Shown: piece after piece, positions 1 to 64,000 of the stretch
Numbering within the stretch: the stretch's first letter is position 1
How the letters are laid out: the number at the start of each line of letters is the position of its first letter
Notes under the pieces: generated by a model
Databases searched by the model: none
What the model saw: the letters and a program-made list of their open reading frames with translations, nothing else
What the model was told of the DNA's origin: nothing
Translations under genes and position numbers: made by a program
Source: Cyclobacteriaceae bacterium
GTDB lineage: Bacteria > Bacteroidota > Bacteroidia > Cytophagales > Cyclobacteriaceae
Length of the DNA stretch: 64,000 nt
Assembly (NCBI GenBank): GCA_016786585.1
Contig: JAEUUI010000007.1
Location: 1 to 64,000, forward strand
Direction: 5' to 3'

Positions 1-6
1 GAACCA

Positions 7-37
7 CAAAAGTACAAAATTCGCCCCCCTTATTCAA
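7..37 (-). promoter_or_regulatory. Divergent Bacteroidota-type promoter
   Basis: On the minus strand a TTG (35-37) lies 20 bases before TACTTTTG (7-14). This matches the TTG-N(19-21)-TAnnTTTG consensus of the Bacteroidota housekeeping sigma factor. It points out of the window, so it probably serves a gene divergent from panC that lies to the left of base 1. The consensus is established knowledge; that it is active is inference. Confidence 0.6.
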
Positions 38-90
38 CTTCTTTCCGTAATAAGCCTACCTTTACCAGCCTTTTTAAAGGCCGTTACAAC

Positions 91-933
91 ATGCAGATTT
101 TCAAGGAAATCGGCCCGTTAAAGGCATTTTTAGTTGAAAAGCGAAAGCAGGGCAATACGCTCGGTTTTGTGGCCACAATGGGAGCCCTTCACGAGGGACA
201 TTTGAAGCTCATCCGTGAGTCTCAAAACGACAATTCCGTCACCATTTGTTCCATTTTTGTGAACCCTTCCCAGTTCAATAACCCGGAAGATTTACAGAAA
301 TATCCCCGTACGCTCGAAAAAGACATTATACTGCTCGAAAAAGCGGGTTGTGATGCCCTTTTTTGCCCGGAAGTCGAAACGATGTACCATCAGAAAAGCT
401 ATTTGCGCTTCGATTTCGGCCATCTCGACAAAGTGATGGAAGGCCAATTCCGGCCGGGCCATTTTAGCGGTGTGGCACTGGTCGTTTCCAAGCTGCTTCA
501 CATTGTGGAACCCCATGTCGCCTATTTCGGGCAAAAAGACTGGCAGCAGTTCGCCATCATCCGGCAGCTGGTTTCCGAGCTTCAGTTTAATGTAGCGTTG
601 AAGAGTATTCCTACGCTACGCGAAGCCAGCGGGTTGGCGATGTCGTCACGCAATGCCCGGCTTACCAATATCCAACGCGAAAAAGCTGCTTTGATCCACA
701 ACACGTTACTCTTGGCAAGCGATAAATTGATAGCCGGAGACTCAATCCCAGCCGTTAAAAAAACTGTGACTGAAATGCTGGAAGCCGATAAGGATTTCAA
801 AGTCGAGTATTTCGAGATTGCCGACAGCGAAAACTTAACGTTATTAAATAACGTTACAGAATCTGCACAACCAATTTTATGCATCGCAGTGTTTGTGGGT
901 GATGTAAGATTGATTGATAATATGTTTTTGTGA
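91..933 (+). CDS. panC: Pantothenate synthetase
   Basis: This cytoplasmic enzyme joins pantoate and beta-alanine with ATP to make pantothenate, the vitamin B5 precursor of coenzyme A. The 280-residue length is normal for the family. The ATP-binding HIGH-like motif TMGALHEGH is at residues 29-37. FVNPSQF follows near residue 57, GQKDWQQF near 148 and the KMSKS-like SSRNARL near 184. It starts at an ATG about 75 bases from a divergent promoter. panD follows 32 bases downstream, so the pair supplies both the beta-alanine and its ligation step. No anomalies were seen. Confidence 0.97.
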   Translation: MQIFKEIGPLKAFLVEKRKQGNTLGFVATMGALHEGHLKLIRESQNDNSVTICSIFVNPSQFNNPEDLQKYPRTLEKDIILLEKAGCDALFCPEVETMYHQKSYLRFDFGHLDKVMEGQFRPGHFSGVALVVSKLLHIVEPHVAYFGQKDWQQFAIIRQLVSELQFNVALKSIPTLREASGLAMSSRNARLTNIQREKAALIHNTLLLASDKLIAGDSIPAVKKTVTEMLEADKDFKVEYFEIADSENLTLLNNVTESAQPILCIAVFVGDVRLIDNMFL

Positions 934-939
934 TTCTTT

Positions 940-947
940 TATTTTTG
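940..947 (+). promoter_or_regulatory. Possible -7 element before panD
   Basis: TATTTTTG matches the Bacteroidota -7 element TAnnTTTG and ends 18 bases before the panD start. No TTG lies at the right distance upstream (the nearest gives a 23-base spacer). It may be a weak internal promoter for panD, or chance in an AT-rich gap. Confidence 0.3.
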
Positions 948-965
948 TGACCTTTTACGAGAAGT

Positions 966-1313
966 ATGTTTATTGAAGTTCTGAAATCGAAGATTCATCG
1001 TATCAAAATAACACAGGCTGAATTGCATTATGTGGGAAGCATTTCCATTGACGAAGACCTGCTTGACGCGGCCAATATGATTGAAGGTGAAAAGGTAACG
1101 GTGGTGAATGTAAGCAATGGTGAGCGACTGGAAACGTATATTATCAAGGGCGAACGCGGTACAGGTGTTGTGACGTTGAATGGTCCGGCAGCGCGGAGAG
1201 CACAGGTTGGAGATATTGTGATTGTTTTCTCCTATGCATCGATGGATTTCGAGGAGGCAAAGAAATTCAAGCCGACAATAATTTTCCCTTCACCCGATAA
1301 CAAACTCGTCTGA
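966..1313 (+). CDS. panD: Aspartate 1-decarboxylase
   Basis: PanD decarboxylates L-aspartate to beta-alanine, the second substrate of PanC. The 115-residue length is typical. The self-processing site is visible as Gly24-Ser25 in HYVGSISID; cleavage there makes the pyruvoyl cofactor from the serine. The conserved NGPAARR stretch is near residue 73. The gene follows panC on the same strand with a 32-base gap, and only 3 bases separate its stop from the next gene's GTG start, so the three are probably co-transcribed. Confidence 0.96.
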
Positions 1314-1316
1314 CGC

Positions 1317-2330
1317 GTGCGCTCGGCAGTAAAAACGATCATACAATATCTGTTCATCTTTGGACTTACTGCCCTGCTTATCTGGTTTTCACTCCGCAAT
1401 CTTCATGTAAAAGAAGGCGAGAACAAGTGGCAATACCTCTATCACACCTGGCAGGCTGCAGATAAAGGCTGGCTGATACTGATGGCCGGAATTTTTATGC
1501 TCGGGCAAGCCATTCGTGCCGAACGCTGGCGGATGCTGATGGAGCCTACCGGTTACCAAGCAACATTTTATCATAGTTTTCTGGCGATGCTGATCGGATA
1601 TCTCGTGAACCTGGTAATCCCCCGTGGAGGCGAGGTTTCCAGATGCTACTATCTCTACAAACTCAATAAAAGTCCGGTTGAGATCTCGTTCGGAACCGTT
1701 GTTATCGAACGGATTGTTGACTTGTTGTGCCTGGTTTTACTGGTGGCGTTATCATTCGCGGTTGAATCTGAAAAACTGTTTGCTTTTATTTCCACCCTGC
1801 CCATTCAGGCAAACGGACTCACCGGAAAATTAATGATAGTCGGCATTGCGATTCTGATTCTGATTGCGGGAGGATTCTTCATTTCGTGGTATTCGAAAAG
1901 GAATCAAAAACTTGGAACATTCATTCAGCGCACCTGGCTTGGTTTTAAGCAAGGGCTGGCCGCCATCTTCAAACTGGAACGTAAATATCTTTTTATCCTT
2001 TATTCGGCTGCGATCTGGGCCTTGTATTTTATGATGAGCTTTTGTGTTGTCATGGCATTTAAAGAGACCAGCGTCCTGGGCATCACAGCAGTCTTGTCGC
2101 TTTTTGCCATCGGTGCTATCGCGATGGCAGCCCCACTGCCCGGAGGGGCCGGTTCGTATCATACCCTTGTTCCAGCGGGACTTGTTTTTCTATATGCGAT
2201 TCCCCAAAGTGATGCGGTTGCTTTTACGTTTGTTTTTCACGCGTGGCAAACGCTGATCATGATCGTTTCGGGCGCTATTGCCCTGATCGTTACCTCCTGG
2301 ATTGTCAAAAAGAAATCTGCCTTGAGTTGA
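1317..2330 (+). CDS. Lysylphosphatidylglycerol-synthase-like TM protein (UPF0104)
   Basis: This 337-residue integral membrane protein has about seven or eight hydrophobic segments. It resembles the flippase-like transmembrane region of lysylphosphatidylglycerol synthetases (UPF0104 family) without their aminoacyl-transfer domain. Family-like features are NLVIPRGGEVSR near residue 99 and PLPGGAGSYH near 266. The start is a GTG at 1317, 3 bases after the panD stop, which suggests translational coupling. The exact substrate in Bacteroidota is not known to me. Lysyl transfer should not be assumed because the catalytic domain is absent. Confidence 0.8.
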   Translation: MRSAVKTIIQYLFIFGLTALLIWFSLRNLHVKEGENKWQYLYHTWQAADKGWLILMAGIFMLGQAIRAERWRMLMEPTGYQATFYHSFLAMLIGYLVNLVIPRGGEVSRCYYLYKLNKSPVEISFGTVVIERIVDLLCLVLLVALSFAVESEKLFAFISTLPIQANGLTGKLMIVGIAILILIAGGFFISWYSKRNQKLGTFIQRTWLGFKQGLAAIFKLERKYLFILYSAAIWALYFMMSFCVVMAFKETSVLGITAVLSLFAIGAIAMAAPLPGGAGSYHTLVPAGLVFLYAIPQSDAVAFTFVFHAWQTLIMIVSGAIALIVTSWIVKKKSALS

Positions 2331-2436
2331 GTCTTTTCGCCTCGATTTGCGTTAAATAAGTAAGGTTTGACGTTTTGTCAGTTTTTCGAAATTGGACCAA
2401 ACCTTGCATATTTGACTTGAAAAAAATTAAACAACT

Positions 2437-3141
2437 ATGATTGGCTTAGGACCGATTTTAATTACGGGCTTTTTTATGCTTGTGGGCTGGATTGTCAGCT
2501 CCCGCCTGAAAGGCAAGTTTCAGCAATATTCAGAAGTTCAGCTTACAAAAAATTTAACGGGTGCAGAAGTGGCTCGTCTCATGTTGGCGGATCACGGGCT
2601 TAGCAACGTTCAGGTTATCTCGGTTGAAGGTCAGCTTACCGATCATTACAACCCTGCGAACAAAACTGTTAACCTGAGTGAGGCAGTATACCACGGCCGC
2701 AATGCAGCTGCCACGGCAGTTGCTGCGCACGAATGTGGTCACGCAGTGCAGCACGCAAAAGCTTACAGCATGCTTGAACTTCGTTCTGCCATGGTGCCCA
2801 TTCAAAACATCAGCGCGAAGGTTATTAATTTTGTATTCCTCGCCATGATGTTCGGTGCATTTGCATTCCGCGGTATCTTCAGCCCGGAGCTGGCGTTGAT
2901 TATTATTATCGCTTGTTATGGGGTATTCGCGTTGTTTGCGCTCATTACCCTTCCGGTGGAATTTGATGCCAGCAAGCGCGCATTGGCATGGATTGACAAT
3001 CGCGGAATCGTTACCCGGCAGGAGCACGACATGGCGAAAGATGCGCTCAAATGGGCTGCTATGACATATGTTGTTGCGGCAATCGGTGCGATTACCATGC
3101 TGTTGTATTATGTGATGATCTTCCTCGGAAGAAGGGATTAA
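2437..3141 (+). CDS. Zinc-dependent membrane metallopeptidase (YugP-like)
   Basis: This 234-residue protein belongs to the neutral zinc metallopeptidase family typified by YugP. An N-terminal membrane segment (about residues 3-22) is followed by the zinc motif HECGH at 98-102. Two or three further hydrophobic helices follow (about 125-175 and 205-230). EFDASKRAL near residue 180 fits the family's third-ligand region. The active site is probably at the membrane surface; the natural substrate is unknown. A strong terminator follows at 3165-3191, so the gene looks monocistronic or ends its unit. Confidence 0.88.
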   Translation: MIGLGPILITGFFMLVGWIVSSRLKGKFQQYSEVQLTKNLTGAEVARLMLADHGLSNVQVISVEGQLTDHYNPANKTVNLSEAVYHGRNAAATAVAAHECGHAVQHAKAYSMLELRSAMVPIQNISAKVINFVFLAMMFGAFAFRGIFSPELALIIIIACYGVFALFALITLPVEFDASKRALAWIDNRGIVTRQEHDMAKDALKWAAMTYVVAAIGAITMLLYYVMIFLGRRD

Positions 3142-3164
3142 GGCATTGTAATTTGAACATTCAT

Positions 3165-3191
3165 AGCCCGGAGATAAACCGGGCTTTTTTT
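3165..3191 (+). terminator. Rho-independent terminator after the zinc peptidase
   Basis: AGCCCGG (3165-3171) pairs with CCGGGCT (3179-3185) around a 7-base loop and is followed directly by a run of T. This is a textbook intrinsic terminator 24 bases after the stop codon of the 2437-3141 gene. Confidence 0.88.
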
Positions 3192-3252
3192 ATTTACCTC
3201 CGGGTAATTTTTTAATTTTCGGACCAGAATAACATCCCCAAAATTTAATTCA

Positions 3253-4395
3253 ATGAACTTTCAGCTCACCGAAGAACAATTAGCCGTACAACAGGCAGCA
3301 CGTGATTTCGCACAAAACGAATTACTTCCGGGTGTAATCGAACGCGATACGCATCAGAAATTTCCTGCGGAACAAATAAAGAAAATGGGCGAACTCGGAT
3401 TCATGGGGATGATGGTCGACCCGAAATATAATGGCGGAGGCATGGACTCAATTTCCTACGTGCTTGCGATGGAGGAGATTTCGAAAATTGATGCGTCAGC
3501 TTCTGTTTGCATGTCAGTTAATAATTCACTGGTGTGTTGGGGATTGGAGCAATTCGGCACGGAAGCGCAAAAAGAGAAGTACCTGAAACGTTTCGCTACC
3601 GGGGAAGTCATAGGTGCATTTTGCTTGTCAGAGCCGGAAGCAGGTTCCGATGCAACAAGTCAGCGTACAACAGCCGAAGACAAAGGTGACTACTACTTGT
3701 TAAACGGAACGAAAAACTGGATCACGAACGGCAACAGTGCGAGTGTTTACATTGTTATCGCGCAAACCGATGCTGAAAAAAGACATAAGGGTATTAATGC
3801 CTTGATTGTTGAGAAGGGTATGCCGGGATTTGTTGTTGGCAAGAAGGAAGATAAGATGGGTATTCGGGGATCGGATACGCATTCACTGATGTTTACAGAT
3901 GTGAAAGTTCCGAAAGCGAACCGCATCGGTGAAGAAGGTTTTGGTTTTACATTCGCGATGACAACGCTCAACGGTGGAAGAATAGGAATTGCTTCGCAGG
4001 CGCTGGGTATCGCTGCAGGTGCATACGAACTGGCGTTAAAATATTCGAAGGAACGCAAAGCCTTCAATAAAGAACTTTCGCAACATCAGGCTATTCAGTT
4101 CAAACTTGCTGATATGGCAACCAAGATTGATGCGGCCCGATTGCTGGTTTGGAATGCGGCATTCCTGAAAGATCAGAAGAAAGATTTTGTGAAGGCTGCC
4201 GCACAGGCGAAGTTGTTTGCATCACAAATTGCACAGGAAGTTACCAGTGAAGCAGTTCAAATTCATGGTGGTTACGGATACGTAAAAGAGTATCATGTTG
4301 AACGCCTGATGCGGGATGCAAAAATTACCCAGATTTATGAAGGGACAACCGAAATCCAGAAAATGGTTATTTCGCGCGAGTTGCTACGGCAATAA
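3253..4395 (+). CDS. Acyl-CoA dehydrogenase
   Basis: This 380-residue flavoenzyme oxidises acyl-CoA to trans-2-enoyl-CoA, probably in fatty-acid or branched-chain amino-acid catabolism. FAD- and substrate-binding signatures are present: GAFCLSEPEAGSDA near residue 120 and KNWITNGNSA near 155. QIHGGYGYVKEYHVERLMRDA lies toward the C-terminus, and the catalytic-base region is IYEGTTEIQ. Length and order fit short/medium-chain dehydrogenases, but chain-length specificity cannot be read by eye. It is flanked by a terminator upstream and a convergent gene whose stop abuts its own (4395/4396). Confidence 0.93.
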   Translation: MNFQLTEEQLAVQQAARDFAQNELLPGVIERDTHQKFPAEQIKKMGELGFMGMMVDPKYNGGGMDSISYVLAMEEISKIDASASVCMSVNNSLVCWGLEQFGTEAQKEKYLKRFATGEVIGAFCLSEPEAGSDATSQRTTAEDKGDYYLLNGTKNWITNGNSASVYIVIAQTDAEKRHKGINALIVEKGMPGFVVGKKEDKMGIRGSDTHSLMFTDVKVPKANRIGEEGFGFTFAMTTLNGGRIGIASQALGIAAGAYELALKYSKERKAFNKELSQHQAIQFKLADMATKIDAARLLVWNAAFLKDQKKDFVKAAAQAKLFASQIAQEVTSEAVQIHGGYGYVKEYHVERLMRDAKITQIYEGTTEIQKMVISRELLRQ

Positions 4396-5655
4396 CTAAC
4401 CTACCGCTACTGTAGTAAAAGTTTCAGGGTTCAGATAGATGCGGGCTGCGTCTTGCAGATCGTTGGCAGTCAATGCATCAATCCTATAAATTAATTGCTG
4501 GTAATAATCTGCCGGAAGGCTGAACAACGTAAGATTCTTAATCTTATCGGCATGAGCGAAAGGTGTTGTGATTTCCGATTGCAAACTGCCTATAAAATGA
4601 TTTCGGGCGATTTCCAGCTCGTTCGGTCCAATCAAATGGTCACACAGCGCGAGCATTTCGTTTTTTATCTCCTGCATGGCAACCTCCCGATTCTCTTTGT
4701 TCACATCGGTCCCCACAGTTATATAACTCGCATGCATTAATGCAGCCATCGAAGAATTGATTCCATAGGTTAGCCCTTTTTCTTCGCGGATGTTTTTCAT
4801 CAGGCGCGAACCAAAGTAGCCCCCAAAGATATGGTTGAGCAGCAGCAATGCCGGATAATCGCGATGAAGACGACTCACAGCTTTTCGGCCGAGCCTTAAT
4901 GATGACTGAACGCTCGATTCTTTTGCGATATGACTGGCAGAGACGGATGTTTCAATTTCCGGCCAGTTGGTTTGTGCAGTAGGGTTGGTTTCCACCGATT
5001 CGAAAAATGAAATCAGGGATTTAAGTAACGCGTCCGTTATTTTACCCGAACAAATGATTCGGAAATTCCCAAACCTGTTCCGGTGAAAGTCAAGCAGCCA
5101 GTCACGTTGAATTAACGCAACTTCATCCAGGCTGGCATCGCGCCCGTACGGGTGACGACTGCCAAAGAGTTTTTTTCGAAGCTCAAGAGATGCCAGGTAA
5201 CTTGTTTTCTCGAGATTGATTTTCAGACTTTGAGTGTAAATGGCTCGCGTTTGATCAAGCTCATGTTGGGGAAATACCGGGACAGTTATGATCTCGCGTG
5301 TCAACTCAAAGATTTCTCCGATGTTTTTGGTGAGACCGAATAAGGCAACGCTCGTGAAGTCGTGACCGGGACTTACTTCAAAGTGAATTCCGCGTTGTTC
5401 GGTTTCATTCGAAATGTCGTAACTGCTTCGTGAAGCAGTACCTTTTTGAAGCAAATGTGCGGTGAAGTATGAAACCCCGGGATTCGATTCATCCCATTTT
5501 CCGGCATCGAATACGAACTCAATTTTAGCAACATCCTGATCGCCACCGCGAACGACAATAAGGGGCACCCCGTTTTTTAAGACGGTTGTTTCGGGCCGGA
5601 TAAGATCAAACGAATTGCTTTTTTGGAAGGCAGGTCGAACGGTTCTGTCGAGCAT
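4396..5655 (-). CDS. M16 family peptidase-like protein, zinc motif absent
   Basis: The start is placed at the ATG at 5655, one base after the porV stop codon. The longer reading frame would run back into porV. The 419-residue product has the two-lobed M16 (insulinase/processing peptidase) layout. Where active members carry HxxEH, it reads FTAHLLQKGT near residue 70, so the zinc ligands and catalytic Glu are missing. The non-catalytic half signature EEKGLTYGINSS is present near residue 300. It probably acts as the inactive partner of an M16 pair or as a structural factor. The tight coupling to porV hints at a role in the envelope or type IX secretion, which is inference. No signal peptide is obvious. 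Confidence 0.85.
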   Translation of the reverse strand: MLDRTVRPAFQKSNSFDLIRPETTVLKNGVPLIVVRGGDQDVAKIEFVFDAGKWDESNPGVSYFTAHLLQKGTASRSSYDISNETEQRGIHFEVSPGHDFTSVALFGLTKNIGEIFELTREIITVPVFPQHELDQTRAIYTQSLKINLEKTSYLASLELRKKLFGSRHPYGRDASLDEVALIQRDWLLDFHRNRFGNFRIICSGKITDALLKSLISFFESVETNPTAQTNWPEIETSVSASHIAKESSVQSSLRLGRKAVSRLHRDYPALLLLNHIFGGYFGSRLMKNIREEKGLTYGINSSMAALMHASYITVGTDVNKENREVAMQEIKNEMLALCDHLIGPNELEIARNHFIGSLQSEITTPFAHADKIKNLTLFSLPADYYQQLIYRIDALTANDLQDAARIYLNPETFTTVAVG

Positions 5656-5656
5656 G

Positions 5657-6817
5657 TTAATCGGTAACAGTTTCTTCCCGCGCTTTAGCCGGCATCTGGA
5701 AGAGAATTCCGAAGCGAATCGTTTCCGCCAGCGGATGCTCACGCTTGTTGGTCGGAACGAGATACGCTACGTCAATCGCAAATTTATCTTTCTTGAATCC
5801 GACACCGATGGTCATGTATTTGCGGTTTCCTTTCAGCTTGGCTTCAGAGAAATATCCTACACGACCTGCGAACGTGTCGCGATACCAGTATTCAACACCG
5901 GTGTTAACAGTAATTTCTTTTATTTCTTCCGAGAACCCATCAGGCGCATCGGTGAAAGAGGAGAACATCCCGCTGATAAGCGACTTATTCGGAATAATCA
6001 TGAGTGTATCGCCCTGCAGCTGGGGAGACGGCACCATGAGTTTGTTGAAATCGAGCAGGAATGTAAATGAGTTGTACGGGTCGACATCAATCTTATAGGC
6101 ACTACCAATGCGGAGGTTGGTCGGCAGCGGGCTGCGGTTATTATCGTTTGAGTTCGAAAGTTTTGGACCTATGTTCGAAATCACGGCACCCAATGAAAGC
6201 GTGTTAGTTTTCGCGCCTTTCAATTCGGTGAAATAAAATATACCGATGTCGGCAGCCACGCTATTACCGGGCTTTGCATCGATAATGGAACTTCCGTTAT
6301 ATTGACCTAACAGGTTAGAATGAATAAATCTCCCGGACAATCCGACACTTAAGTTTTCAGTTAATAAACGTGAGTACGTAAGATCGAAGCTGAAGTCGCG
6401 CGGGTGAAACGTTCCCTCATCCACGTTGCTATTACTTCGCGCGAAGAAATCGCCCATGTCGAAATACTTCATGCTCAACGCTACAGTCTGTTCGCGGGTG
6501 ATTTTGTAATAACCGTTCAGGTAAAAAATCGACATGTCGTTCGTGATCTTTCCCAGCCATGGCGTATACGCGAAAGACGCTCCGTATGGACTTTCGATAA
6601 ACGTGAGTTTTGCGGGGTTCCAGTAGGTGGCGTTCGCATCGGGCGAGCTTGCTACACCTGCGTCACCGAGGGCCGCATGGCGTGCATCGGGTGTGATCAG
6701 CAGAAAGGGAACTGCGGTTGTGATCGGTCGGAATTTGTCATCAGCCCCAAGAATGGTTTGCCCTACCGCTAAATTTGCACAAAAAAGGACGCCAACTACG
6801 ATTAAAACGAACTTCAT
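5657..6817 (-). CDS. porV: T9SS outer-membrane protein PorV (LptO)
   Basis: PorV is an outer-membrane beta-barrel of the type IX secretion system. It shuttles cargo from the translocon to the PorU sortase complex. The 386-residue protein has a signal peptide (about 1-19, ending AVGQ). The PorV start RPITTAVPFLLITPDARHAALGD follows, then ATYWNPAKL near residue 65. Alternating strand-like segments fill the rest, with EYWYRDTFAGRVGYF near residue 310. It lies 28 bases downstream of porU on the same strand and one base before the M16-like gene, so the three probably form one operon. Confidence 0.95.
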   Translation of the reverse strand: MKFVLIVVGVLFCANLAVGQTILGADDKFRPITTAVPFLLITPDARHAALGDAGVASSPDANATYWNPAKLTFIESPYGASFAYTPWLGKITNDMSIFYLNGYYKITREQTVALSMKYFDMGDFFARSNSNVDEGTFHPRDFSFDLTYSRLLTENLSVGLSGRFIHSNLLGQYNGSSIIDAKPGNSVAADIGIFYFTELKGAKTNTLSLGAVISNIGPKLSNSNDNNRSPLPTNLRIGSAYKIDVDPYNSFTFLLDFNKLMVPSPQLQGDTLMIIPNKSLISGMFSSFTDAPDGFSEEIKEITVNTGVEYWYRDTFAGRVGYFSEAKLKGNRKYMTIGVGFKKDKFAIDVAYLVPTNKREHPLAETIRFGILFQMPAKAREETVTD

Positions 6818-6845
6818 CTGGATTTTTTCAAGAGTTTAAAGATAG

Positions 6846-9800
6846 TTAATTCGAAAGAATAAGTTTTGTAACCTGCTCGTTTTTAGAGCCATTCGTTAAA
6901 GAACGAAGTGAAAGTCGCGCAAAGTATAGACCCCCGCCTTGATTTTTTGGCAGGTTAACTCCCGGCACAAGATCTGGTAATTGAACCTCGTAACTGCTGC
7001 CCGGAACATTGAAATCATATGTTTGGATTATGCGGCCGGTTATATCATACAGGGTGAGCGTTCCTGCAAGATCATCGCCTGAACGATTATGGGTGAACGT
7101 AACTTTTGTGGAGGTTTGGAACGGGTTAGGATAGTTGCCAAACGAATGGATCACAAGATCTTCACTTTTTGTTACCGTGAATTCGATGGTCGCCTGCGCG
7201 GGATTGTTGTACGTATCCCAGGCCTTTAGTGTAAGCGTATGTTTGCCCGGACTCAAATCTTCCAGCGGAAAAATAACGGTACCGCGTGTGTGATTGTTTA
7301 TGTCTGCCATGTAATAGTCGTTCACAATTATCGATTCACCATCAACAATTGCTGTAAGACTGTTGCCAATTCCGTAACCGGAAATGTTTATGCCATGCAA
7401 GTCATACAGCCGCGCAACAAGTTGTGTGTTGGGGTTAGCAATCCCGCCTTCAATAAAGGTGGTGTCGCCCACGTACAGGGATATTTGTGGAGGTGTGATA
7501 TCAGAATCGGGGTTTGATTCACTTGAGCCAATGGTAAAACTTTTCGAGTAACCCGATGCGGTGAGCTGGCGAATGGAATCGCGTGCATATAAACTCACCT
7601 TGCCGGCACCCAGTTGGAATGCAATATTTTTCGGCACAACAAAGCTGAATTCAAACAGCCCGTTCTCAACTTTTGCCTGGCCACGAAATAACCGGTTGTA
7701 CCATTGTGAATATGAAAAGGGTGCATTTTCATCACCCAGCGTTTGAAAAGAAACTTCTTTGTCGAATAGTACAGCTTCTAAAATGCCATTGAAGTTTTCA
7801 TCAAGGCCATTTTCATTGTTCACTTCTCCCTTCACGTGTACGTTGGAGAGTGACTTGAGCGTGGAAGACCCTGATTGGGTCTGGATTTCAGTAACCACAA
7901 TGTTGCGTGATGGAAGCGCAAGTTTCAATTCGGGATCACCGAGCAAAGAAAAGTTTCTGTTCGATACGCCACTTAAACTGGAGTTCTTTGTTCTTCTGAA
8001 AATTTCGCCGAGTGTTAACGGCTGATTGTTCTCGGTCTGGAAGAACGCGTTGTAAAAAGCTTTGTTGAGAATGAAGTTTGTACCCGCTTCCACGGGCCGT
8101 CCGGTGGTTACGAGTGCAATTGCCCCGGCATTTTCACGCAGCAGGCTAAGCTCACCGCCGGAAATGATGAAAGGATCATCTGCTTTACCGAATTCACACG
8201 TAGCAGTTACCAGAACCGGCCAGCGATCATTTTCCAGTTTGCTGATCATGATGTCGTCAAAAATTCGTTCCTGTGCCAGCAACCGCTCGCCCCCATGACC
8301 GGTGTAGTTTACAATAAGCGCCCCTTTGTTAAAGCTTTGTTTGATTGCTTCGTTGGTTTCCGGGGAAACTTCACCTCCCGGCTTTGAGATCTGCGGAAAC
8401 TGATCGAGATAAACTTTAGATACATCAAATTCGGCATGGTCCGCATCGATTGATTCCGCGAGGTCATTGGCATCTTCCTGATGCAGGTTGCCATCGCCAT
8501 CATCGGCTACAAAAACAATTTCTTTTTGCCAGTAGCCCTGCAATGCTGCCGCAGATTCGTACTTAATTATTTTATCGACCACCTGCCGGGCTTCCTTTTC
8601 TGTTTTTACCGGAATCCGGCCAACGGAAACATCCATGGTATGGTTGATGGCCGGGCTTTCGCTCCATAAACCTTCGTTGGGTTCCAGGAAACCGAAATAA
8701 TCATCTGATGAATATGAATCTACCGGATGCAACGAATTACGCGATTCGTAAACGGGAACGAAGTTCAGGTTGTCAATCACGCGATTCTTGTAATCATACG
8801 ATCCTTTACCAAATAGTAAAACACTTTTAAGTGTGGCCGGACTTTTATCATACAGAAACCTGACGAAGTCGCGCAATGCGGTAACATCCTGCCGCCCGCT
8901 TGAGAACTCGTTATAAACCTGGCTGGTTGTAGCAACCACCGTGGCAACATTTGTTGATCTTCGATATTCTGCCAAACGCTCGGCTTCCCGTTGAAAATCA
9001 GGGTGCGTAATGATTACAAGCTGGGGTGTCGGCAAGCCGTGCAGGTCCTGGTTTTCAACTTTTCCAACAAGTTCAGGAGCTGACACATCCGGTGTAAATG
9101 CAACAAACTCTTTTAATACGCTTGTCACTGTAGTGAATGCCGTAGTTCCTGATTGCTGTGTGGTGGACATTAAAATTGGCTGATAAGGATTACTCACATC
9201 CCATACTGATACTGAGCTTGAAGCATTGTCAATCTCAAATTTTGATGCAGGATTCTCCAGACTTTCCAGCGATCTGAAACTGATTTGCGAACCTTCAAGG
9301 GAGAGTTGCTGAGTTGCCTGCAACAGAACAAAATTCAGAAAACCTACGGATTGGCCTGATGGAGCTTTTGCATATGTGTATTTGATTTTCTGATTACTCT
9401 TGCCGGATGCAGAAATGGCCTCTGCACTAATCGAAATTGTATCGTTGCGAACTGCACCCTTCACCGCGTACCGGTCGTTCGGCACTGCTGGAATGTTTTG
9501 GGTAAGCGATTGAATGCCATTAACTGAAACTGAGAAGGAGGAGGTAAAGAAGGCTTTCGCCATCACACCCGACACAAGCTTAAGCGAGGATCCCGGAACT
9601 ATATTTTTTAACGGGGCATCAAGCGTAAGTTCTGTCGTCAGATCGAATCGTTCACCGAACCACTCACGGCCGGATTTTAATTCCGTGTATTCATCAACCT
9701 CGTGATAATAGAAGTTCTCGAACGAATTCACGACCGGCAGATTTCCCGGGATCGCGTTATCGCTGGTAACCCGCTTACCATTTGTTTCAGCAACCGTGAT

Positions 9801-10238
9801 GTAGTAGTAGTTTTTGTCGGCATACAGGTTTTTCTCATAGGCCACAATCTCTTTTGATTCATCGAAATGATATTGATCGGCCCCTTGCGCGTAAAAAAGT
9901 ATGTAGTCGTTTGAATTGAACGTACCGTCACTTTCACCATCAACAAAAATGGCATTCTCGGTAAGGTCGTTGGGACGCGGAGTTTGGTTCGGTTGAGGCA
10001 GCATGCCTCCTTCATTCCCATAGATTTTAATTTTGCGGGGATCAGTTTTTGAAACATCAAACCCCATTTTCTTAAAATTCTTGTAGGAGATTTTATAGAC
10101 CCCGTTTTTTTGAATGGCAACCTTGTACCATTTGCCCGTAGCCAGGACAGACTGGGCATGTACAGGCATGAAAATTCCAGTCCCGATTATAACGAGCAAG
10201 CAAGAAAGTAAACGGTGTTTTTTCGGAATGCTTTTCAA
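6846..10238 (-). CDS. porU: Type IX secretion sortase PorU (C25 peptidase)
   Basis: PorU is the cell-surface gingipain-family (C25) sortase that removes C-terminal signals from T9SS cargo and attaches the cargo to the surface. The 1130-residue protein has a signal peptide (about 1-29, ending VHAQ). The catalytic His sits in NYTGHGGE near residue 647 and the catalytic Cys in TATCEFGK near 679. An Ig-like region and a C-terminal type IX sorting-like domain (YPNPF...) follow near residue 1030. The only plausible start is a TTG at 10238, since an in-frame stop lies just upstream. A -7 promoter element at 10260-10267 leaves a very short leader. It forms an operon with porV. Confidence 0.95.
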   Translation of the reverse strand: MKSIPKKHRLLSCLLVIIGTGIFMPVHAQSVLATGKWYKVAIQKNGVYKISYKNFKKMGFDVSKTDPRKIKIYGNEGGMLPQPNQTPRPNDLTENAIFVDGESDGTFNSNDYILFYAQGADQYHFDESKEIVAYEKNLYADKNYYYITVAETNGKRVTSDNAIPGNLPVVNSFENFYYHEVDEYTELKSGREWFGERFDLTTELTLDAPLKNIVPGSSLKLVSGVMAKAFFTSSFSVSVNGIQSLTQNIPAVPNDRYAVKGAVRNDTISISAEAISASGKSNQKIKYTYAKAPSGQSVGFLNFVLLQATQQLSLEGSQISFRSLESLENPASKFEIDNASSSVSVWDVSNPYQPILMSTTQQSGTTAFTTVTSVLKEFVAFTPDVSAPELVGKVENQDLHGLPTPQLVIITHPDFQREAERLAEYRRSTNVATVVATTSQVYNEFSSGRQDVTALRDFVRFLYDKSPATLKSVLLFGKGSYDYKNRVIDNLNFVPVYESRNSLHPVDSYSSDDYFGFLEPNEGLWSESPAINHTMDVSVGRIPVKTEKEARQVVDKIIKYESAAALQGYWQKEIVFVADDGDGNLHQEDANDLAESIDADHAEFDVSKVYLDQFPQISKPGGEVSPETNEAIKQSFNKGALIVNYTGHGGERLLAQERIFDDIMISKLENDRWPVLVTATCEFGKADDPFIISGGELSLLRENAGAIALVTTGRPVEAGTNFILNKAFYNAFFQTENNQPLTLGEIFRRTKNSSLSGVSNRNFSLLGDPELKLALPSRNIVVTEIQTQSGSSTLKSLSNVHVKGEVNNENGLDENFNGILEAVLFDKEVSFQTLGDENAPFSYSQWYNRLFRGQAKVENGLFEFSFVVPKNIAFQLGAGKVSLYARDSIRQLTASGYSKSFTIGSSESNPDSDITPPQISLYVGDTTFIEGGIANPNTQLVARLYDLHGINISGYGIGNSLTAIVDGESIIVNDYYMADINNHTRGTVIFPLEDLSPGKHTLTLKAWDTYNNPAQATIEFTVTKSEDLVIHSFGNYPNPFQTSTKVTFTHNRSGDDLAGTLTLYDITGRIIQTYDFNVPGSSYEVQLPDLVPGVNLPKNQGGGLYFARLSLRSLTNGSKNEQVTKLILSN

Positions 10239-10259
10239 CGACCCGCAAGATTAGAAAGG

Positions 10260-10267
10260 CAAAAATA
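10260..10267 (-). promoter_or_regulatory. -7 promoter element for porU
   Basis: On the minus strand TATTTTTG matches TAnnTTTG exactly and ends 21 bases before the TTG start of porU. No TTG is present at -33. If used, the transcript would have a leader of only about 15 bases, which supports the TTG start. The site lies between pssA and porU, so porU can be transcribed separately. Confidence 0.5.
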
Positions 10268-10270
10268 CGC

Positions 10271-10948
10271 CTATTTTGAAACAGCCTTTATCCCTAACGA
10301 TAAGGCTATATATAATAGTATGATCAGCGGAATGGCCGCAATCTGAAGCGTTGCCAGCAATAATACGGAAGCGATCAGGAAAGTAAACCGGATCTTGTTT
10401 TCCTTCCAGTTGAAACTCTTGAATTTAAGCGCGAAAAGCGGAATACCTGACACCAGCAGGTAAGAGGATATCACCACGATGGTGATAACAATCCACGGTT
10501 CGAAAAGTGCGATGGCAATCGGGCCGGTAAGCAGCGGGAGTGAGGTAATAAATAACGCGTTGGCAGGAGTAGGTAATCCACGGAACGAATCACTTTGCGT
10601 TTCATCGATATTGAAGATCGCCAGGCGAAGTGCTGAGAACACGGCAATTGAGAAAGCGAGATAAGGCAGGTACTCCGAGTGTGTGGCATCCTGCAGCATC
10701 ACATACATTACCATTGAAGGAAGCAAGCCAAAGCTCACCATGTCGGCCAGTGAGTCCAGTTCTTTACCAATCGGTGAAGCTACTTTTAACATACGTGCAG
10801 CAAACCCATCGAAGAAATCAAACACGCAGGCGATCCAGACAAAATAGGCGGCTGCATTTAAATTTCCGGAAGTAACAAACACAATTCCGATACATCCGCA
10901 CAGAAGGTTGCAGCATGTCAGAAAATTTGGAATATGACGTGTGATCAT
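10271..10948 (-). CDS. pssA: CDP-diacylglycerol-serine O-phosphatidyltransferase
   Basis: This membrane enzyme transfers phosphatidyl from CDP-diacylglycerol to serine, giving phosphatidylserine on the way to phosphatidylethanolamine. The CDP-alcohol phosphotransferase signature DGxxARx8GxxxDxxxD is intact, from DGFAAR to DSLAD (about residues 43-65). About six hydrophobic helices follow. The start chosen is ATG 10948, giving 225 residues, because it makes an ATGA overlap with the stop of the upstream MBL gene. A start 15 bases earlier is possible but less likely. Confidence 0.92.
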   Translation of the reverse strand: MITRHIPNFLTCCNLLCGCIGIVFVTSGNLNAAAYFVWIACVFDFFDGFAARMLKVASPIGKELDSLADMVSFGLLPSMVMYVMLQDATHSEYLPYLAFSIAVFSALRLAIFNIDETQSDSFRGLPTPANALFITSLPLLTGPIAIALFEPWIVITIVVISSYLLVSGIPLFALKFKSFNWKENKIRFTFLIASVLLLATLQIAAIPLIILLYIALSLGIKAVSK

Positions 10949-11592
10949 TGTGTTATCGCGCAAAACGGATTGGTTCGCTTTTCAAACCCGATGCTTGTTT
11001 CATCTCCGTGACCGCAATATACGGTAACGTCATCGGGTAATGTGAAAAACTTTTCGTGAATGCTGTTAATTAACGTGTTGAAATTTCCTCCGGGCAGGTC
11101 GGTACGGCCGATGCTGTTTTCGAACAATACATCGCCACCGATCAGGCTTTTTCCTGCAGCATCATAAAATGCGATGTGCCCGGGGCTATGGCCCGGAACG
11201 AACAATATCTGCAGCTTCTGTTCACCGAATTCCAGCGAATCTTTTTCAGTCAGGAATCCGTCTGCAGCCGAATCTTCATATTGAAAGAACCCATAGTTGG
11301 ATGCGTAGCTCTTCACGGCACGCAGAATAGGTTCTTCTTGCGGATGAATGAACAGATCAACGTTATACTTTCTTTTTATAAATGCGTTGCCCAGTACATG
11401 GTCGATATGACAATGCGTGTTCACCAGCTTTTTAACAATCAGGTTGTTGGAACCGATGAAGTCCGTAAGTTCCTGCTGCTCCGTTTTTTCATAACAACCC
11501 GGGTCAATTATGATGCACGACATCGTATCATCGAACAGCACATACGTGTTTTCGCCAAACGGGTTGAAGACGAATTTCTTTATCTGAAGCAT
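10945..11592 (-). CDS. MBL-fold metallo-hydrolase (glyoxalase II-like)
   Basis: This 215-residue cytoplasmic metallo-beta-lactamase-fold hydrolase resembles the glyoxalase II/YcbL group. The metal motif THCHIDH is at residues 59-65. GHSPGHIAFY follows near residue 135, GGDVLFENSIGRTDLPGG near 152, and a final metal His in YCGHGDET near 193. It probably hydrolyses a thioester such as S-lactoylglutathione or an analogue, but the substrate cannot be told from sequence. Its stop overlaps the pssA start by 4 bases. It diverges from the FAD oxidoreductase gene at 11628. Confidence 0.88.
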   Translation of the reverse strand: MLQIKKFVFNPFGENTYVLFDDTMSCIIIDPGCYEKTEQQELTDFIGSNNLIVKKLVNTHCHIDHVLGNAFIKRKYNVDLFIHPQEEPILRAVKSYASNYGFFQYEDSAADGFLTEKDSLEFGEQKLQILFVPGHSPGHIAFYDAAGKSLIGGDVLFENSIGRTDLPGGNFNTLINSIHEKFFTLPDDVTVYCGHGDETSIGFEKRTNPFCAITQ

Positions 11593-11627
11593 TCTGCAAA
11601 TTAAGAATTCAAAAATAAGTCGGATTT

Positions 11628-12725
11628 TTGTTTTTTAAGGTGCGCGACTTGAACTCAAAGACTTCCGTTGATTACATAATAGTAGGGCAGGGGCTTGCAG
11701 GTTCGTGTCTTGCCCTTCAGCTTATCAAAGAAAATAAGCGCATTCTTGTTATTGATCAGTTTGATGAACATTCGGCCACGCAGGCAGCGGCCGGATTATT
11801 CAATCCGGTTACCGGTCGCGTGATGTCGAAGACATGGAAGGCTGATACGCTCTTTCCTTACCTGCATGATTTCTATCGCGAAGCGGAAGCGTTAACAGGA
11901 AGCAAGTTCTTTCATTCAATGCCGTTGTATAGGCCGTTCCTCTCGATTGAAGAACAGAATGAATGGATGGGTAAAAGTGCGCAGCAGGATTTTAAAGACT
12001 ACATCGCTTCAGTCGATACACACGAAGCTCATGCCGGCCTGGTTAAGAATCCGTTTGGCGGCTTAACACTCAGGCAGGCAGGTTGGCTCGACACCGCTGC
12101 ATTTAGCCAGGCTGTACGACAGTACATTTTAAAACATGAATTACTACTGAATGACACGTTTGATGAAGATTTACTTGTACTGAAAGATGAAGAGATTCAA
12201 TACAGGAACTACTCGGCTCATAAAATCATTTTTTGCCAAGGTGTTAAGGCACTTACGGGCAAATTATTTTCGTGGATACCGATCCGCCCGCTGAAGGGTG
12301 AGACATTGACCATCCAAACAGACGTAAAAATCGACACGCTTTATAACCGCGGAGTTTTTGTTGTGCCTGAAACAGGGAAAGTCGGAGCAACCTATCAACC
12401 GAATGACCAGCAGCCCACGGTGACGGAAGCAGCGCGCAACGAACTGAAGTCAAAACTGGATGAACTGGTTTGTTTCCCCTACCGGATAATTACCCAAAGC
12501 TGGGGTATACGCCCCACCACGCCCGACCGCAGACCGATCCTCGGACCGCATCCGGAGCATCCAAACGCAATATTTTTCAATGGTTTGGGTACCAAGGGCG
12601 TAAGCCTGGCGCCATATTTTTCGAAGGTTTTGGCAGCATGGATCGAAAATAAGGGTGCAATAAACAAAGAGGTGGATATTGAGCGTTATAAACACTATAA
12701 TTATGGTGGAAATATCCCGAGATGA
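11628..12725 (+). CDS. FAD-dependent oxidoreductase (DAO family)
   Basis: This protein of about 360 residues belongs to the glycine oxidase/D-amino-acid dehydrogenase-like (DAO) family. The dinucleotide-binding motif VGQGLAGSCLA is at about residues 20-30. The FAD contact QAAAGLFNPVTGR is near residue 53, the C-terminal GIRPTTPDRRPILG near 290, and NGLGTKGVSLAPY near 315. The start is uncertain: no ATG exists before the Rossmann motif, and TTG 11628, GTG 11640 or TTG 11649 are possible. The substrate is unknown; D-amino acids or glycine are family guesses. The stop overlaps the next gene by 4 bases (ATGA). Confidence 0.85.
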   Translation: MFFKVRDLNSKTSVDYIIVGQGLAGSCLALQLIKENKRILVIDQFDEHSATQAAAGLFNPVTGRVMSKTWKADTLFPYLHDFYREAEALTGSKFFHSMPLYRPFLSIEEQNEWMGKSAQQDFKDYIASVDTHEAHAGLVKNPFGGLTLRQAGWLDTAAFSQAVRQYILKHELLLNDTFDEDLLVLKDEEIQYRNYSAHKIIFCQGVKALTGKLFSWIPIRPLKGETLTIQTDVKIDTLYNRGVFVVPETGKVGATYQPNDQQPTVTEAARNELKSKLDELVCFPYRIITQSWGIRPTTPDRRPILGPHPEHPNAIFFNGLGTKGVSLAPYFSKVLAAWIENKGAINKEVDIERYKHYNYGGNIPR

Positions 12726-15700
12726 GAGTTAGTGCGCGTTTTTTAGTATCAGCCCTGGTTTTATTGTACTTCATCCCCGAAGCAACTGCTCAACGGGCAA
12801 ACGAGGTATTTGGTAAAAACCGGATTCAATACCGGTCGTTCGACTGGGTTTACCTGAGCGGTGAAAACTTTGATGTTTATTATTACGATGGTAGGAGAGC
12901 CGTAGCGACCGAGGCACTTCAATATCTTGAATCAGAGTTCGATCGCATCACCGACCTGATTGGGTATGCCCCGTATTATAAGGCCCGGATATTTTTGTAC
13001 AACTCACTGGCTGACCAGCGTCAGAGCAATGTTGGCCTGAACCGAACAGAATACACGGTTAACGGTGAGATCGAATTCGTGAAGCCGTACATCGAAGTAT
13101 CGTATCCCGGTACATCGCAGGAATTCAAGCGTGAATTGCTCTACAAAGTTTCCGACCTGATGATCAATGAAATGATGTATGGCGGGAACCTGAAAGAAAT
13201 TTTTCAAAGCGCGTTGTTAATGAATCTTTCCGAGTGGTTTGTGAAGGGTGCATCGGAATATGTCGCTAAAGGCTGGACATCGGAAATGGATGATTACGTG
13301 CGCGAAATCATCCGCAGCAAGCGTGTAAATAAAATTTTCCGCCTAACCGGACGTGAAGCAGCAGTAGTAGGGCAATCGTTCTGGAATTTTATTGCTGAAA
13401 AATATGGCAAAAGCAGTATCTCGAATATTCTGAATTATACGCGCATCACCCGGAAGGAAGAGCAGAGTGTGCTGATTACCCTGGGTGTGAGTTACAAGCA
13501 GGTCATTAAGGAGTGGCAGCAGTATTACTCCGAGATGGAGGCGCAGGTTAGCAAGTCGTACGTCAGTCATCCCGATTCAACCAAACTCAGGCTCCGGCAT
13601 AACAGCACTACGCAATTCACCACGCTGAAAGTCAGTCCGGACGGAAAGTATCTAGCTTACGCTGAAAACGACCGTGGTCGTTACATTGTTAAGGTTCGCT
13701 CACTCCAGAATGGAAAAGAGACGACCATTCTGACTCACGGCAGTAAAGTAATTGCGCAGGAAGTTGACTATAGGTTGCCGATTATCGGTTGGTCGGATGC
13801 AAGCACACTGGGAGTAATAGCCGTGCGCAATGGTGAGTACACATTCTGGCTGTACGATATGAACTCGCACACCAAACTGCCGCGCGAACTGGATAAATTT
13901 AATAACGTACGAAGTATCAGTTTCTCCAGCAACGGAAGACTTGCTGTTTTAAGTGCCGATTACGAAGGCAAGAATGATTTGTACCTGATCAGTTCCAGAC
14001 GCGACCGGATCAGAAGGTTGACAAACGACCCGTACGATGACCTGGATCCAACGTTTATTCCCAACACAAACAAAATTGTTTTCTCATCGAACCGTACAAC
14101 AGATTCACTGAATACAAAGGTTAAAGTTCCACTGTCGAGTCTGAGTGAAAATTACAGTCTGTATGCATTCGATCTCGATACCACTAAAACGCGCGTTCAG
14201 CGAATTACAAATACAGTCAGCAAAGACTTTTCACCTTTAGCGCTTAACAACAATGTGTTTTACTATTTGAGCGACCAGCGCGGTATCGTAAACCTGTTCA
14301 AGTACGACCGCTCCACCGGCATCTATACCCAGATTACAAATTTCTCATCCGGGATAAAAAATTACGATTTGAATATTCCGCGCGGAACGCTTGCGATGGT
14401 TACAAACCATAAAATGCAGGACGAAATTCATGTGAACCAGGGCTTTAACACGAACCGCCAAATCTTTACACCTTCAACCCGAAGAAAGGAGCTTCAGCAA
14501 TCGCGGATCATTCGCGAAAAGCGCGCCCAGCAGGAATCGAAGAATATGAGCCTGAAAGATCTCATCAATTCGCGCCTGGAGAAACCCCAGGATTCGGTTA
14601 AAAAATCTACGGACAGCCTGAGTGTTCAGCAACCAGCGGCTCAATCGACTCAGGATTCAACGAAAACGAAATCGATTCCTACAGTCAATACCGACAATTA
14701 TGTTTTTGAAGACGAAGCAGTAAAACAAACTCAGCCCAGCGAATCGTTTTTAAACCGGTATGTGAAAGCGCGCGATAAGGCGAAGATTCTCGGGCCATTT
14801 CCATACGAGTCGCGCTTTAGCGCGGATAACCTGATCACCGCCATGGTGGTTGACCCGATCAGAGGATGGGGCTTGTCGGTTCATCAGCAAATGAACGATA
14901 TGCTTGAGAACTACCGGTTTTTAGGCGGTTTGATGACTTCGCTGGATTTGAAAAACGGAGACTTTTATGCGGAAGCGCAGTATCTTCCGAAGCTGGTGGA
15001 TTTCAGTGTGCGGTTCGACCGGAAAGGTATTCGCAAGGAAACTTTTGTGAACGACATCGCTTATAAATATTCGCTTAACCGGTTAGAGTTTGGTGCATCC
15101 TTGCCAATCAGCGAACGGATTCGCTTTAGCGCGAAACCATTCGGAGCATTCACCCGCGCAGTGCACCTCGGCCGTTCATCAACCAGCAAGAAGGAACTTT
15201 CACCGGAGCCTGTTAATAACTTTTATGCAGGATTTCGCTCGGAATTTGTGTACGATAATTCAATCGCTACCGGTATGAATGTGATGGAGGGAACACGTGT
15301 TAAACTCACCTACCTCCATTATCAGGGCCTTAACAACAGCGACAACAGCTTTAGCCAGGTGGCAGCGGACGTTCGTCACTACCAAAAGATTTACAAGACT
15401 ATCATTTTCGCTGTTCGCGGATTTGCGGGGTCGTTTTATGGCAAATCACCCAAACAATATTTACTCGGTGGGATGGATAACTGGATTCTCAATCATAGTA
15501 AGTACTCGGGTATTACCGCTACCGGTGAACGCAATCCCCTGGGCATTGACTCACTCAATGAAAACATCTTGTTTGCTGAATTTGCTACCAACTTGCGCGG
15601 GTTTGACTATGCTACCTTGTTCGGAAATAATGTGCTCCTGATGAATGCCGAACTGCGCATCCCGATCGTGCAGGTGTTTACCAACAGTCCGATTACATCA

Positions 15701-15985
15701 ACGTTCCTGCGCCACTTACAGTTAGTTGGTTTCTACGACATTGGAACAAGCTGGTCAGGCCGGCCTCCATTTGGGGAAAACGGCAGCGTAAACTATACCG
15801 AAGTAATCAGTAAGCCGTTTGAAGTCAAGATCAAGAATTATCTCAACCCGTGGCTTTATAGTTATGGGGTGGGGATGCGATCGACCATGCTCGGCTACTA
15901 TCTGAAAGTTGATGTGGCGTGGCCGGTTAAGAACTACGAGGTGGGAAATCCAAGCTGGTTTATCACGCTTGGCTTCGATTTCTAA
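12722..15985 (+). CDS. Secreted beta-propeller protein with C-terminal outer-membrane barrel
   Basis: This 1087-residue envelope protein has a signal peptide (about 1-23, ending ATAQ). Residues 30-260 resemble a peptidase-MA (gluzincin) domain, but the HExxH ligands are missing and only SEWFVKGASEYVAKGW recalls the family. Residues 290-620 carry TolB-like PD40 propeller repeats such as SPDGKYLAYAEND and NKIVFSSNRT. A Ser/Thr/Gln-rich linker follows at about 610-670. The last 370 residues look like a surface-antigen (BamA-like) beta-barrel ending in a phenylalanine. Its function is unknown. It is translationally coupled to the FAD oxidoreductase by an ATGA overlap. Confidence 0.8.
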   Translation: MRVSARFLVSALVLLYFIPEATAQRANEVFGKNRIQYRSFDWVYLSGENFDVYYYDGRRAVATEALQYLESEFDRITDLIGYAPYYKARIFLYNSLADQRQSNVGLNRTEYTVNGEIEFVKPYIEVSYPGTSQEFKRELLYKVSDLMINEMMYGGNLKEIFQSALLMNLSEWFVKGASEYVAKGWTSEMDDYVREIIRSKRVNKIFRLTGREAAVVGQSFWNFIAEKYGKSSISNILNYTRITRKEEQSVLITLGVSYKQVIKEWQQYYSEMEAQVSKSYVSHPDSTKLRLRHNSTTQFTTLKVSPDGKYLAYAENDRGRYIVKVRSLQNGKETTILTHGSKVIAQEVDYRLPIIGWSDASTLGVIAVRNGEYTFWLYDMNSHTKLPRELDKFNNVRSISFSSNGRLAVLSADYEGKNDLYLISSRRDRIRRLTNDPYDDLDPTFIPNTNKIVFSSNRTTDSLNTKVKVPLSSLSENYSLYAFDLDTTKTRVQRITNTVSKDFSPLALNNNVFYYLSDQRGIVNLFKYDRSTGIYTQITNFSSGIKNYDLNIPRGTLAMVTNHKMQDEIHVNQGFNTNRQIFTPSTRRKELQQSRIIREKRAQQESKNMSLKDLINSRLEKPQDSVKKSTDSLSVQQPAAQSTQDSTKTKSIPTVNTDNYVFEDEAVKQTQPSESFLNRYVKARDKAKILGPFPYESRFSADNLITAMVVDPIRGWGLSVHQQMNDMLENYRFLGGLMTSLDLKNGDFYAEAQYLPKLVDFSVRFDRKGIRKETFVNDIAYKYSLNRLEFGASLPISERIRFSAKPFGAFTRAVHLGRSSTSKKELSPEPVNNFYAGFRSEFVYDNSIATGMNVMEGTRVKLTYLHYQGLNNSDNSFSQVAADVRHYQKIYKTIIFAVRGFAGSFYGKSPKQYLLGGMDNWILNHSKYSGITATGERNPLGIDSLNENILFAEFATNLRGFDYATLFGNNVLLMNAELRIPIVQVFTNSPITSTFLRHLQLVGFYDIGTSWSGRPPFGENGSVNYTEVISKPFEVKIKNYLNPWLYSYGVGMRSTMLGYYLKVDVAWPVKNYEVGNPSWFITLGFDF

Positions 15986-16019
15986 TAAAGATTGTAATTT
16001 CGGGCGTTAAATCCGCAGT

Positions 16020-16898
16020 ATGATTAAATCCATGACTGGCTTCGGACAAGCCCGGCATGATGACGGAGCGCTCCGCATCAACGTTGAAGTCAAGAGTTTG
16101 AATTCCAAATACCTCGACCTGGGGTTAAAGTTTCCAAAGCAATTTTCGGAAAAAGAGCTTGATCTCAGAAACTTGATCAACGACAAGCTTGAGCGCGGAA
16201 AAATTTCTGTTTCGATTGAATGGGAGCGGTACGGGCAGGAAGAGGTGAAGCAGGTTTATAACGAGAAGCTGTTCCTGACGTATCTGGAGAATCTTAAGAA
16301 ACTCGAGGCATCCTCCAAAACACTGGCCAATAACATTTTTGAACTTGCCCTGAATTCGCCTGACGTTATTCAGAACAGACTGGAACCAGAAAACATTGAA
16401 GACGACTGGAATGCAATCACAAAGGTTTTGCTGAACGCGATCACTCAGTGTGACGAGTTTCGCAAAGCTGAAGGCAAATCGCTTGCGGTGAAACTTAAAG
16501 AATACATCTCGGTAATCGACTCATCGTTGGCAAACATCATTGAACTTGATCCAAAGCGCGTGCAAAAAATCCGCGATCGGATTAAAGGCAACGTCACAAA
16601 CTTTTTCGGTGAAGAAGGATATGACAAGAACAGACTGGAGCAGGAGATTATTTTCTATATCGAAAAGCTCGACATTCATGAAGAGCGTGTACGACTGAAA
16701 ACTCACCTGGACTATTTTTTACAAATTCTTGATGAGAAACAATCTAACGGCAAAAAGCTGGCATTTCTTTCTCAGGAGATCGGTCGTGAAATCAACACCA
16801 TTGGCTCGAAAGCCAATGATGCTGAAATTCAAAAGCATGTTGTAGCGATGAAGGAAGAGCTGGAGAAAATAAAAGAGCAGCTCAATAACGTACTGTGA
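16020..16898 (+). CDS. yicC: YicC/YloC family endoribonuclease-like protein
   Basis: This 292-residue cytoplasmic protein has the YicC N-terminal signature MIKSMTGFGQA. The DUF1732 C-terminal block carries LEQEIIFYIEKLDIHEER and ends SKANDAEIQKHVVAMKEELEKIKEQ. E. coli YicC and B. subtilis YloC have been linked to RNA cleavage and small-RNA turnover; the role here is inferred from the family. It starts 34 bases after the upstream envelope gene, and its stop abuts the convergent 16899 gene. Confidence 0.92.
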   Translation: MIKSMTGFGQARHDDGALRINVEVKSLNSKYLDLGLKFPKQFSEKELDLRNLINDKLERGKISVSIEWERYGQEEVKQVYNEKLFLTYLENLKKLEASSKTLANNIFELALNSPDVIQNRLEPENIEDDWNAITKVLLNAITQCDEFRKAEGKSLAVKLKEYISVIDSSLANIIELDPKRVQKIRDRIKGNVTNFFGEEGYDKNRLEQEIIFYIEKLDIHEERVRLKTHLDYFLQILDEKQSNGKKLAFLSQEIGREINTIGSKANDAEIQKHVVAMKEELEKIKEQLNNVL

Positions 16899-17438
16899 TT
16901 AGTTAACGGAAATCGTTCCCTCCACACCTTCTTCAAGCGTTTTACCGGAAACAGCTGAAGCAAGAATCTTGATCATTGATACGAGTTTCCCATTTTTTGT
17001 ATCCCAGTAGAACCCTTCTTCCGGTGTTACTTTAATGATCGTTAACCGCGGATCGTCTTTACCTTCGAACCATGCGTTCGCGATTGGATTCCATAATTCA
17101 TCAATCTTCGCCTGATCGCGTGAGATCGTAGCTTTTCCGTAAACAGAAAGAAATTCTGAATCGGAAGGGTTCATGAAAAATAACTGCACCCGGTCGTCAA
17201 TGGCGATCTCTGCATTCTTTTCGCTTTCAGAAGAACTCAGGAACCAGAAATTTCCCTGGTCACATACTTTCTGAACACCCATCGGCCGGGTCATAAGCGG
17301 TACGCGGGTCAATTGGGTTGTAAACAAACAGATTGATTCATGTTTCACGAGCTCTTTGAATTTATCAATGGCCTCCTGATGGGTAAGATTTTTTACCTCT
17401 GAGGCGGCCTTTTGGCTATCTGCTGACTTCTTTTCCAT
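16899..17438 (-). CDS. Pyridoxamine 5'-phosphate oxidase-like general stress protein
   Basis: This 179-residue protein has the split-barrel flavin-binding fold of the PNPOx-like general stress family (Gsp26/YdaG-like). Typical features are TRPMGVQKVCDQGNFWFLSS near residue 50 and VQLFFMNPSDSEFLSVYGKATISRD near 85. GFYWDTKNGKLVSMIK lies near residue 140. It probably binds FMN or F420 but lacks clear evidence of a biosynthetic role. The gene stands alone and is divergent from the START-like gene. Confidence 0.88.
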   Translation of the reverse strand: MEKKSADSQKAASEVKNLTHQEAIDKFKELVKHESICLFTTQLTRVPLMTRPMGVQKVCDQGNFWFLSSSESEKNAEIAIDDRVQLFFMNPSDSEFLSVYGKATISRDQAKIDELWNPIANAWFEGKDDPRLTIIKVTPEEGFYWDTKNGKLVSMIKILASAVSGKTLEEGVEGTISVN

Positions 17439-17489
17439 AGTATTGGTTTTAGCATACCGTGGTCAAATAATATTCCAAAGGGGTTTTCT

Positions 17490-17497
17490 TACTTTTG
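17490..17497 (+). promoter_or_regulatory. -7 promoter element for START-like gene
   Basis: TACTTTTG fits TAnnTTTG exactly. No TTG is seen at -33. A transcript from here would begin near 17503, about 75 bases before the likely GTG start at 17579. Confidence 0.4.
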
Positions 17498-17578
17498 TTT
17501 AACTAAAAACCTGTGGTCGCGCCCCGATACGGCCCGGGCTTAAACAAACTGAAGATTTTTTGTAGAGATATTTACGCG

Positions 17579-17959
17579 GTGAAAGACTTTAAAAAATACT
17601 ACCTCATTCCAGCTTCTCCCGATGAAGTGTATCTCGCGCTAACATTCGAACCGACAGTGATGCTGTGGACGGGCGATAAAGCGGAAATGAAACCGGAAGC
17701 CGGCACAGAATTTTCGTTGTGGGACGGAAGCATTGTCGGGAAAAACCTGGAGTTCGAACCCGGAAAAAAAATTGTTCAGCAATGGTATTTTGGAGAAGCG
17801 GGCGAACCTTCAATCGTAACCATTAAACTTCATCCGCATCCACAGGGAACGTCTGCTGAGTTAAAACACACCAACATCCCTGACGAGGATTATAACGACA
17901 TCGTGGAGGGCTGGAATGAGGAATACTTCGGATCGCTGATCGATTTCTACGCGGCTTAA
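17579..17959 (+). CDS. START-like domain protein (SRPBCC superfamily)
   Basis: This small protein of about 126 residues resembles the START/AHSA1-like domain proteins common in Bacteroidota. Near the N-terminus is KKYYLIPASPDEVYLALT. Further on, FSLWDGSIVGKNLEF, KIVQQWYFGE and the C-terminal GWNEEYFGSLIDFY are characteristic of Aha1-like folds. The GTG at 17579 is preferred because upstream in-frame codons look non-coding. The fold binds hydrophobic ligands or partner proteins; the partner is unknown. Confidence 0.78.
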   Translation: MKDFKKYYLIPASPDEVYLALTFEPTVMLWTGDKAEMKPEAGTEFSLWDGSIVGKNLEFEPGKKIVQQWYFGEAGEPSIVTIKLHPHPQGTSAELKHTNIPDEDYNDIVEGWNEEYFGSLIDFYAA

Positions 17960-17964
17960 TTTTT

Positions 17965-18729
17965 TTACCGGTTGCCCATCATGTAACCAACCGATACATC
18001 CAACCGTGTACCTCCGTCTTTGTTTTCTCCGCTATCCAATAACTGTGTGAGGCGCACACCTCCGAACATCCGCAGCTTTGCGTGATGAATTTTTCCGCCA
18101 ATGTTCAGGAAACCCGGATTCGGATAACCTTTTATGGCTTTATATTCTGCACTTGGTTTACCAACCTGGAAGCCGATGTCATAGGTTGCGAATGCATCTA
18201 CCCACATCGAATTTGTGATCACATACGATGCCTTGACAGCCGGGCCCACGTGAAGAAAATATCCGGCAGGGTCGAGGATGCGCGCTCCTTTACTATCATC
18301 TTCACGTTTGGAAGCGAAGATGTAATCTCCGAAACTCAGGCCGGGCCCAACCAGCAACCTGTCGGTGGCTACTACGTTTAGATATGTTTGATGCCAGCCC
18401 AGAAAACCACTTCCAAATGCCTGTTCCGTTTTACGGCCATCCATTTCTTTAATGTTAAACAACAGGAATATTAAATCACCTAACGTGGGATTTTCGAAAT
18501 CGTAGCGCCAGGAAAACTTCTCGTAATCGTTCTTGTGGACCGAAAGGTTTACCGTAAAGCCACTATACGATTCTGTGTACTTCGGTGACACACTGGTAAA
18601 CCGGATCATCGGATGAATCCAATTGCTGATAAAGGCGTTGTCGCCGCGGTTATTATTCAACTCTTTAAAGCTTTGTGCATGGGCGGCAAGGCTCAGGGCC
18701 AGCAGGAGGGTAACGCAAATTGATTTCAT
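17965..18729 (-). CDS. Secreted outer-membrane protein of unknown function
   Basis: From ATG 18729 this encodes 254 residues with a signal peptide (about 1-18, ending AHAQ). The rest is rich in Gly, Tyr and Phe with alternating hydrophobic residues. Segments such as GPGLSFGDYIFASK and TRLDVSVGYMMG at the end suggest a small beta-barrel. I do not recognise a named family. Starting 48 bases earlier would put extra residues in front of the signal peptide and is unlikely. Confidence 0.65.
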   Translation of the reverse strand: MKSICVTLLLALSLAAHAQSFKELNNNRGDNAFISNWIHPMIRFTSVSPKYTESYSGFTVNLSVHKNDYEKFSWRYDFENPTLGDLIFLLFNIKEMDGRKTEQAFGSGFLGWHQTYLNVVATDRLLVGPGLSFGDYIFASKREDDSKGARILDPAGYFLHVGPAVKASYVITNSMWVDAFATYDIGFQVGKPSAEYKAIKGYPNPGFLNIGGKIHHAKLRMFGGVRLTQLLDSGENKDGGTRLDVSVGYMMGNR

Positions 18730-18755
18730 ACCATAGAAGTTTATGGTAAAACTAA

Positions 18756-18774
18756 AGGCACCCAAGAGGTGCCT
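18756..18774 (-). terminator. Possible terminator downstream of the DUF3857 operon
   Basis: AGGCACC (18756-18762) and GGTGCCT (18768-18774) form a 7-bp hairpin with a 5-base loop. On the minus strand it is followed by TTAGTTTT. It lies 72 bases past the stop of the 18846-21014 gene and just before the next minus-strand gene, so it may separate them. Confidence 0.45.
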
Positions 18775-18845
18775 CAATACCCACTGCCACGGATATTATA
18801 CGGGTGTTACTACGGATAGTAGTGAGAATTCCCTGCGGTTAGCCG

Positions 18846-21014
18846 TTAACGAATTTTCTCTAGCAGAATTTGCTGTTGTGTGAAGTTGTAGGCGGCTTCC
18901 ATAAAACTTACCATTAATGGCCATTTTTCCTTTTTTTCAAAGTTTGTCTTATACGTTTTGCTAACATCGATAATAAGCGCATTATTCTCAATGCGGGCTT
19001 TGCTTGTAAAACCACCTGTTGCGTTCTCCACCGTGGAATTCAGCTTCTCAATTCCCTGAACGGTATACCCATCCGGAATTTGCAGGCTTATTGTGGTTAC
19101 AAACGAAGCTGTGTACGGGCGATAGATGTTAAATTTTCTGTCTTTCTCTTCCAGTTTAACTTCTGTTTGCCCCTCAATAAACTTTCCGATGTCGATCAGG
19201 TAATTCGGACCCGCGCGTTTAATGGCATTTTTGAATGTTGTTGCGTAACTGTATTTAAAAGCAGAGGTTTCTTCAAACCTGCCGGCTTGTTCTATTTTCA
19301 GGTCACGTGGGTTATCAAACTCCATATCAAAGTCATTATCAACCATCGTTTTAAGATTTGTCAGGCGATTGTCATCACGCGTGGCAAGAAAGCTTTCTTT
19401 CAACTTATTTTGTTTCTGTTGCGTTTTCTTGGATTTTTTGACTGTTTCAGCGGTCATTTTTGAATTCTCCTCATCCTGGTAGTCATAATAATCCATCAGC
19501 ATAGTTTGCGGATATAACCGCATAACTCCTGTGACGTCCTTATTTGCTTTCACGTTAATTTTACCCTCGTTAAGATCTGCGATTGTTAAATCATAATGCG
19601 TGGTTAACACGTTTTCGGTTGCAGGCGAAACGGGTATTTGCACTTTTCGCAGATTCCATGCTTTTGGTAACATTAAGCCGTTAGCTGTGTAAGCAGTGAT
19701 GCCCTGCATGTCGATGTCAATTTCACCCGGTATGGCATTGTTATCTAACCGGCCAATATAAAATGGAGTTTTTGTGTTAACCTTCAACATTACCGTCAGC
19801 TCATTTTCAAGAATGAGGTCTTCAAGCGCGGAAATCTGGCGAGGGATGCCAATCAGAATTTCGTGATTAATTTTCTTATACCGATAGTAGGCAGAAAGAG
19901 CAACGATGTAGTCAACGTAGTCTTCATCAGGGTTTGGATCGGAGCCGTTGATCAGCCGGTCTTCAGCATAATCTGTTCGGAAAAGATTACGCGCTACATA
20001 GAAAGCCTGCCGGGCAAGTTTGTTTTGATCTGTCAGCGTTTTGTACTTCTTATTCATTTCTGTACGAAGCTTCATGCTGTAATAGCCCTGATCGGTGAAG
20101 ATGTACGAGAAAAGATCTTTGATTTCCGATACAGATACGGACGATTTGATTACCCCTGGCTGGCCAATAAATCCGGGAATCATCCCGGCAACGGAATTTG
20201 ATGCATAAATAATCTTATACTTAATGGTGGGCACTTCGCGGTACGGGAATAACCAGCGAATGTCTTTGATGCTTTCACGGTCACCGTCTTCCAGTGTGTA
20301 ATAGCTTTTTTCGGTTTCTTTATCTTCGGTTAATTTAAACTCCGGGGCGCCATTCAATGACGTGAGGTTGATATAACACCTTCTTAAAATTTCAAATGAT
20401 ATCCGTTGTTTCATAATCGGATACTCATCGTTCAGATCGATAATCACAGGCTTAAACGCATAATACTTGGCAGCCAGCCCGATGTTTTGTTCTTCGCAGA
20501 GGTAGTAGTCGATAATATCGCCAAGCTGCAGATTGGGGATTGCAAGTTTATACATCTCAAAACCTTTGTTATTCACTTCCTGCTTCTGCAACACGGCATC
20601 GTCCAGCGATATTTCAATTTCGCGGCCATCAGGCTTAATAATCTTAAATCCGGCATACATGTCCACACGGGCGTTCCCAAACATTCCGCTGCCCGGGATG
20701 GTGAATTGAGCATACTTTTCAAGGGCGCTGTTGTCGAGCAGCATAATCCGGTAATGATCATACGAATCGAAGTTCAGGTACTGTGCCAGGACCTCCTTTT
20801 TGTATGAATGCATGTTCGACTTGGCAATAATTACGGCAGATTCGTTTTTCCATTTGTCGGGAATCGATCGTACAGCAAAATTCTTGTCATTGCCTTTCCA
20901 ATGCATTTGCCTGAGTTCTTCAGCGCGTTTTTTATTTTGATTGATTCCGGAACTGGCAAACGCAGCAATCGTCAGGAATAACAAAGAGAAAAGAAGAGGG
21001 GATTTTTTAATCAT
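18846..21014 (-). CDS. DUF3857 domain-containing secreted protein
   Basis: This 722-residue protein has a signal peptide (about 1-20) and an N-terminal DUF3857 domain with YAGFKIIKPDGREIEI and NLQLGDIIDYYL (about residues 120-170). A long middle region and a C-terminal beta-rich part with YRPYTASFVTTISLQIPDG follow. Unlike its neighbour, it has no clear transglutaminase Cys-His-Asp set. It overlaps the upstream DUF3857/transglutaminase gene by 8 bases, so the two are translationally linked and probably work together in the periplasm. The molecular function of the family is unknown. Confidence 0.82.
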   Translation of the reverse strand: MIKKSPLLFSLLFLTIAAFASSGINQNKKRAEELRQMHWKGNDKNFAVRSIPDKWKNESAVIIAKSNMHSYKKEVLAQYLNFDSYDHYRIMLLDNSALEKYAQFTIPGSGMFGNARVDMYAGFKIIKPDGREIEISLDDAVLQKQEVNNKGFEMYKLAIPNLQLGDIIDYYLCEEQNIGLAAKYYAFKPVIIDLNDEYPIMKQRISFEILRRCYINLTSLNGAPEFKLTEDKETEKSYYTLEDGDRESIKDIRWLFPYREVPTIKYKIIYASNSVAGMIPGFIGQPGVIKSSVSVSEIKDLFSYIFTDQGYYSMKLRTEMNKKYKTLTDQNKLARQAFYVARNLFRTDYAEDRLINGSDPNPDEDYVDYIVALSAYYRYKKINHEILIGIPRQISALEDLILENELTVMLKVNTKTPFYIGRLDNNAIPGEIDIDMQGITAYTANGLMLPKAWNLRKVQIPVSPATENVLTTHYDLTIADLNEGKINVKANKDVTGVMRLYPQTMLMDYYDYQDEENSKMTAETVKKSKKTQQKQNKLKESFLATRDDNRLTNLKTMVDNDFDMEFDNPRDLKIEQAGRFEETSAFKYSYATTFKNAIKRAGPNYLIDIGKFIEGQTEVKLEEKDRKFNIYRPYTASFVTTISLQIPDGYTVQGIEKLNSTVENATGGFTSKARIENNALIIDVSKTYKTNFEKKEKWPLMVSFMEAAYNFTQQQILLEKIR

Positions 21015-22920
21015 TTGAGCGTAAAATTATCTGGTCGTTATAAAACTTGTTCAGCCCGTCAATGGCGGTATTCCAATTGCCAAATTCCGAAGTGGGGAGT
21101 GTATTCTTTAAAATCTTGATCTCTTTGGTGTAGACAATTTTGTTATCCACCAGGTTGTACTTCATGTCGAACGTGAAATAGGCATTGGCCACGCGATAGG
21201 GGTCGGGCAGATAATCGATCTTGTATCCTTTCGGGATCTCGATCTCAGCAGTTGTTTTTTTGAATTTGCGACTGGTAAACTTGTACGGAACGTTGCGGTC
21301 TTTTTCTAATTTTTCGTTTTTGTAATCTTTTTCAAAGTCAACATCCAGGTACAATTCCTTGTTGTTTTTATACACTTGATTCTTGAGGTTGATGTCGTAA
21401 CTGATATCCCAGAGATTATCGCGGTCGAACGAAGAATATTTCATGACCTTAAAATTGTCGGGACTGCTGTTGCCTGCGATAATCTGCCTGAAGAACTTGT
21501 CTAAATCTTCTTTTTTAATTTCATCGGAAATGTTGAACAGAATTTTTTTAACCTCACCATCCATTGATGTTTTACCGGTTCCTAGCAGTGAATTATTGTC
21601 AATTGCAAAATGCCAGGTTGATTCGTAAAGGTATCTTTCAATAGGTTCTTCGCTTACCGTACTGATGATGTACGACTTGCCGTTCTCAATCATAATTTGC
21701 TTGCCCTGAATATTCTCACTGTTGATTTTAAACGGATTGAAATTTTCCGTGGGATCGAGAATATACTTTTGCTGGTTGTTTTCGAATACCGTACAAATCA
21801 TGTGGTTGTCCACTGCCAGCGAAGGGATGTCATACGAATAAGGAATGCGTTGTGTGCCGACCCACGTAAGGCGGGCATCGATGCCTGCAACGGTGAGCAT
21901 TGCTTTTGTGAGATTTGCCATGCCTTTACAATCGCCATAGCGTTTATAAAAAACCTGGTGTGCTGCCTCCGGCCGGAAACCGGCAAGTCCATCTTCGAAC
22001 GCGATGTATTTAATGTTATCCTGAACCCAATAATAGATTGCCTTTATTTTTTCATCATTACTGGTGAGTCCTTTCGTGAGTTGAGCTACCGTAGGCTTGA
22101 GCGATGTAAAGTCTTCCGCAACTAAGGCAGTCAGCGAAGCATACCAGTTATACAAATCATCCGTGGATGAAAGCACCGTAGTTTTCTTTCCGTTAAGCAA
22201 ATACGATTTTGTGAGGATAAGTATGTGAGGCAGAAAATGTAAAGAACCCGGAAGATTACTGTCGGATGGATATGCTTTTAAATCGCGAATGGTATAGGTA
22301 TGAGAGACGATTCCGTTTTTTTGTTCGATTGATTTCTTTATGTCATAGCCTGTAAAATTGATCTCCTTCAGGTCAACAGTTGCCCAGGCCGGAATGTTGA
22401 TAATTATTTTCCGCTCGGTTGCGGGAATTTCGGAGTGAAAGAGTGCTTTCGTTACATACTTCGGATCGTCAATCGTGGTGGTAGAGTTGTATACCACACT
22501 TTGTCCGGGCAGTTCGAATCTGAATCGGTATGCGCACAGCTGTGCATCAGAATAAAATATGTCGCCCTCCTGAATGTGTCCGCAGTACTTATCATAGGTA
22601 ACAATTTTTCCGGTTTCGGTACGAAGACTGTACTCGTCAATCCGGGATTGGTCATTAAAATAGCTGCGGATGGTGAAGAACGAATTGGCTTTTAACGCAA
22701 GGTATTGTTCGCTGGTTTTTTGCTTTACAATCAGGCGGTCACCCTTTCCCAACTGGAAGTCGTATGTATCGGTTGCCTGGAGCGCAACGATATCTTCTTC
22801 TTTATAGATCGACTTAAGCCGGAGGGCCTCAGTTCTTAAATTTTCGTTTACTTTTTGCGCCTGAACAGGGGTTAAGGCGATCAGCAGCGCACTGAACGCA
22901 CTCAAAAACATCAACTTCAT
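21007..22920 (-). CDS. DUF3857 and transglutaminase-like domain protein
   Basis: This 637-residue secreted protein has a signal peptide (about 1-21, ending VQAQ) and an N-terminal DUF3857 domain (about 40-240). A transglutaminase-like core follows: the Cys in KRYGDCKGMANL near residue 332, His in VDNHMICTVF near 372 and Asp in ILDPTEN near 390. Bacterial members are usually thought to be periplasmic cysteine proteases or cross-linking enzymes. The gene is first in a two-gene operon with the 722-residue DUF3857 protein. A -7 element lies 25 bases upstream. Confidence 0.88.
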   Translation of the reverse strand: MKLMFLSAFSALLIALTPVQAQKVNENLRTEALRLKSIYKEEDIVALQATDTYDFQLGKGDRLIVKQKTSEQYLALKANSFFTIRSYFNDQSRIDEYSLRTETGKIVTYDKYCGHIQEGDIFYSDAQLCAYRFRFELPGQSVVYNSTTTIDDPKYVTKALFHSEIPATERKIIINIPAWATVDLKEINFTGYDIKKSIEQKNGIVSHTYTIRDLKAYPSDSNLPGSLHFLPHILILTKSYLLNGKKTTVLSSTDDLYNWYASLTALVAEDFTSLKPTVAQLTKGLTSNDEKIKAIYYWVQDNIKYIAFEDGLAGFRPEAAHQVFYKRYGDCKGMANLTKAMLTVAGIDARLTWVGTQRIPYSYDIPSLAVDNHMICTVFENNQQKYILDPTENFNPFKINSENIQGKQIMIENGKSYIISTVSEEPIERYLYESTWHFAIDNNSLLGTGKTSMDGEVKKILFNISDEIKKEDLDKFFRQIIAGNSSPDNFKVMKYSSFDRDNLWDISYDINLKNQVYKNNKELYLDVDFEKDYKNEKLEKDRNVPYKFTSRKFKKTTAEIEIPKGYKIDYLPDPYRVANAYFTFDMKYNLVDNKIVYTKEIKILKNTLPTSEFGNWNTAIDGLNKFYNDQIILRSND

Positions 22921-22944
22921 AACAGACTAACCAACAGTGAATTG

Positions 22945-22952
22945 CAAAGATA
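22945..22952 (-). promoter_or_regulatory. -7 promoter element for the DUF3857 operon
   Basis: TATCTTTG on the minus strand matches TAnnTTTG exactly, 24 bases before the ATG at 22920. No TTG is visible at -33, so strength is uncertain. Confidence 0.45.
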
Positions 22953-23063
22953 GCCATTCACTGTCAGTTGCCTGTAATTGCTGAAAATAAATAAATGCGA
23001 TTATCGCCTTAAAAACACGATCCGTTCATCTGTAAAAGCCGAAATTTGAGCAGTGCGAATTTA

Positions 23064-23528
23064 TTAAACCGTAACAGCTGTTACGCGCGTAATTTCAACG
23101 CTCCGCCATTTGCCTGATTTGCGGATAGACTGATCAAACAATAAATCTCCGCGTTTCTTAAAGCGTTTGTTCATGGTGTCTTTCACAATCCAGATTCCGT
23201 CAATCGCAGGATCATTAGCGTTAACCATTACCGTATCTCCGTAATGGAATTCACCTTTCCAACGCTTTAGCAAGTCACGTGATAATGCCATCCAGCGAAG
23301 CTGCTGATTCTTGAGCTGTTCAGTATCAATCTTCGAGTTGCTGGCCGTTATCAGCGGAGCCTTATCGCATTGTTTGGCTGTCGGATGATATATCGTTAAA
23401 GCATCCAATGTGATTGATGCGCCTTCCGGAATATAAACGTGTGCTGAATTACCCGTTGTTACACGCGAAGTGGCAACGCGCGGAATAAATAGGCACATCA
23501 ATATGAATAATGTAATTGTCTTTTTCAT
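23064..23528 (-). CDS. Small secreted protein, possible 3D-domain (double-psi barrel)
   Basis: This 154-residue protein has a signal peptide (about 1-20). The C-terminal half reads GDTVMVNANDPAIDGIWIVKDTMNKRFKKRGDLLFDQ. The spacing of Gly/Asp residues recalls the 3D (Asp-Asp-Asp) double-psi beta-barrel domains of lytic-transglycosylase-like proteins. This is a weak resemblance and the catalytic signature is incomplete. It is a single gene. The 234 bases to its right (23529-23762) hold no gene I can support. Confidence 0.6.
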   Translation of the reverse strand: MKKTITLFILMCLFIPRVATSRVTTGNSAHVYIPEGASITLDALTIYHPTAKQCDKAPLITASNSKIDTEQLKNQQLRWMALSRDLLKRWKGEFHYGDTVMVNANDPAIDGIWIVKDTMNKRFKKRGDLLFDQSIRKSGKWRSVEITRVTAVTV

Positions 23529-23762
23529 AAAAATTTGTGTTACGAAACCTTCTGAGAGGCAGGTTTGGTGTACTCGGGTATGCTAAGGAAACATCGTGCC
23601 AGTGAGGGCTGCGAAGGAAAAATTCAAGTAAATCCTCAGAAAATGAGACAATTTGCGGGAAAAAATTCCCCAGTCTCCCCGTGCCAAATGGGTATACGGG
23701 CATCCCGGCAAATGGTTTTTTGTGGCATGTTTTTTCCAAATGGATGACGAAAAAACAATCGT

Positions 23763-24170
23763 ATGAAAAATCAAATCATCAAAATAGCAAGTGTGTTTGT
23801 GTTGGCTTTTACAATCGCGGGCTATTCAGCTGTTGCGCAAAACAAATTAACATGGGATAAGATCGGTACGGAAACAGTTGATTACACGATCGACCATGAC
23901 GTAGTGTCGCTTAACAAAAGTCAGCAGACGTACACTGCACTAAAAATTAAAGTAATCAACGGCACGTTGAATGTGCACAAGGCTACCGTTCACTTTGCCA
24001 ATGGCGACAAGCAGGACGTTGAGCTTCCGGAAGTGCTTGGAAAAGATAATGATGGTAAGTTGATTGACCTTGCCGGAAACAAGCGCATCATCGAAAAGGT
24101 GACATTCTGGTATGACACCGAAAACAAAAACAATGAAAAGGCAATGGTAGAAGTTTGGGCCAGGAAATAA
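23763..24170 (+). CDS. Small secreted protein, DUF2541-like
   Basis: This 135-residue protein has a signal peptide (about 1-25, ending AVAQ). A beta-rich domain follows, with TYTALKIKVINGTLNVHKATVHFANG and LIDLAGNKRIIEKVTFWYD. That pattern resembles the DUF2541 (YaaI-like) family, whose function is unknown. A clear terminator follows at 24194-24220. Confidence 0.7.
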   Translation: MKNQIIKIASVFVLAFTIAGYSAVAQNKLTWDKIGTETVDYTIDHDVVSLNKSQQTYTALKIKVINGTLNVHKATVHFANGDKQDVELPEVLGKDNDGKLIDLAGNKRIIEKVTFWYDTENKNNEKAMVEVWARK

Positions 24171-24193
24171 GTCCTGAGTATTCTTCTGCTATG

Positions 24194-24220
24194 AAAAAGA
24201 TCCTTTCGGGGATCTTTTTT
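24194..24220 (+). terminator. Rho-independent terminator
   Basis: AAAGATCC (24196-24203) pairs with GGATCTTT (24210-24217) around a 6-base loop and continues into a T run. It follows the DUF2541-like gene by about 25 bases. Confidence 0.85.
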
Positions 24221-24261
24221 ATTTATATGGATTCGGGTTTTCCGGTTAACTTGGAGGTTTA

Positions 24262-25995
24262 ATGACTATGTATATGAAGAAATTTCTCCCGCTGCTGAGT
24301 TTTGTGCTGTTGTCGATACCCGGGCTATTTGCGCAACAAGCATTTGAAAATCATTATGCCGGCATTCGAAAGGAATTTTCTGCTGAAAACACACATACCA
24401 CTACGGCTTTCGTGGAACAGCGCTGGCGATTGGCCGGTAACAAGGGTTTTGATGAGAGTATTTACTACGTAGAAAAAATTCTGAAAGACGCAGGTTTTAA
24501 AAAAGAAGTAAACGGTGAGACTGATGGTGCGCTTACGTATCGGATCGAAACACGTAAGATGAAACGCCCTACATGGGAGCCGGTTGATGCATCGGTCAGT
24601 TTCGAAGGTGAAGCCATGCCGTTTCTCAAATTTTCAACCAATCGTAATATGATCGCTACTTATTCGGCCAGTACGCCAGCCGAAGGTGTCACGGCAGAGG
24701 TAGTAGATGTTGGTAAGGGAAGGAAAGAAGACTTTGCAGATAAAGACTTCAAAGGAAAAATTGTTCTTGCCGAAACCGGGGCTTATCAATTGTATCGGCA
24801 GGCCATAGAAAAGGGAGCCGTTGGCGTGCTGGCATATTCGCTTCCAAAATACACCCAGCCTGAAAAGAATGTTAACTCTATCCAATTTCAAAGTATCGCT
24901 TACGCAGATTCTGTTAATCAAAAGTGGGCTATCATGCTCTCTTATCAGGCCAAAGAGAAATTAAAGGCTGCAATGGTAAAAGGCCCTGTTCGTGTAACAG
25001 TGAAAGTTGAAACTAAAATTTATAAAGCCGATGAACTTACGCTGGTGGCAAACGCGCGAGGAACCGTAAAACCGGATGAACGATTTGTGTACAGTGCGCA
25101 TGTGCAGGAACCCGGTGCGAACGATAACGCAACGGGCGTTGCTACGCTGGCCGAAATGGCAAGAACAACGGCCATGCTCATTCAACAAAAGAAATTTAGT
25201 CCGCAACGAACCATTACCTTTTTGTGGGGTGATGAAATTGTATCGACTGATCGGTACATAAAAGATGACAAGACGCGTGCGGCTGGTATCAAGTGGGGAT
25301 TGAGTCTCGACATGGTAGGAGAAGATGTTTCAAAAACCGGTGGCTCATTCCTGATTGAAAAGATGCCGGATCCGTCTGCCATCTGGACGCGGGGTAAAGA
25401 AAAGCATACTGAATGGGGCGGAAGTGTGCTGAAAGAATCGCAAATGGTACCGCACTACTTCAATGATTTTCTGTTGAATCGGTGCTTGCAACAAGCTAAG
25501 GTTACGGGTTGGGTGGTGAATACTAATCCATTTGAAGGCGGCAGTGATCACACTCCGTTCCTGGAAGCAAAAATTCCGGGGTTGTTAATGTGGCATTTTA
25601 CGGATGTATTTTATCATACGGATGGTGACCGGTTGGATATGACCTCGGCCGAAGAAATGAAGAATGTTGGCGTGAGCGCATTGGCAACCGCGTACGTTCT
25701 TGCTTCCGCTGATGATGCCGTTACGCTTACACTGATTGATGAAATCAGAAAGAACGCTATCGACCGCCTGGAGGTGGAATTTGCGCTAAGCAAAGAGGCC
25801 GTTGCGAAGGGCGGAAAAGTTGCTGATGAGCAACACATTTTGGAAGTGTGGACTTCCTACTACACCGGGGCCCTTGATAAAATGACCGAAATCCCCGTAA
25901 AAGGCACCAACAAGAAGATTGACACAAAAATTGCTGCCGCTAAAGCTGACCTTCAAAAAAAGCTCGATGAGCTGAAGGGCTGGCTTGAAAAATAA
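24262..25995 (+). CDS. M28 family zinc aminopeptidase, secreted
   Basis: This 577-residue protein has a signal peptide (ending LFAQ), a PA-like insert (about 140-230) and an M28 peptidase core. Expected zinc and catalytic residues are visible: His in YSAHVQEPGANDNATG near residue 278 with its Asp, Glu in WGDEIVST near 330, Asp in SLDMVGED near 350, and His in GGSDHTPFL near 430. It probably trims N-terminal amino acids from peptides in the periplasm or outside. Starts at 24262, 24268 or 24274 are all possible; a GGAGG at 24253-24257 favours 24262 or 24268. Confidence 0.9.
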   Translation: MTMYMKKFLPLLSFVLLSIPGLFAQQAFENHYAGIRKEFSAENTHTTTAFVEQRWRLAGNKGFDESIYYVEKILKDAGFKKEVNGETDGALTYRIETRKMKRPTWEPVDASVSFEGEAMPFLKFSTNRNMIATYSASTPAEGVTAEVVDVGKGRKEDFADKDFKGKIVLAETGAYQLYRQAIEKGAVGVLAYSLPKYTQPEKNVNSIQFQSIAYADSVNQKWAIMLSYQAKEKLKAAMVKGPVRVTVKVETKIYKADELTLVANARGTVKPDERFVYSAHVQEPGANDNATGVATLAEMARTTAMLIQQKKFSPQRTITFLWGDEIVSTDRYIKDDKTRAAGIKWGLSLDMVGEDVSKTGGSFLIEKMPDPSAIWTRGKEKHTEWGGSVLKESQMVPHYFNDFLLNRCLQQAKVTGWVVNTNPFEGGSDHTPFLEAKIPGLLMWHFTDVFYHTDGDRLDMTSAEEMKNVGVSALATAYVLASADDAVTLTLIDEIRKNAIDRLEVEFALSKEAVAKGGKVADEQHILEVWTSYYTGALDKMTEIPVKGTNKKIDTKIAAAKADLQKKLDELKGWLEK

Positions 25996-26006
25996 ACGGC
26001 AGACAT

Positions 26007-26192
26007 ATGATTAAAATATTGGCAATGGTGCTGGTGTTGATCGGCATCATCGGACTGATTATGGGCGTGCTTGGAATCTTCGGACCGAACCTGGTAACGA
26101 TTAGTCCGTGGGCACTCGCCATTCTCGGATTTATCTTTTTTGTATCCGGAATTGGATTGCTGAAACGCAGACGGGATACAGATGAGATCTAA
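26007..26192 (+). CDS. Small two-helix membrane protein
   Basis: This 61-residue protein has two hydrophobic helices (about 3-26 and 32-51) joined by a short PNLVTISPW loop, and a charged tail KRRRDTDEI. It follows the M28 peptidase by 11 bases, so it is probably co-transcribed. Its stop overlaps the stop of the convergent 26189 gene. No function is known to me. Confidence 0.65.
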   Translation: MIKILAMVLVLIGIIGLIMGVLGIFGPNLVTISPWALAILGFIFFVSGIGLLKRRRDTDEI

Positions 26193-26611
26193 CGATTCTT
26201 TTGGAACGAAAAGAATTGTTTGAGCTTCGATCGGGTAGAAACTTTTTCCTGCTCGGCCAACTTCAGGTTCACGTGAAGGAAGTCTTCATTGTCAATTGTC
26301 AACTGTGTTGTCTTGAATCCCGAAAAGGTGAATAACAAGATGTCGTTTGAAGAGGGTTTTTCAATCAGCATGGAAAACCAGCCGTTGCTGTCGGTTTGAG
26401 CCTCAAGGCCGGTGCCTTTTAATTTTACAGAAATACCTTCCAGCGCAGATAAATCGTGCGCCGACCGCACAATTCCTTCAATTGTTTTTACGGCAACTTT
26501 ATCATGACCATTTCCGCGAAACAGTTCGGCCCGCACCAGCGTGGTGTGATTGAAGTTACCCCATTTGGCCAGTCCGGGCTTGGGAATTGTGAGTGAAACC
26601 GGGTTTTTCAT
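26189..26611 (-). CDS. Carboxypeptidase-like regulatory domain protein
   Basis: This 140-residue protein has no clear signal peptide. The middle part (about 40-115) fits a carboxypeptidase regulatory-like Ig fold: VKTIEGIVRSAHDLSALEGISVKLKGTGLEAQTDSNGWFSM, then LLFTFSGFKTTQLTID. Such domains usually prefix TonB receptors, but here the domain stands nearly alone. Function is unknown. It reads toward the M28 operon and overlaps its last gene by 4 bases. A near-match -7 element (TATTTTTA) lies about 53 bases upstream. Confidence 0.75.
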   Translation of the reverse strand: MKNPVSLTIPKPGLAKWGNFNHTTLVRAELFRGNGHDKVAVKTIEGIVRSAHDLSALEGISVKLKGTGLEAQTDSNGWFSMLIEKPSSNDILLFTFSGFKTTQLTIDNEDFLHVNLKLAEQEKVSTRSKLKQFFSFQKNR

Positions 26612-26674
26612 GGTTTTTTCGGCTGTTGGTGTTTGTAAGATGCCCGTAGCTTAGTTTTTCCATAAAAATATTCT

Positions 26675-26848
26675 GTGGTGCGGAGGGCTTTAACCTCGAT
26701 CTTTCCCAATCAGGAACGCATTTGTCAGCGACTATGCTATCGCACCACCGGCACTGATCAACTACAATTAAATAGTGTCTTGCCCTATGTGGAGACTCCC
26801 GGTAATGCTCCGGGTCCTTAGCTCCCGATAGCTATCGGGATTCAGTGC
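26675..26848 (-). ncRNA. Candidate structured RNA with tRNA-like module, downstream of rtcB operon
   Basis: The 345-base gap 26612-26956 has no ORF but many nested complementary segments. Module A: GCACTGA (26842-26848 on the minus strand) pairs with TCAGTGC (26751-26757), enclosing a 16-base palindrome and a CCCGG/CCGGG hairpin (26798-26814). Module B: GTGGTGCG and CGCACCAC (26741-26748 and 26675-26682) form an 8-bp closing stem around 58 bases. That region holds a D-arm-like TAGC/GCTG, a GAGG/CCTC arm with a 7-base loop, and a weak middle arm. Module B spans 74 bases, the size of a tRNA, but lacks TTC in the T loop and a clear anticodon stem. The strand is inferred from the operon direction; the helices would also fold on the plus strand. 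Confidence 0.5.
26823..26840. repeat. Perfect 18-base palindrome
   Basis: TCCCGATAGCTATCGGGA is fully self-complementary and sits inside module A of the structured region. Palindromes of this kind can be dispersed repeats in Cytophagales genomes. Only one copy was seen in this window. Confidence 0.6.
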
Positions 26849-26928
26849 TACGCTTCTACTTAGTTAGCTTAATCTCCTTTCAACCCATTGGCCTGTATCC
26901 AATCGTGTGTGTTCAGTGTCACACTTTT

Positions 26929-26955
26929 CCCTGGTCTGTGTGACACAGACCAGGG
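26929..26955 (-). terminator. 12-bp perfect hairpin at the end of the rtcB operon
   Basis: CCCTGGTCTGTG (26929-26940) and CACAGACCAGGG (26944-26955) form a 12-bp stem with a TGA loop. It begins 1 base past the stop of the 26957-27460 gene. No T-run follows on either strand, so it may be an RNA-stabilising or processing hairpin and not an intrinsic terminator. Confidence 0.5.
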
Positions 26956-26956
26956 G

Positions 26957-27460
26957 TTAAAATGTAAACATCAATACCCAACGCTTCTTACGGCAACGTT
27001 TAATTGCTTCGGTGTAGGTATTGGCATCGAAGCCGGCCGTAGAGGCCAAAGCCTCCTTGTATTTACGAATCGCTTGTGTGTAATCCTTCTTCAATTCATA
27101 CACGCTTGCGATTTTCTCCAGCATCATCGTCCGGTTAGCATTGAACTTTGTTAAACCTGTTTCCAGATACTCCAGTGCTTCATCGAAACGGCCGAGCCGG
27201 ATCATCAACGTACCCAAATGCAGGTAAGCCGGTGCAAACTCACTGTTGAACTTAACCGCCATCTTCATGTGCAGTTCGGCCATGCCATCCGCACTTGAAT
27301 AGTACATGTAAGCCCAACCGAGGTGGTTGTGCAGGCTTCCGTAGCCTGGCTCTTCGTACAACAGACCCTTCATGATCCGAAAACCTTCTTCAATTTTGTT
27401 TTCGTAAATCAGCTTTTCCGCCTCCTGCAAATATTTTTCAATCCATTCAATACGTATCAT
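26957..27460 (-). CDS. TPR protein, downstream partner of RtcB
   Basis: This 167-residue soluble protein consists of about four tetratricopeptide repeats, a protein-interaction scaffold. LLYEEPGYGSLHNHLGWAYMYY is near residue 33 and YELKKDYTQAIRKYKEAL near 120. A basic tail with IKRCRKKR follows. It is clearly paralogous to the TPR protein upstream of rtcB (28982-29473): both share the LLYEEPGY block and the YELKK...AIR.YK.AL block with the basic IKRC end. It lies 67 bases after rtcB. A role in RNA repair with RtcB is inference from position and duplication. Confidence 0.85.
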   Translation of the reverse strand: MIRIEWIEKYLQEAEKLIYENKIEEGFRIMKGLLYEEPGYGSLHNHLGWAYMYYSSADGMAELHMKMAVKFNSEFAPAYLHLGTLMIRLGRFDEALEYLETGLTKFNANRTMMLEKIASVYELKKDYTQAIRKYKEALASTAGFDANTYTEAIKRCRKKRWVLMFTF

Positions 27461-27527
27461 ACTTCTTCAAAACTTTTTGGTTAATGCCGATTCAAAACCG
27501 AGTTACAGCATGTACCTCAGTTTCGAA

Positions 27528-28943
27528 TCAGTCTTCTGCGGCCGAATCATCGCCGCACATTCTTACAATCTTCGGAGTAAATTCTCCGAGCACTTCCACC
27601 AGTTCAGTCTGGTGTTGCATCACCTGCCGGATGTCTTTGTAAGCCATCGGGGCTTCGTCTAAGCCTCCGCCTAACAAATCCACTTCGTGTTTCGCCAATT
27701 CCTGTTTCACCATTTTATTGGTGATGGATTGTTTGGCTTGTCCACGCGACATCAATCTTCCTGCTCCGTGTGAAGCAGAATTGAGTGATGATGCATTGCC
27801 TTTTCCCTTCACAACAAATCCGGGTGCGGTCATCGAGCCCGGAATAATTCCGAACACGCCTTCACCTGCCGGTGTTGCACCTTTTCGGTGAACGATCACT
27901 TCGCTTCCGTCAGCGAGCTTTTCTTTCCACGCAAAGTTGTGGTGATTCTCCACCATCAACAGATGCTTTTCACCCAGGGCCTGTGCGATGCGCTCATGAA
28001 TCTGGTGATGATTGGCGGAAGCATAATCCCCGGCAAGATTCATGGCGATCCAGTATTCCTGTCCCGCTTCGGTGTTCAGATCAAGCCAGGCTAAACTCGA
28101 AGCTTGGCCGGGCAACAAACAAACCTGCTTCGCTACCCGCGTGTAGTGACGTGCGATCTCAGCACCAAGACCACGGGAACCGGAATGCGACAGGACCGAC
28201 AGATATTGCCCGGCTGGCAATTTCCATTCGTTGTTATCGTGCAACGTCATCAGTCCGAATTCCACAAAGTGATTTCCACTGCCGGATGATCCGATCTGCG
28301 CGATCGCTTTTCCGCGCAGGTTTCGAACCACCGGAATCTCATCGAACGCTTTGTGATACAGCACTTCATGATCTTTCGCACGCTGAAACGTTTCATAACC
28401 GAACCGTGTGTTGTCGATCAAAATCTGCTTCAGGTTCGCCCGATGTCTTTCGAGAAATTTTCCATCAAGCGGATACGCTGTCAGGCACATCCGGCAACCG
28501 ATGTCAACACCCACTCCGTACGGAATCACCGCATTGTCAGTAGCCAGTACTCCACCGATTGGCAATCCGTATCCCTGGTGCGCATCCGGCATCAATGCGC
28601 CTGCTACCGTTACCGGAAGTTTCATCGCAATTTCCATTTGGTTACGCGCACCTTCTTCAATTTCTACAGCTCCGTAAATCGGGTACTCAATCCTGTTCTT
28701 CAACAATTCGTGTACGCGCGATTTTTTCTCACCCGGCACCAATGCAAGTGCGGTTTTATTCCAGATCGAATCATCGACAAACTTTTTCGGATCGGCCAAC
28801 ACGGCTTTCAGCATCGAAAAAATCTCCTCCTTCTCACTTCTGCGGAAATATTTTAACACGGTGTTAATGGCAATGCCGACTGCTTTGCCTTCCGGGTACC
28901 CGATCTTAATCAGGTCTTTTCCGCTTAACATTTTACGTTTCAT
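27528..28943 (-). CDS. rtcB: RtcB-family RNA ligase
   Basis: RtcB joins RNA ends with 2',3'-cyclic phosphate or 3'-phosphate to 5'-OH using GTP and manganese, repairing cleaved tRNAs and other RNAs. From ATG 28943 it has 471 residues. Signatures are GVGVDIGCRM near residue 144-153 (metal Asp and Cys), GSGNHFVEFG near 220, HSGSRGLG near 250, VHRKGATPAGEG near 345 and SASHGAGRLMSR near 390 (guanylylated His region). The start is fixed by a strong AGAAAGGAG at 28949-28957. No archease or RtcA is seen; instead TPR paralogs flank it. Confidence 0.95.
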   Translation of the reverse strand: MKRKMLSGKDLIKIGYPEGKAVGIAINTVLKYFRRSEKEEIFSMLKAVLADPKKFVDDSIWNKTALALVPGEKKSRVHELLKNRIEYPIYGAVEIEEGARNQMEIAMKLPVTVAGALMPDAHQGYGLPIGGVLATDNAVIPYGVGVDIGCRMCLTAYPLDGKFLERHRANLKQILIDNTRFGYETFQRAKDHEVLYHKAFDEIPVVRNLRGKAIAQIGSSGSGNHFVEFGLMTLHDNNEWKLPAGQYLSVLSHSGSRGLGAEIARHYTRVAKQVCLLPGQASSLAWLDLNTEAGQEYWIAMNLAGDYASANHHQIHERIAQALGEKHLLMVENHHNFAWKEKLADGSEVIVHRKGATPAGEGVFGIIPGSMTAPGFVVKGKGNASSLNSASHGAGRLMSRGQAKQSITNKMVKQELAKHEVDLLGGGLDEAPMAYKDIRQVMQHQTELVEVLGEFTPKIVRMCGDDSAAED

Positions 28944-28948
28944 ACGAA

Positions 28949-28957
28949 CTCCTTTCT
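28949..28957 (-). promoter_or_regulatory. Strong Shine-Dalgarno-like site before rtcB
   Basis: AGAAAGGAG ends 5 bases before ATG 28943. Bacteroidota genes rarely use such sites, so this one stands out. It decides the rtcB start over the ATG-like codons at 28964 and 28931. Confidence 0.6.
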
Positions 28958-28981
28958 GTCTCAATTGCGAGACGCTTGTTG

Positions 28982-29473
28982 TTACTTTTTTTGTTTGCGT
29001 TTGCAGCGTTTGATACTTTGTTCAATTACCAGACAGTTCCACAATTCCGCTGAATAACCCAGCGCTTTCTTATAATGCCGGATTGCTGTCTTGAATTTTT
29101 TCTTCAATTCATACGCACGTCCGGCCTCGTTTAATAACTCTGCCTTTCGGGCACGCTTGGCTTTCATGCCATTCTTGTAAATGTCGATCGCTTCATCCAG
29201 TCGTTCATCATCACTGAGCAGCTTGCCGAGATACCAGTAGGGTTCAGCAAACTTTTCATCGAACTGTATGGCAAGGCGGAAATGTTTTTCCGCTGTCTCA
29301 AGCTTATCGGCATAATAGAAATACACGATGCCCAGCGTGTGATGCAGCCGTGCATAGCCCGGCTCTTCATACAAGAGCTTCTCCAGAAGTTTGAGCGCAG
29401 ACTCATGGCCTTCTTCAGCCGCTAGTCGCAGTCCTTCCTCCAGGTATTCTTCCATCCAATTAATTTTTTCCAT
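28982..29473 (-). CDS. TPR protein, upstream partner of RtcB
   Basis: This 163-residue protein is built of about four tetratricopeptide repeats with a strongly basic end (IKRCKRKQKK). It matches the TPR protein at 26957-27460 along its whole length, for example LLYEEPGYARLHHTLGIVYFYY and YELKKKFKTAIRHYKKALGYSA. It is the first gene of the TPR-rtcB-TPR cluster, with 38 bases between its stop and the rtcB ATG. The basic tail could contact RNA, which is speculation. Confidence 0.85.
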   Translation of the reverse strand: MEKINWMEEYLEEGLRLAAEEGHESALKLLEKLLYEEPGYARLHHTLGIVYFYYADKLETAEKHFRLAIQFDEKFAEPYWYLGKLLSDDERLDEAIDIYKNGMKAKRARKAELLNEAGRAYELKKKFKTAIRHYKKALGYSAELWNCLVIEQSIKRCKRKQKK

Positions 29474-29610
29474 TTGTTTTTAAATCAGTTTCCACTGACT
29501 TTATATTTTTTATAATCATTAATAACATTTTGTTGCATGCTTCACATCAGGCAAAGCAATACCAGTGTCTTTTCAGACATTTTTGTTTTTAGTATTACGG
29601 GTTAAAAAAC

Positions 29611-29637
29611 AAAAAACCCGGACGATGCCGGGCTTTT
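29611..29637 (-). terminator. Intrinsic terminator of the small transcript
   Basis: CCCGG (29617-29621) and CCGGG (29628-29632) close a 6-base loop. On the minus strand six T follow (29611-29616). Flanking A and T runs make it potentially bidirectional. Confidence 0.8.
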
Positions 29638-29745
29638 CAGTGTTTGATCACGAAATGTGATTAACTGAAAATCCGCGGCTTACACAGAATATCACCATTC
29701 GGTGTGCTTTTAAAGCGATATGATACTTTTAGTACCTGCATAGTG
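29638..29745 (-). ncRNA. Candidate compact small RNA / mini-gene
   Basis: A complete minus-strand transcription unit lies in the 347-base gap 29474-29820: promoter 29749-29780, about 110 transcribed bases, then the terminator 29611-29637. Inside are CACC-GAAT-GGTG and a longer interrupted stem. In the latter TTTTCAGT pairs with ACTGAAAA around ATCAC-ATTTC-GTGAT (about 29636-29670). It could be a small RNA, a leader, or the mRNA of the 26-codon ORF at 29661-29741. The rest of the gap (29474-29610) holds only a small TGTCT-GAAA-AGACA hairpin before the TPR gene. Confidence 0.45.
29661..29741 (-). CDS. Possible 26-residue peptide ORF
   Basis: An ATG at 29741 opens a 26-codon frame ending at TAA 29661. 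The peptide starts MQVLKVSYRFKSTPNG and ends CKPRIFS; it is basic and not hydrophobic. The promoter's -7 element ends 8 bases before the ATG, so the message would be nearly leaderless. I do not recognise the peptide. It may be a true micro-protein or chance within a small RNA. Confidence 0.3.
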   Translation of the reverse strand: MQVLKVSYRFKSTPNGDILCKPRIFS

Positions 29746-29748
29746 ATG

Positions 29749-29780
29749 CAAAGGTAAATCAACACGGATTTTATTTACAA
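29749..29780 (-). promoter_or_regulatory. Promoter of the small transcript
   Basis: TTG (29778-29780, minus strand) is followed 21 bases later by TACCTTTG (29749-29756), a full match to the Bacteroidota consensus. It fires toward the terminator at 29611-29637. Confidence 0.6.
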
Positions 29781-29820
29781 GCGAAAACGTTATTTAGAAA
29801 AATTATTTTTTTGTGAAGTG

Positions 29821-30516
29821 CTAATTTTCAAGCAGCAACTTTCTTTTGCGAAGCCGGTAAATAATTCCTCCGATGAAGGCCACAAGAATTACCGGCCAGA
29901 TGTATGCGAGCACAAGTGCAAAACTCACGATGCCGTTCCAGCCTGCTGACAGCGCTCTTTTAAAATCGTTTCTTGTTGAAGGGACATCTCCTTCAGCGAT
30001 CTGTTGAGTAATCTTCTGGTAGTATTCGAGGTTTATCGTGCTGTAGCTAACCTGATCTTTCAGGTAATTTATTCGGCTGATGGCTGCTTCAATCTCTTCG
30101 TGTAACTCCCCGATTTTCTCTTCTGCCGCCAGAACTTCAGCGATTGTCCCTGCCTTATTACGGAGGATTTCTGCGTAACGTTCTTCAACCTGCCTTTTGG
30201 TTTTTATGCGCGATTCCAGGTCTACAAATTCTTTTGCTACATCTTCCGTGGTGATCGTTCGGTAGTTAACAAAGTGTGCCAGTTGGTCAATTTCCTTGAC
30301 AACGTCCTGAAAAAAATCATTTTCAACCCGAATGCTCAGTTTATTCTCTAAAACTGGATTTTCAAGCTCCATTTTAGAGTCTGATATATAGGCGGGATAC
30401 TTTTTTACAATCCGCTCGATGGCTTCCGTTGTCTTGTTGACGCTTTCCACTTCGAATCGGTAATCAAGCGTTTTGATCAATTTTGTTTTTCCGTTCGAAT
30501 ATAAATCGTGAAGCAC
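29821..30516 (-). CDS. DUF4349 protein body, separated from its lipoprotein start by a frameshift
   Basis: The 231-residue frame begins with a GTG and covers the DUF4349 region. It contains IKTLDYRFEVESVNKTTEAIERIV, a coiled coil around residues 95-155 and a C-terminal membrane helix (about 200-222) with a basic tail. DUF4349 proteins normally start with a lipoprotein signal. That signal is in the overlapping frame at 30477-30659. Upstream of the GTG this frame stays open and sensible (ITTAARQASPQQ) back to a stop near 30557. The intact gene would run 30659 to 29821 with one base gained or lost. Function is unknown. Confidence 0.75.
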   Translation of the reverse strand: MLHDLYSNGKTKLIKTLDYRFEVESVNKTTEAIERIVKKYPAYISDSKMELENPVLENKLSIRVENDFFQDVVKEIDQLAHFVNYRTITTEDVAKEFVDLESRIKTKRQVEERYAEILRNKAGTIAEVLAAEEKIGELHEEIEAAISRINYLKDQVSYSTINLEYYQKITQQIAEGDVPSTRNDFKRALSAGWNGIVSFALVLAYIWPVILVAFIGGIIYRLRKRKLLLEN

Positions 30517-30659
30517 CTGTTGCGGGGATGCCTGCCGGGCGGCTGTTGTAATGGAGCGACATCTTCAACGGTATCTCCGGTATTATCAACTTCTTCAACT
30601 TTTGTCCCGCAAGCGGCCATAAGAATTAAAAGGCAAAGCGATATCATCCGTGTTTTCAT
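30477..30659 (-). pseudogene. Lipoprotein N-terminus of the frameshifted DUF4349 gene
   Basis: This 60-codon frame starts with a lipoprotein signal whose lipobox is LMAAC (Cys near residue 17). An acidic linker EEVDNTGDTVEDVAP follows, then out-of-frame-looking residues. It overlaps the DUF4349 frame by 40 bases. A single -1 shift between about 30557 and 30480 would join them into one lipoprotein of about 280 residues. It is either a real mutation or a sequencing/assembly error. Confidence 0.7.
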
Positions 30660-30770
30660 AACGTTTGGGTTTTAATTGAAAGACTAAGAAATGTGATGAA
30701 TGGCCGGAAGTGATTCCGCCTGATGCGAACGAGAAAGGTTACCCGGCTGTCGACAAGCCGGGTAGAAATG

Positions 30771-30794
30771 AAAAAGCCGTTACTCAGTAACGGC
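30771..30794 (-). terminator. Intrinsic terminator of the small lipoprotein gene
   Basis: GCCGTTAC (30776-30783) and GTAACGGC (30787-30794) form an 8-bp stem with a 3-base loop. Five T follow on the minus strand. It sits 8 bases past the stop at 30802. A second 8-bp hairpin (30741-30763) lies just beyond. Confidence 0.88.
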
Positions 30795-30801
30795 CTTTAG
30801 C

Positions 30802-30990
30802 TTATTGAGCTGTTGCTGTTGTATCAGCTGCGGTAGTGTCAGCCGCAGTAGTGTCAGCGGGAGCTGGCGCAGTTGTTACTGTGTCTTTCGGTTCAGTTGT
30901 TTCTGCAGGCTTAGATCCACAGAAAGTAAGGGTCAACGCAAAAAATGCGCAGAAACCGGCAGCTAATACGGTTTTCAATGATTTTTTCAT
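30802..30990 (-). CDS. Small Thr/Ala-rich lipoprotein
   Basis: From ATG 30990 this encodes 62 residues. A lipoprotein signal (Cys in LTFCGSKP near residue 24) is followed by a low-complexity tail with three near-copies of ADTTA. No fold or function can be inferred; it is probably a surface or periplasmic lipoprotein with a disordered tail. It stands alone between two terminators and diverges from the sigma-factor gene. Confidence 0.65.
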   Translation of the reverse strand: MKKSLKTVLAAGFCAFFALTLTFCGSKPAETTEPKDTVTTAPAPADTTAADTTAADTTATAQ

Positions 30991-31050
30991 GATATCAGGT
31001 TTAAATTTGGCCTTCATACCGAAAACCGGGGAAGGTCACCCAATGAAACA

Positions 31051-31058
31051 TATTTTTG
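31051..31058 (+). promoter_or_regulatory. -7 promoter element before the sigma-factor gene
   Basis: TATTTTTG fits TAnnTTTG and ends 24 bases before the TTG codon at 31083. No TTG was found at -33. Confidence 0.4.
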
Positions 31059-31082
31059 TTTTGGGTTACCTTGAGGTGAAAA

Positions 31083-31667
31083 TTGTATCAAACCGACTTT
31101 GCTGCTGTGGCGAACTATTTTGACGAATTAATACTCGCAGAGATCAGGAAGAAAAACGAGGCGGCACTCGGTGAGCTTTATAAAACACACTATCCGATGG
31201 CTGTCCACCTGGTTTGTTCGAACAGCGGTACCGAGCAGGAGGCGAAAGATATCTTCCAGGAAGCTGTGATTGTCTTTTACGAGCGCGCACAGCAACCGGA
31301 TTTTGTTTTAACGTGCAAGATCAAAACCTATCTGTATGCCGTATGCCGGAGGTTGTGGCTGAAGCGACTGACTGAACGCAAGCGTTTTGACGTGAGCATT
31401 CCGGAAGCGGAGGCCTTTGACAGGATGGAGGAGGAGATGACTGAAGTGGTGGAAAGCGAAATGAACTTCCAGCGCATGCGCGACTCACTTCAGGCGCTTG
31501 GCGAACCCTGCCGGACTATTATTGAAGATTTTTACATTCGTGATTTTTCGATGGAGATCATCCGCGAAAAATTTGGATACACAAGTGCCGATAACGCAAA
31601 GAACCAGAAGTACAAGTGTTTGCAGCGGCTGAAGAAATTGTTTTTTGGAGAGCGTAACGTGACATGA
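31083..31667 (+). CDS. Sigma-70 family (ECF-type) RNA polymerase sigma factor
   Basis: This sigma factor of up to 194 residues has region 2 around EAALGELYKTHYPMAVHLV...AKDIFQEAVIVFYER (about 25-80). Region 4 follows around MRDSLQALGEPCRTIIEDFYIRDFSMEIIREKFGY (about 130-170). The start is uncertain: TTG 31083 gives the full frame and GTG 31107 is an alternative. It overlaps the next gene by 4 bases (ATGA). That gene encodes a membrane protein with an anti-sigma-like N-terminus, so the pair should be a signal-responsive switch. Confidence 0.86.
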   Translation: MYQTDFAAVANYFDELILAEIRKKNEAALGELYKTHYPMAVHLVCSNSGTEQEAKDIFQEAVIVFYERAQQPDFVLTCKIKTYLYAVCRRLWLKRLTERKRFDVSIPEAEAFDRMEEEMTEVVESEMNFQRMRDSLQALGEPCRTIIEDFYIRDFSMEIIREKFGYTSADNAKNQKYKCLQRLKKLFFGERNVT

Positions 31668-32719
31668 ACGAACAGCGTGAAATAATGGAGTTGCTCGACC
31701 GGTATGTGAAAGGAACATTATCGGAAGGAGAAATTACGGAGGTTGAAAACCGGATACGGGAAGATGAGTCTTTTCGTGCACTGGCGGATGAGCATATACT
31801 GCTCACCAGGAATTTGCAGGCATACGGAAGACGCAATGAGATGAAAACAAAGCTCGAGGCGCTTCATGCTGATTTTCAGAAGCCTGTGGTTTCTTTACCG
31901 GTGCGTGGCTGGAAGCGTTACAAAACACTAAGCGCGGTGGCTGCTTCCGTGGCGGTTGTGAGTATTGCGGCTACATTATGGATAACACAAAATCTTCGCT
32001 CGCAGCAAAACTCCGATTACCAGGAACTTCGCAGAACAGTCGATAAAATTCAGAAATCACAATCTGCCCTTGAGAAAAACTTAACGCGCAAACCGGTTGT
32101 TGCTCCGCAATTCGCTGCAACAGGTTTTTTGATTTCAGCGCAGGGTTATGTGATCACCAGTCAGCACGTCATCAGCAAAGCAGATTCGGTATACATTCAG
32201 AATGAAAAATACGGAAGCCTGAAAGCAGTTGTTGTTCATAGCGATCCGCTGAATGATGTGTCAGTATTGAAAATTGTTACGCCCGTAAAACTTCAATCAG
32301 TTCCCTATACATTAAGTCAAACCGAGGCCGAGTTGGCGGAAGGTGTTTATACGTTGGGTTTCCCACGCGAGGAAGTTGTGTTCGGAGAAGGATCGATTAG
32401 TTCATTGACCGGTTACCGCGCAAACCCGAATGCGTACCAGGTTTCAGTTCCGGTTAACCCGGGAAACAGTGGCGGACCATTGTTAAACAATCAGGGTGAT
32501 TTGATCGGAATGATCACCGGTGTGCAGACGCAAACAGCAGGAGCAACGTTCGCAATCAAATCCTCAGTGTTAAAGGAAATTCTTGCCGACTCGGTGCTGG
32601 ATTCTCTTCAGGCGCCCATCCGGCTGCCTAAAACAAACACGATCAGGAATGCAAACCGCATTCAGCAGGTCAAGAAACTGAGGGAATGCGTTTTCCTGGT
32701 GAACGTGTATAAAAATTGA
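31664..32719 (+). CDS. Anti-sigma-like N-terminus fused to a periplasmic trypsin-like (HtrA-type) protease
   Basis: This 351-residue protein has three parts. Residues 1-75 are soluble and helical, like Bacteroidota anti-sigma factors (LLDRYVKGTLSEGEITEVENRI). One membrane helix lies at about 88-106. Residues 145-310 form a trypsin-like serine protease domain without a PDZ domain. The triad is visible: His in TSQHVI near 166, Asp in NDVSVLKI near 198 and Ser in NPGNSGGPL near 272. The layout would place the protease outside and the anti-sigma region inside. It may tie sigma release to proteolysis, which is inference. A basic/Cys tail follows. Confidence 0.82.
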   Translation: MNEQREIMELLDRYVKGTLSEGEITEVENRIREDESFRALADEHILLTRNLQAYGRRNEMKTKLEALHADFQKPVVSLPVRGWKRYKTLSAVAASVAVVSIAATLWITQNLRSQQNSDYQELRRTVDKIQKSQSALEKNLTRKPVVAPQFAATGFLISAQGYVITSQHVISKADSVYIQNEKYGSLKAVVVHSDPLNDVSVLKIVTPVKLQSVPYTLSQTEAELAEGVYTLGFPREEVVFGEGSISSLTGYRANPNAYQVSVPVNPGNSGGPLLNNQGDLIGMITGVQTQTAGATFAIKSSVLKEILADSVLDSLQAPIRLPKTNTIRNANRIQQVKKLRECVFLVNVYKN

Positions 32720-33460
32720 TCAGCGTTCAAACAGCGACAGAAACTCTTCTTTCTTGTTGGGTGATATTTCGAGTTCTTGGTTGTTCTTCATGGTAACAGA
32801 CCCGCCCTTACCTTTTGAATAGCGGATCACATAATCGGGGTTGATCAGGTACGAACGATGAATCCGCACGAAGCGGTGATCTTTTAAAATATCCTCAAAA
32901 TATTTCAGTGTGCGGCAGATCAGCAAGGGCTGACCGGTTTCAAAATAGAACTTGGTGAAGTTGTCGGCTGCCTCGCAATACAGGATGGAGTTGATGGTAA
33001 CAATTTCAAAACCCTCCATTGTAGGCAACATAATTTTTTGTTGACCACCCGTGCGAATGTTATCCAGTAAAACCTGCGCATGGCGGGTATAATTTTCTTC
33101 GTTTCGCTCTTTCCGGATTTTGTCAACCGCCTTGATCAACTCATCAATCGAAATCGGCTTTAGCAGATAATACGCAGCACTCTGGTTTAGCGCCTGGATG
33201 GCATAGTTATCGAAAGCAGTAACAAAAATTGTTTCAAACGTAATGTCGCCCGCTTTATCGAGCAGGTCAAAGCCGTTGCCGTACGGCATTTCGATATCCA
33301 GAAAAATCAGGTCAGGCTTGTGCGTTTTAATGGCTTCCAGCCCTGTGGCAACCGATTCACCAAATCCGCTTACAGTAACATCCGGGCAATATTTTTTCAG
33401 ATAGTTTGCCAGAATGTCGCGGCTGTCTTTTTCGTCATCAATGATTACAGCTTTTATCAT
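32720..33460 (-). CDS. LytTR-family response regulator
   Basis: This 246-residue protein has a receiver domain (about 1-120; phosphoacceptor Asp in DLIFLDIEMP near 55) and a LytTR DNA-binding domain (about 145-246; LYCEAADNFTKFYF, RIHRSYLINPDYV). It overlaps the upstream histidine kinase gene by 4 bases, so it is the cognate regulator. It probably controls transcription by binding direct repeats near promoters; targets are unknown. Confidence 0.94.
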   Translation of the reverse strand: MIKAVIIDDEKDSRDILANYLKKYCPDVTVSGFGESVATGLEAIKTHKPDLIFLDIEMPYGNGFDLLDKAGDITFETIFVTAFDNYAIQALNQSAAYYLLKPISIDELIKAVDKIRKERNEENYTRHAQVLLDNIRTGGQQKIMLPTMEGFEIVTINSILYCEAADNFTKFYFETGQPLLICRTLKYFEDILKDHRFVRIHRSYLINPDYVIRYSKGKGGSVTMKNNQELEISPNKKEEFLSLFER

Positions 33461-35481
33461 GCAGCCAGTGTTTTGGTGATCGGAATATAAATCCGCACAT
33501 GCGTTCCGCCTTGTTCGTTCAGATCGGATATCTCTACGCGGTAATGGGTTTTATAAACTTTATTGATGATGTGCAGACGTTCCTGGATATTCTTTAAGCC
33601 GGTAGACGTATGTTTTTTCTGATTGGCGGTTTTTAGCTCTGCAGATTTTTTTCGTCCGATGCCATCATCTTTGATTGCAACCACCAGAAATCCATTTTCA
33701 TGATAGATGCTGAGCTCAAGTTTGCCTTTCGTTTCCTTGTATCGCAAGCCATGCCATACTGCATTTTCGATGTATGGCTGAATGAGCATCGGGGGAACTT
33801 CTAAGGTTTCGGTGCTGATTGTTTCATCGATGTTGATCTCGTAATCAAACTTATCACGAAAGCGGTAATGCTCCAGTTTCAGGTAGAGTGTGAGAATTTC
33901 CTGTTCCTTGAATAACGGTATAAAATCTTCCTGTGAGTTTTCAAGCACGAGGCGCATGAGTTGCGAGAATTCAGATAGAAACTTGTTTGCTGTGCGCTCA
34001 TCCTGCTGGGCTACAAAGTGATTCACAGAATTCAACGCATTAAAAATGAAATGCGGATTCATCTGGCTGCGAAGCGACTTAAGCGCAAGCAACTGGTTAG
34101 CTGTTTTACTCGCCTGTGCGCTGCGGTAAATGAAATATGCAGCCACCGCAACAATGAGAATAATTAGAATTAAGCCATAGATTATTAATTGCTGACGGAG
34201 AACAGTTTGATTTTGAATCTTCTCTTCACGTTGACCAATTGAAACTGTTTTAGAAAGCTCTTCGATATCCTGCTGTTGTTTGATTAACTCACTGCGGTCG
34301 AAAAGTTTAATCTCGTGAAGCTTTTCGTTTTTAGCCACAGCCTGACTGTATTTCTTATATGTCGATAATGCCTGTGCTGTGCGATTATTTTTTGCGTAGA
34401 GATCCGCCAGCGCGAGATAAGCATTTTCCTGTGCTTGTGGATTGTCGATTGTGTCGGCAATCGCGGCTGCTTCTTCCGCTTCTTTCAGGGCTTCGGGGAT
34501 TTCACCTTTGGCTGCGAACGTGCTGCTGATCGCAACTTTGTCATTCGCTACTTCAGAAAGATTGTTGTTCTCCAGGTTGTAGTCGATTGCCTGTCTGCGC
34601 AGATCAATCTCTTCGTCAAGTTTACCCTGATCTTTCAATACTGCTGCAATGTCTTCTTTAGCCTCCTGGTTTGATTGTTGAACAGGGGCACTTGAAGGAG
34701 CGGCTGCCCCGGAAGCGCGCTGATTTTGAAGTGAATTTGAATACAGTTGCTGCGTTTTATCGAGCTGATTTTGCTGCGCGTATATTTTTGCTTTTTGATT
34801 TTGAATACGAATTGAAAGCGACACATCCGTTTTTTTCGGGCTGTATTGAATAGACTCTGCCGCCTTTTGAGCCTCGGAGTAGTTACCTTGTGCATAGTAA
34901 ACTTCCGAGATTGCCAATTGGCATTCAGCCCTTTCTTCCGGAGTAGAGTTTTTTGTTGATAGTTCACGATAGTGATTGAGCGCTTCGTCATACTGGCCAA
35001 GCCTGAAATTTGCCTGGGCCAGACCTGTTAAGGCTTGCTTGAGCTCGGTCAGGCTATTACCAGGCGATGAATAGCTGGCAGTCTCTTCCTCTTTTCTCAC
35101 ATTGTCCGTATCGTGTTGCAGAAATTTTTGATAGGCCTTGGTGTAGTTATCGAGTGCAAGTTTCCATTCTTCAATGCGCTCGTTCACCTGACCCAATAAC
35201 AGGTAACTTCTTCCTTCATTAAAGGCATCTTCATTGACGATACTCATCGCCAGCGCCTCGCGAATGTTATCAAGCGCAGCCTTTGGATCTTGTTCTTTGA
35301 TTTTTTCTGCTTCGTTAAGCAATCGTTGTATGTCGCGCGTGTTTGCCCGCGACTTGATGTCGCTGTAGGAGTCACTCGAACGACTCACAGACTTTTTCTT
35401 CTCGGTATTCTGAGCCCACGCATCGAGGCTTACGAACAATGCGAAAATCGTTAACCAGTAAATTCCTGAACGAGGCTTCAT
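33457..35481 (-). CDS. LytS-type sensor histidine kinase with TPR sensor region
   Basis: This 674-residue protein has a signal peptide (about 1-23) and a periplasmic region of several TPRs (about 45-400). A coiled segment and one membrane helix (about 430-450) follow. The His_kinase domain has its phospho-His in MNPHFIFNALNSVNHF near residue 476, the ATP-binding N box in LIQPYIENAVWHGL near 573, and a GIGRKKS G box. It lacks a periplasmic PAS or ligand-binding domain. It forms a two-component pair with the overlapping LytTR gene. Confidence 0.93.
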   Translation of the reverse strand: MKPRSGIYWLTIFALFVSLDAWAQNTEKKKSVSRSSDSYSDIKSRANTRDIQRLLNEAEKIKEQDPKAALDNIREALAMSIVNEDAFNEGRSYLLLGQVNERIEEWKLALDNYTKAYQKFLQHDTDNVRKEEETASYSSPGNSLTELKQALTGLAQANFRLGQYDEALNHYRELSTKNSTPEERAECQLAISEVYYAQGNYSEAQKAAESIQYSPKKTDVSLSIRIQNQKAKIYAQQNQLDKTQQLYSNSLQNQRASGAAAPSSAPVQQSNQEAKEDIAAVLKDQGKLDEEIDLRRQAIDYNLENNNLSEVANDKVAISSTFAAKGEIPEALKEAEEAAAIADTIDNPQAQENAYLALADLYAKNNRTAQALSTYKKYSQAVAKNEKLHEIKLFDRSELIKQQQDIEELSKTVSIGQREEKIQNQTVLRQQLIIYGLILIILIVAVAAYFIYRSAQASKTANQLLALKSLRSQMNPHFIFNALNSVNHFVAQQDERTANKFLSEFSQLMRLVLENSQEDFIPLFKEQEILTLYLKLEHYRFRDKFDYEINIDETISTETLEVPPMLIQPYIENAVWHGLRYKETKGKLELSIYHENGFLVVAIKDDGIGRKKSAELKTANQKKHTSTGLKNIQERLHIINKVYKTHYRVEISDLNEQGGTHVRIYIPITKTLAA

Positions 35482-35653
35482 AACTCAATTCCTGAAAGTT
35501 AATACTTTAATTCTAACGCGTTTTCGCAGAAAAAGGCTGGATCGGAGCTTTCCCTAAGTATCCGGGCAGTTTCACCCGTTCTCATCCGGGCCCGGCTAAG
35601 TATGGATACCCCAGGGGAAATTTTCGCGTAAAATTTACCAAAACACTAATGCT

Positions 35654-36850
35654 ATGAAAACATTTCCCAACCTCGTTGTGATGACAACAAAATTCAGTAG
35701 CCGGATCTCACGATACGCGGCATCACTTTTTCTGATTGCAGTTTTTATACTGGGTAATCAGACTGCGATGGCGGCCAAACGGGTGGAACCACCTGCTCCC
35801 GAAAAAGATCAAACGATTATGCTTGCGCTACTGCTGGACACCAGTAACAGTATGGACGGCCTGATCGACCAGGCAAAATCGCAGCTCTGGAAAATTGTAA
35901 ACGAGCTTTCGGCTGCCAAATGTGGTAATGGATCGAAACCCAAAATTAAAATAGCGTTGTATGAATATGGTAACGATGGGTTGCCGTCATCCGAAGGATA
36001 CATCCGGCAGGTGAGTGGCCTGACAAATGACCTGGATTTGATTTCCGAAAGGTTGTTTGCCCTGCGCACGAATGGCGGAAGTGAGTTCTGTGGTCATGTA
36101 ATCCGTACGTCACTCAACCAGCTCGACTGGTCCACTTCCAATGCCGATTTGAAAATGATTTTTATTGCCGGTAACGAGCCGTTTACGCAAGGATCAGTTT
36201 CCTACCGAGAAGCCTGTGCGCTGGCAAAAGAAAAAGGTGTGATTGTAAATACAATTTACTGTGGCGATTTCAACGAAGGTATGAACTCAAACTGGAAAGA
36301 TGGCGCGGATATCGGTGGCGGAAGCTTCATGAGCATTGAGCAGAATAGCAAAACGGTTTACATTCCAACACCCTATGACGATCGCTTGTCGCAATTGAAT
36401 GATCAGCTCAATAAAACGTATGTATACTACGGTGCAACCGGATCGCGTAAGAAAGAACTCCAGGAAGTTCAGGATAATAATGCGGCCAGTTACGGTGCAG
36501 CTAATAAAGCGGAACGCGCGGTATCGAAAAGTTCTTCGGCTTACGTGAACTCAACCTGGGACCTCGTAGACGCCTCGAAAGAAAATGAAGAAGTTATCAG
36601 CAAAGCAAAAGATGACGAACTCCCGAGCGAGATGAAGGGTATGAGCGTTGAGAAACGTAAGGCTTACGTAAAAGAAAAGTCGGCCGAACGCGCGAAGATT
36701 CAGTCTGAAATTCAATCGGTGAACAAACAGCGCCAGGAATACATCTCAAAGAATACTCCGAAAGAAGACAAAGATAAGATGCTGGATGCAGCCATGATCA
36801 ACGCGATCAAATCGAAGGCTAAAACAAAAAATCTGACATGGGATAACTAA
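35654..36850 (+). CDS. Secreted von Willebrand factor A domain protein
   Basis: This 398-residue protein has an N-terminal signal or anchor (about 20-40, ending AMA). The VWA domain follows (about 55-240) with the metal site DTSNSMD near residue 62. After it comes a charged, helical C-terminal half rich in Lys and Glu (about 290-390). VWA domains bind divalent metal and protein partners. Start 35654 or 35681 are both possible. It is monocistronic, with a terminator at 36870-36903. The partner is unknown. Confidence 0.82.
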   Translation: MKTFPNLVVMTTKFSSRISRYAASLFLIAVFILGNQTAMAAKRVEPPAPEKDQTIMLALLLDTSNSMDGLIDQAKSQLWKIVNELSAAKCGNGSKPKIKIALYEYGNDGLPSSEGYIRQVSGLTNDLDLISERLFALRTNGGSEFCGHVIRTSLNQLDWSTSNADLKMIFIAGNEPFTQGSVSYREACALAKEKGVIVNTIYCGDFNEGMNSNWKDGADIGGGSFMSIEQNSKTVYIPTPYDDRLSQLNDQLNKTYVYYGATGSRKKELQEVQDNNAASYGAANKAERAVSKSSSAYVNSTWDLVDASKENEEVISKAKDDELPSEMKGMSVEKRKAYVKEKSAERAKIQSEIQSVNKQRQEYISKNTPKEDKDKMLDAAMINAIKSKAKTKNLTWDN

Positions 36851-36869
36851 ATTTTGCAGGTTGGGTGGT

Positions 36870-36903
36870 GAAGGGCAGAAGTTATTTCTGTCCTTCTTTT
36901 TTT
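36870..36903 (+). terminator. Rho-independent terminator of the VWA gene
   Basis: GAAGGGCAGAA (36870-36880) pairs imperfectly with TTTCTGTCCTTC (36885-36896), followed by seven T. It overlaps the end of the convergent DoxX gene. Confidence 0.78.
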
Positions 36904-37274
36904 GGCCAATACGCAATGATCGAACTAATAAAACACAGAATAAGTAGCACACTGTACTCAGATCCATTTCTTCCGTGTCCCACTACAAACCATCCTTCCG
37001 GGCCGTGGACCAGAATAATGCCCATTATTAATTCAACACAAAAGAAGATTGAGAGCATGCTGGTCCAGCGATTGATGATTATTAGCACAGCAGCGATTAA
37101 TTCAAAAGCAGTGATAATAAATGCTGAGTAGGGCGGGAAGCCAAGCGAAGTGAGGTATTGGTCAAAACCGGAAACACCTCCGGTCACCGTTCTTGAAATC
37201 CCATGAATCAGCATATTGCCCGCTGCCGCGATGCGCACGATGGCCGTTGCCAGCTGTTTCGAATTTATATTCAT
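36882..37274 (-). CDS. DoxX family membrane protein
   Basis: This 130-residue protein has four predicted membrane helices and resembles the DoxX/quinol-oxidase-subunit-like family: IHGISRTVTGGVSGFDQYLTSLGFPP near residue 23, then the AFIITAFELIAAVLIIINRW helix. The family is linked to redox or membrane stress in some bacteria, but no enzymatic role is certain. It stands alone between the VWA gene and the sensor kinase at 37330-39156. Confidence 0.8.
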   Translation of the reverse strand: MNINSKQLATAIVRIAAAGNMLIHGISRTVTGGVSGFDQYLTSLGFPPYSAFIITAFELIAAVLIIINRWTSMLSIFFCVELIMGIILVHGPEGWFVVGHGRNGSEYSVLLILCFISSIIAYWPKKEGQK

Positions 37275-37329
37275 GGAAACAAGGTTGCAGATTCCTGTGT
37301 GATTTCATCCCCGCAAAAAGGGTGATTTG

Positions 37330-39156
37330 TTAGGCTTTCGGGAACTCCAGGAAGAATGATGTGCCGGAACCTTCCGTGGATTCGTACCACACGCGACCGC
37401 TCATTAGCTCCGTGTATTTTTTTACAATCGACAAGCCTAATCCGGTTGAATATTCGCCAGCGGTTGGCCGTGCGCTAAGGCGCTGAAACTTCTGAAAGAT
37501 CTTCTGTTTGTCGTCATCGGTCAATCCCGGGCCTTCATCCTGAATTTGCAACCGAACATTTACCTCGCAGGTTGCTACCGATACGATAACGTTTTTGTTC
37601 CACTCGGAAAATTTGATCGCGTTGGAAACAAGATTTTCAACGATCTCCGTCAGGTAAAGCATGTCGCCTTTGATCATGGCAGCTTCCTGTGCAGGCATGA
37701 ACGTGAGGTGAATATCTTTTTTCCCCGCAATGCGCTCAAAGCTGCTGACAATTCGTTTTGTAAGCGCGTTCACATCGATCGACTCAAGCTGAAGGTTTAT
37801 GCGATTGCCTTCGATGGCATCAACATCCAGGATTTTACCGATCATCGTATTCAATCGAATGGATGAATCGATAATGCGACTGATATAGTCTTTTTGTTCT
37901 TCATTAAAAGAAGGGCTTTCCGTTAATAAGAGTTGTGCCAAACCCTGCACCTGATTGATCGGTGTTCGTAAATCATGGGCAAGAATTTTGATCAGGTTGT
38001 TCTTTTCTTCATTCAGGTGTGAAAGCTGATCGTTTCGCTTTTCGAGCTGTGCATTCTGACGCTCAATGCTTATGCGCTGGTCTTCAATTTCTTTTTTCTG
38101 ACTGGTTAGCTGCTGATTGATTTTGTTTTGCTTTCGATACAGGAGAAAAATAATCACCAGGAAAATCAGAACGACTGTTATGCTGGCTGTTAAGATGTTT
38201 CGGAAGATACTTTCCCGTAAAATCTGTTCGCTTTTCCCTTGCTGATCGCGGTGTTGAATTTCTTTTTCAAACGTAAGCAGCATCACTTCGTTATCGGCAG
38301 AACTGGCGAGATCTTCCATAAAATTGTAAACAGAATGATCCAGGTACTTTCCCATAATCGGGTGGATCGTAAGCTGAAATTTCGCGCCAGACAAATATTC
38401 GTTTACTGGTTCTGCCCAGTCGCTGTTGAGTGGTGTAATAAAGGCAAGGCCTTCGCGCTTGAACGGCACGATGTTCTGGCGATTAACCGACATGCCCGCA
38501 TTTTTGTTCAGGTCGACCATGTAGGTTGGAAGGTCGATGACACCGAAAGCATTTTCTGAACTTGAAATCGTGGCCAGGATGTTTTGATAGCTGGGCACAT
38601 AGCGCATTTTAAAATCAATTCCCCGTTCTGCTTTCAGTTTATGAAGGTCTTCTTCATACGTTGTGCCTTTGATGGTGATAGCCTCAAGTCCGGAAAAGAT
38701 TTTATCGAACTCTTCGCCATTTTGTACGATCGGAATATTCTTGCTTGAAATAAGCACCGAAATGTCGGGCATGTAGGGCAACGTGAACTTGACGCGTTCT
38801 TTGCGCGTCTGAGTGATTGAAAATGCGGAAACCCCAAAAGCTCCCGGCAGCGTTTCGTTACAAACGGTCAGGTAGGTGTTTTCGAAATTCTGCGTCTCCT
38901 TCCACTGTAAAGTCAGATCAACATGATATTTTTCGCGAACATAATCTTTAAAGCCGGTAAGGATTTCCTGCTCAATGCCCGCCATCTGGCCATTCTCGTT
39001 CTCGTAAATGAACGGCCGTGATTCATACCAATAAATGTATAGCGTAGCTTTTTTTGCGCGAAGTGCTTCAGCCCACGTAAGCTTGCCTGGCGCAGGCTGT
39101 GCAACAACCATAGCGGAACAGGCTAACAGGATTAAAACCGGAAGTGCGCGTCTCAT
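37330..39156 (-). CDS. Sensor histidine kinase with periplasmic solute-binding (SBP_bac_3-like) domain
   Basis: This 608-residue hybrid has a signal peptide (about 1-19) and a periplasmic binding-protein-3-like domain (about 30-270; YIYWYESRPFIYENENGQMAGIE). A membrane helix (about 325-345), a coiled coil, HisKA (HDLRTPINQ near residue 392) and HATPase (NLVSNAIKF, DEGPGLTDDD, GLGLSIVKKY) follow. It should bind a small molecule such as an amino acid outside and phosphorylate a regulator inside. No regulator gene is next to it, so it is an orphan kinase in this window. Confidence 0.92.
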   Translation of the reverse strand: MRRALPVLILLACSAMVVAQPAPGKLTWAEALRAKKATLYIYWYESRPFIYENENGQMAGIEQEILTGFKDYVREKYHVDLTLQWKETQNFENTYLTVCNETLPGAFGVSAFSITQTRKERVKFTLPYMPDISVLISSKNIPIVQNGEEFDKIFSGLEAITIKGTTYEEDLHKLKAERGIDFKMRYVPSYQNILATISSSENAFGVIDLPTYMVDLNKNAGMSVNRQNIVPFKREGLAFITPLNSDWAEPVNEYLSGAKFQLTIHPIMGKYLDHSVYNFMEDLASSADNEVMLLTFEKEIQHRDQQGKSEQILRESIFRNILTASITVVLIFLVIIFLLYRKQNKINQQLTSQKKEIEDQRISIERQNAQLEKRNDQLSHLNEEKNNLIKILAHDLRTPINQVQGLAQLLLTESPSFNEEQKDYISRIIDSSIRLNTMIGKILDVDAIEGNRINLQLESIDVNALTKRIVSSFERIAGKKDIHLTFMPAQEAAMIKGDMLYLTEIVENLVSNAIKFSEWNKNVIVSVATCEVNVRLQIQDEGPGLTDDDKQKIFQKFQRLSARPTAGEYSTGLGLSIVKKYTELMSGRVWYESTEGSGTSFFLEFPKA

Positions 39157-39219
39157 TTACTATAAACCAGAGTAAGATAGTACAAACTTCGGTTTACGAA
39201 GGCGCGCTGTAGGATTTTT

Positions 39220-40380
39220 TTACATCAGCTTGGCAAGGGTTGTAATGTACCGCTCCGGCACTTCCCCTTTCGTGGCTAGCTGGTAGTCGTTGTAACTGCA
39301 CGGAACGATACTGTTGCGCGAATAGCGTTCGCGACCAGCCGGATAAGGAACTTCCATCCACCATTTTTCACTGAACTTGCTTTTATAGAACGTAATGGTT
39401 TCTGGTTCGGCATGAAGTGCTGCAACATACTTCATGAAATCATTGCTCTTGAAGTTTTGCTCGTTTTTGCGATAATAATATCCTTCCACAAAATACCAGA
39501 TCATCGTGCTGATAACGGAAGCTGTTTTTTTGTGGGCGTCATCGAAGTCCGGATTGTATTCATAAAATCCAATTGAACTCAACTTCTCATTTTGTCCGGC
39601 GTACCAGCAGATCTGGCAAGCTTCCTCTCCGGTTAATCCGAATGGTTGTGCATTAGCGTTCCCGGGAGCATCGGATGAGCGTATTGCTGTAATATCAAAT
39701 GAAAGCATGTCAGCATTGCGAATAACAGGCTCCATCTCTTGTAAAGAGCTGCGCATCTGGCCGATGCGAAACGCTTCGAAATACAATTTCTCAAGCACCG
39801 CAGTATGCGAAGCATCAATCAGGTAGCTCTGATATGCGAGGTGTGTATAGCTGAAAAGATAGTTCGGCTCGTGCAGTAAAATTTTATGAATGTGCTGCTG
39901 ATTGGCGGGAGCGTCTTTTTTATCCTCCAGATCAAGAAACGCGTCAATGTTCAGCAGACTCACCAGCTTGCTCATGGTTTCGTAACCCGAGTATTGCCCA
40001 TAGTCGAGATCGTGTGTTCCGCCAAGAATGATGGGCAGCACATTGTTTTCCAATAGTATCCGGCATACTTCGCTTACGCGGACATAGGTCTCATCCAGGT
40101 CATGACCGGGATTAAGATTTCCCAGGTCAACAATACGATAGCTGCCGTTTCCTTTTTTTAGCGGATATAGTTTTTTACGGATTTCATCCGGGCCATTGGA
40201 TGCTCCGGAATTGTTTTCGCCTCCGCGCGATTCCTTTACTCCGAAAATTGCGATGTGCGCATCTTTATACGATGGCATCTTCTCTCCGAAGATGCGGATG
40301 CTTTTATAAAAAGATGCGTGCGAGGTGATGTCTGCGTAGATACGCTCGTCAACGGGGGAAAATAAAATGGTTAAATCCAT
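39220..40380 (-). CDS. Arginase/formimidoylglutamase-superfamily protein
   Basis: This 386-residue protein is an ureohydrolase-fold member of the kind annotated as formimidoylglutamase in Bacteroidota. GGTHDLDYGQYSG near residue 120 matches the first metal motif, and SFDITAIRSSDAPG near 225 matches the third. The middle DAHxD motif reads NIDAFLDLED near residue 145, so its His is replaced by Phe. Metal binding and activity are therefore uncertain. Homologues are usually linked to histidine or arginine catabolism, but no hut gene is nearby. It lies 50 bases downstream of hom. Confidence 0.75.
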   Translation of the reverse strand: MDLTILFSPVDERIYADITSHASFYKSIRIFGEKMPSYKDAHIAIFGVKESRGGENNSGASNGPDEIRKKLYPLKKGNGSYRIVDLGNLNPGHDLDETYVRVSEVCRILLENNVLPIILGGTHDLDYGQYSGYETMSKLVSLLNIDAFLDLEDKKDAPANQQHIHKILLHEPNYLFSYTHLAYQSYLIDASHTAVLEKLYFEAFRIGQMRSSLQEMEPVIRNADMLSFDITAIRSSDAPGNANAQPFGLTGEEACQICWYAGQNEKLSSIGFYEYNPDFDDAHKKTASVISTMIWYFVEGYYYRKNEQNFKSNDFMKYVAALHAEPETITFYKSKFSEKWWMEVPYPAGRERYSRNSIVPCSYNDYQLATKGEVPERYITTLAKLM

Positions 40381-40430
40381 GACAGCCTTTATACAAAGCT
40401 ATCATGAATTAACATCGAACCCAAACGGGT

Positions 40431-41660
40431 TTACGCGCTATGCAATAATTCTGAAACGGGTGAAGTCTGCGCGGCTTTGAAGGTCGCCTGCGGTGCCAGA
40501 ATTATTCCAATGTTCTCATTCTGTGCCCATTCTTTAAGTTTTGCGAAATCGGTTTGGCCGACCATGTACTGCTGACCGCTGGCTGCATAACCGGCTTCAA
40601 ATTTTTCAAAGTCGCGGATCGCAACATTTTCGCCCTGAGGGAATCGTACAAACGTTTCGATCGACCAGTTATTAGAGAATTCGTTTCGCGGTAATTGATT
40701 TGTTTTTTTGTATTCGTAACGATAATCGTAGGTGAGTGCTGAAATGTCGGAGAGCACGGCTGAGCCGGTCGGATAGCTTCCCGCACCTTTGCCAACAAAC
40801 AACTGCTTATCCGCGAAAGCGCCCTGAAGCTGAACCGCATTGTACTCAAGCCGGATGTTGCTTAACGGGTTCTCAGCCTCTACAAATTGAGGCGCAACAA
40901 GACCGTAGATTTTCCCATCAACGCGTACCGCGCGGGCAATCAGCTTGATCGCGTAACCTTTTTCGCGGGCAAACTTCAGATCGAGATCAGAGATTTTATC
41001 GATACCGATGTTGACGATATTTTCAGGCTTCACGAAAACACCAAAGGCATGCGCGATAGCAATCGTAAGCTTGAACTTCGGATCGAACGCCTGCACATCA
41101 AGTCTTGGATCGGATTCAGCAAAGCCAAGTTCCTGGGCCTGCTTCAGCGCTTCGGCATAGCCTTTCTTCTCCTCAAATACTTTTGTGAGAATATAATTAG
41201 TGGATCCGTTAAAGATTCCTTCGATGCCGGTTAATAGATCGTTATCGTAATATTCCTCCAGGTTGCGAAGAATCGGAATACTTCCGCATACAGCGCCTTC
41301 ATACAGAACAGACCGATCATATTGCTGTTGCAGATAAAAAATTTCTTCCAGGTGTTCGGCAATCATTTTCTTGTTGGCGGTAACAACATGCTTGCCGTTT
41401 TTCAACGCGGTTTTCAGAATTTCAAATGCCGCGTTGGCATCATCAATCAACTCTACGACTACATCAATTTCAGGATCGTTCAGCACAGCATCTTTATCGA
41501 ACACGAAAAGGTCCTTGCTCAGCGGCCGTTGCTTTTCTTTATTTTTTACAACAATCTTTTTGATCGTGGCTTTCAGCCCATGGGTTTCTTCCAGCACGTG
41601 GTATAATCCCTGACCCACACATCCGAATCCGAATAAACCCAATGTTAATTTCTTTCTCAT
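40431..41660 (-). CDS. hom: Homoserine dehydrogenase
   Basis: This 409-residue enzyme reduces aspartate semialdehyde to homoserine with NAD(P)H. The nucleotide motif GFGCVGQGLYHVLE is at residues 10-23. GTANKK-like HVVTANKKMIAEH is near residue 93 and the conserved FNGSTNYIL near 150. AQELGFAESDPRLDVQAFDPKFKLTIA near residue 175 is the catalytic Lys/Asp region. There is no aspartokinase fusion. It is the third gene of metY-metX-hom and supplies homoserine to MetX. The SAM/cysteine leader may control it through read-through. Confidence 0.94.
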   Translation of the reverse strand: MRKKLTLGLFGFGCVGQGLYHVLEETHGLKATIKKIVVKNKEKQRPLSKDLFVFDKDAVLNDPEIDVVVELIDDANAAFEILKTALKNGKHVVTANKKMIAEHLEEIFYLQQQYDRSVLYEGAVCGSIPILRNLEEYYDNDLLTGIEGIFNGSTNYILTKVFEEKKGYAEALKQAQELGFAESDPRLDVQAFDPKFKLTIAIAHAFGVFVKPENIVNIGIDKISDLDLKFAREKGYAIKLIARAVRVDGKIYGLVAPQFVEAENPLSNIRLEYNAVQLQGAFADKQLFVGKGAGSYPTGSAVLSDISALTYDYRYEYKKTNQLPRNEFSNNWSIETFVRFPQGENVAIRDFEKFEAGYAASGQQYMVGQTDFAKLKEWAQNENIGIILAPQATFKAAQTSPVSELLHSA

Positions 41661-41688
41661 TTTCTTTTATTGGTTGATAGTTAATAAT

Positions 41689-41746
41689 TGTCAGGTTGAG
41701 CTTGTCGAAACCTGATTATGCAGTCTTCGACAAGCTCAGACTGACA
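41689..41746. repeat. Inverted repeat (REP-like) overlapping the end of metX
   Basis: TGTCAG..TGAGCTTGTCGAA (41689-41709) and TTCGACAAGCTCA..CTGACA (41726-41746) are inverted copies with a 16-base spacer. The motif TTCGACAAGCTCAG occurs as a dispersed element in many Bacteroidota genomes. It encodes the last residues of MetX (SLSLSKTA) and contains its stop. Confidence 0.7.
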
Positions 41747-42767
41747 GGAATTTTGTAAAACTTTTTAATGATTTCTTTGAATGTTTCGAACTCCACTAAA
41801 AAGCCGTCATGGCCATAAGCCGATGAAAGTGTTTTTAGTGATGCATCCGGAATGTGTTTTGCTAAAAACTCCTGCTCTTCGGGCGGAAATAAAATGTCGG
41901 TGTCGATACTGATCACAAGCGCTTTCGCGCGGATGGATCGCAGAGCTTCCTCAACGGACTCTTTCCCACGTCCAACATTGTGGCTATCCATCATTTTAGA
42001 AAGCAACCAGTACGTAAAGGCATTGAACCGCTTCGCAAGCTTTTCGCCCTGATAGCGTTGATAGGTTGCTGCACGAAAATCTTCGGTTACTTCCGCTGAG
42101 CGTTCCGATTGTGATTGTGCAAATCCGGTGTAATGCCGGTAAGAGAGCATACCGATCGCGCGGGCAGCTTTTATTCCATTTAGGCCTGCACGTTCATCAT
42201 TTTCTTTCCAGGTCGGGTCGGCCTCAATCGCCAGGCGTTGGGCTTCATTAAAGGCAATTCCCCACGGCGAATGAAACGCATTGGTTGCGATAACAATGAT
42301 GTGTTCAAATACTTCCGGTTTTGAAATAGACCACTCCAATACTTGCTGCCCGCCCAGCGATGCGCCAATCAGCGTGTGCACTTTTTCAAATCCCAGGTGT
42401 TCACGCAACAGATCGAACGCTTCCACTACATCGCGATTCGTGAGTGTGGGAAAGCTGTGAAAAAATGGCTTACCAGTTTGTGGATTGATCGACAGGGGTC
42501 CGGTAGATCCGTAACAGCCACCCAGCATGTTAACGCAAATGATAAAATGGTCATTCGGATTAAACGGACTGTCATTCGTAAACAATGTGCTCCACCATGA
42601 AGTAACATCCGAGTTTCCGGTTAATGCATGACACACCCAAACAATGTTTGAACGTGATGCATTCAGTCGCCCCAGTGTTGTGTAGCGAAGCTGGAAGCCG
42701 GGCAATGATTTGCCCGACTCCAGTTCGAAAGTTTGATGATAATGAAAGGTGTGATCCGTTTTCTGCA

Positions 42768-42768
<1 letters not shown>
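41716..42768 (-). CDS. metX: Homoserine O-acetyltransferase
   Basis: This 350-residue alpha/beta-hydrolase acetylates homoserine, activating it for sulfhydrylation by MetY. The nucleophile Ser lies in IGASLGGQQVLEW near residue 140, with GGCYGSTGP near 100 and the catalytic His in SYGHDGFLVE near 320. VCHALTGNSDV near residue 45 is the oxyanion region. The start overlaps the metY stop by 1 base (TAATG). The C-terminal tail runs through a REP-like repeat and is probably non-functional sequence. Confidence 0.95.
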
Positions 42769-44102
<1,334 letters not shown>

Positions 44103-44160
44103 TTAAATTTTTTTGATCTGTTTTATGATGATGATAAATGGACATAGCCGTAACCAAAAT

Positions 44161-44186
44161 GCCTGTCACATGACATGGTCATAGGC
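44161..44186 (-). terminator. Possible attenuator hairpin between leader peptide and metY
   Basis: GCCT (44183-44186) and AGGC (44161-44164) on the minus strand can close a stem, with inner pairing TGTC/GACA. ATTTTGG follows. The stem is modest, and an energy calculation would be needed to say whether it terminates. Confidence 0.3.
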
Positions 44187-44218
44187 TAGTGTGCTGTAAG
44201 GACGCGGAAACGCTTCGC

Positions 44219-44350
44219 TTAGCAACAGCAGCAACAACACATACACATGTTGTTACCAAACAGATTACAAATGGCTTGTTCGAGCTGAGCAATGAAAACG
44301 CGGAATCCCTGACGGAACTCGGAAGAAATGGTGTTGATGAAATTTTTCAT
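44219..44350 (-). CDS. Cysteine-rich leader peptide (uORF) of the met operon
   Basis: An unlisted 43-codon frame runs from ATG 44350 to TAA 44219. It starts MKNFINTISSEF and ends MCMCCCCCC, with eight Cys in total and six consecutive Cys codons just before the stop. Its ATG lies 10 bases after the SAM-I aptamer and its stop 128 bases before metY. Six consecutive Cys codons flanked by Met are typical of a ribosome-stalling sensor, as in mycobacterial polycysteine attenuators. The codons TGC-TGT (44225-44230) can pair with ACAGCA (44192-44197), a possible attenuation stem. A metal-binding peptide is an alternative reading. Function is inferred. Confidence 0.7.
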   Translation of the reverse strand: MKNFINTISSEFRQGFRVFIAQLEQAICNLFGNNMCMCCCCCC

Positions 44351-44360
44351 TTTACATCGG

Positions 44361-44460
44361 TTTATCGTTCCCCGAAGACCTTCTCCGGGGCAGGCTTTAG
44401 CACCTTTTCGAGGTTGCTAGCGCGTCGTAGAGCCTGTTCTCTCAGCGCTTCTTTATAAAT
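44361..44460 (-). promoter_or_regulatory. SAM-I riboswitch aptamer
   Basis: The minus strand from 44460 to 44361 has the SAM-I core order. The P1 strand ATTTAT pairs with ATAAA at the far end. Then come GAGAGAACAGGCTC, the CTAGCAACC stretch, AAAAGGTGCTAAAGCC and a CCCCG/CGGGG P4 hairpin. The GCAACC and GGTGCTAA blocks are the signature of this class. It sits about 30 bases after the promoter and 270 bases before metY, so it should lower expression when SAM is high. The switching helix was not resolved by eye. Confidence 0.88.
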
Positions 44461-44494
44461 CGATTTGGCGATACGCCCTCTCGACTTGATAATA

Positions 44495-44525
44495 CAAACG
44501 TAGGCCTGCGTGGATTGGTTTCCAA
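44495..44525 (-). promoter_or_regulatory. Promoter of the metY leader
   Basis: On the minus strand TTG (44523-44525) is 20 bases before TACGTTTG (44495-44502), a full match to the Bacteroidota consensus. Transcription would begin near 44489 and cover the aptamer and the Cys-rich ORF before metY. Confidence 0.75.
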
Positions 44526-44595
44526 GCGGTTACGGAAAAAATTTTTAAAAAGTGATCTAACAAACGTTAGCAAGACGTGATGATTACGGATAAAT

Positions 44596-44649
44596 GAATG
44601 ACGAATGTGGAATTAAAAACCTCGATTCGTCATCCAAAATTCGTCATTC
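44596..44649. repeat. Short inverted repeat between metY leader and fabG
   Basis: GAATGACGAAT (44596-44606) and ATTCGTCATTC (44639-44649) are inverted copies. A third related ATTCGTCAT lies at 44625-44633. It may be a terminator for fabG (minus) or a dispersed repeat; no T run makes it a clear terminator. Confidence 0.45.
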
Positions 44650-44656
44650 GTAATTT

Positions 44657-45403
44657 CTAGGTGAGCATTCCGCCATCTACCTGGAGCACTTGTCCGGAGA
44701 TGTAAGTAGACATATCTGATCCCAGGAACACGCATGCATCTGCCACATCTTCGGGCTTTCCGCCACGTTTCAACGGAATCGCATCACGCCAGCTTTGTAC
44801 AGTTTTGGGATCAAGCACGGCTGTCATTTCTGTTTCGATAAATCCGGGAGCAATTGCGTTCGAGCGGATGCCGCGCGAACCAAGTTCAAGCGCAACCGAT
44901 TTGGTAAAGCCAATGATCCCGGCTTTGGATGCAGCATAATTTGCCTGACCGGCATTGCCTTTCAACCCGACAACGGAAGTCATATTAATAATAGAGCCGC
45001 TTTTCTGTTTCATCATCGGCTTGGTTGCTGCCTTCACCGTGTTAAAGCACGATTTCAGGTTTACGTTAATCACTTTGTCCCACTGCTCTTCGCTCATGCG
45101 GAGCAACAATGTATCCTGTGTGATACCTGCGTTGTTAACCAGTACATCCAGCGATCCGAAATCCGCCACAACATCATTGATCAGTTTTTCGGCTTGCGCA
45201 TAATCCGATGCATCGGAACGATAGCCTTTTGCTTTCACACCTTTGGAAGCAAGTTCGGCTTCAAGCGCCTGGCCTTGTTCAACACTTGATAAATACGTGA
45301 ATGCAACATTGGCGCCTTGTTCGGCATACTTGAGGGCGATTGATCGTCCGATTCCTTTTGATGCCCCGGTAATAAGCGCAGTTTTTCCTTTTAGTAATGT
45401 CAT
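44657..45403 (-). CDS. fabG: 3-oxoacyl-ACP reductase
   Basis: This 248-residue short-chain dehydrogenase reduces 3-oxoacyl-ACP in fatty-acid synthesis. It has the cofactor motif TGASKGIGRSIA (about 12-23), NNAG near residue 90, the catalytic Ser in MTSVVGLKGNAGQ near 145 and YAASKAG near 156. The C-terminal YISGQVLQVDGGMLT is typical of FabG. A small membrane protein gene lies 23 bases upstream on the same strand. Other SDR substrates are possible, but length and ending fit FabG well. Confidence 0.9.
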   Translation of the reverse strand: MTLLKGKTALITGASKGIGRSIALKYAEQGANVAFTYLSSVEQGQALEAELASKGVKAKGYRSDASDYAQAEKLINDVVADFGSLDVLVNNAGITQDTLLLRMSEEQWDKVINVNLKSCFNTVKAATKPMMKQKSGSIINMTSVVGLKGNAGQANYAASKAGIIGFTKSVALELGSRGIRSNAIAPGFIETEMTAVLDPKTVQSWRDAIPLKRGGKPEDVADACVFLGSDMSTYISGQVLQVDGGMLT

Positions 45404-45426
45404 GATTCGAAAATTATGCTGGATGT

Positions 45427-45615
45427 TTATGTGGTTTGATTCGTCTTTTTCCTTTTAATAAACTGATAAATGGATTGCGGGACACTCACCGCGAGGAACC
45501 CGATGGCGAACCAGATAAAAAATTCGCCAGCCTCAATGCCCTGTGTTTTCAGAAAGCCTCCGGTGATGAGCAGAAAAAAACCTGCTGTATTGATAAACGT
45601 GAGCCGGTTAAACAT
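45427..45615 (-). CDS. Small two-helix membrane protein
   Basis: This 62-residue protein has two hydrophobic segments (about 7-24 and 32-50) and a basic tail KRKKTNQ. It is followed by fabG after 23 bases, suggesting co-transcription. Its reading frame is antisense to the region upstream of lpd. No family is recognised. Confidence 0.55.
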   Translation of the reverse strand: MFNRLTFINTAGFFLLITGGFLKTQGIEAGEFFIWFAIGFLAVSVPQSIYQFIKRKKTNQTT

Positions 45616-45671
45616 ATCTCAAAATTGCCAATTAATCGCAGAATTTAAAAGTGAACCAGTAAAACGAACTT

Positions 45672-45700
45672 TTGAAAGAATCGGGCAAACGGTATCTTTG
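45672..45700 (+). promoter_or_regulatory. Promoter of lpd
   Basis: TTG (45672-45674) is followed after 18 bases by TATCTTTG (45693-45700), an exact -7 match. Transcription near 45707 leaves a leader of about 24 bases to ATG 45731. This argues against any longer start for lpd. Confidence 0.6.
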
Positions 45701-45730
45701 ACCGCGTTTTTAGAATTAAATCTTCGCAGT

Positions 45731-47122
45731 ATGGCAAAATATGATGTTATCGTAATTGGTTCAGGTCCGGGCGGTTATGTCGCGGCTATCCGCGCATCGC
45801 AGCTCGGTATGAAAGTAGGCGTGGTTGAAAAAGCTGAGTTGGGCGGCATCTGCCTGAACTGGGGCTGTATTCCAACCAAGGCATTATTAAAGAGTGCGCA
45901 GGTGTTCGAATACCTGAAGCATGCAAAAGATTACGGTATCGAAGTAAAAGATGCCAAAGCAGATTTTGCTGCTGTTGTAAAACGTAGCCGCGAAGTAGCG
46001 GCTGGCATGAGCAAAGGCATTCAGTTTTTGTTCAAGAAGAATAAGATTGAGCACATCTCAGGAACCGGCAAACTTAAGAAAGGCGGAAAGGTTGAAGTAA
46101 CCGCTGCCGATGGGAAGAAAGAAGATCACGAAGCGAAGCACATCATTTTGGCAACCGGTGCGCGTTCGCGCGAATTGCCGGCACTAAAAATTGATGGTAA
46201 GAAAATTATCGGCTATCGTGAAGCGATGGTGCTTCCTGAACAGCCGAAGAAAATGATTGTGGTTGGTTCAGGTGCGATCGGTGTGGAGTTTGCATATTTC
46301 TACAGCACACTAGGAACGGAAGTAACAATTGTTGAATTCATGCCGCGCATTGTTCCGGTAGAAGATGAAGAGGTTTCAAAACAGCTGGAGAAGTCATTCA
46401 AAAAAGCAGGCATCACGATCCATACGAATGCTGAAGTAACAAAAGTTGATACCGCAGGCAAAGGTTGTGTAGCCACCGTTAAGACGAAAGACGGAGAAGT
46501 TAAACTCGAAGCAGATATTGTTCTTTCTGCTGTGGGCGTAGCGACTAACCTTGAAGGTATCGGCCTCGAAGAAGTTGGCGTGAAAACCGACAAAGGCAAA
46601 GTTATTGTTGACGATTTCTACAAAACCAATGTTTCAGGTGTTTACGCGATTGGCGATATCGTAAAAGGTCCTGCGCTGGCACACGTTGCTTCCGCAGAAG
46701 GAATTACGTGCGTGGAAGCGATTGCCGGCCTTAAGCCACATCCGATCAACTACAACAACATCCCGGGCTGTACCTATTGCAGTCCTGAAATTGCTTCTGT
46801 CGGATATACCGAAGAAGCTGCCAAGAAAGCGGGATATGAAATTAAGGTTGGTAAGTTTCCATTCACCGCTTCCGGGAAAGCGAAAGCTGCCGGTGCGCCT
46901 GACGGCTTCGTAAAGGTAATCTTTGATGCCAAGTACGGTGAGTGGCTCGGAGCGCACTTCATCGGTGCGAACGTAACCGAAATGATTGCTGAAGTTGTTG
47001 CAGCCCGTAACCTGGAAACAACCGGGCACGAGATCATCAAGTCAATCCACCCGCACCCAACGATGAGCGAAGCCGTAATGGAAGCGGCCGCTGCCGCATA
47101 CGGTGAAGTTATTCACCTGTAA
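45731..47122 (+). CDS. lpdA: Dihydrolipoyl dehydrogenase (E3)
   Basis: This 463-residue flavoprotein reoxidises dihydrolipoamide in pyruvate and 2-oxoglutarate dehydrogenase complexes and in glycine cleavage. The FAD motif GSGPGGYVAAI is near residue 10 and the redox disulfide is GGICLNWGCIPTK near 38-50. The NAD motif GSGAIGVEFAY is near 180, and the C-terminal His-Glu pair is in SIHPHPTMSEAV near 440. ATG 45731 is chosen because the promoter lies just before it and the upstream in-frame stretch has no coding character. A strong terminator follows. Confidence 0.96.
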   Translation: MAKYDVIVIGSGPGGYVAAIRASQLGMKVGVVEKAELGGICLNWGCIPTKALLKSAQVFEYLKHAKDYGIEVKDAKADFAAVVKRSREVAAGMSKGIQFLFKKNKIEHISGTGKLKKGGKVEVTAADGKKEDHEAKHIILATGARSRELPALKIDGKKIIGYREAMVLPEQPKKMIVVGSGAIGVEFAYFYSTLGTEVTIVEFMPRIVPVEDEEVSKQLEKSFKKAGITIHTNAEVTKVDTAGKGCVATVKTKDGEVKLEADIVLSAVGVATNLEGIGLEEVGVKTDKGKVIVDDFYKTNVSGVYAIGDIVKGPALAHVASAEGITCVEAIAGLKPHPINYNNIPGCTYCSPEIASVGYTEEAAKKAGYEIKVGKFPFTASGKAKAAGAPDGFVKVIFDAKYGEWLGAHFIGANVTEMIAEVVAARNLETTGHEIIKSIHPHPTMSEAVMEAAAAAYGEVIHL

Positions 47123-47140
47123 GTTATTAACGCTTAAACT

Positions 47141-47176
47141 AAAGTCCCGGGGTTACGTGAACCCACGGGACTTTTT
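47141..47176 (+). terminator. Rho-independent terminator of lpd
   Basis: GTCCCG (47144-47149) pairs with CGGGAC (47166-47171), with an inner GGGTT/AACCC stem, followed by TTTTT. It begins 19 bases after the lpd stop and may also stop the convergent fasciclin gene. Confidence 0.85.
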
Positions 47177-47198
47177 CATTTAAACCAACTTCACATTT

Positions 47199-47735
47199 TT
47201 ACTTCGGCATTAATACAGTATCAATCACGTGAATTACTCCGTTCGACTGATCCACATCCATGATGGTGATTTTTGCAGTGTTTCCTTTTTCATCTTTCAG
47301 GATCACATCTTTACCGGACATCATAGCCCACAATTTTCCGCCTTGAACTGTTTTTAGTTCCGCTTTGCCATTTCCAGCCTTGATTGCTTTTGCGACATCC
47401 GCCGAGCTCCATTTGCCTGCCACGACATGATACGTAAGCACACTTGTAAGCATCGTTTTGTTCTCTGGCTTGAGCAGGTTATCGACCGTGCCGGCAGGTA
47501 ACTTGGCAAACGCTTCATTGGTTGGTGCAAATACAGTGAAAGGCCCTTTGCCCTGTAATGTTTCCACGAGGCCGGCTGCCTTTACCGCGGCAACAAGTGT
47601 TGTGTGGTCGTTCGAATTCATTGCGTTTTCAATGATATTCTTCGAAGCGTACATTTCAGCGCCTCCAACAACTTTCTGTGCAAATGCTGCTGTACCTGCG
47701 GCCAGCCCTAATACTACCATCAATAATTTTTTCAT
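47199..47735 (-). CDS. Fasciclin domain protein, secreted
   Basis: From ATG 47735 this encodes 178 residues: a signal peptide (about 1-20, ending AAFAQ) and one FAS1 (fasciclin) domain. Markers are GPFTVFAPTNEAFAKLP near residue 70, LTYHVVAGKW near 105 and the C-terminal VIHVIDTVLMPK. FAS1 proteins are extracellular adhesion-type proteins. It is divergent from a sigma/anti-sigma pair, which may regulate it; this is inferred from position only. Confidence 0.93.
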   Translation of the reverse strand: MKKLLMVVLGLAAGTAAFAQKVVGGAEMYASKNIIENAMNSNDHTTLVAAVKAAGLVETLQGKGPFTVFAPTNEAFAKLPAGTVDNLLKPENKTMLTSVLTYHVVAGKWSSADVAKAIKAGNGKAELKTVQGGKLWAMMSGKDVILKDEKGNTAKITIMDVDQSNGVIHVIDTVLMPK

Positions 47736-47838
47736 AACTGTGTTTTTTGTTTGATTGTGCTTCATCTACGAAGCTGGGCTCTTAGCTGGATTTCATATCG
47801 GGGGATGATGCAGATTACCGAACAGGATTGGCGTTGAA

Positions 47839-48501
47839 TTGCCTCAATCGAATGATCAGTTGCAGATCGAAATGATTCAAACAGACCTGTCACTAAAATC
47901 CCGGGAACAATTTGTGATGGCATCTGTTATATTTGAGCTATTCGAATTTATCAGCAGTCGCATCCCACATATAGAAGAGTCGTCCCTGATTGCAGGGCTT
48001 CGTTCAAAAGACAAAGCGTCTCTTGAGTATTTATACGATCACTATTCCGGAGCCCTTTACGGGGCCATTCTCCGGATTGTCAGGAAGGAATCGGTCGCAG
48101 AGGAGGTTTTACAGGACGTGTTTCTGAAAATCTGGAGCCGGATGGATAACTATGATCCTTCAAAAGGACGGTTGTTTACATGGATGCTTAATCTGGCAAA
48201 GAATCAGGCAATCGACAAAATACGCTCGAAAGAAATAAGCCGGGAGAACAAAACCGGTGGAATTGAAAATTACGTAAGTGATGTCAGAACCGGTGAATTT
48301 GCGGAGCAGCGTGTTGACAGCATCGGTTTGAAAGAAACGTTGGCAAGCCTCCCGGAAGAGCAGCGGTTTATTGTTGATCATCTGTATCTAAAAGGATACA
48401 CGCAGGCTGAACTGGCCGAAGAGTTCAATATTCCACTGGGCACGGTAAAAACCCGGCTGAGGATTGCGATGAAACAATTACGTTTGATATTGAAAGTTTG
48501 A
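47839..48501 (+). CDS. ECF-family sigma-70 factor
   Basis: The sigma factor has up to 220 residues. Region 2 lies around SLEYLYDHYSGALYGAILRIV...VAEEVLQDVFLKIWSR (about 55-100) and region 4 around LASLPEEQRFIVDHLYLKGYTQAELAEEF (about 167-196). The frame opens at a TTG (47839), but ATG 47872 or 47917 are better starts. The stop overlaps the next gene as TTGA. The neighbouring RskA-like protein is its probable anti-sigma factor. Confidence 0.92.
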   Translation: MPQSNDQLQIEMIQTDLSLKSREQFVMASVIFELFEFISSRIPHIEESSLIAGLRSKDKASLEYLYDHYSGALYGAILRIVRKESVAEEVLQDVFLKIWSRMDNYDPSKGRLFTWMLNLAKNQAIDKIRSKEISRENKTGGIENYVSDVRTGEFAEQRVDSIGLKETLASLPEEQRFIVDHLYLKGYTQAELAEEFNIPLGTVKTRLRIAMKQLRLILKV

Positions 48502-49286
48502 ATATAGAAGATTACATATTGTCAGGAATTCTGGAGGCTTATGCGCTCGGTGACCTTTCGGCAGCAGAACGTACTGCTGTGGAGAAGGACCTTGTGCAGT
48601 ATCCTGAATTGCGGGCTGAACTCGCCAAAATTGAAGAGGCGCAGGAACAGCTTCTGATGAAAGCAGCGATACGTCCGCGCGCTTCTGTTAAAGCAGACTT
48701 ATTGAGCAAAATAGAAGGGAATAAATCTGAAGCCAGGATAGTGGTGATGCCGTCTCCGGTATGGAAATATGCTGCAGCTGCCTCAATCGCGATTGCATTT
48801 GTGGCTTCATACCTCGCATACGAATATTATGGCCGGTGGAAGGCCAGCGAAGAAAATCTTACAGCCTTGATCGCGCAGAACCGGCAGATCGCACAGGATT
48901 ACAATACGGTTAACCAACGACTGGATAAGATGCAGGGTGATATGCATGTTATCGGAAGTCCGGACTTTAAGCGTGTGATGATGAATGGCACCGCGAATGC
49001 CCCGGATTCAAAAGCATACGTTTACTGGAATGACAAAACGCGTGAAGTCTACCTGCATATCGAAAACATGAAGACGCTCGCACATGAAAATCAATATCAA
49101 TTGTGGGCCATGATTGATGGTAAACCGGTTGATGCGGGTGTTTTTGATATGAACTCTAATGGTCTTCAGCGCATGAAAGATATGGCCGGTGCTGGCGCTT
49201 TTGCCGTTACCATCGAGCCTCGCGGAGGCCGCTCGACACCAACACTCAGCCAACTCCAAATGCTGGGAGAAGTGGTGAAAGGCTGA
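48498..49286 (+). CDS. RskA-like anti-sigma factor, membrane-anchored
   Basis: This 262-residue protein has an N-terminal cytoplasmic anti-sigma-like helical region (about 1-75; LEAYALGDLSAAERTAVEKDL) and a membrane helix near residues 90-110. The periplasmic C-terminal domain is of the RskA type (about 165-262; NQYQLWAMIDGKPVDAGVF and AFAVTIEPRGG). It starts with a TTG that overlaps the sigma stop, so expression is tightly coupled. It should hold the sigma factor at the membrane until a periplasmic signal arrives. Confidence 0.9.
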   Translation: MNIEDYILSGILEAYALGDLSAAERTAVEKDLVQYPELRAELAKIEEAQEQLLMKAAIRPRASVKADLLSKIEGNKSEARIVVMPSPVWKYAAAASIAIAFVASYLAYEYYGRWKASEENLTALIAQNRQIAQDYNTVNQRLDKMQGDMHVIGSPDFKRVMMNGTANAPDSKAYVYWNDKTREVYLHIENMKTLAHENQYQLWAMIDGKPVDAGVFDMNSNGLQRMKDMAGAGAFAVTIEPRGGRSTPTLSQLQMLGEVVKG

Positions 49287-49409
49287 TTTTTTTAACCCGT
49301 TTAACGGCATTTTAAGCGCAATAGGCCTCGCTTGACCGAAATTTTCCTCCCTTTGAACAACTTTTCGACCTTAATTGAAGTTATACTTTAACACCTGACC
49401 CGAAACTGT

Positions 49410-49532
49410 ATGAAAAAGACGTTATCGGCACAAGCCTATTTTAACCGCGCAAAGTTATTTGCGTACCTGATGGCCCTTTCAGGGTTGATGTACCTGTTTT
49501 TCGATGTTTTTGGCTTAACCGCTCTTAAATAG
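49410..49532 (+). CDS. Tandem mini membrane protein A
   Basis: This 40-codon frame (ATG 49410, TAG 49530) encodes MKKTLSAQAYFNRAKLFAYL and then a single hydrophobic helix ending DVFGLTALK. It shares YFxRAKxFxY with the next small frame, so the two look like duplicates. It lies 123 bases after the anti-sigma gene. A tail-anchored or signal-anchored micro-protein is likely; function unknown. Confidence 0.55.
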   Translation: MKKTLSAQAYFNRAKLFAYLMALSGLMYLFFDVFGLTALK

Positions 49533-49533
49533 G

Positions 49534-49662
49534 ATGAAAGAAAACATGCCTGTTCGTGGCTACTTTACCCGGGCGAAGGTCTTTGGGTATGTATTGCTGC
49601 TGATCGGCATTGCTATTTTATCATTCATGTCTTATCATTTTTTTGCTGATCAACAGCCATAA
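49534..49662 (+). CDS. Tandem mini membrane protein B
   Basis: This 42-codon frame (ATG 49534, TAA 49660) begins MKENMPVRGYFTRAKVFGY, then has one hydrophobic helix and a short polar tail ADQQP. It starts one base after the stop of mini protein A and shares YFxRAKxFxY with it. The conserved soluble stretch plus helix in both copies supports real coding. Function unknown. Confidence 0.55.
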   Translation: MKENMPVRGYFTRAKVFGYVLLLIGIAILSFMSYHFFADQQP

Positions 49663-49745
49663 TTGACGCCTTGTCGATTCGTGCGCCCTGCGGAACAATA
49701 TTCAAGCACACCGCAAGTTTAATCCGCAACCAATATCTTTGTGCT

Positions 49746-50120
49746 ATGCCAAGACTCTCCCTCATTATCTTGCTGGTACTGTGTGCTTCCACTGTTACGT
49801 TCGCACAGTCGAAAAAGAAACCGAAGAAAGTTACTGCGCAACAGCAGCCTAATTCGCTCACCCCGTATTTCCCTGCAGAAAATTATGAGCCTGAAAAGAA
49901 GGGCAAGACTAAAAAATCAAAGTCACGCAAAGTAACGCGCAATGCCGAGCAGGAGCACGAAGACCGGATGAAAGAGGTTGTAAAAGCTCACCGCAAAGCA
50001 GAGAAAGAAATGCTTAAACCACAGTACTCCGACTTTAGCTATTTCGGTCATAAACGCAAACCCAAAAAACATAAGCCTGGCAAAATGAAATTTTGCAAGG
50101 AGTGCGAGATCTGGCACTGA
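49746..50120 (+). CDS. Small secreted Lys-rich protein
   Basis: From ATG 49746 this encodes 124 residues: a signal peptide (about 1-21, ending TFAQ), then a highly basic, low-complexity chain with many Lys (KKKPKK, KGKTKKSKSRK). The end GKMKFCKECEIWH has two Cys. The basic body suggests interaction with polyanions such as nucleic acid or LPS, but this is speculation. I do not recognise a family. deoC follows 34 bases later. Confidence 0.6.
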   Translation: MPRLSLIILLVLCASTVTFAQSKKKPKKVTAQQQPNSLTPYFPAENYEPEKKGKTKKSKSRKVTRNAEQEHEDRMKEVVKAHRKAEKEMLKPQYSDFSYFGHKRKPKKHKPGKMKFCKECEIWH

Positions 50121-50154
50121 TTGGCTTTTACCCGGTTCATCGTAACTTGTATCG

Positions 50155-50823
50155 GTGAACCTTGCTTCCTACATCGAGCATACAAATCTGAGTCCTGCGC
50201 TGTCGATCCGTGATATCGATCAACTGGTCGATGACGCCCGTGTCCACAAATTTTTGGGCGTATGCGTTCCGCCCTTTTGGGTTAAGCGTGCTAAGCGGGA
50301 GATCGGCAATGAAAAAATTTTGTTAGTAACCGTGGCGGGGTTCCCGCTCGGGTACAACATGACTGAAACAAAGCTTGACGAAATCAAGCGTGCAATCGAT
50401 AACGGAGCTGACGAAGTAGATGTAGTATGGAACATCACATCTTTTAAGACCGGTATCCCCTGGACGAAGATCGAGCTTGCCAAGTGCAGCAAGCTCACGC
50501 ACGATCACCACAAACTGTTAAAAGTTATTATTGAAACAGCGTATCTTTCAGACGAAGAAATTGCAGACGCCTGTAAATTGTGTGCCGATGCCGGAGCTGA
50601 TTTTGTAAAGACTTCTACCGGGTTTGCACCGGCAGGAGCAAAGGTTGAGCACATCAAACTGATGCGAAGTGTGTTGCCAGCCGAAGTTGGAATCAAAGCA
50701 TCGGGTGGGATAAAAACACGCGAGCAGGCACTCGCGCTGATCGAAGCGGGAGCCACACGTCTCGGAACTTCTTCAGGCATAGCACTTATAACCAACAGTG
50801 ATTCAAAAACCGATACGTATTAA
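50155..50823 (+). CDS. deoC: Deoxyribose-phosphate aldolase
   Basis: This 222-residue class I aldolase splits 2-deoxyribose 5-phosphate to acetaldehyde and glyceraldehyde 3-phosphate. The Schiff-base Lys lies in DFVKTSTGFAPAGA near residue 155. ADEVDVVWNI near residue 85 and VGIKASGGIKTREQAL near 185 are also typical. The start is a GTG at 50155. A non-phosphorylating aldehyde dehydrogenase of GapN type follows after 9 bases and could use the glyceraldehyde 3-phosphate, so the pair makes sense as a unit. Confidence 0.94.
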   Translation: MNLASYIEHTNLSPALSIRDIDQLVDDARVHKFLGVCVPPFWVKRAKREIGNEKILLVTVAGFPLGYNMTETKLDEIKRAIDNGADEVDVVWNITSFKTGIPWTKIELAKCSKLTHDHHKLLKVIIETAYLSDEEIADACKLCADAGADFVKTSTGFAPAGAKVEHIKLMRSVLPAEVGIKASGGIKTREQALALIEAGATRLGTSSGIALITNSDSKTDTY

Positions 50824-50832
50824 TTAACCATC

Positions 50833-52452
50833 ATGAGTAATCCCCTTGCCAACATTTTTCCGGAATCATCCTCTATTCCGGATGCGTACAAACTTGATAC
50901 CTATCTCGAACAACGCGAATACCTGATTGATGGCGAACTTAAAACATGGCAGGGCGATCTTGCTCCTGTGCTGAGCCCGGTATTTGTTAAAGACGGGTCA
51001 GGGTACACTCAAAAAATTATTGGAAGTACTCCACTGCTCAATGCGGAAGAGGCGATGAAAGCACTGGATGTTGCGGTTCGTGCACATGATCTGGGTAAAG
51101 GCGAATGGCCGATGATGTCGGTGGCGGATCGTATTTCGCATGTTGAAACTTTTCTCGCGCGAATGCGCGAAAAGAGAAGTGAGGTAGTAAAGTTGCTGAT
51201 GTGGGAAATTGGTAAACCTTTAAAAGATTCTGAGAAAGAATTTGATCGTACCTGCGATTACATTGTTGATACTATCAAAGCTTTAAAAGATATTGACCGG
51301 CATTCTGCGAAGATTATTGAAGAGCAGGGGTTCATGGCACAGATCAGGCGTGTGCCGTTAGGCGTTGCGCTTTGCATGGGCCCGTATAATTATCCGCTGA
51401 ATGAAACTTTCACTACGCTGATACCTGCATTGATTATGGGTAACACGGTAGTATTCAAGCCGGCAAAATATGGTGTATTGCTTATTCGCCCATTACTCGA
51501 AGCATTCCGCGATAGCTTTCCAAAAGGTGTAATCAACATTATTTACGGAAAGGGAAGAGAAACGGTAGGTTCACTGATGGAGAGCGGGCGACTGGATGTA
51601 TTTGCCTTCATTGGAACGAACAAAGGTGCCAACGACCTGAAAAAACTTCACCCGAAGCCACACCGGCTTAAAGCTGTACTCGGCCTGGATGCGAAAAACC
51701 CAGCGATTGTTCTGCCGGATGCTGATCTGGATATTGCGGTAAGCGAATGCATTACCGGCTCGCTTTCCTTTAACGGTCAGCGCTGTACGGCATTGAAGAT
51801 TTTATACGTTCACTGCAGTATCGTTGATACGTTTATTCAAAAATTCAACGAAGCGATTAAAAAATTAAAACCGGGCATGCCCTGGGACGCAGGTGTTAAC
51901 CTGACTCCGTTACCGGAACCTGGGAAAACCAAATTCCTGACTGAGCTTGTTGAGGATGCGAAAAAGCACGGAGCGAAAATTATGAATGAACATGGCGGTG
52001 AAGTAAATGAAACGTTTTTTTACCCGACTGTTCTTTATCCGGTTAACGACAAAATGCGGATTTACTATGAAGAGCAGTTTGGTCCGGTTGTACCAATTAT
52101 CGCGTATGATGATGTGGAGGAACCGATGCATTATGTTATCAACTCAAACTTCGGTCAGCAGGTAAGTATTTTCGGAAACGATTCGAAAACCATCGCAAGG
52201 CTGATCGATATGTTCTCGAACCAGGTTGGCCGGATTAATCTTAACACGCAAAGTCAGCGCGGGCCGGATTCATTTCCGTTCAACGGAAGAAAGGATTCTG
52301 CCGAAGGAACGTTATCGGTGCACGATGCCTTGCGCGTATTCTCCATCCGCACACTGGTGGCAACCAAAACAACAGAAGAGAACAAACAACTTATCAGCAC
52401 GATCATTAAAAATCGTGAGTCGTTGTTCCTGAGCACGGAGTATATCTTCTAA
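50833..52452 (+). CDS. GapN-like NADP-dependent aldehyde dehydrogenase
   Basis: This 539-residue enzyme of the aldehyde dehydrogenase superfamily is closest in look to non-phosphorylating glyceraldehyde 3-phosphate dehydrogenase. PYNYPLNETFTTLIPALIMGNTVVFKPAK near residue 180 is the cofactor region. The catalytic Cys is in SFNGQRCTALK near residue 318. The Glu of the usual ELGGK motif is replaced: here it reads LGLDAKNPAIV near residue 287. It lies directly after deoC and before acylphosphatase. Substrate and activity need testing because of the missing general base. Confidence 0.85.
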   Translation: MSNPLANIFPESSSIPDAYKLDTYLEQREYLIDGELKTWQGDLAPVLSPVFVKDGSGYTQKIIGSTPLLNAEEAMKALDVAVRAHDLGKGEWPMMSVADRISHVETFLARMREKRSEVVKLLMWEIGKPLKDSEKEFDRTCDYIVDTIKALKDIDRHSAKIIEEQGFMAQIRRVPLGVALCMGPYNYPLNETFTTLIPALIMGNTVVFKPAKYGVLLIRPLLEAFRDSFPKGVINIIYGKGRETVGSLMESGRLDVFAFIGTNKGANDLKKLHPKPHRLKAVLGLDAKNPAIVLPDADLDIAVSECITGSLSFNGQRCTALKILYVHCSIVDTFIQKFNEAIKKLKPGMPWDAGVNLTPLPEPGKTKFLTELVEDAKKHGAKIMNEHGGEVNETFFYPTVLYPVNDKMRIYYEEQFGPVVPIIAYDDVEEPMHYVINSNFGQQVSIFGNDSKTIARLIDMFSNQVGRINLNTQSQRGPDSFPFNGRKDSAEGTLSVHDALRVFSIRTLVATKTTEENKQLISTIIKNRESLFLSTEYIF

Positions 52453-52722
52453 ATGAAATCGGTATCGATCACAGTGACAGGTAAAGTTCAGGGCGTCTTC
52501 TTCCGGGCTTCTGCGAAGGATACCGCCGATAGGCTTAGTGTTAAGGGTTCTGCTCAAAACATGCCTGACGGCAGCGTGTACATCGAGGCAGAAGGTGATG
52601 AAGAAAATTTAAAACAGTTTATCGGCTGGTGTCAGCAAGGCCCTCCGCGGGCAAGTGTTTCTAACGTTAACGTAGTTGAGGCTGAACCAAAAAGCTTTCA
52701 GCGATTCGACATTAAACGGTAG
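52453..52722 (+). CDS. acyP: Acylphosphatase
   Basis: This 89-residue enzyme hydrolyses carboxyl-phosphate bonds of acylphosphates. The phosphate-binding Arg is in GKVQGVFFRASAKD (about residues 9-22) and the catalytic Asn in GSAQNMPDGSVYIEAEG (about 33-49). It starts immediately after the aldehyde dehydrogenase stop. The operon deoC, ALDH, acyP suggests carbon-metabolite handling; the exact link is inferred. Confidence 0.92.
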   Translation: MKSVSITVTGKVQGVFFRASAKDTADRLSVKGSAQNMPDGSVYIEAEGDEENLKQFIGWCQQGPPRASVSNVNVVEAEPKSFQRFDIKR

Positions 52723-52727
52723 ATAAA

Positions 52728-53807
52728 TTATTCAGCAAAAGCTTCGAGTGCCGGCACGGCCTTATTATCGAAATCGAACAAAGCCTGGTTCTCCCAGGTT
52801 GATCCATCGGTTGCCTCATTGCCTTTAAAGGATACCCACTCGGTTCCCCAATAGCAAAACCCTGCGGCTTTTGATGATTCGGTTACGATGTCGCGCAGCT
52901 TCATCATGAAATTCTTTTGACCTTCAGGTGTTGCCGGGTATGCAGGAATTAATTGTCCGTTTTCACCAACAATATTATTCGTCCAGTCTTCCCATGACAA
53001 CGAAAAAGGGTATGCTGTTTCGGCAATCACAACTTGTTTGTTGTAGGCAAACCCAAGACTTTGAATAGAAGACTTAACCAGATTTAAATCTTTTCCATGC
53101 CAGATCGGATAATACGATAAGCCGATCAGGTCATAATCAACCGCGTTGGTTGAGAGTTGCTGATAAAACCAGTTTGCGTTGTCAAATCCGGCTACGTGCA
53201 TCATGATTTGCGTATCGGCTGATGTTTCGCGAACTGCCTGAACACCTTTTTTCAATAGTACTATAAAGTTGGCGAGCGTGCCTGCGCCTGTTCCTCCGTC
53301 CGGAAGCAGAAAGCCGGGATTAATCTCATTGCCGATCTGGATGATATCCGGATCAATTTCAGTCATTATTTTTTTTGTGTACAGATAAACACTGTCCTGC
53401 AAGTCGCTGAACGATGCGTCGCTCCAGGCTTCGGGTTTTATCTGGTGACCCGGGTCGGCCCAAGTATCGGAATAATGTACGCTTAACCAAACCTTCATCC
53501 CTTTCGCCTTAACACGCGCGGCAAGTGCTGTTACTTCAGCAAGTGAAGAGTGCCCGTCAACCGGTGTGTGCCACAACCGGATGCGAATGGTGTTGACTCC
53601 ACTTTCCTTCAGAATGTCGAGCATATTTTTCTCAACCCCCGCAGAGTTTTTAAAAACCACACCTGCTTCTTCTATTTCCGGAAGGAATGAAATATCGGTT
53701 CCCCGGATTAAATCTTTTTCAACCGGATCAGGGCCCGGACAGCAATCTTTTGCATCATCACATGAAAAAAGAAAAGCCAGCAGACAGATTGGTACGAGAA
53801 TGCGCAT
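52728..53807 (-). CDS. GH53 endo-beta-1,4-galactanase lipoprotein
   Basis: From ATG 53807 this encodes 359 residues with a lipoprotein signal (lipobox LFSC, Cys near residue 16). A GH53 TIM barrel follows. The acid/base Glu lies in IIQIGNEINPGFLL near residue 155 and the nucleophile Glu in VVIAETAYPFS near 262. LSVHYSDTWADPGHQ near residue 110 is also typical. It cuts arabinogalactan or galactan side chains at the cell surface. No SusCD pair adjoins it, so it is not inside a classic utilisation locus here. Confidence 0.92.
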   Translation of the reverse strand: MRILVPICLLAFLFSCDDAKDCCPGPDPVEKDLIRGTDISFLPEIEEAGVVFKNSAGVEKNMLDILKESGVNTIRIRLWHTPVDGHSSLAEVTALAARVKAKGMKVWLSVHYSDTWADPGHQIKPEAWSDASFSDLQDSVYLYTKKIMTEIDPDIIQIGNEINPGFLLPDGGTGAGTLANFIVLLKKGVQAVRETSADTQIMMHVAGFDNANWFYQQLSTNAVDYDLIGLSYYPIWHGKDLNLVKSSIQSLGFAYNKQVVIAETAYPFSLSWEDWTNNIVGENGQLIPAYPATPEGQKNFMMKLRDIVTESSKAAGFCYWGTEWVSFKGNEATDGSTWENQALFDFDNKAVPALEAFAE

Positions 53808-53823
53808 TCCTAAAGTTAATACT

Positions 53824-54351
53824 TCAGGCAATATTCTTCTTGAGAATACCTTTTTGCGGATGGATTTTTAGTTCGAAGAACTGGGTAACGAACGCATTCA
53901 GGCGTTCACCAATAAAATTGGCCTCGTCATCCTGCGGGTAGAACACGGTAAGCTCCAAAACTCCCCAGATAAAATTTTTGTGCTGACAGAGCTCACGCGC
54001 CCATTTTTTGAATTCGGTTTGCCACTCTTCTGAATATTTTTCGAATGGGTCGCGGCCATCAAATACAAATTCCAGCTGGTTGTCGTGATAGTTGCGGAAC
54101 CGGAAAATCCCCATCAGGTTCAGATAAAGATCATTCAGGCGCGTATGGTCGGACGATACATGGTTTTCAATCCGCTGAACGGTTTCGTCGACAATGCCGA
54201 GTGGATTATACTGCAGCATATATTGGACCTTTACGAAGTCAACGAGGTAATCCAGCAGATGTGGTTGAAGGGAAAGCTGTGCCTGTTCAAGCACATAGTT
54301 CTTGTCGAGCGGAAAAAACTTACGGATCACGCTGCAAAAAAGGTTTTGCAA
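53824..54351 (-). CDS. Conserved-looking hypothetical protein
   Basis: This 175-residue soluble protein has no recognised domain. It has a high content of Phe and Tyr (RFRNYHDNQLEFVFDGRDPFEKYSEEW near residue 86) and ends HPQKGILKKNIA. There is no signal peptide or membrane helix. It precedes the GH53 gene by 16 bases. I do not recognise the family. Confidence 0.6.
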   Translation of the reverse strand: MQNLFCSVIRKFFPLDKNYVLEQAQLSLQPHLLDYLVDFVKVQYMLQYNPLGIVDETVQRIENHVSSDHTRLNDLYLNLMGIFRFRNYHDNQLEFVFDGRDPFEKYSEEWQTEFKKWARELCQHKNFIWGVLELTVFYPQDDEANFIGERLNAFVTQFFELKIHPQKGILKKNIA

Positions 54352-54396
54352 AGATACGAAATCTGCCCGCGCAACAAAATTTGGGCGACCCGGACA

Positions 54397-55980
54397 CTAA
54401 AACGCTTCCGCGGAAGCTTTATTCATGTACGATTCAAACTCAATCGGGGCATCACCGCCTTCCAGCAGACAACCATCCGGAAGCGGAGGATAAATTTCTT
54501 CGTACGTCTTCACCATGTTCATGAACACCCTGCGGTATACATGACTGCGATTAATCTTTTCCGGGTGATCAAGTCCCGAGCAGGAGAGAAGTTCGACAAA
54601 ACTTGCAACCGTATTATGATGATAGTTTGTAACACGCGCTCCCTTGTCGTTGATATCTAAACCCTTCATAAAGTACGGGTCTTGCGTAGCGACACCGGTA
54701 GGACAAGTATTTTTATTACACTCAAGCGCCTGAATGCAGCCCAACGCCAGCATCATGGCGCGCGCACTGTTGCAGAAATCAGCACCCAACGCCATTGCCC
54801 GAACAATGTGGAAACCCGTCAGGATTTTACCGGAGCAATCGAGTTTGATATGTTCCCGGATACCAAATCCGCGCAATGCGTCATCCGCGAAAGCGAGTGC
54901 ATCGAGTAACGGCATCCCTACAAAGTTTGAAAACTCCGGAGGCGCTGCACCGGTACCGCCTTCGCCACCATCAATGGTAATAAAGTCAGGATAAGTATTC
55001 AATTGCACCATGGCTTTGCAAATGGCAAGGAACTCACTCTTGCGACCGATGCAAAGTTTAAAACCGACAGGCTTGCCACCAGACAGGTCGCGCAGTTGCT
55101 TAACGAATTGTATTAACCCGATGGGTGTATTGAATGCGCTGTGAAACGGAGGTGAGAATACCGTTGTGCCGGCCTGCACACCACGGATCGCTGCAATCTC
55201 AGGTGTGTTCTTTTTTGCCGGAAGAATTCCGCCATGACCAGGCTTTGCTCCCTGCGAAAGTTTGATCTCAATCATCTTTACCTGCGGCCGCGTGGCATTT
55301 TTGGTAAACGCTTCCGGAGAAAAATTTCCATTTGTATCACGTGCACCGAAATAACCTGTACCAATCTGCCAGATTAAATCACCTCCATGTTTAAGATGGT
55401 ATGGACTGATTCCGCCTTCACCGGTGTTGTGCGCGAAGCCCCCGGCTTTTGCACCCGAGTTCAGCGCTTCAATGGCATTCGGACTCAACGATCCAAAACT
55501 CATAGCCGATACATTCAGGATGCTGGCATCATACGGTTGCTTGCAATCTTTATTGCCAACCCGTACGCGTGGGTTATGATCAAGCTTGTTATGATCAAGG
55601 GCATTAACGGAATGTGTCATCCATTCATAACCTTCGGCATACACGTTTAACTGGGTTCCGAAAGGGATGGTGTCAATTTGTTTTTTTGCACGCTGATAAA
55701 TCACGGAACGTTCGTTGCGGTTAAGCGGAGTGCCGTCTGTGTCTGACTCGACAAAATATTGCTGAATCTTCGGACGCATGTCTTCAAACACATAGCGGAG
55801 GCGACCGAGTAATGGAAAGTTTTTACGGATTGCCTGACGATTTTGCGTCATATCAACAACGCCCATGTAAATGAGCGGAGCCACAATCACAAACGAAAAC
55901 AGCGCATCGATCCAGAAGTATGCCCACACAAGAATCAGGGCCGAAACAACAATGCTGCTGATAATAAAGATCTTTCTCAT
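54397..55980 (-). CDS. FMN-binding glutamate-synthase-family protein
   Basis: This 527-residue protein has two N-terminal hydrophobic segments (about 4-45), then a glutamate synthase central/FMN domain (PF01645 type). Signatures are NVSAMSFGSLSPNAIEALNSGA near residue 160 and GEGGISPYHLKHGGDLIWQIGTGYFGAR near 187. IKLSQGAKPGHGGILPA near residue 236 and the iron-sulfur-like CIQALECNKNTCPTGVATQDP near 418 follow. Such stand-alone proteins lack the glutaminase domain. Their exact reaction is not well established. It stands alone on the minus strand. Confidence 0.9.
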   Translation of the reverse strand: MRKIFIISSIVVSALILVWAYFWIDALFSFVIVAPLIYMGVVDMTQNRQAIRKNFPLLGRLRYVFEDMRPKIQQYFVESDTDGTPLNRNERSVIYQRAKKQIDTIPFGTQLNVYAEGYEWMTHSVNALDHNKLDHNPRVRVGNKDCKQPYDASILNVSAMSFGSLSPNAIEALNSGAKAGGFAHNTGEGGISPYHLKHGGDLIWQIGTGYFGARDTNGNFSPEAFTKNATRPQVKMIEIKLSQGAKPGHGGILPAKKNTPEIAAIRGVQAGTTVFSPPFHSAFNTPIGLIQFVKQLRDLSGGKPVGFKLCIGRKSEFLAICKAMVQLNTYPDFITIDGGEGGTGAAPPEFSNFVGMPLLDALAFADDALRGFGIREHIKLDCSGKILTGFHIVRAMALGADFCNSARAMMLALGCIQALECNKNTCPTGVATQDPYFMKGLDINDKGARVTNYHHNTVASFVELLSCSGLDHPEKINRSHVYRRVFMNMVKTYEEIYPPLPDGCLLEGGDAPIEFESYMNKASAEAF

Positions 55981-56068
55981 AAAAGGGGATCGGTTGGGTT
56001 AAACAAGGTAAGCCAGTGGTTGGAAAAGCGCAAGAACGGAGCTACTTTTCGTAGCTAACCCGTATCCT

Positions 56069-56521
56069 ATGGCTAAAAAGATACTAATCGGCCTTTTGGT
56101 CATTATCCTGCTCATGCAGATTATGCAGCCGACAAAAAACCAGTCGGACACTATTTCGGAAAATGACATTTCAAAAACCTATGCGTTGCCAGCCGGGGTT
56201 CAGGAAACCCTTGTAAATAAGTGTTACGACTGCCACAGTAACAACACCAAGTATCCGTGGTATGTATATGTGCAACCAATCGGCTGGTGGATGGCTTCTC
56301 ATATTAAAGAAGGAAAAGACGAGCTAGATTTTTCGGAGTTCAAAACGTATTCTACAAAAAAAGCAAATCACAAACTGGAGGAAGTGTCAGAACAGATTGC
56401 CGAAGGGCATATGCCGATCAAAAGTTATTTGTGGCTTCATCCGGACGCAAAAGTTACCGCGGATGAATTGCATGCGATTAACGATTGGATCGCTTCACTG
56501 GGAATCAAGGTTAGGGATTAA
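56069..56521 (+). CDS. Haem-binding domain protein
   Basis: This 150-residue protein has an N-terminal hydrophobic signal or anchor (about 4-20) and one c-type haem motif, CYDCHSNNTKYPWY near residue 52. It resembles the Haem_bd (PF14376) group common in Bacteroidota. WWMASHIKEGKDELDFSEF near residue 75 and MPIKSYLWLHPDAKVTADELHAI near 113 are typical. It is a likely electron carrier or sensor in the periplasm. An imperfect -7 element and an AGCTAC/GTAGCT inverted repeat (56040-56056) lie just upstream. Confidence 0.87.
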   Translation: MAKKILIGLLVIILLMQIMQPTKNQSDTISENDISKTYALPAGVQETLVNKCYDCHSNNTKYPWYVYVQPIGWWMASHIKEGKDELDFSEFKTYSTKKANHKLEEVSEQIAEGHMPIKSYLWLHPDAKVTADELHAINDWIASLGIKVRD

Positions 56522-56529
56522 CAGGGTCT

Positions 56530-58353
56530 TTAATTATACGAGATAAACGAAGGAGCCTTGATAAAGGATGAACTGAACTTCACCCGTAAATTGCTTGATA
56601 CCGAAATCCTGAATTTTGATAAATCTTCTGTAACACGCGGAAAGTAAAACATCCGCAATTCAATCGTTCCAAAAATCAGGTTTTCGTTACGTGTCCGTAA
56701 TCCACCGCCTATTCCAAAATAAGGTTTTTGTTTGATGAGTACTTCGCGTTCAGGTGCCACCATGGCCACATCGGTAAACGCAAAGGGAGCGAAGTTGAAA
56801 CCGAATAATGTCGGACGGATGTAAATAACAGTTTCGAGGTGCATACTTAAGCGTTGTGTTCCCCATGTGGTGCTGTCGCTTTTAAACCGGTCGATGCCCA
56901 TTTCATTATCGATGCGCAACGGCAAGCTGATGTTTCGATTCAGGATTGTTGTGTAACTCGCGCCGATTGATTGACGGATTTTCAATCCTTTCCATAACAT
57001 CAGGCGACTGAACAGGTTTGCGGAGGCAAGCATAACAACATCCTGCAATTCTTTATCGTGTTTAAATCCGCCTACGCGAAGTGCATATTGCATGAAGTCA
57101 CCGCTTTTGTGAAACACCGATTTTTCAATTTCCGCGCCAGCGTACGGCCGGATCAAACCCATTTGTTTCGTTTGTCCGAATAAGATTGACATTCGCGTAC
57201 CGTAGGGAACGTCTTCCGTTCGTCCGAAACCATACACATATTTTGTTCTATAAAAATTCTGATTGTAAAACGTGAACTGACCCAGTACAAACTGTTGGTT
57301 ACGATAGAGTAAAGTATCCTCACCGGTTCGCTGCTCAGGCACATGACCAAAACTTTGCCCAAACGTACGGATGCCAACGAAATGGCGGTTCCGGTTTTCG
57401 ACCCGGTTCTTAATACCAATATTGTAACCTACCCAAAGGTCCTTAACATAATAACTGTAGTTGCGAAAATCTGTCTCTGCAACTTTGTACACATTCGTTG
57501 ACCAGTTTCGACTAAGTTCCAATCCGCCTGCCCATCGTGAGTAAGGGGAAACAAGCGGGCGATCGAGTTTTAGAAACAATGCATTTTCATTTTCCAGACC
57601 GTAACTCGCACCCGTGTTAAGTTGTGTGTACGATATCGTTGCATTGATGAGTGAGCCTTTTATGCTGTTTTTGCTGTACAAAAATTGATGTCCGAATTTG
57701 GGATCTCGATCAATGTCGATCACGCTTCGATATTCTGTACGCTGTCCCCATCCGGCAAGGTTGGCGTCATAGATTCGATACTGCACACTGGATTTTGACT
57801 TTGCAGAAAGACTGCCTCCAATACTGAATACATCCCGCGTATACACAATCACATCAACCATATCGCGGTTACCGCGAACGGGTTTTACAACAATACGCGC
57901 ATCGAGAATAAACGGCAGGTCGCGAAGGTAACGTTCGTTATCCGCCAGTTTGTAAGGATCAAGCGGCCGGTTAGGGCGGAAGAATAAATTATTTCGAATG
58001 ACTTGCTCTTTCGTATCCGTGTGCAGTGAATTAGCAACCCGCGTAACTGTATTTACAACGCGATATTTAGTTGTATCACTAATATTGCGCTCGAAGCCAA
58101 TGTGGTTGACAATAATTTTACGGATCGTCTTTCCCTGGTATTGGCGGAAACCGGACTCAGACTTCTGATCGACAATCGTATCACCCCGATGCTGGCGCAC
58201 AAGTTTCATCACCCGGCCTGAGACCTTTTGGGTAAGCGTCTTCTTTTGACTGGTTTCTTTTTTAACCTTGGGTTTAACTTTCTGGGCGTACGTTGTTGTT
58301 GCTCCTAATAAAATGAGCAGGCAAGTCAGCACAGAAATTGTCCAAAAACGCAT
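56530..58353 (-). CDS. Outer-membrane surface-antigen-like barrel protein
   Basis: From ATG 58353 this encodes 607 residues with a signal peptide (about 1-24, ending TYAQ). A basic Lys-rich region follows, then a POTRA-like segment (QGKTIRKIIVNHIGFERN near residue 70; FILDARIVVKPVRGNRDMVDVIVYTRDV near 150). The C-terminal beta-barrel (about 180-607) resembles BamA/TamA-type surface antigens but ends in Asn. Its role is likely envelope biogenesis or transport; the specific function is unknown. A longer start 60 bases upstream is unlikely. Confidence 0.75.
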   Translation of the reverse strand: MRFWTISVLTCLLILLGATTTYAQKVKPKVKKETSQKKTLTQKVSGRVMKLVRQHRGDTIVDQKSESGFRQYQGKTIRKIIVNHIGFERNISDTTKYRVVNTVTRVANSLHTDTKEQVIRNNLFFRPNRPLDPYKLADNERYLRDLPFILDARIVVKPVRGNRDMVDVIVYTRDVFSIGGSLSAKSKSSVQYRIYDANLAGWGQRTEYRSVIDIDRDPKFGHQFLYSKNSIKGSLINATISYTQLNTGASYGLENENALFLKLDRPLVSPYSRWAGGLELSRNWSTNVYKVAETDFRNYSYYVKDLWVGYNIGIKNRVENRNRHFVGIRTFGQSFGHVPEQRTGEDTLLYRNQQFVLGQFTFYNQNFYRTKYVYGFGRTEDVPYGTRMSILFGQTKQMGLIRPYAGAEIEKSVFHKSGDFMQYALRVGGFKHDKELQDVVMLASANLFSRLMLWKGLKIRQSIGASYTTILNRNISLPLRIDNEMGIDRFKSDSTTWGTQRLSMHLETVIYIRPTLFGFNFAPFAFTDVAMVAPEREVLIKQKPYFGIGGGLRTRNENLIFGTIELRMFYFPRVTEDLSKFRISVSSNLRVKFSSSFIKAPSFISYN

Positions 58354-58432
58354 GGGCACAGAACGCACGGTTAAATGCGGTAAGAACGTGATTTCCTGCC
58401 GCACAGCCAACAACGCGCAGCTGCCCTTGAAA

Positions 58433-60976
58433 TTATCGTGCCGAACCGCTGCTGATGACTGGTCCGTAGAAAAGTGCGTTAGTGAAAAGCTTGTTAGTAC
58501 CCAGCCAAAACGCCCGGAAACAAAGGTTATCGGTGAAACCGATAATTCTGCCTGACCCCAATGCCGACACTCCCGCGACTGAAGAGTTCTTTACCTGTGT
58601 ATAGTTTTGTTTCGAGATATACCCACTGAGCAACGGATTGTTTCCGAAGGTTAACGGATTAGCGTAGGGGTTCTTCGATTTTTCCATAAAGATGTTGTTC
58701 GACTTGAAGATGGAAACACTCGTTCGATCATAACCATACAATAATGGATGAGTAAGATCAGCGGTAGCATCGAAAATTGCACCGGGCGACTCCTGGGCTC
58801 CGCGATATTCATCCAGTGAAGCATACGATCGGGGAGCAGGTTGTTTATCACCGCTTTCGCTTGACTTCATCTCAAATTTTCCGATGCCTGCAGACGTTAG
58901 CCATTGAAGTGCGTTCTCGAACCCGATAATCACACCTCCGGCTTGTACCCACGATTTCAATTTTTCTTTTCCTGATTCATTGATCGAGTTGTATGATCCC
59001 GCAGGAAAAATAAGCGTGTTGTATTTGGAAAGATTGCCGCGACTGATTGCGTCTACCGGTAGTAAGGTTACTGGTATCTGGTATCGGTGATCAAGTAAGT
59101 GCCAGATTTCACCCGCATCGTTCGAACTCACGCCATCGCCTACAAACAATGCGATTTCCGGTTTCCGAATGACAGCAAATGAGCCGCTTCCCAGACTTAC
59201 ACCCTGGTAATCCAATCCCGTGTTAAATGCATAAACATCGATGCCATCCTGCAGAATTTGTTGGATGATGTAGTTGATTGATTCTTCGCTTTTCTCCTGG
59301 CCGGCTATCGGCACTACAACGGAGCCCCGTTCAAACTTTTTTCCAGTTGAATTGAAGAAAGGTTCTGTTGCCACTTTAATGCGAATGTTGTGTTGGAGTA
59401 ACCGGTTGACAGCCCGCGGCACGTAATAGCCCGTTGGTTCAAATACATAAGCATAGCGCGATTCACCACCGATCAGCTTTCCTGACGGAATTTTAAAGTC
59501 TGTTATTTTTTCTCCGGAAATGCCTGTCTTTAGTTCTTCATAGTCCACTCCGTAAGCAAGCGGAAGCGTCCAGCTCGAAATGTCGTAGAACATGCTGTCG
59601 GTAAACTGTGTACGCTTCTCAAACATACTCTTTATTAACGTGTATTGTGCCTGATTAAGAGCGACTCCGAAAACGGTGTTGTAACGTTTACCGTTGATGG
59701 TTTGATTGTTCAGTTTTTGAATATCGACCCCATGACGACCGATAACTTCCGCGAGCATTGTTGCACGGGCAACATCATTTGAACCGAATGCAATTGCCTT
59801 AACCGGGTCTTTCGTTGCCTGGCCTGCTGCTGTTTTAAAGAAATCGCGTTGGTATGTAAGAAGTTCAACCCGCATCGCATTTACAGCAGCAAGTGTGCTG
59901 AGTGCGGTAACAAACTGATTACGGATCGTAAACGGGAATCGTAATACGCCATTGACACTTTCTTGAGCATGCCCGCGGGAGCTTGCCTGCTCAAACAATA
60001 TTCCGATCGCCCCCTGCACATCCGGAAACGTTGACCCCTTTCCGTAATAGAAATCATCGTAACCTTCTTGTGTATAGTAGAGTGAGCCAATCGAATCGAG
60101 CGCCCGCGCATGAAACTTTCCGATTAACCGCGTAAGCTCCTGATTCCTTAATGGCGTAAGCGGATGGACGCGGGAGGGAACCCCGGGCTGAAAAAAGAAT
60201 GTCGCGTTAGTTCCCATTTCATGATGATCCGTTAACACATTCGGCTTCCATGCGTGAAATTTTTTTACGCGCCCTTGTGATTCAGGCTGTTGCGCAACAA
60301 GCCAGTCGCGATTCAAATCAAACCAGTAGTGATTGGTTCTCCCTCCCGGCCAGGCTTCATTGTGCTCGATGTCGGCCGGATCGGTCGAGATCACGTTGCT
60401 TTTCCGGGAATTTACCCAGCTGCTGAATCGCTGTAAACCGTCAGGATTAAAACTAGGGTCAAGTAGAATAATTGTGTTGCGGAGATATTCTTCAATTTTT
60501 TTGCCTTGCGCTGCTGCAAGGAAGTAGGCTGTCAACAAAGCGGCATTGGCACCGCTCGGCTCATTGCCATGAATGCTGTGTCCCATGTAAAAAACCACGG
60601 GCATGTTTTTCGGATCGATTGTTCCCGCATTCGCTGGATCGGAGAGCCGGAGATGTTCTTTGCGGATCGACTCTATATTACTATGGTTGGCAGGAGAAGT
60701 AATGGTGAGGAGAAGCAGGGGTCGTGCCTCGTGCGACTGGCCGATAACTTCCAGGGTGATCCGGTCGGAAGCCTGGTCGAGTGCCCGCATGTACTGCACC
60801 AGTTTATCGTGGGAAATGTGCCATTCGCCCACCTCATGGCCGATAATCGATTTGGGAGTCGGGATCGCAGGGTTGTAAGTCACCGTATCGGGCAGGTAGT
60901 ACGACAGGTCAATCTGGGCTGCCGCAGTGGATGCCATAATCGCAAACGTTATCAGGAAGGAGAGGACATTTTTCAT
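58433..60976 (-). CDS. M14 family zinc carboxypeptidase, secreted
   Basis: This 847-residue protein has a signal peptide (about 1-20, ending AAAQ). The M14 peptidase domain (about 45-380) has the zinc pair His/Glu in GHSIHGNEPSG near residue 131 and further ligands in LTDHHEMGTN near 248. The catalytic Glu is in GILFEQASSRG near residue 325. A long C-terminal region (about 400-847) has glutamine-amidotransferase-like and beta-rich stretches (TLIFPAGSYNS near 648). It removes C-terminal residues or cuts peptides outside the cytoplasm; the substrate is unknown. It is divergent from the TonB receptor. Confidence 0.9.
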   Translation of the reverse strand: MKNVLSFLITFAIMASTAAAQIDLSYYLPDTVTYNPAIPTPKSIIGHEVGEWHISHDKLVQYMRALDQASDRITLEVIGQSHEARPLLLLTITSPANHSNIESIRKEHLRLSDPANAGTIDPKNMPVVFYMGHSIHGNEPSGANAALLTAYFLAAAQGKKIEEYLRNTIILLDPSFNPDGLQRFSSWVNSRKSNVISTDPADIEHNEAWPGGRTNHYWFDLNRDWLVAQQPESQGRVKKFHAWKPNVLTDHHEMGTNATFFFQPGVPSRVHPLTPLRNQELTRLIGKFHARALDSIGSLYYTQEGYDDFYYGKGSTFPDVQGAIGILFEQASSRGHAQESVNGVLRFPFTIRNQFVTALSTLAAVNAMRVELLTYQRDFFKTAAGQATKDPVKAIAFGSNDVARATMLAEVIGRHGVDIQKLNNQTINGKRYNTVFGVALNQAQYTLIKSMFEKRTQFTDSMFYDISSWTLPLAYGVDYEELKTGISGEKITDFKIPSGKLIGGESRYAYVFEPTGYYVPRAVNRLLQHNIRIKVATEPFFNSTGKKFERGSVVVPIAGQEKSEESINYIIQQILQDGIDVYAFNTGLDYQGVSLGSGSFAVIRKPEIALFVGDGVSSNDAGEIWHLLDHRYQIPVTLLPVDAISRGNLSKYNTLIFPAGSYNSINESGKEKLKSWVQAGGVIIGFENALQWLTSAGIGKFEMKSSESGDKQPAPRSYASLDEYRGAQESPGAIFDATADLTHPLLYGYDRTSVSIFKSNNIFMEKSKNPYANPLTFGNNPLLSGYISKQNYTQVKNSSVAGVSALGSGRIIGFTDNLCFRAFWLGTNKLFTNALFYGPVISSGSAR

Positions 60977-61134
60977 GGAAAAAATTTTTTCGTAAGGATA
61001 GCGATAAAATAAGACAGTATAAATCAGGGCATTACAACCTTTTCCATAAGTGGCATATGAAGTGTGTTAAATCCGTGTAAACAATTTGTGGGCAGATTTA
61101 AACCTGCTGTAAACTTTAATAGCCGCCAAAGGAT

Positions 61135-61142
61135 TAGTTTTG
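61135..61142 (+). promoter_or_regulatory. -7 promoter element for the TonB receptor
   Basis: TAGTTTTG fits TAnnTTTG and ends 36 bases before ATG 61179. No TTG at -33 is obvious. The 202-base divergent gap 60977-61178 otherwise holds nothing I can support. Confidence 0.45.
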
Positions 61143-61178
61143 TATTAACACAACAACCACCAAAAACCCTATTCATTT

Positions 61179-64000
61179 ATGAGGAGAATTTTACTTGTAA
61201 CATCCGTTGTGCTGCTGGCCGTTGGTGCGGTCGTGGCGCAAGGGGTAACAACTGCTTCCATGACGGGAGTAGTCAAAGATTCAAAGGGAGAGGTAGTGCC
61301 GGGGGCGACCATTATCGCGACCCATACACCTTCCGGAACAACGTATGGAGTAGCATCCCGTGAGGATGGCTACTATAACTTGTTGGGTATGCGCGTAGGA
61401 GGCCCATACTCTGTTAAAGTAACCATTATTGGTTATAAGGAACAGGTTACTGAAAACATCTACCTCCAGTTAGGACAGTCGTTTGTTCAAAACTTTACAT
61501 TGTTGGAAGATGCAGCGCAACTCAACGAGGTCGTAATTTCCAGCAAAGTTGATCCTACACTGAATTCCGACAAGATGGGAACATCTTCAAACTTCAGTGT
61601 AACACAAATACAAACACTTCCTTCAATCGGTCGCGATTTCCGCGACATTTCGCGTCTTACACCTCAGGCTGGCGGAAGCCAGTTTTCTTTTGGTGGACGT
61701 GCCGCGATCTACAACAACCTGTCGATTGATGGTGCAACTGCGAACAACGTATTCGGGTTGAGCCCGTTGCCTGCAGGTCAGTCAGCCACAACCCCGTTCA
61801 GCATGGACGCTATCCAGGAGATTACGGTATCACTTTCTCCGTATGATGTTCGTCAGGGTAACTTTACCGGGGCGGGTATCAGCGCGATTACACGAAGTGG
61901 TACAAACGAATTCAGCGGTTCAGCGTACTACTTCTTCCGTAATGAGAGCCTGGCAGGAAAAAAAGTTGATGGTATTGAACTTCCTGTGCCAAGCTTCAAA
62001 TTTCAAAATTATGGTGTTCGCCTGGGCGGCCCGATTATCAAGAACAAACTTTTCTTCTTCGCTAACCTCGAATTTGAAAAACGTACGGACCCATTCTATA
62101 CCAACCCGGTACGTAAAAGCAAGGATCAATCAATCGTAGGTGCTACACAAGGCACAGACGACAATGATCCTGAAACAGGTTTAGCCGGTCTGCGTGATTT
62201 CCTGATCAATACCGTTGGATACAATCCGGGGACATACAAGAACTTCGATCGTGAGACAAACAGCATTCGCTACGTAATGCGTCTCGACTACAACATCAAT
62301 CAGAACCACAAGCTTACTCTCCGTGGTAACGTAACCAATGCATACCAGGATCAGCCACCGAGTGGTTCTACCGGGTTCGGACCTTCATTACCCGGTGGCC
62401 GTGGCAACTCGAACAACGTGTTGTCGTTCTCATCATCGTACTACCGCATCAACAACAACAACTACTCAGTAACGGCCGAACTTAACTCAACATTGGGTGG
62501 TGGAAAATACACCAATACCCTGGTAGCAGGATATACTGCCTTCCGCGACTTCCGCGAGAATGCAGGTGGTTTAGCTGTTCCAAATTTCCCGTTGGTAGAT
62601 ATCCTCGGTCCAAATGGTCAGGCGATGACTTCGTTCGGTCCCGATCCATTCACGCCAAATAACAAGCTTGATCAGAACGTGTTGCAGCTCAACGACAACT
62701 TCTCAATCTACCTGAAAAATCATACCGTAACTCTCGGTACGAACAACGAGTTGTACAGCTTCAATAACGTATTTACTCAATTGTACAATGGCGTTTATCG
62801 GTACAACAGTTTAGCAGATTTTTATGCTGACGCCAACCCTGCAACAACAGCTACCGCAGGGCCATCAGCGTATACGATCCAATATGTTGCTTCACAAGGC
62901 GGACCGGCCGGAACTGCAGCTAAGTGGTCTGCCCTTCAGATGGGATTCTACGTTCAGGACGAATACACAGCCATTCCTAACTTAAAAATTGTTGGTGGAC
63001 TGCGAGTTGACGTTCCATTGTACCTGACAGACCTTGATCAAAACAACTATATCAACAAGATCGACTTTAATGGTGAACAGCTTCGCGTAGGTGGCTGGCC
63101 TGAAGTAAAGCCATTGTGGTCTCCGCGTGTTGGCTTTAACTGGGACGTAACCGGTGACCGCGCTACACAGGTACGCGGGGGTACAGGTGTGCTGACAGGT
63201 CGCGTGCCATTTGTATGGCTGTCGAACTCCGTAAATGCGAACGGATTATACTTTGGTGAATTCAACTCAACATCTGTTCCGTTGGATAACACCGGTGACG
63301 GATTCCCGTATAACTTCAGCACCAATCCTTACCGTCCGAACTCGGAAACGCTTACTAATCCAAGTACCGGAAATCCCGTTATCATCAGCGATCCAAACAA
63401 CGTGAACTACGGTCGTCCGGCAAACGTAACCACAACGAACACACTTTCGAAAAACTTCAAGTTCCCGCAGGTATGGAGAACCAACATGGCGGTTGATAAG
63501 CAATTGCCGTTCGGTATCGTGGGTACATTGGAAATGATTTATACAAAAGATTTGAACGCAGTATTCATTCGCAATGCAAACCTGAAAGATCCTGTTGGTA
63601 AGCTTGCTGGTGATGGCCGTCCGTTATGGAGTCCCGCGGGATCTGCACGCCAGATTTACGGAAACGACCGCAGAATAAATGGTGACGTAGGTCAGGCACT
63701 TGTACTCGATAACACGAAAAAAGGTTATCAGTGGAGTATTACTGCGCAATTGCAGAAGACATTCAGCCGCAACTTTATGGTTTCAGGCGCTTATACGTAC
63801 ACTGATGCACGCGAAGTAAACCCGGCTACCGGAACAACAGCGGGTAGTATTTACAGCTCGCAGGCAAGCATTTTGGGAGCAAACAATCCGGGAGTATCAT
63901 ATGCCAATACCCTCACACCACACCGCGTAATTGCATATGCTTCTTACAAGATTGAATACCTTGAACATTTTGCAACAACGTTTGGCGTAACCTATGAAGG
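61179..64000 (+). CDS. Oar-like TonB-dependent receptor, 3'-truncated by window
   Basis: The frame from ATG 61179 is open to the end of the window (940 codons) with no stop. A signal peptide (about 1-21, ending VVAQ) is followed by a carboxypeptidase regulatory-like domain (about 25-110; GVVKDSKGEVVPGATIIATH). The TonB plug follows (about 115-235; LPSIGRDFRDISRLTPQAGG, SIDGATANNVFG, ISAITRSGTNEFSGSAYYFFR) and then a large beta-barrel. It lacks the SusC-type TonB box details and resembles Oar proteins, which are linked to adhesion or uptake of large substrates. The last residues reach THRYEG-like barrel strands (FATTFGVTYEG). Confidence 0.92.
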   Translation, partial: MRRILLVTSVVLLAVGAVVAQGVTTASMTGVVKDSKGEVVPGATIIATHTPSGTTYGVASREDGYYNLLGMRVGGPYSVKVTIIGYKEQVTENIYLQLGQSFVQNFTLLEDAAQLNEVVISSKVDPTLNSDKMGTSSNFSVTQIQTLPSIGRDFRDISRLTPQAGGSQFSFGGRAAIYNNLSIDGATANNVFGLSPLPAGQSATTPFSMDAIQEITVSLSPYDVRQGNFTGAGISAITRSGTNEFSGSAYYFFRNESLAGKKVDGIELPVPSFKFQNYGVRLGGPIIKNKLFFFANLEFEKRTDPFYTNPVRKSKDQSIVGATQGTDDNDPETGLAGLRDFLINTVGYNPGTYKNFDRETNSIRYVMRLDYNINQNHKLTLRGNVTNAYQDQPPSGSTGFGPSLPGGRGNSNNVLSFSSSYYRINNNNYSVTAELNSTLGGGKYTNTLVAGYTAFRDFRENAGGLAVPNFPLVDILGPNGQAMTSFGPDPFTPNNKLDQNVLQLNDNFSIYLKNHTVTLGTNNELYSFNNVFTQLYNGVYRYNSLADFYADANPATTATAGPSAYTIQYVASQGGPAGTAAKWSALQMGFYVQDEYTAIPNLKIVGGLRVDVPLYLTDLDQNNYINKIDFNGEQLRVGGWPEVKPLWSPRVGFNWDVTGDRATQVRGGTGVLTGRVPFVWLSNSVNANGLYFGEFNSTSVPLDNTGDGFPYNFSTNPYRPNSETLTNPSTGNPVIISDPNNVNYGRPANVTTTNTLSKNFKFPQVWRTNMAVDKQLPFGIVGTLEMIYTKDLNAVFIRNANLKDPVGKLAGDGRPLWSPAGSARQIYGNDRRINGDVGQALVLDNTKKGYQWSITAQLQKTFSRNFMVSGAYTYTDAREVNPATGTTAGSIYSSQASILGANNPGVSYANTLTPHRVIAYASYKIEYLEHFATTFGVTYE

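Follow-up and report, generated by a model that had tools for sequence, protein, structure and literature searches.

Does a short, cysteine-rich open reading frame (ORF) between a SAM-I riboswitch and metY act as a sensor of sulfur amino acids in a Cyclobacteriaceae bacterium? The window analyzed here, the whole stretch of 64,000 nucleotides (contig JAEUUI010000007.1), carries such a frame, which a first-pass annotation had read as a cysteine-sensing leader. We consider it likely that this leader ORF is the sensor peptide of the metY operon, read by a ribosome that slows at Cys and Met codons. The evidence is drawn from sequence and comprises the ORF, its conservation, its tail, its position, a complementary element and attenuator-like folding predicted in relatives that carry a terminator. 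Beyond these features we infer translation, stalling, the sign of the response (starvation turns metY on) and gating by the riboswitch.

Architecture of the metY locus

The locus is arranged on the minus strand. A full-length SAM-I riboswitch aptamer (RF00162; cmscan score 69.1 bits, gathering score 44.4) occupies positions 44359..44461, with a gene for a short-chain dehydrogenase (44657-45403) as its upstream neighbor, also on the minus strand. The leader ORF, 43 codons plus TAA (44219..44350), opens with an ATG 8 nt past the aptamer. Its translation from 44350 to 44219 is MKNFINTISSEFRQGFRVFIAQLEQAICNLFGNNMCMCCCCCC, followed by TAA, which confirms the 43-codon frame with an MCMCCCCCC end proposed in the first-pass annotation. 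These last nine codons (44222..44248) form a Cys/Met tail that is evident in the sequence and in enrichment counts among relatives. A spacer of 128 nt separates the ORF from metY (42768..44090), a member of the O-acetylhomoserine/O-acetylserine (OAH/OAS) sulfhydrylase family (TIGR01326, 672 bits against a cut-off of 495; PF01053). The proposed placement between a SAM-I riboswitch and metY is thus borne out by both profile scores.

Two elements lie in the spacer. The first, ACAGCA (44192..44197), is complementary to Cys codons (TGCTGT) by sequence reading and predicted pairing, and its counterpart in relatives is often CAGCAACA. The second is a three-tier hairpin with a GUGAC loop (44145..44188), supported by covariation and matched by our model R1 at 44140-44192 with 61.2 bits. 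Beyond metY lie genes for an alpha/beta hydrolase (41716..42768, PF00561), presumably metX, and a homoserine dehydrogenase (40431..41660, PF00742 and PF03447).

Some variation surrounds this layout. A minimal ATG-TAA pair sits between aptamer and leader start in the window (44357-44352, minus strand) and in L039 and L044. An OsmC-like gene lies between leader and metY in L035, L037, L043, L117, L124 and others, with Pfam OsmC confirmed for L035 only.

Two further SAM riboswitches occur in the genome from which the window derives; they precede metH and a gene resembling a relative's RimK-like ATP-grasp gene, respectively. Both leaders were examined, and neither holds a Cys-rich ORF. The arrangement of a SAM riboswitch before a RimK-like ATP-grasp gene was seen in L041 (genome G009) and in L002 (own genome, contig C4). 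In G009, a short ORF ending CSCCC separates the riboswitch from this gene; the own genome has none there.

Conservation of the leader ORF

Within the genus, metY is present in 14 of 17 genomes, and a Cys-rich leader ORF precedes it in all 14. Thirteen of these leaders have at least four Cys among their final nine residues; the remaining one ends QPCCMRTGYTCCC. The three genomes that lack metY each have two SAM riboswitches, before a cystathionine-synthase-like gene and before metH, with no Cys-rich leader ORF at either. The window ORF differs from each of its two nearest relatives by six synonymous and six non-synonymous codons. From the first tail Cys through the stop, all eight codons are the same in the three ORFs, so this codon comparison is neutral about selection on the Cys run.

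A search with MetY extended the comparison to the best 80 named loci among the matches listed, from Cytophagales, Chitinophagaceae, Mucilaginibacter, Pedobacter, Solitalea and others. Several of these loci come from the same genomes as other sets (e.g., L125/L045, L131/L034, L122/L046, L117/L229). A Cys-rich end, defined as Cys at four of the last nine or three of the last five residues, occurs in 57 of these 80 loci, or 55 once L169 (no ATG) and L182 (distant, weak) are dropped. The comparison of metY leaders for a shared ATG, frame and Cys run, which the first-pass annotation had suggested, is therefore positive both in the genus (14/14) and among the named loci (55/80). An Rfam SAM riboswitch accompanies 54 of the 55 leaders, and 49 have an in-frame ATG no more than 30 nt past the aptamer end. 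The other 25 loci retain the riboswitch in 18 cases, and in four of the 25 (L130, L155, L162, L179) a Cys cluster inside an ORF was recognized by eye.

The tail has also been lost. Algoriphagus, Belliella, Aquiflexum and their allies keep the riboswitch, usually with an ATG about 9 nt after it, and their ORFs hold only 0-3 Cys. No other result speaks as clearly against a universal role. Relatives that keep the riboswitch without the Cys run had been named in advance as evidence against the sensor; they exist in this group, whereas all 14 metY-bearing genomes of the genus retain the Cys-rich leader. The loci of the Cys-poor group are L151, L157, L160, L168, L172, L174, L186, L188-L192 and L196.

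A separate set of Cys leaders (L152, L159, L163, L164, L180) has no SAM riboswitch directly before the ORF, which ends in Met-Pro or nearly so. Most of these carry a hairpin, AUGCC-GUAA-GGCAU, across the stop codon.

The riboswitch abuts the leader start codon

In the window, 8 nt separate the aptamer from the leader ATG; in relatives the distance is mostly 7-12 nt. Among the 72 named metY loci with a SAM riboswitch, the first ATG lies within 30 nt of the aptamer in 67, at 7-12 nt in 51 and at exactly 9 nt in 29. In the genus, the stretch of about 25 nt that follows the SAM riboswitches of metH and of the cystathionine-synthase-like gene is free of ATG.

One earlier study, in its available text, describes SAM-I riboswitches whose P1 holds the ribosome binding site in its 3′ side (PMC2258182). 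Another, as far as its available text goes, reports that translation in Bacteroidota starts in a manner dependent on mRNA structure and not on Shine-Dalgarno pairing, the mRNAs being naturally without Shine-Dalgarno sequences (PMC6847099). Because the aptamer abuts the ATG, because binding sites in P1 have precedents and because initiation depends on structure, SAM bound to the aptamer, whose end lies 8 nt before the ATG, should by analogy also hinder leader translation. The aptamer end is near a start codon in both arrangements; as far as the P1 cases are described (PMC2258182), the difference is that the start codon here belongs to the leader ORF and not to metY.

Downstream elements and the proposed sign of the response

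We propose that a shortage of charged tRNA-Cys or tRNA-Met would slow the leader ribosome at the terminal Cys (and Met) codons. Stalled there, it would block pairing of the Cys codons with the complementary element past the stop, and metY would be on. With Cys and Met plentiful, the ribosome would terminate and depart, the pairing would form and metY expression would drop.

In the window, the anti-Cys stretch is predicted to pair with the tail region at a probability of 0.87 when the RNA is free and 0.70 when the tail is masked. The corresponding means over 25 sequences are 0.80 and 0.44. A test for duplexes between tail and downstream sequence was weakly positive (20/55, against 6/55 in a control stretch). 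The window has the short ORF, the run of codons for a relevant amino acid and the position upstream of a biosynthetic gene that mark a classical attenuator. It has no intrinsic terminator, since no terminator-like site (0 sites) was found in 44000-44700. A first guess for its output step is Rho-dependent termination, by analogy with the mycobacterial Mbox uORF as described in the available text of PMC12810186.

The GUGAC hairpin was considered in its own right. Over 14 pairs in 23 distinct sequences, it shows 85.7% standard pairs, against 16-41% when slid, and a covariation score of 0.317, against at most 0.112 when slid, for a structure drawn from the same sequences as were counted and with at least two rows out of register by one base. 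The SAM riboswitch is the only Rfam 15 family above its gathering score in the window, where the hairpin matches no family, and at E up to 1 the leaders of 8 related loci had no other Rfam match. Model R1 recovered its own 22 source loci among the 80 named loci and none of the other 58. When 118 genomes of the family were scanned, eight gave a single match each, one of them being the window. A Cys-rich ORF precedes the hairpin in all seven others (six by script, L232 by reading), at least three of these seven places being repeats of source loci; in L232 the Cys cluster lies 8 residues before the ORF end. In the window, the prediction has the hairpin forming whatever the state of the ribosome. 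Its predicted probability does not depend on the ribosome (0.64, 0.69, 0.73), and it was dropped as a candidate for the switch itself.

Relatives with an intrinsic terminator

The phylum was surveyed by a search that gave a match in 196 of 257 genomes. Of 27 phylum loci read, eight have a Cys-rich ORF by the script rule, and six of 40 further upstream regions were taken by eye as Cys/Met leaders with a terminator. The order Cys/Met-rich ORF, intrinsic terminator, metY was found in L155, L162 and L179 of the named set and in L224, L235 and L236 of the survey, all six without an Rfam SAM match in the available sequence. In L248, L254, L256 and L263 the leader and its terminator are followed by a SAM riboswitch, a second terminator and then metY.

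Several of these loci have features of their own. L155 carries two tandem Cys/Met leader ORFs in the region 342..862 upstream of metY, each with its own intrinsic terminator. Met as well as Cys dominates the leader ends of L224 (MMCWSMMMPM), L235 (CMMCMCM) and L236 (CCMMCMCM). By eye, a leaderless start seems possible in some of the SAM-less relatives; TAnnTTTG is a promoter motif.

Eleven terminator-bearing leaders, chosen by eye, were folded with a model of the nascent RNA that reaches to the end of the terminator 5′ arm and omits the stretch covered by the ribosome. With the ribosome masked on a sensor codon, the 5′ arm is predicted to pair upstream with a probability of 0.50-0.94; with the ribosome at the stop, this falls to at most 0.16, except in L224 (0.46). 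Eight of the 11 beat dinucleotide shuffles at the 5% level (200 shuffles each), and the three that fall short are L248 (25/200), L263 (82/200) and L224 (31/200). Folding without a ribosome also yields the antiterminator (0.43-0.93); what supports the model is therefore only the difference between a stalled and a terminating ribosome. In this simple model, the terminator-bearing relatives have mutually exclusive antiterminator and terminator structures, and the modeled sign is read-through upon starvation.

These predictions bear on the possibility that the leader senses Cys and Met with the opposite sign, or acts at another step. Stalling would then lower metY, for instance by opening the RNA to Rho or by keeping ribosomes from reinitiating, and would spare sulfide for cysteine synthesis when Cys is short. 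The window lineage leaves room for this, given that it has no terminator, that its hairpin is predicted to be independent of ribosome state and that, in the window itself, the anti-Cys pairing is predicted to change little. Riboswitch-controlled uORFs of M. tuberculosis, in the available text of PMC11260477, can either suppress the downstream gene or be needed for it. We nevertheless regard an opposite sign as improbable, as the relatives with terminators model as read-through under starvation and reinitiation would have to bridge a long spacer, of about 100 nt or more.

Coding constraint on the Cys/Met tail

Whether the Cys content exceeds chance was examined with a rule blind to Cys, which takes as leader the first ATG 0-30 nt past the aptamer in the 72 named metY loci with a SAM riboswitch and keeps ORFs of at least 15 aa, excluding shorter leaders. 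The 63 ORFs retained hold 267 Cys in their final 10 codons. In 200 dinucleotide shuffles the mean was 38.1 and the highest count 59, a comparison that is not a probability, the rows being related to each other. At least three Cys fall within the last 10 codons in 47 of the 63. Counted by frame, Cys codons in this set number 329 in the reading frame of the ORFs and 109 and 69 in the two alternatives. The rule takes a wrong, shorter ATG in some loci (e.g., L131, L134, L150, L185). The window is outside the 72 loci, and there the rule would stop at the ATG-TAA pair just before the leader.

The composition of the tail points to more than one amino acid. Over the final 12 residues of the 55 Cys-rich leaders, Cys makes up 48% (body 2.7%), a share that is partly circular because the set was chosen by Cys, and Met makes up 9.5% (body 1.9%), a share to which this does not apply. 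Since Met is enriched and is not one base change from Cys, the tail may respond to the two sulfur amino acids together, and the leader is probably not a pure Cys sensor.

Might the Cys codons be kept for RNA pairing, as UGU/UGC repeats facing ACAACA-like elements, rather than for coding? A complementary stretch does follow the ORF in many leaders. The codons, however, are concentrated in one frame (329 against 109 and 69) and end at the stop, the run is broken by whole in-frame codons, often Met, and the tail is kept in leaders that have no complementary element. Pairing as the sole constraint is weakened by the framing, the stop and the whole-codon interruptions, and we judge it very unlikely.

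The first-pass annotation had offered a metal-binding micropeptide as its alternative. A metal- or thiol-binding product acting as a protein would suit the Cys-rich tail and the OsmC-family gene in the operon of some relatives (L035). It fits less well with the observation that the Cys/Met tail alone is conserved beyond close relatives: the ORF bodies are unrelated between lineages, yet the tail and its site by the riboswitch and metY persist. The ORF has no Pfam match, and its only NCBIfam match, to the Cys-Cys-COOH protein SaoC, falls below the threshold (13.4 bits, where 80 are required). We give this explanation hardly any weight.

Cys leaders upstream of other genes

A pattern of five Cys codons before TAA or TAG, with an ATG required, was searched in 247 Bacteroidia genomes and matched in 39; 30 of the 50 matches listed were read. 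Six of these 30 places are ATG-started ORFs, two before metY (one being the window), three before cysH and one before a PhyH-family gene. The cysH cases (L307, L314, L315; Bacteroidia) end in seven Cys codons and precede PAPS reductase genes; in L307 a SAM riboswitch ends 14 nt before the Cys ORF. The recovery of sulfur assimilation genes by an unbiased pattern is independent support, at the level of sequence, for this type of Cys leader, and the cysH leaders suggest a wider Cys-leader regulon. The ORF of L298, which precedes a gene for a PhyH-family dioxygenase, ends MMRMCCCCCCC.

An earlier order-wide pattern with TRA stops was swamped by repeats in other frames, and TAR stops with a required ATG gave a clean set. 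The order-wide pattern placed a Cys leader before metY in three loci and, in L077, 485 nt from a gene for another PLP enzyme, with a SAM riboswitch. An ORF ending QPCCCCCC lies about 190 nt before a TonB-receptor-like gene in L059, with no Rfam match at that place.

That the leader ORF is a chance reading frame can practically be dismissed: short frames are common, and 24 of the 30 places read lack an in-frame ATG and look like chance, but in-frame conservation and the frame and position tests contradict it.

Relation to known attenuators and implications

The ribosome-read sensor we favor belongs to a known kind of leader. In mycobacteria, leaderless ORFs with polycysteine runs are reported, in work by Canestrari in 2020 cited in PMC13236596, to be attenuators that respond to cysteine. 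The window ORF differs from these in not being leaderless, as an aptamer of about 100 nt precedes it. Leader ORFs with Cys runs were predicted, in the available text of PMC1262725, for cys operons of Mycobacterium and P. acnes and for cbs in B. longum. These actinobacterial and mycobacterial leaders resemble ours in having a short ORF, a Cys run near the stop, sulfur genes downstream and, as far as that text goes, no conserved terminator. Ours differ from those described there in phylum, in the target gene metY, in the Met codons of the tail and in the SAM-I riboswitch before the ORF.

Other systems share single features. The uORFC-8-2 motif upstream of cysS in Rhodobacterales, according to the available text of PMC8632094, has tandem Cys codons and was proposed to act by ribosome-mediated attenuation with an intrinsic terminator. 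The likeness is a uORF with Cys codons upstream of a gene. The differences, as far as the motif is described there, are that the gene is cysS and not metY, that the two Cys codons lie near codons 14-15 and that there is no SAM riboswitch; the window, for its part, has no terminator. In M. tuberculosis, B12 riboswitches control uORFs (PMC11260477), and the pe20 Mbox uORF involves Rho-dependent termination (PMC12810186), both as presented in the available text. There too a riboswitch acts on the translation of a small uORF and thence on the downstream gene; the ligands differ, and the text available from these two papers mentions no amino acid-sensing run at the uORF end.

Before the Firmicutes case that it reports, a 2010 survey knew amino acid leader attenuators only from Proteobacteria and Actinobacteria, as far as its available text goes (PMC2965389). 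We found no report in the open-access literature of a Cys leader or an amino acid leader-peptide attenuator in Bacteroidota, in agreement with the first-pass annotation. Its cysteine-sensing leader gains support from the comparison of relatives, from the attenuator-like folding predicted in 8 of 11 terminator leaders and from the cysH leaders; a pure Cys sensor is less probable, Met being enriched as well. What is new here is the phylum, the combined Cys and Met tail and the SAM riboswitch at the leader's start codon, leaders with a Cys run being a kind already known.

A broader model, which we hold to be evenly poised between right and wrong, is that of a two-input RNA gate. SAM would hinder translation of the sensor ORF, the ribosome would read tRNA-Cys and tRNA-Met supply at its end, and metY would answer only when SAM and sulfur amino acids are both low. 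The sensor ORF would be an old and often re-wired device of Bacteroidota, serving metY and cysH. The lineage of the window would have added a new GUGAC-loop RNA, and deeper lineages would use the order leader, terminator, SAM riboswitch, terminator.

If this is true, a phylum naturally without Shine-Dalgarno sequences would monitor its sulfur amino acids by a widespread sensor based on the ribosome, and the riboswitch would appear to gate the sensor ORF rather than the gene. The relatives are natural variants, with or without riboswitch, terminator, Cys and Met, which would make the logic and evolution of the device directly testable.
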